5,180 nucleotides of DNA from Pseudomonadota bacterium (lineage in GTDB: Bacteria > Pseudomonadota > Gammaproteobacteria > Acidiferrobacterales > Acidiferrobacteraceae): the NCBI GenBank assembly GCA_021795255.1, contig JAJYPQ010000328.1:1-5180 (forward strand), written 5' to 3'. The notes beneath the pieces were generated by a model, which was not told where the DNA came from, did not search any database, and was given only the letters and a program-made list of their open reading frames with translations. The stretch's first letter is position 1; the number at the start of each line of letters is the position of its first letter. Of this stretch, positions 1 through 5,180 are shown piece after piece. Position numbers and translations under genes: made by a program.

Positions 1-193
1 CGCAGGGGCCGGCCTCATAGCAAAAGGACAGGACTTCCCCCTGGGGGCTTAGCTTCTTCACGAGTTTGGCCACCGCCTCCGGGGTGTTGGCGATCTCCCC
101 GTAATAGCGGGGCTTATTTTGGCCCGCCTCGGCAATGGCCACGGCGATCGTATCTTTATGTGTATCTAGCCCTATATACTTGGCTTCACTTCG
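1..193 (-). pseudogene. IS110-family transposase, N-terminal part, start disrupted
   Basis: Read on the minus strand, this encodes KYIGLDTHKDTIAVAIAEAG near the start and CYEAGPC near the window edge. These match the DEDD RuvC-like domain of IS110-family (Piv/MooV-type) transposases: the D of GLD and the E of YEAGP are the first two catalytic acidic residues of the family. The rest of the gene lies beyond position 1, so truncation there is only the window edge. The start is odd. The obvious ATG at 197-195 is one base out of register with the coding frame and reaches a TGA after three codons, and the coding frame itself meets a TGA at 196-194. No ATG, GTG or TTG lies between that stop and the conserved KYIGLD. 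A one-base insertion in the first codons would explain this, so I call it a likely pseudogene. A sequencing error or a non-standard start codon is the alternative. Confidence 0.85.
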
Positions 194-196
194 TCA

Positions 197-284
197 TGAC
201 CTGCCCCCTCAATTGTGGCTCTGAGTTGATGGTTGCTTGCTCGACCTTAAGCTTAATCCACGTCGCTTGAGGCCGGGCAGGTCA
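197..284. repeat. 10-bp perfect inverted repeat in the IS110 upstream region
   Basis: TGACCTGCCC at 197-206 is the exact reverse complement of GGGCAGGTCA at 275-284, with 68 bases between. The left arm begins at the out-of-frame ATG of the IS110 gene. Inside the interval is a second palindrome, TTAAGCTTAA, at 247-256. In the IS110 group proper, the non-coding end upstream of the transposase carries the bridge RNA gene, so this segment is where such an RNA end would lie. The same 138-bp gap must also hold the promoter of the DUF5343 gene on the other strand. I could not identify a convincing -35/-10 pair on either strand, nor the outer boundary of the element. Confidence 0.5.
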
Positions 285-335
285 ATACATGATGTCTACA
301 CAAGCAGAAAAGTCTCACGGGGAGGATAACCAAAA

Positions 336-959
336 ATGGCTGATTTCATTTACACGACTGTCCCAGGGAAAATAAAGCAGCTACTTCAAAAAATCCGTGA
401 AGTTAGCGTACCACCAAAAGCCACCACCCAATGGCTTAAAGCCGTCGGCTTTAAATCAAGTAACGATGTATCGTTACTTGGCGTCCTGAAGTTTATCGGT
501 TTTATTGACTCAAGCGGTGTCCCCAGTTCGAAGTGGGCGCACTACCGAGGCGCAAACCACAAGGTTGTGCTTGGAGAGGCGCTTCGCGAGGGTTACGCAG
601 ACCTATTCGCTGTCTACTCAGACGCAAACCAACGAAGCCAAAGTGATATCGATCATGTCTTCAGCACGAGTTCATCTGGTGGAAAACAAGTCATCGCAAA
701 GACAGTAAGCACCTTCAAAGCGCTTGCTGAACAGGCGGAATTTTCTCCAGTGAACGAACAGACCGACCTTCGCGTGGCCTCTGGCCCCCTCCATACACCG
801 GCAGTTCAGCCACCAACCGGGGCTGGCCGCAGTTCGTTTGGGCCTGCATTGCATATCGATGTTCAGATTCATATATCGCCAGAGGCTTCAGCGGACCAAA
901 TAGATCAAATCTTCGCAAGCATGTCGAAGCATCTTTATGGTTCAACAGATTCTGAGTAA
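336..959 (+). CDS. DUF5343 domain protein, possible defence-module partner
   Basis: This 207-residue protein is recognised as a DUF5343 protein from its opening (MADFIYTTVPGKIKQLLQKI), the WLKAVGFKSSND and LKFIGFIDSSG motifs (about 33-61) and the GKQVIAKTVSTFKAL segment (116-130). Residues about 1-135 form the conserved region, probably a winged-helix-like fold. Residues 136-168 are a low-complexity linker rich in P, S and G. Residues 172-201 (LHIDVQIHISPEASADQIDQ and following) form a separate conserved tail. The start is supported by a strong ribosome binding site, GGGGAGG at 319-325, ten bases upstream. The stop overlaps the next ATG (TAATG), so the two proteins are probably made together. 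There is no signal peptide or membrane segment. The biochemical role is unknown. Codons are visibly more A/T-rich than in the toxin-antitoxin genes downstream, consistent with separate acquisition. Confidence 0.85.
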   Translation: MADFIYTTVPGKIKQLLQKIREVSVPPKATTQWLKAVGFKSSNDVSLLGVLKFIGFIDSSGVPSSKWAHYRGANHKVVLGEALREGYADLFAVYSDANQRSQSDIDHVFSTSSSGGKQVIAKTVSTFKALAEQAEFSPVNEQTDLRVASGPLHTPAVQPPTGAGRSSFGPALHIDVQIHISPEASADQIDQIFASMSKHLYGSTDSE

Positions 960-1471
960 TGGCAGACGCACGAAACATATTCTTGGTTGCGAAAGCGATC
1001 CAAGCGGATGTCGCAAAAGAGCTGGGGCCGCCGGAAGAAGGGCTGCGCTCCTCCACGCAATGTGTGATTCCGCTATCTGTCGTCCGTGGGACACGCGGAT
1101 ATATCGAACGCGTAGCCAACCAAATTAATGGGGCTTACGAAAATGGTTGGTATGACGCATGCGCAGTTATGATTCGTCGTGTTCTTGAAACGTTGATTAT
1201 CGAGGCCTACGAACATCACGGCCTTGCGACGAACATAAAAAACGGGGCGGGCGACTTTTTCTATCTAAGGGACCTTATCGACAAATGCCTTCAAGAAACT
1301 ACTTGGAACCTGAGCCGTAATTGTAAACAGGCAATGCCGAAATTTAAGGACATTGGCGACAAGTCGGCACATAATCGAAGATACAACGCCCATAGGGGCG
1401 ATATCGATCTACTCCTGTTGGATATTAGATTGGTCGTGCAGGAGTTTGTTTACCTTGCGGGACTCAAGTAA
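959..1471 (+). CDS. DUF4145/HEPN-like protein coupled to DUF5343
   Basis: A 170-residue mainly helical protein. The core, about residues 58-168, holds WYDACAVMIRRVLETLIIEA (64-83), FYLRDLIDKCL (101-111) and GDKSAHNRRYNAH (133-145). This pattern matches DUF4145-type proteins, which are grouped with the HEPN superfamily of RNases and RNA-binding helical domains. R140 and H145 form an R-x4-H spacing like the HEPN RNase motif, but I cannot confirm these align with catalytic positions, so RNase activity is only a possibility. The ATG shares one base with the upstream TAA. The nearby upstream sequence has only a weak GAG-type ribosome binding site, so initiation probably depends on re-initiation from the DUF5343 gene. 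The conserved pairing suggests one functional unit, perhaps anti-phage, but nothing in the window proves it. Confidence 0.75.
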   Translation: MADARNIFLVAKAIQADVAKELGPPEEGLRSSTQCVIPLSVVRGTRGYIERVANQINGAYENGWYDACAVMIRRVLETLIIEAYEHHGLATNIKNGAGDFFYLRDLIDKCLQETTWNLSRNCKQAMPKFKDIGDKSAHNRRYNAHRGDIDLLLLDIRLVVQEFVYLAGLK

Positions 1472-1474
1472 GCC

Positions 1475-1511
1475 GCCCAGCAAGGCGCTCCAGCCGGACG
1501 TCGGCGCTTGG
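1475..1511 (+). other. attC-like half site after the DUF5343/DUF4145 pair
   Basis: Three bases after the stop codon is GCCCAGC (1475-1481), one base off the integron R'' consensus RYYYAAC. CAAGGCGC at 1481-1488 follows, and it pairs with GCGCTTG at 1504-1510 in a seven-bp stem with one extrahelical G (1485). An unpaired base in that position is a hallmark of integron attC stems. The expected closing R' box (GTTRRRY) is absent: TAGTAAT stands there, and the tRNA-linked repeat begins within a few bases. It may be a cassette recombination site cut by a later integration, or a chance hairpin. Confidence 0.35.
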
Positions 1512-1516
1512 TAGTA

Positions 1517-1740
1517 ATGGAATTGGAATCCAAAATAACCGTGCGCATATTGCGCGGGCTATTTCGTAGTTAGTCGGCGCCATGCGGCGTCGCACGTAAA
1601 TCTGCGCTATCGATCAGTAGGTTAAGTTCGTCCAATTTATGACATTTTACCCCGACGCACGCCGGCTACCCTCGCCATCGCATGCCAAGTTGTCACACTC
1701 TTGGCCATTCTCGTGGTGGGGAAAAGCGAGCGCTGCGCAA
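1517..1740. repeat. Attachment-site repeat, copy A (no tRNA 3' end)
   Basis: This aligns without large gaps to copies B and C. The anticodon-arm core, TGGAATTGGAATCCA at 1518-1532, replaces the CGG centre of B and C by TGG. A 30-nt imperfect hairpin follows at 1534-1563 (GCGC/GCGC inner stem, AATA/TATT outer stem). Then come TTTATGACAT near 1636-1644 and TTGTCACA at 1690-1697. GGCCATTCTCGTG and GAGCGCTGCGC close the repeat. Unlike B and C, its left flank is not tRNA sequence but the attC-like half site, so this is a different or degenerate junction. No protein is supported here; short ORFs crossing it have no recognisable content. Confidence 0.75.
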
Positions 1741-1951
1741 TCTTTCGGGGGCGTCGATTAGTAATGGCCCGCCCCTAAGCATGTGCGTCGGATCCCTCCC
1801 CACGGACCCAACGCTACGGCATCCCATTTCTTGGGTTTTCGAGGCCTGCGGGCTGAGTGCGACGCTCGCCGTCCTCGCCCGTTCAGTGACTGGGTTAGAC
1901 GGGTAACGGTTGCCTCTGGTCGCCTCCGTTGCGGTGAACGAAGGCTTTTCC
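1741..1951. other. Non-coding spacer between repeat A and higBA
   Basis: About 210 bases with no supported gene. Short ORFs on both strands overlap one another and show only low-complexity, arginine-rich translations typical of GC-rich non-coding DNA. I see no recognisable RNA gene or terminator. Confidence 0.5.
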
Positions 1952-1981
1952 TAGACAACATATGCCACTAAGTGGCATGAT
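1952..1981 (+). promoter_or_regulatory. higBA promoter with palindromic operator
   Basis: ATGCCACT (1962-1969) and AGTGGCAT (1971-1978) form a perfect 8-bp dyad around a central A, ending eleven bases before the toxin ATG. A candidate promoter encloses it: TAGACA at 1952-1957 (five of six to TTGACA), an 18-base spacer and CATGAT at 1976-1981 (four of six to TATAAT). The dyad therefore sits in the spacer, the usual place for antitoxin autorepression. The predicted transcript would begin at or near the toxin start codon. The dyad is seen directly; the promoter and repressor assignments are inferred. Confidence 0.6.
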
Positions 1982-1988
1982 ATGACTC

Positions 1989-2372
1989 ATGAACAGGGTG
2001 TTCAAAACCCGTCACTTCAGTCGCTGGGCGCGTAAGGTTGGGGTATCTGACCGGGCGCTGTGCCAAGCGGTGGAAGAGATGATTCGAGGGCTGATCGACG
2101 CTGATTTGGGCGGCAGTATTGTCAAGAAGCGGATCGGGCTTGCTGGCCGAGGCAAGCGTGGCGGAGCGCGAACACTCATCGCGACGGACAAGGGCGACCG
2201 GTGGTTCTTCGTCTTTGGCTTTGAGAAGAATGAGCGCGCGAATATTGATTCGGAAGAACTCGAGGCCCTTCAAGATCTTGCGGCTGATTTGCTGGTTAGA
2301 ACGGCTCGGCAGCTCAGTGAAGCGGCCGCAGACGGCTCGCTACAGGAGATTTGTTATGACCACCAAACCTAA
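1989..2372 (+). CDS. higB: HigB/RelE-family toxin (COG4737 type)
   Basis: This 127-residue protein matches the RelE-superfamily toxins of the COG4737/PF06296 group, which usually precede their HTH antitoxin. Diagnostic segments are FKTRHFSRWARKVGVSD (5-21), the basic loop GRGKRGGAR (53-61) and RWFFVFGFEKNERANI (71-86), followed by a helical tail. Family members act as translation-dependent mRNA interferases or growth inhibitors in the cytoplasm; this one's target is not known. The ATG at 1989 has no ribosome binding site just upstream and lies close to the predicted transcription start, so translation may be leaderless. The toxin gene precedes and overlaps the antitoxin by 17 bases. The ORF looks complete, with no frameshift. 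The symbol reflects family and gene order; many annotations would say only RelE/ParE-family toxin. Confidence 0.85.
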   Translation: MNRVFKTRHFSRWARKVGVSDRALCQAVEEMIRGLIDADLGGSIVKKRIGLAGRGKRGGARTLIATDKGDRWFFVFGFEKNERANIDSEELEALQDLAADLLVRTARQLSEAAADGSLQEICYDHQT

Positions 2373-2679
2373 GGCGCGAAGCCGAATTTTCAAGGCCGTT
2401 CATGAGACGGCAAGTGACCTCCATCGTCTCGGATTCATCGACAAGCGCGCGATGCGGAAATATGACATCCTGTGTAGGGAGCCTATTCCAGAATACGACG
2501 CGGAAAGGATTCGTGCGCTGCGGAAGACTCTTCATGTGAGCCAAGCCGTGCTGGCCGCTGCGCTGAATACGAGCGTGTCGACTGTGCGTAAGTGGGAAGT
2601 CGGTGACAAGAAGCCGAGCGGCCCCTCACTGAAGCTTCTCAGCTTGATTGAGCGCAAAGGGCCCGAGGCGGTCTGCTAG
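2356..2679 (+). CDS. higA: HigA-like XRE-family antitoxin (COG2944 type)
   Basis: A 107-residue cytoplasmic DNA-binding antitoxin. The N-terminal part (1-45, helical, basic) probably contacts the toxin. Residues about 47-100 form an XRE/Cro-type helix-turn-helix, with the recognition region around SQAVLAAALNTSVSTVRKWE (62-81). This order and length match the COG2944 partners of COG4737 toxins. The start at 2356 is chosen because CAGGAG at 2343-2348 is correctly spaced as a ribosome binding site and MTTKPKARSR begins family-like sequence; the open frame extends upstream only as a shadow of the toxin. It probably neutralises HigB by direct binding and represses the pair through the palindrome at 1962-1978. 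Confidence 0.85.
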   Translation: MTTKPKARSRIFKAVHETASDLHRLGFIDKRAMRKYDILCREPIPEYDAERIRALRKTLHVSQAVLAAALNTSVSTVRKWEVGDKKPSGPSLKLLSLIERKGPEAVC

Positions 2680-2753
2680 CCCATAGGAAAGGGCGATTGG
2701 CGCATTTTCAGCTCTTTTCCGCAATATGATGACAAAGGGTCTTCGTTTACAAT

Positions 2754-2933
2754 ATGAGCAGCTGGTATCGCAGCTTTGCCGGTGTGCAGGATGCGGCCGG
2801 AGCGGTCGCTCTCGACGAGATAAAATTCGAGAGCTGGACGCTGAGTATCTCGTGCTATGTCCTGCCGCCGCTACAAGAAGGCATATCACCGCTTCCAGAA
2901 GCCATCACCGTATTTGAGCGAGCGCTGACTTAA
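2754..2933 (+). CDS. Hypothetical 59-residue protein
   Basis: I do not recognise this ORF. It encodes 59 residues beginning MSSWYRSFAG, with a mixed acidic/hydrophobic composition (DEIKFESWTL, then a proline-rich LPPLQEGISPLPEA). This looks more protein-like than the surrounding shadows. There is no signal peptide or clear motif. A possible ribosome binding site, AAAGGG at 2734-2739, is 14 bases away and poorly spaced. Its TAA overlaps the ATG of the next ORF (TAATG). Past that stop, the same frame stays open for 19 codons (HEVAREIKQPMTEADWIK) before a second stop, so this could equally be a piece of a larger broken gene. Confidence 0.35.
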   Translation: MSSWYRSFAGVQDAAGAVALDEIKFESWTLSISCYVLPPLQEGISPLPEAITVFERALT

Positions 2934-3340
2934 TGCCACGAGGTCGCGAGGGAGATCAAGCAACCGATGACGGAAGCGGATTGGATCAAATGACCCTAAT
3001 CACCTCAGTCAAGCGGACACTGATTTCCATCAGCCACGCCACGCCGGAGGCCAACGATTTCACGCTCTGGTTGGGTGCTCGACTGGCACCCCGGCCGCGC
3101 CACCGAAACCGAAGCGATTCCACGGTACAGTCCGACTGGATCCCGCGCGCCGGGCGTGACGCGAGCCGTATCGCCGATGAGGTCATCGCGCATCTCGTGG
3201 GTCTGGTCGGAGCGAGGGTCACGGTGACGTTAGAAATTGAAGCGGAGATGTCGGACGGCGCGCCAGACCATGTTGTGCGCACGGTAACCGAGAATGGCCG
3301 AACATTGAAATTTACGAGCCAGGGGTTCGAGAAAGAGTAA
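2933..3340 (+). pseudogene. C-terminal remnant of a DUF499-type ATPase, frameshifted
   Basis: The last ~62 residues (GRDASRIADEVIAHLVGLVG onward, ending RTLKFTSQGFEKE) resemble the extreme C-terminus of large DUF499/Swt1-like AAA ATPases found with methyltransferase-helicase defence systems. This is recognition from memory, not a search. Just upstream, the matching sequence continues in another frame: 3103-3150 reads PPKPKRFHGTVRLDPAR. The frame changes within the GC tract CGCGCGC at 3144-3150; two missing bases there would restore one continuous reading. The open frame before about 3090 shows no similarity I recognise, and the ATPase domain itself is absent. I read this as a decayed tail of a gene that once extended further left. 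The alternative is a small unrelated hypothetical gene using the ATG at 2933. Confidence 0.5.
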
Positions 3341-3568
3341 GAGCCCACAGGGTGCTGCGGCTAGCGCTCATTTAAGGGCCCCTGTTGGTAGGGGTCTTGG
3401 GGGCCTTGGGCACCCGGTGGGCACACGCCATAATCTGGGCAATTGGGCGGTTTCGGACCAACGCTCAGGAGCGTGGGTCTCGCGAGTGGCGATTGACGAG
3501 CGCTGGCCGATGAGGTCCAAGGTTGATGGTTGGGCTAAAGAAAATACATCGTTGGAATTTCAGGGAGT
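3341..3568. other. Non-coding spacer left of repeat B
   Basis: No supported gene. A hairpin with stem CCCCT (3379-3383) and AGGGG (3390-3394), extended by one G-T and one G-C pair, lies 40 bases after the DUF499 remnant. It lacks a T-run, so it is at best a weak terminator. The last bases (TTTCAGGGAGTTGG, 3558-3571) match the same place before copy C (TTTCAGCGGGTTGG), so the repeat extends a little left of the tRNA fragment. Confidence 0.4.
3412..3428. repeat. 17-bp motif ACCCRGTGGGCACACGC, first copy
   Basis: ACCCGGTGGGCACACGC here matches 4628-4644 at 16 of 17 positions. Both copies lie left of a tRNA 3' fragment, at 141 and 58 bases respectively. Because they sit on the side of the core opposite the TTGTRACA motifs, they could be second-arm integrase or accessory-factor sites. 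This role is inferred from position only. Confidence 0.5.
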
Positions 3569-3618
3569 TGGTGCGCCCTAGAGGATTCGAACCTCTGACC
3601 TTTGGAATCGGAATGCAA
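3569..3618 (-). repeat. tRNA-Arg(CCG) 3'-half fragment, attachment-site core B
   Basis: On the minus strand this reads as the 3' part of a class I tRNA: CCA at 3571-3569, discriminator A, acceptor strand AGGGCGC (3579-3573), a perfect five-bp T stem with loop TTCGAAT (3580-3596), variable loop AGGTC, then an anticodon arm with loop TTCCGAT and anticodon CCG (3611-3609). Its 5' stem strand differs from perfect pairing by one base. There is no D arm or 5' acceptor strand: sequence beyond 3618 is repeat-specific. This is a displaced tRNA end as left by an integrative element, not a functional tRNA. The plus-strand core TTGGAATCGGAATGCAA is an imperfect palindrome, as expected for a tyrosine recombinase crossover site. 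Confidence 0.8.
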
Positions 3619-3830
3619 AATAACCGGGCGTACATTGCGCGGGCTATTGTGTAGTTATTCGGCGTCATGCGGCGTCGCACGCACATTCTCGTTGTCCTTC
3701 AGCACGTTAGCTTCGTCCAATTTGTGACATCTTAGCCCGATCGAGGCCGACTTCGTTGGGCATCGGGTCCTCATCTGTAACACCGTGGGGCCATTCTCGT
3801 CACGGGAAAAGCGAGCGCTGCACGGCGGTT
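3604..3830. repeat. Attachment-site repeat, copy B
   Basis: This is the element-side half of the junction that begins in the tRNA fragment. Over the first 85 positions it differs from copy C (4738-4822) at six sites. It holds the 30-nt hairpin (3619-3648), an alternative perfect pairing of AATAAC (3619-3624) with GTTATT (3654-3659), TTTGTGACAT at 3721-3730, TCTGTAACA at 3774-3782 and the terminal block GCGAGCGCTGCACGGCGGTT. Motif distances from the anticodon centre are nearly the same in all three copies (about 111-115 and 164-169 bases). No coding potential is seen on either strand. Confidence 0.8.
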
Positions 3831-3953
3831 TCAATGTACCGTTCAGCCGCACGGGCGTTCCAAGCCGAACCATGTTTAACCGACGGCAATCATGTCGGTT
3901 CTCCGGAGGCGGGCGGAAGGATCCCGGGGAACCGTCCGGCACGTCCTTGCCCC
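3831..3953. other. Spacer between repeat B and brnTA promoter
   Basis: No gene, RNA or terminator is recognised. A modest inverted repeat, CCGACGGCAATCATGTCGG (3890-3908), is present without a T-run. Confidence 0.3.
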
Positions 3954-3989
3954 TTGTATGGGTGCACATATGTGCATACAATTATGCAC
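3954..3989 (+). promoter_or_regulatory. brnTA promoter with three overlapping dyads
   Basis: TTGTAT (3954-3959), a 17-base spacer and TACAAT (3977-3982, five of six to TATAAT) form a credible sigma-70 promoter whose start would fall at about 3989-3990. Three dyads overlap it: TTGTATG/CATACAA (3954-3960, 3975-3981), the perfect palindrome TGCACATATGTGCA (3963-3976) and GTGCAT/ATGCAC (3972-3977, 3984-3989). Autorepression by BrnA through palindromes over its own promoter is established for this family; these sites are the obvious candidates here. Confidence 0.7.
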
Positions 3990-4259
3990 ATGCGTTTCGA
4001 ATGGGACGAAGCCAAGCGCGCCACGAATTTGGCCAAGCACGGCGTAGATTTCGCGGATGCGGTCGGCGTTTTCTATGACGAGTGCGCGCTGACCAGGGAA
4101 GACGCCGATGCCGAAGGCGAGCAGCGCTTCGTTACGCTCGGGATGGGTTTTGTCGGCCGTCTGCTGGTCGTGGTGTACACAGAACGAAAGAGCGATACGA
4201 TTCGGATCATCTCCGCTCGCAAGGCGAGTCGAGGCGAACGCGAAGCTTACGAGGGTTAG
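3990..4259 (+). CDS. brnT: BrnT-family ribonuclease toxin
   Basis: This 89-residue protein has the BrnT (PF04365) layout. It opens with MRFEWDEAKRATNLAKHGVD, has the FADA segment (21-24) and an acidic loop (EDADAEGEQRF, 37-47), then hydrophobic strands LLVVVYTER (58-66). It ends with the conserved IRIISARKASRGEREAYE (71-88). BrnT toxins have a RelE-like fold and inhibit translation by RNA cleavage; the partner is BrnA. The start at 3990 is preferred over the in-frame ATG at 3984 because family members begin directly at this MxFEWD-like motif and the predicted transcript starts about here, implying a leaderless message; no ribosome binding site precedes either ATG. The open frame extends further upstream to 3756, but that part is repeat and promoter DNA. 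The brnA gene follows after three bases. Confidence 0.92.
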   Translation: MRFEWDEAKRATNLAKHGVDFADAVGVFYDECALTREDADAEGEQRFVTLGMGFVGRLLVVVYTERKSDTIRIISARKASRGEREAYEG

Positions 4260-4262
4260 GGT

Positions 4263-4520
4263 ATGCGCAACAATTATGATTTCAGTAAGGCCAAGCGGGG
4301 CGCGGTCGTGGCCGAGTCCGGCAAGACCCGTATCACCATCCGTCTCGACAATGAGGTGCTTGAGTGGTTTCGTGCGCAAACACGCGACGGGGGCAACTAC
4401 CAGACACTCATCAACGACGCGTTGCGTTCCCACATGGATGAGCACTGCGGTGCGCTGGAGCGGACACTGCGCCGGGTCATTCGGGAGGAACTGAAGGAGC
4501 GGACTCCTAAAGTCGGCTAA
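4263..4520 (+). CDS. brnA: BrnA-family antitoxin (ribbon-helix-helix)
   Basis: An 85-residue antitoxin. The N-terminal MRNNYDFSKAKRGAVVAESG leads into a ribbon-helix-helix domain: strand TRITIRLD (22-29), helix NEVLEWFRAQ (30-39), then the GGNYQTLINDALRSHM helix (43-58) typical of BrnA/CopG-like proteins. The charged C-terminal tail (LERTLRRVIREELKER, 65-80) is long for the family. The start is supported by GAGGG at 4251-4255, inside the end of brnT and seven bases upstream, so translation is coupled. It should neutralise BrnT and, as a complex, repress the promoter at 3954-3989. Confidence 0.92.
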   Translation: MRNNYDFSKAKRGAVVAESGKTRITIRLDNEVLEWFRAQTRDGGNYQTLINDALRSHMDEHCGALERTLRRVIREELKERTPKVG

Positions 4521-4701
4521 TCGCGTCGCGCAGGGATAACCGGGTCTGGAGGTGCGGATCAGAGTAGACGCGCCTCGGCCAACACTCAAAAGAAGCGTCC
4601 GTTGTCTGGATCGTCTGCATGTTGTGTACCCAGTGGGCACACGCTGATCGCAGCTTAGGTCACCGCCGAAAGGATAAGAACTTAGTGACATTTCAGCGGG
4701 T
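4521..4701. other. Non-coding spacer between brnA and core C
   Basis: There is no gene and no clear terminator after brnA. It contains the second copy of the 17-bp motif (4628-4644) and, next to the tRNA fragment, TTAGTGACATTT (4682-4693), which resembles the TTTGTGACATTT on the other side of the core. This may be an arm-type site on the left flank. Confidence 0.4.
4628..4644. repeat. 17-bp motif ACCCRGTGGGCACACGC, second copy
   Basis: ACCCAGTGGGCACACGC differs from the first copy (3412-3428) at one position. It lies 58 bases left of the tRNA CCA end, against 141 for the first copy, so about 80 bases differ in length between the two left flanks. Confidence 0.5.
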
Positions 4702-4752
4702 TGGCGCGCCCTAGAGGATTCGAACCTCTGACCTTGTGGAATCGGAATGCAA
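4702..4752 (-). repeat. tRNA-Arg(CCG) 3'-half fragment, attachment-site core C
   Basis: The parts are the same as in core B: CCA (4704-4702), acceptor strand (4712-4706), identical T arm (4713-4729), then variable loop and anticodon arm with CCG at 4745-4743. It differs from B in having discriminator G instead of A and one extra base between the variable loop and anticodon stem. The extra base would spoil a real tRNA, which supports the fragment reading. The tRNA 5' half is absent; repeat sequence takes over after 4752. Confidence 0.8.
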
Positions 4753-4963
4753 AATAACTGCGCGTATATTGCGCGGGCTATTGTGTAGTTATTCGGCGTC
4801 ATGCGGCGCAGCACGTACATTCCCCTTGTGGTTCAGTAGGTTAGGTTCGCCCCATTTGTGACATTTTACCCCGATACAGGCCGACCTTACCTGGCGCCGT
4901 GCTCGACCTTGTAACAACCTGGGCCATTCCTATTGCCGGAAAACTGAGCGTTGCACGACGGTT
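4738..4963. repeat. Attachment-site repeat, copy C
   Basis: Closest to copy B. The hairpin is at 4753-4782, AATAAC (4753-4758) pairs with GTTATT (4788-4793), TTTGTGACAT is at 4855-4864 and TTGTAACA at 4909-4916. The block from GGGCCATTC to GCACGACGGTT closes it. No downstream cargo gene is visible before the window ends. Confidence 0.8.
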
Positions 4964-5061
4964 GCCTGCGCGGGGCCTGCATCGGCGACAGCTTTCTGTA
5001 GCGCTTGGCCACGCCATTGCAGGTTAGAGCCAGGGCTGTCATCAAGATTACGGGGGCCGCG
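4964..5061. other. Spacer between repeat C and partial repeat D
   Basis: About 100 bases with no recognisable gene or repeat. ORFs on the minus strand here are short and have no family features. Confidence 0.3.
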
Positions 5062-5131
5062 CCTCGCCATCGAGCGCGACTTTGTAACAGCTTGGGCCAT
5101 TCTCGTGAGAACAGAAAGTGAGTGCTGCACG
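5062..5131. repeat. Partial attachment-site repeat, copy D
   Basis: This carries only the distal part of the repeat: CCTCGCCATCG (as in copy A at 1670-1680), TTGTAACA at 5082-5089, GGGCCATTCTCGTGA and GTGCTGCACG. The core, tRNA fragment and hairpin are missing. It lies 173 bases after the equivalent point of copy C and shares the CTCGCCATCG and TCTCGTG details with A rather than C. It therefore looks like a remnant of another unit, not a simple duplication of C. The last 49 bases of the window hold nothing I recognise. Confidence 0.6.
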
Positions 5132-5180
5132 ATGATCGGCGCGCGTGATTGTAAGGTGATACGCACCGTCGGCAGGTGGT

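Follow-up and report, generated by a model that had tools for sequence, protein, structure and literature searches.

Chromosomal integrons hold arrays of small, mostly co-oriented toxin-antitoxin (TA) cassettes that share a common site. Tandem accretion at a single target gene has been described for CIMEs, which are presented as decayed ICEs or IMEs that have lost their integration and transfer genes and kept their att sites (PMC5704250). Similarly, several islands of Dehalococcoides are reported in tandem at one RNA gene, ssrA, some of them suggested to be cis-mobilizable and many carrying an integration module with serine recombinases (PMC3146451). In relatives of an acidophilic mine bacterium, we found short units lying behind a tRNA-Arg gene, many of them with one TA pair as cargo and without a recombination enzyme. 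Like the CIMEs described, the units lie in tandem at a single target gene, with junctions that may represent att sites, and the likeness to CIME accretion drawn in the original prediction proved apt; here, however, the units measure 1-2 kb, the same conserved arm recurs in 11 genomes, and a search of 57 genomes revealed no autonomous relative bearing it. The tandem elements at a single RNA gene recall the ssrA islands as described, whereas here the cargo is mainly of the TA type and three arrays had no tyrosine integrase in a search covering tyrosine enzymes only. A literature search showed no such array, and we do not claim its absence from print. The arrays are best read as a variant of tandem accretion, in which tRNA-Arg(CCG) anchors small mobile units that have no integrase of their own; these would have been inserted repeatedly and site-specifically at the anticodon loop by a tyrosine integrase provided in trans (probability of about 0.6).

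The window, that is, the whole stretch of 5,180 nt analysed, carries a direct repeat of 181 nt in three copies (1518-1698, 3603-3783 and 4737-4917), the second copy matching the first at 76% and the third at 75%, with starts spaced 2085 and 1134 nt apart; the same repeat search yielded a 46-nt repeat (3557-3602 and 4690-4735, 93% identity). An iterated profile stretched these arms to 1518-1740, 3603-3824 and 4737-4958, and recovered a partial fourth arm at 5062-5132, equivalent to arm positions 153-223 (E 1.1e-12). As a chance control, the window was compared with itself without gaps over 181 nt: the top match had 145 identities, against 74-80 in 10 mononucleotide shuffles. Repeat search, profile and shuffles thus confirm the three homologous junctions and partial fourth that had been described earlier. 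The features of the window are as follows:

2 to 184, minus strand: N-terminal piece of an IS110-type transposase, truncated by the window edge (Pfam DEDD_Tnp_IS110, E 0.0036, under the cut-off)
336 to 959, plus strand: DUF5343 protein, cargo left of junction A, candidate defence gene (Pfam DUF5343, 4.6e-33; PADLOC PDC-M34A, 4.3e-40)
959 to 1471, plus strand: DUF4145 protein, cargo left of junction A (Pfam DUF4145, 1.6e-5)
1518 to 1740, plus strand: junction A, core variant TGGAATTGGAATCCAA and arm, no tRNA half (repeats, iterated profile)
1989 to 2372, plus strand: RelE-type toxin, unit 1 (Pfam RelE, 2.6e-46)
2356 to 2679, plus strand: HTH protein, probable antitoxin, unit 1 (Pfam HTH_3, 2.8e-9)
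2933 to 3340, plus strand: 135-aa ORF with HmaC-like end, unit 1 (PADLOC HmaC, 2e-15)
3407 to 3618, plus strand: unit 1 tail, including tRNA 3' half and core (homology to relatives)
3569 to 3602, minus strand: tRNA-Arg(CCG) 3' half, junction B (repeats, match to intact tRNA)
3603 to 3618, no strand assigned: junction B core TGGAATCGGAATGCAA (homology edges)
3603 to 3824, plus strand: junction B core and arm (iterated profile)
3984 to 4259, plus strand: BrnT toxin, unit 2 (Pfam BrnT_toxin, 1.7e-29)
4263 to 4520, plus strand: BrnA antitoxin, unit 2 (Pfam BrnA_antitoxin, 1.3e-13)
4702 to 4735, minus strand: tRNA-Arg(CCG) 3' half, junction C (repeats, match to intact tRNA)
4737 to 4958, plus strand: junction C core and arm (iterated profile)
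5062 to 5132, plus strand: partial fourth arm, positions 153-223 (iterated profile)

ARAGORN found no intact tRNA in the 5,180-nt window, and Rfam gave a single match, with a sub-gathering score, over the tRNA half and core. Window positions 3568-3614 match the region of the intact tRNA-Arg(CCG) in genome G006 without a difference, from the tRNA 3' end up to and including the anticodon loop, and diverge from 3615, which bears out the claim that junctions B and C open as the 3' half of this tRNA; junction A has no such half, and junction C carries one additional G (4736) ahead of the core. At junction B, arm-side homologies mostly begin at 3603 and tail-side homologies stop at 3618. The unit 1 tail resembles the sequence that lies downstream of the intact tRNA in G005, G006 and G003 (81% on contig L039, 82% on L041 and 76% on L044, respectively). 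Further, positions 4737-5179 are 94% identical to 1702-1261 of G007 contig L049, where the left neighbour is different, and positions 159-298 recur at 88% in L123, near the tRNA-Arg(CCG) of G008. The window has 40 ORFs of at least 50 aa, and among the 9 scanned with Pfam and NCBIfam no integrase was found; both whole units carry, as anticipated, a TA pair: RelE with an HTH protein in unit 1, and BrnT with BrnA in unit 2. The final 62 residues of the 135-aa ORF match the C-terminal end of HmaC (PADLOC profile positions 879-940 of 941), and this ORF is perhaps a remnant.

The arm, of ~223 bp, is present in 11 genomes out of 57 from a single order, and in a wider class sample in 1 of 369 genomes only, namely the centre genome G001; many of the genomes compared are fragmented assemblies. 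When the 57 genomes were searched with a model built on arm positions 1-144, under strict filters and with scoring of 56 candidates in each genome, all 18 matches below 1e-14 fell within known arrays. Among the weaker matches, one in G011 (C98, 5.5e-8) corresponds to part of the arm near a DAHP synthase-like gene, one in G027 (C64, 0.013) resembles a divergent arm near a contig end, and the remaining ones are weaker than both. On the three contigs with both arm and tRNA (L039, L041 and L044), an intact tRNA-Arg(CCG) stands at the array end in the predicted polarity, in agreement with its proposed role as target; neither a lack of such a tRNA nor scattered repeats occurred in the relatives. In G006, a unit of ~1.23 kb (arm at 10880 to core at 12109) and another of ~1.55 kb (from 12109 as far as the tRNA core at 13658) lie directly before the tRNA. 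Between loci, homology is lost at the anticodon-loop core, on either side, and a tRNA half plus core is found at both ends of window unit 2 and of one G006 unit. A clear tRNA 3' half is present at 7 of 21 junctions; the 14 without one had not been foreseen in the earlier account.

Two comparisons between genomes illustrate how the arrays differ. G005 and G009 are distinguished by a 3.2-kb stretch bounded by tRNA 3' halves: homology stops at the tRNA tail (L039 9553) and restarts at the second tRNA half (12721), with 49 bp of L040 matching both places; the stretch carries no arm and represents either a gain or a loss. Moreover, a MazEF unit is common to divergent genomes. Between G011 and G009 it is 90.8% identical over 511 bp, compared with 72.9% beyond the tRNA, and between G011 and G002 it is 100% identical over 253 bp, including the 77-bp tRNA, compared with 71.9-73.7% beyond it; the latter stretch lies at a contig start and may therefore be a co-assembly artefact. 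This unit adjoins the tRNA in G011 and G002, and sits 11 kb into the array in G009. The gene kept whole, the displaced 3' halves, the breaks at the core and the G005/G009 pair point to tRNA-targeted integration.

Arm identities within arrays were 65-79% in seven of nine pairs and 100% in the other two, and averaged 73.5% between genomes (162 pairs); arm conservation is arranged in blocks, with 0 of 5000 column shuffles equally clustered. Local tandem duplication is unsupported by these identities, the two 100% pairs excepted; one of these, in G001, stops at a contig end. The identical pairs, each inside one genome, might also be left by homologous recombination following DNA uptake, with arms or tRNA halves as the regions of exchange; such a process would shift cargo from array to array with no need of a site-specific recombinase, and repeats of ~50-223 bp could seed it. 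We regard this as quite improbable, since the other within-genome pairs, at 65-79%, are poor substrates for such exchange and the edges fall at the 16-bp core.

The recognisable cargo of the arrays consists mainly of TA modules: 25 of 28 cargo proteins have a Pfam family (the exceptions being L040:14155, L044:8526 and L048:10917), these 28 having been hand-picked from ORF lists for a TA-like or similar look; the arrays also contain other ORFs, IS pieces and unknown genes. In a hand count, 25 of 28 TA-type modules point from arm to tRNA, for which a sign test gives 1.4e-5, a value that overstates the bias because homologous modules were counted more than once; the exceptions are VapBC in G010, DUF4143 in G014 and an inverted MazEF in G001. 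Small, TA-rich and mostly co-oriented units with a common site, by that same hand count, are also what a degenerate integron cassette array would display. We judge this origin highly unlikely, as the docking site here derives from a tRNA, no integron integrase (TIGR02249) exceeded the cut-off in any of 12 relatives, and the consensus fold of 144 of the ~223 arm positions is weak (RNAalifold, -14.4 kcal/mol under RNA parameters), with compensatory change in 4 of 23 pairs. Weaker TIGR02249 matches occur in all 12 genomes (the strongest scoring 123.6 bits, where the cut-off is 265), and likewise in 14 control genomes.

The expectation of an integrase beside the array tRNA was not borne out: by PF00589, none was found in the arrays of G003, G005 and G006, this search being for tyrosine recombinases only and covering all matches in 5 genomes and the matches listed in 14. 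Among the latter, one below threshold (2.1e-5) falls on the G012 contig that bears the array, at a distance of ~20 kb. Of the earlier interpretation, the tRNA identity, the polarity and the core breaks were supported, and the adjacent integrase was not. Integrases of ~335-357 aa do adjoin tRNA-Arg(CCG) in G016 and G035; in G018, one lies next to the 3' half of this tRNA, where the contig ends. These elements share the tRNA and core of the arrays; they differ in having their own integrase by the tRNA or 3' half, and the 223-bp arm is absent from the stretches read around them.

Their occupation of the same site is compatible with a history in which integrase-bearing islands inserted serially at tRNA-Arg(CCG) and decayed to a junction plus a TA module retained by addiction, never being mobile as 1-2 kb pieces. 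Units of damaged appearance, namely the armless tRNA-proximal stretch of G005, the partial arm D and the HmaC-like end in window unit 1, would fit such decay, as would the junctions without a clear tRNA half. We nevertheless consider this history rather unlikely: the G016 integrase, used as a tblastn query, matched 3 of 29 sequences (L053, L116 and L119), all without the arm; the one readable far end among these elements, in G035, is a sequence other than the arm; the three arrays named above gave no PF00589 match; RelE/HTH cargo homology begins only 9 and 11 bp past the arm end in G006 and G027; and the small MazEF unit is common to divergent genomes. In the 57 genomes, as covered by the 144-position model under strict filters and with many genomes fragmented, no integrase tied to the arm was found. 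Integrases of the L053 type gave 15 matches in G005, some of them partial.

Under the preferred reading of repeated insertion at the anticodon loop, a whole unit would comprise the core, the ~223-bp arm, cargo (mostly one TA module), a short tail near ATTTCAATGGG, the tRNA 3' half and a core. A circular unit would recombine with the tRNA through the 16-bp core, on the anticodon loop and stem side; the tRNA would be made whole again by the 3' half that the unit brings, with the previous half left on the far side, so that successive insertions would stack behind the gene. The tyrosine integrase would be supplied in trans by another element, the arm may be the DNA to which it binds, and the TA modules would render units hard to lose. 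No circular form was found in three viral-contig scans or a plasmid search. A plasmid origin of the arm was rejected: the arm alone had no plasmid match, arm A gave chance-level pieces only, and when the query also contained the tRNA half, the 20 of 62 matches listed cover only query positions 23-79, the tRNA part. A phage origin was likewise discarded, as the 20 of 226 matches listed cover only query positions 23-71 and pattern scans of viral contigs for the arm were empty.

More tentatively, and with doubt prevailing, the arrays may represent a cassette system other than the integron, with docking at the anticodon loop, the 223-bp arm as recombination site, standard TA cargo and a trans integrase that would move single cassettes between species, possibly into internal junctions. 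If the proposed mechanism is true, TA modules would be able to move as bare cassettes that lack an integrase, using a tRNA gene as platform, and bacteria without integrons would gain a comparable means of accumulating and exchanging genes for stability or defence. This would provide a testable case for TA modules spreading alone rather than as passengers of large elements, in which the enzyme should be traceable from the conserved arm blocks.

A repeat search of the window recovered three copies of one sequence, at 1518, 3603 and 4737 (junctions A, B and C; spacing 2085 and 1134), which a profile lengthened to about 223 bp (the arm, including a 16-bp core) and supplemented with a partial fourth copy at 5062-5132, confirming the three homologous junctions and partial fourth of the original prediction. 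The best 181-nt self-match of the window, with 145 identities, was far beyond chance (74-80 in 10 shuffles). Inspection of the junctions placed a tRNA 3' half before the repeat at B and C, as had been claimed, and none before junction A. Comparison of the tRNA as read on the array strand, CTTTGGAATCGGAATCCAACG, with the sequence of junction B, CTTTGGAATCGGAATGCAAAATAAC, located their divergence just past the anticodon loop ATCGGAA. Overall, a clear tRNA half was present at 7 of 21 junctions, and AAA or GAA stood immediately before the core at 8 of the other 14 (in L008, L042, L043, L048 and L049); these could represent units limited to internal cores, or decayed ends.

In the alignment of 19 full arms, variable stretches separate the conserved blocks, namely the core, AATAAC...GGCTATT, TGTGACATTTTA, TTGTAACA..GGGCCATTC and GAGCGCTGCA, and this clustering of conserved columns was equalled in none of 5000 column shuffles. 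Because conservation falls in blocks, the arm looks, from its sequence, like candidate protein-binding DNA under selection. Within the family, 10 of 18 genomes have the arm, and so does G027, which belongs to the same order (11 of 57 in total); in a class-wide draw, it was found in 1 of 369 genomes, the centre genome itself. Over species genomes, a pattern of 21 fixed bases matched solely Proteobacteria DS4.bin33 (a MAG), at two places on one contig, and the remaining arm-bearing genomes came from among relatives of this MAG. Separately, a divergent arm-like sequence lies near a contig end in G027 (L148, around 1501-1700), on a contig other than that of the known arm, and a stretch of G011 (L136, around 1501-1556), beside a gene resembling DAHP synthase, matches arm positions 4-59.

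ARAGORN identified tRNA-Arg(CCG) in 8 of 17 sequences of one set and in 10 of 12 of another. Arm and intact tRNA were found on the same contig in three cases (G005, G006 and G003), in all of which the tRNA has the array on its 3' side, the polarity that had been predicted; in G006, two units of about 1.23 and 1.55 kb directly precede the tRNA. Homologies between loci mostly have the core as their boundary: those covering the arm begin there, and those covering the tail (the unit end before the tRNA half) stop there, as exchange at the core predicts.

The cargo of the window was as follows:

Window 336-1471, left of junction A: DUF5343 protein, then directly a DUF4145 gene (Pfam, PADLOC)
Unit 1, junction A to junction B: RelE-type toxin and HTH protein (Pfam)
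Unit 2, junction B to junction C: BrnT/BrnA (Pfam)

The DUF5343 protein matches the PADLOC candidate defence family PDC-M34A, and it is possible that the two genes left of junction A are a candidate defence pair carried as cargo. A 135-aa ORF at 2933-3340 showed PADLOC matches of 26 aa to the start of Aga_TIR-PNTD1-PNTD2 and of 62 aa to the end of HmaC, and is perhaps a deletion remnant. Cargo families recognized by Pfam comprised RelE/HTH, BrnTA, PIN with Phd or FitA-like antitoxins, PemK/MazE, HepT with nucleotidyltransferase, GNAT, AbiEi, AAA_14-DUF4143 and a Gp49/HI1420 pair. Outside the window, 28 cargo proteins chosen for a toxin-antitoxin (TA)-like or similar look were tested, 3 of which had no Pfam family. 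By hand count, 25 of 28 TA-type modules, which are not independent of each other, run in the arm-to-tRNA direction.

Of 9 pairs of arms taken from the same array, 7 showed 65-79% identity and 2 showed 100%, and arms of different genomes averaged 73.5% (162 pairs); among the 19 arms, the nearest to window C, B and A were from G007 (95%), G002 (80%) and G001 (79%), respectively. A MazEF unit lies beside the tRNA in G011 and G002; that of G009 lies 11 kb into the array and is 90.8% identical to that of G011 over 511 bp, and that of G001 is inverted (87.8%). Beyond the tRNA, the DNA of G011 shows 72.9% identity with G009 and 71.9-73.7% with G002. The G002 MazEF stretch comprises 253 bp at a contig start, tRNA included, and its match might be a co-assembly effect, a weakness from which the G009 comparison is free. 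G005 and G009 are 93.5% identical as far as the tRNA tail, where G005 has about 3.2 kb extra, lacking the arm and ending in a second tRNA half, and the two genomes are homologous again from there on; 49 bases of G009 match both sides of this stretch, and both gain in G005 and loss in G009 are possible. From these and the MazEF comparisons, three different sequences adjoin the same tRNA in G005, G009 and G002. Two further units occur in differing surroundings, HepT (G014; G016, 93%; G006, 80%) and DUF4143 (G001; G009, 88%; G002, 84%). The tRNA-proximal stretch of G005 also contains an exact 119-bp tandem duplication (L039, 12448-12684).

With PF00589, a profile of tyrosine integrases only, the full list of matches contained none in the arrays of G003, G005 and G006; the same result in 14 further genomes is weaker, as it concerns the matches listed. 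The G009 array has three adjacent matches (L040, 9436-11739) that look like a three-recombinase element of the recombinase-in-trio type. In tblastn with the G016 integrase, only L053, L116 and L119 matched among 29 sequences. This tRNA-type family (L053, 8463-9467) is expanded elsewhere, with 15 matches in G005 and 11 in G001 (both at E <= 1e-40, some partial) and none in G010 at E 1e-40; given this abundance, an integrase donor acting in trans is plausible. No integrase could be linked with the arm: under strict filters, every match below 1e-14 that a model of arm positions 1-144 gave in 57 genomes fell inside the arrays, and the G035 integrase element carries at its far end a different sequence in place of the arm. 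By eye, TTACAGCA is repeated at both ends of that element (L116, 6760-6950; L117, 2900-3330), possibly as its arm-type sites.

An integron cassette array is unlikely, none of 12 relatives having an integron integrase above the TIGR02249 cut-off; the array would work like a tandem accretion of cis-mobilizable elements, in which small units of 1-2 kb would be mobilized in trans. The main competing explanation is that the arrays are a graveyard, in which eroded islands have been kept by their TA modules, and neither circles nor an enzyme for trans-mobilized units were found. We nevertheless prefer trans-mobilized units, since complete units of 1-2 kb exist, cargo lies directly against the arm, divergent genomes have unit types in common, and the three fully listed arrays show no integrase relic. 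The array structure is real, is anchored at tRNA-Arg(CCG) and occurs in 10 of the 18 family genomes, and these arrays are rich in TA genes, the proteins tested outside the window having been chosen as TA-like.
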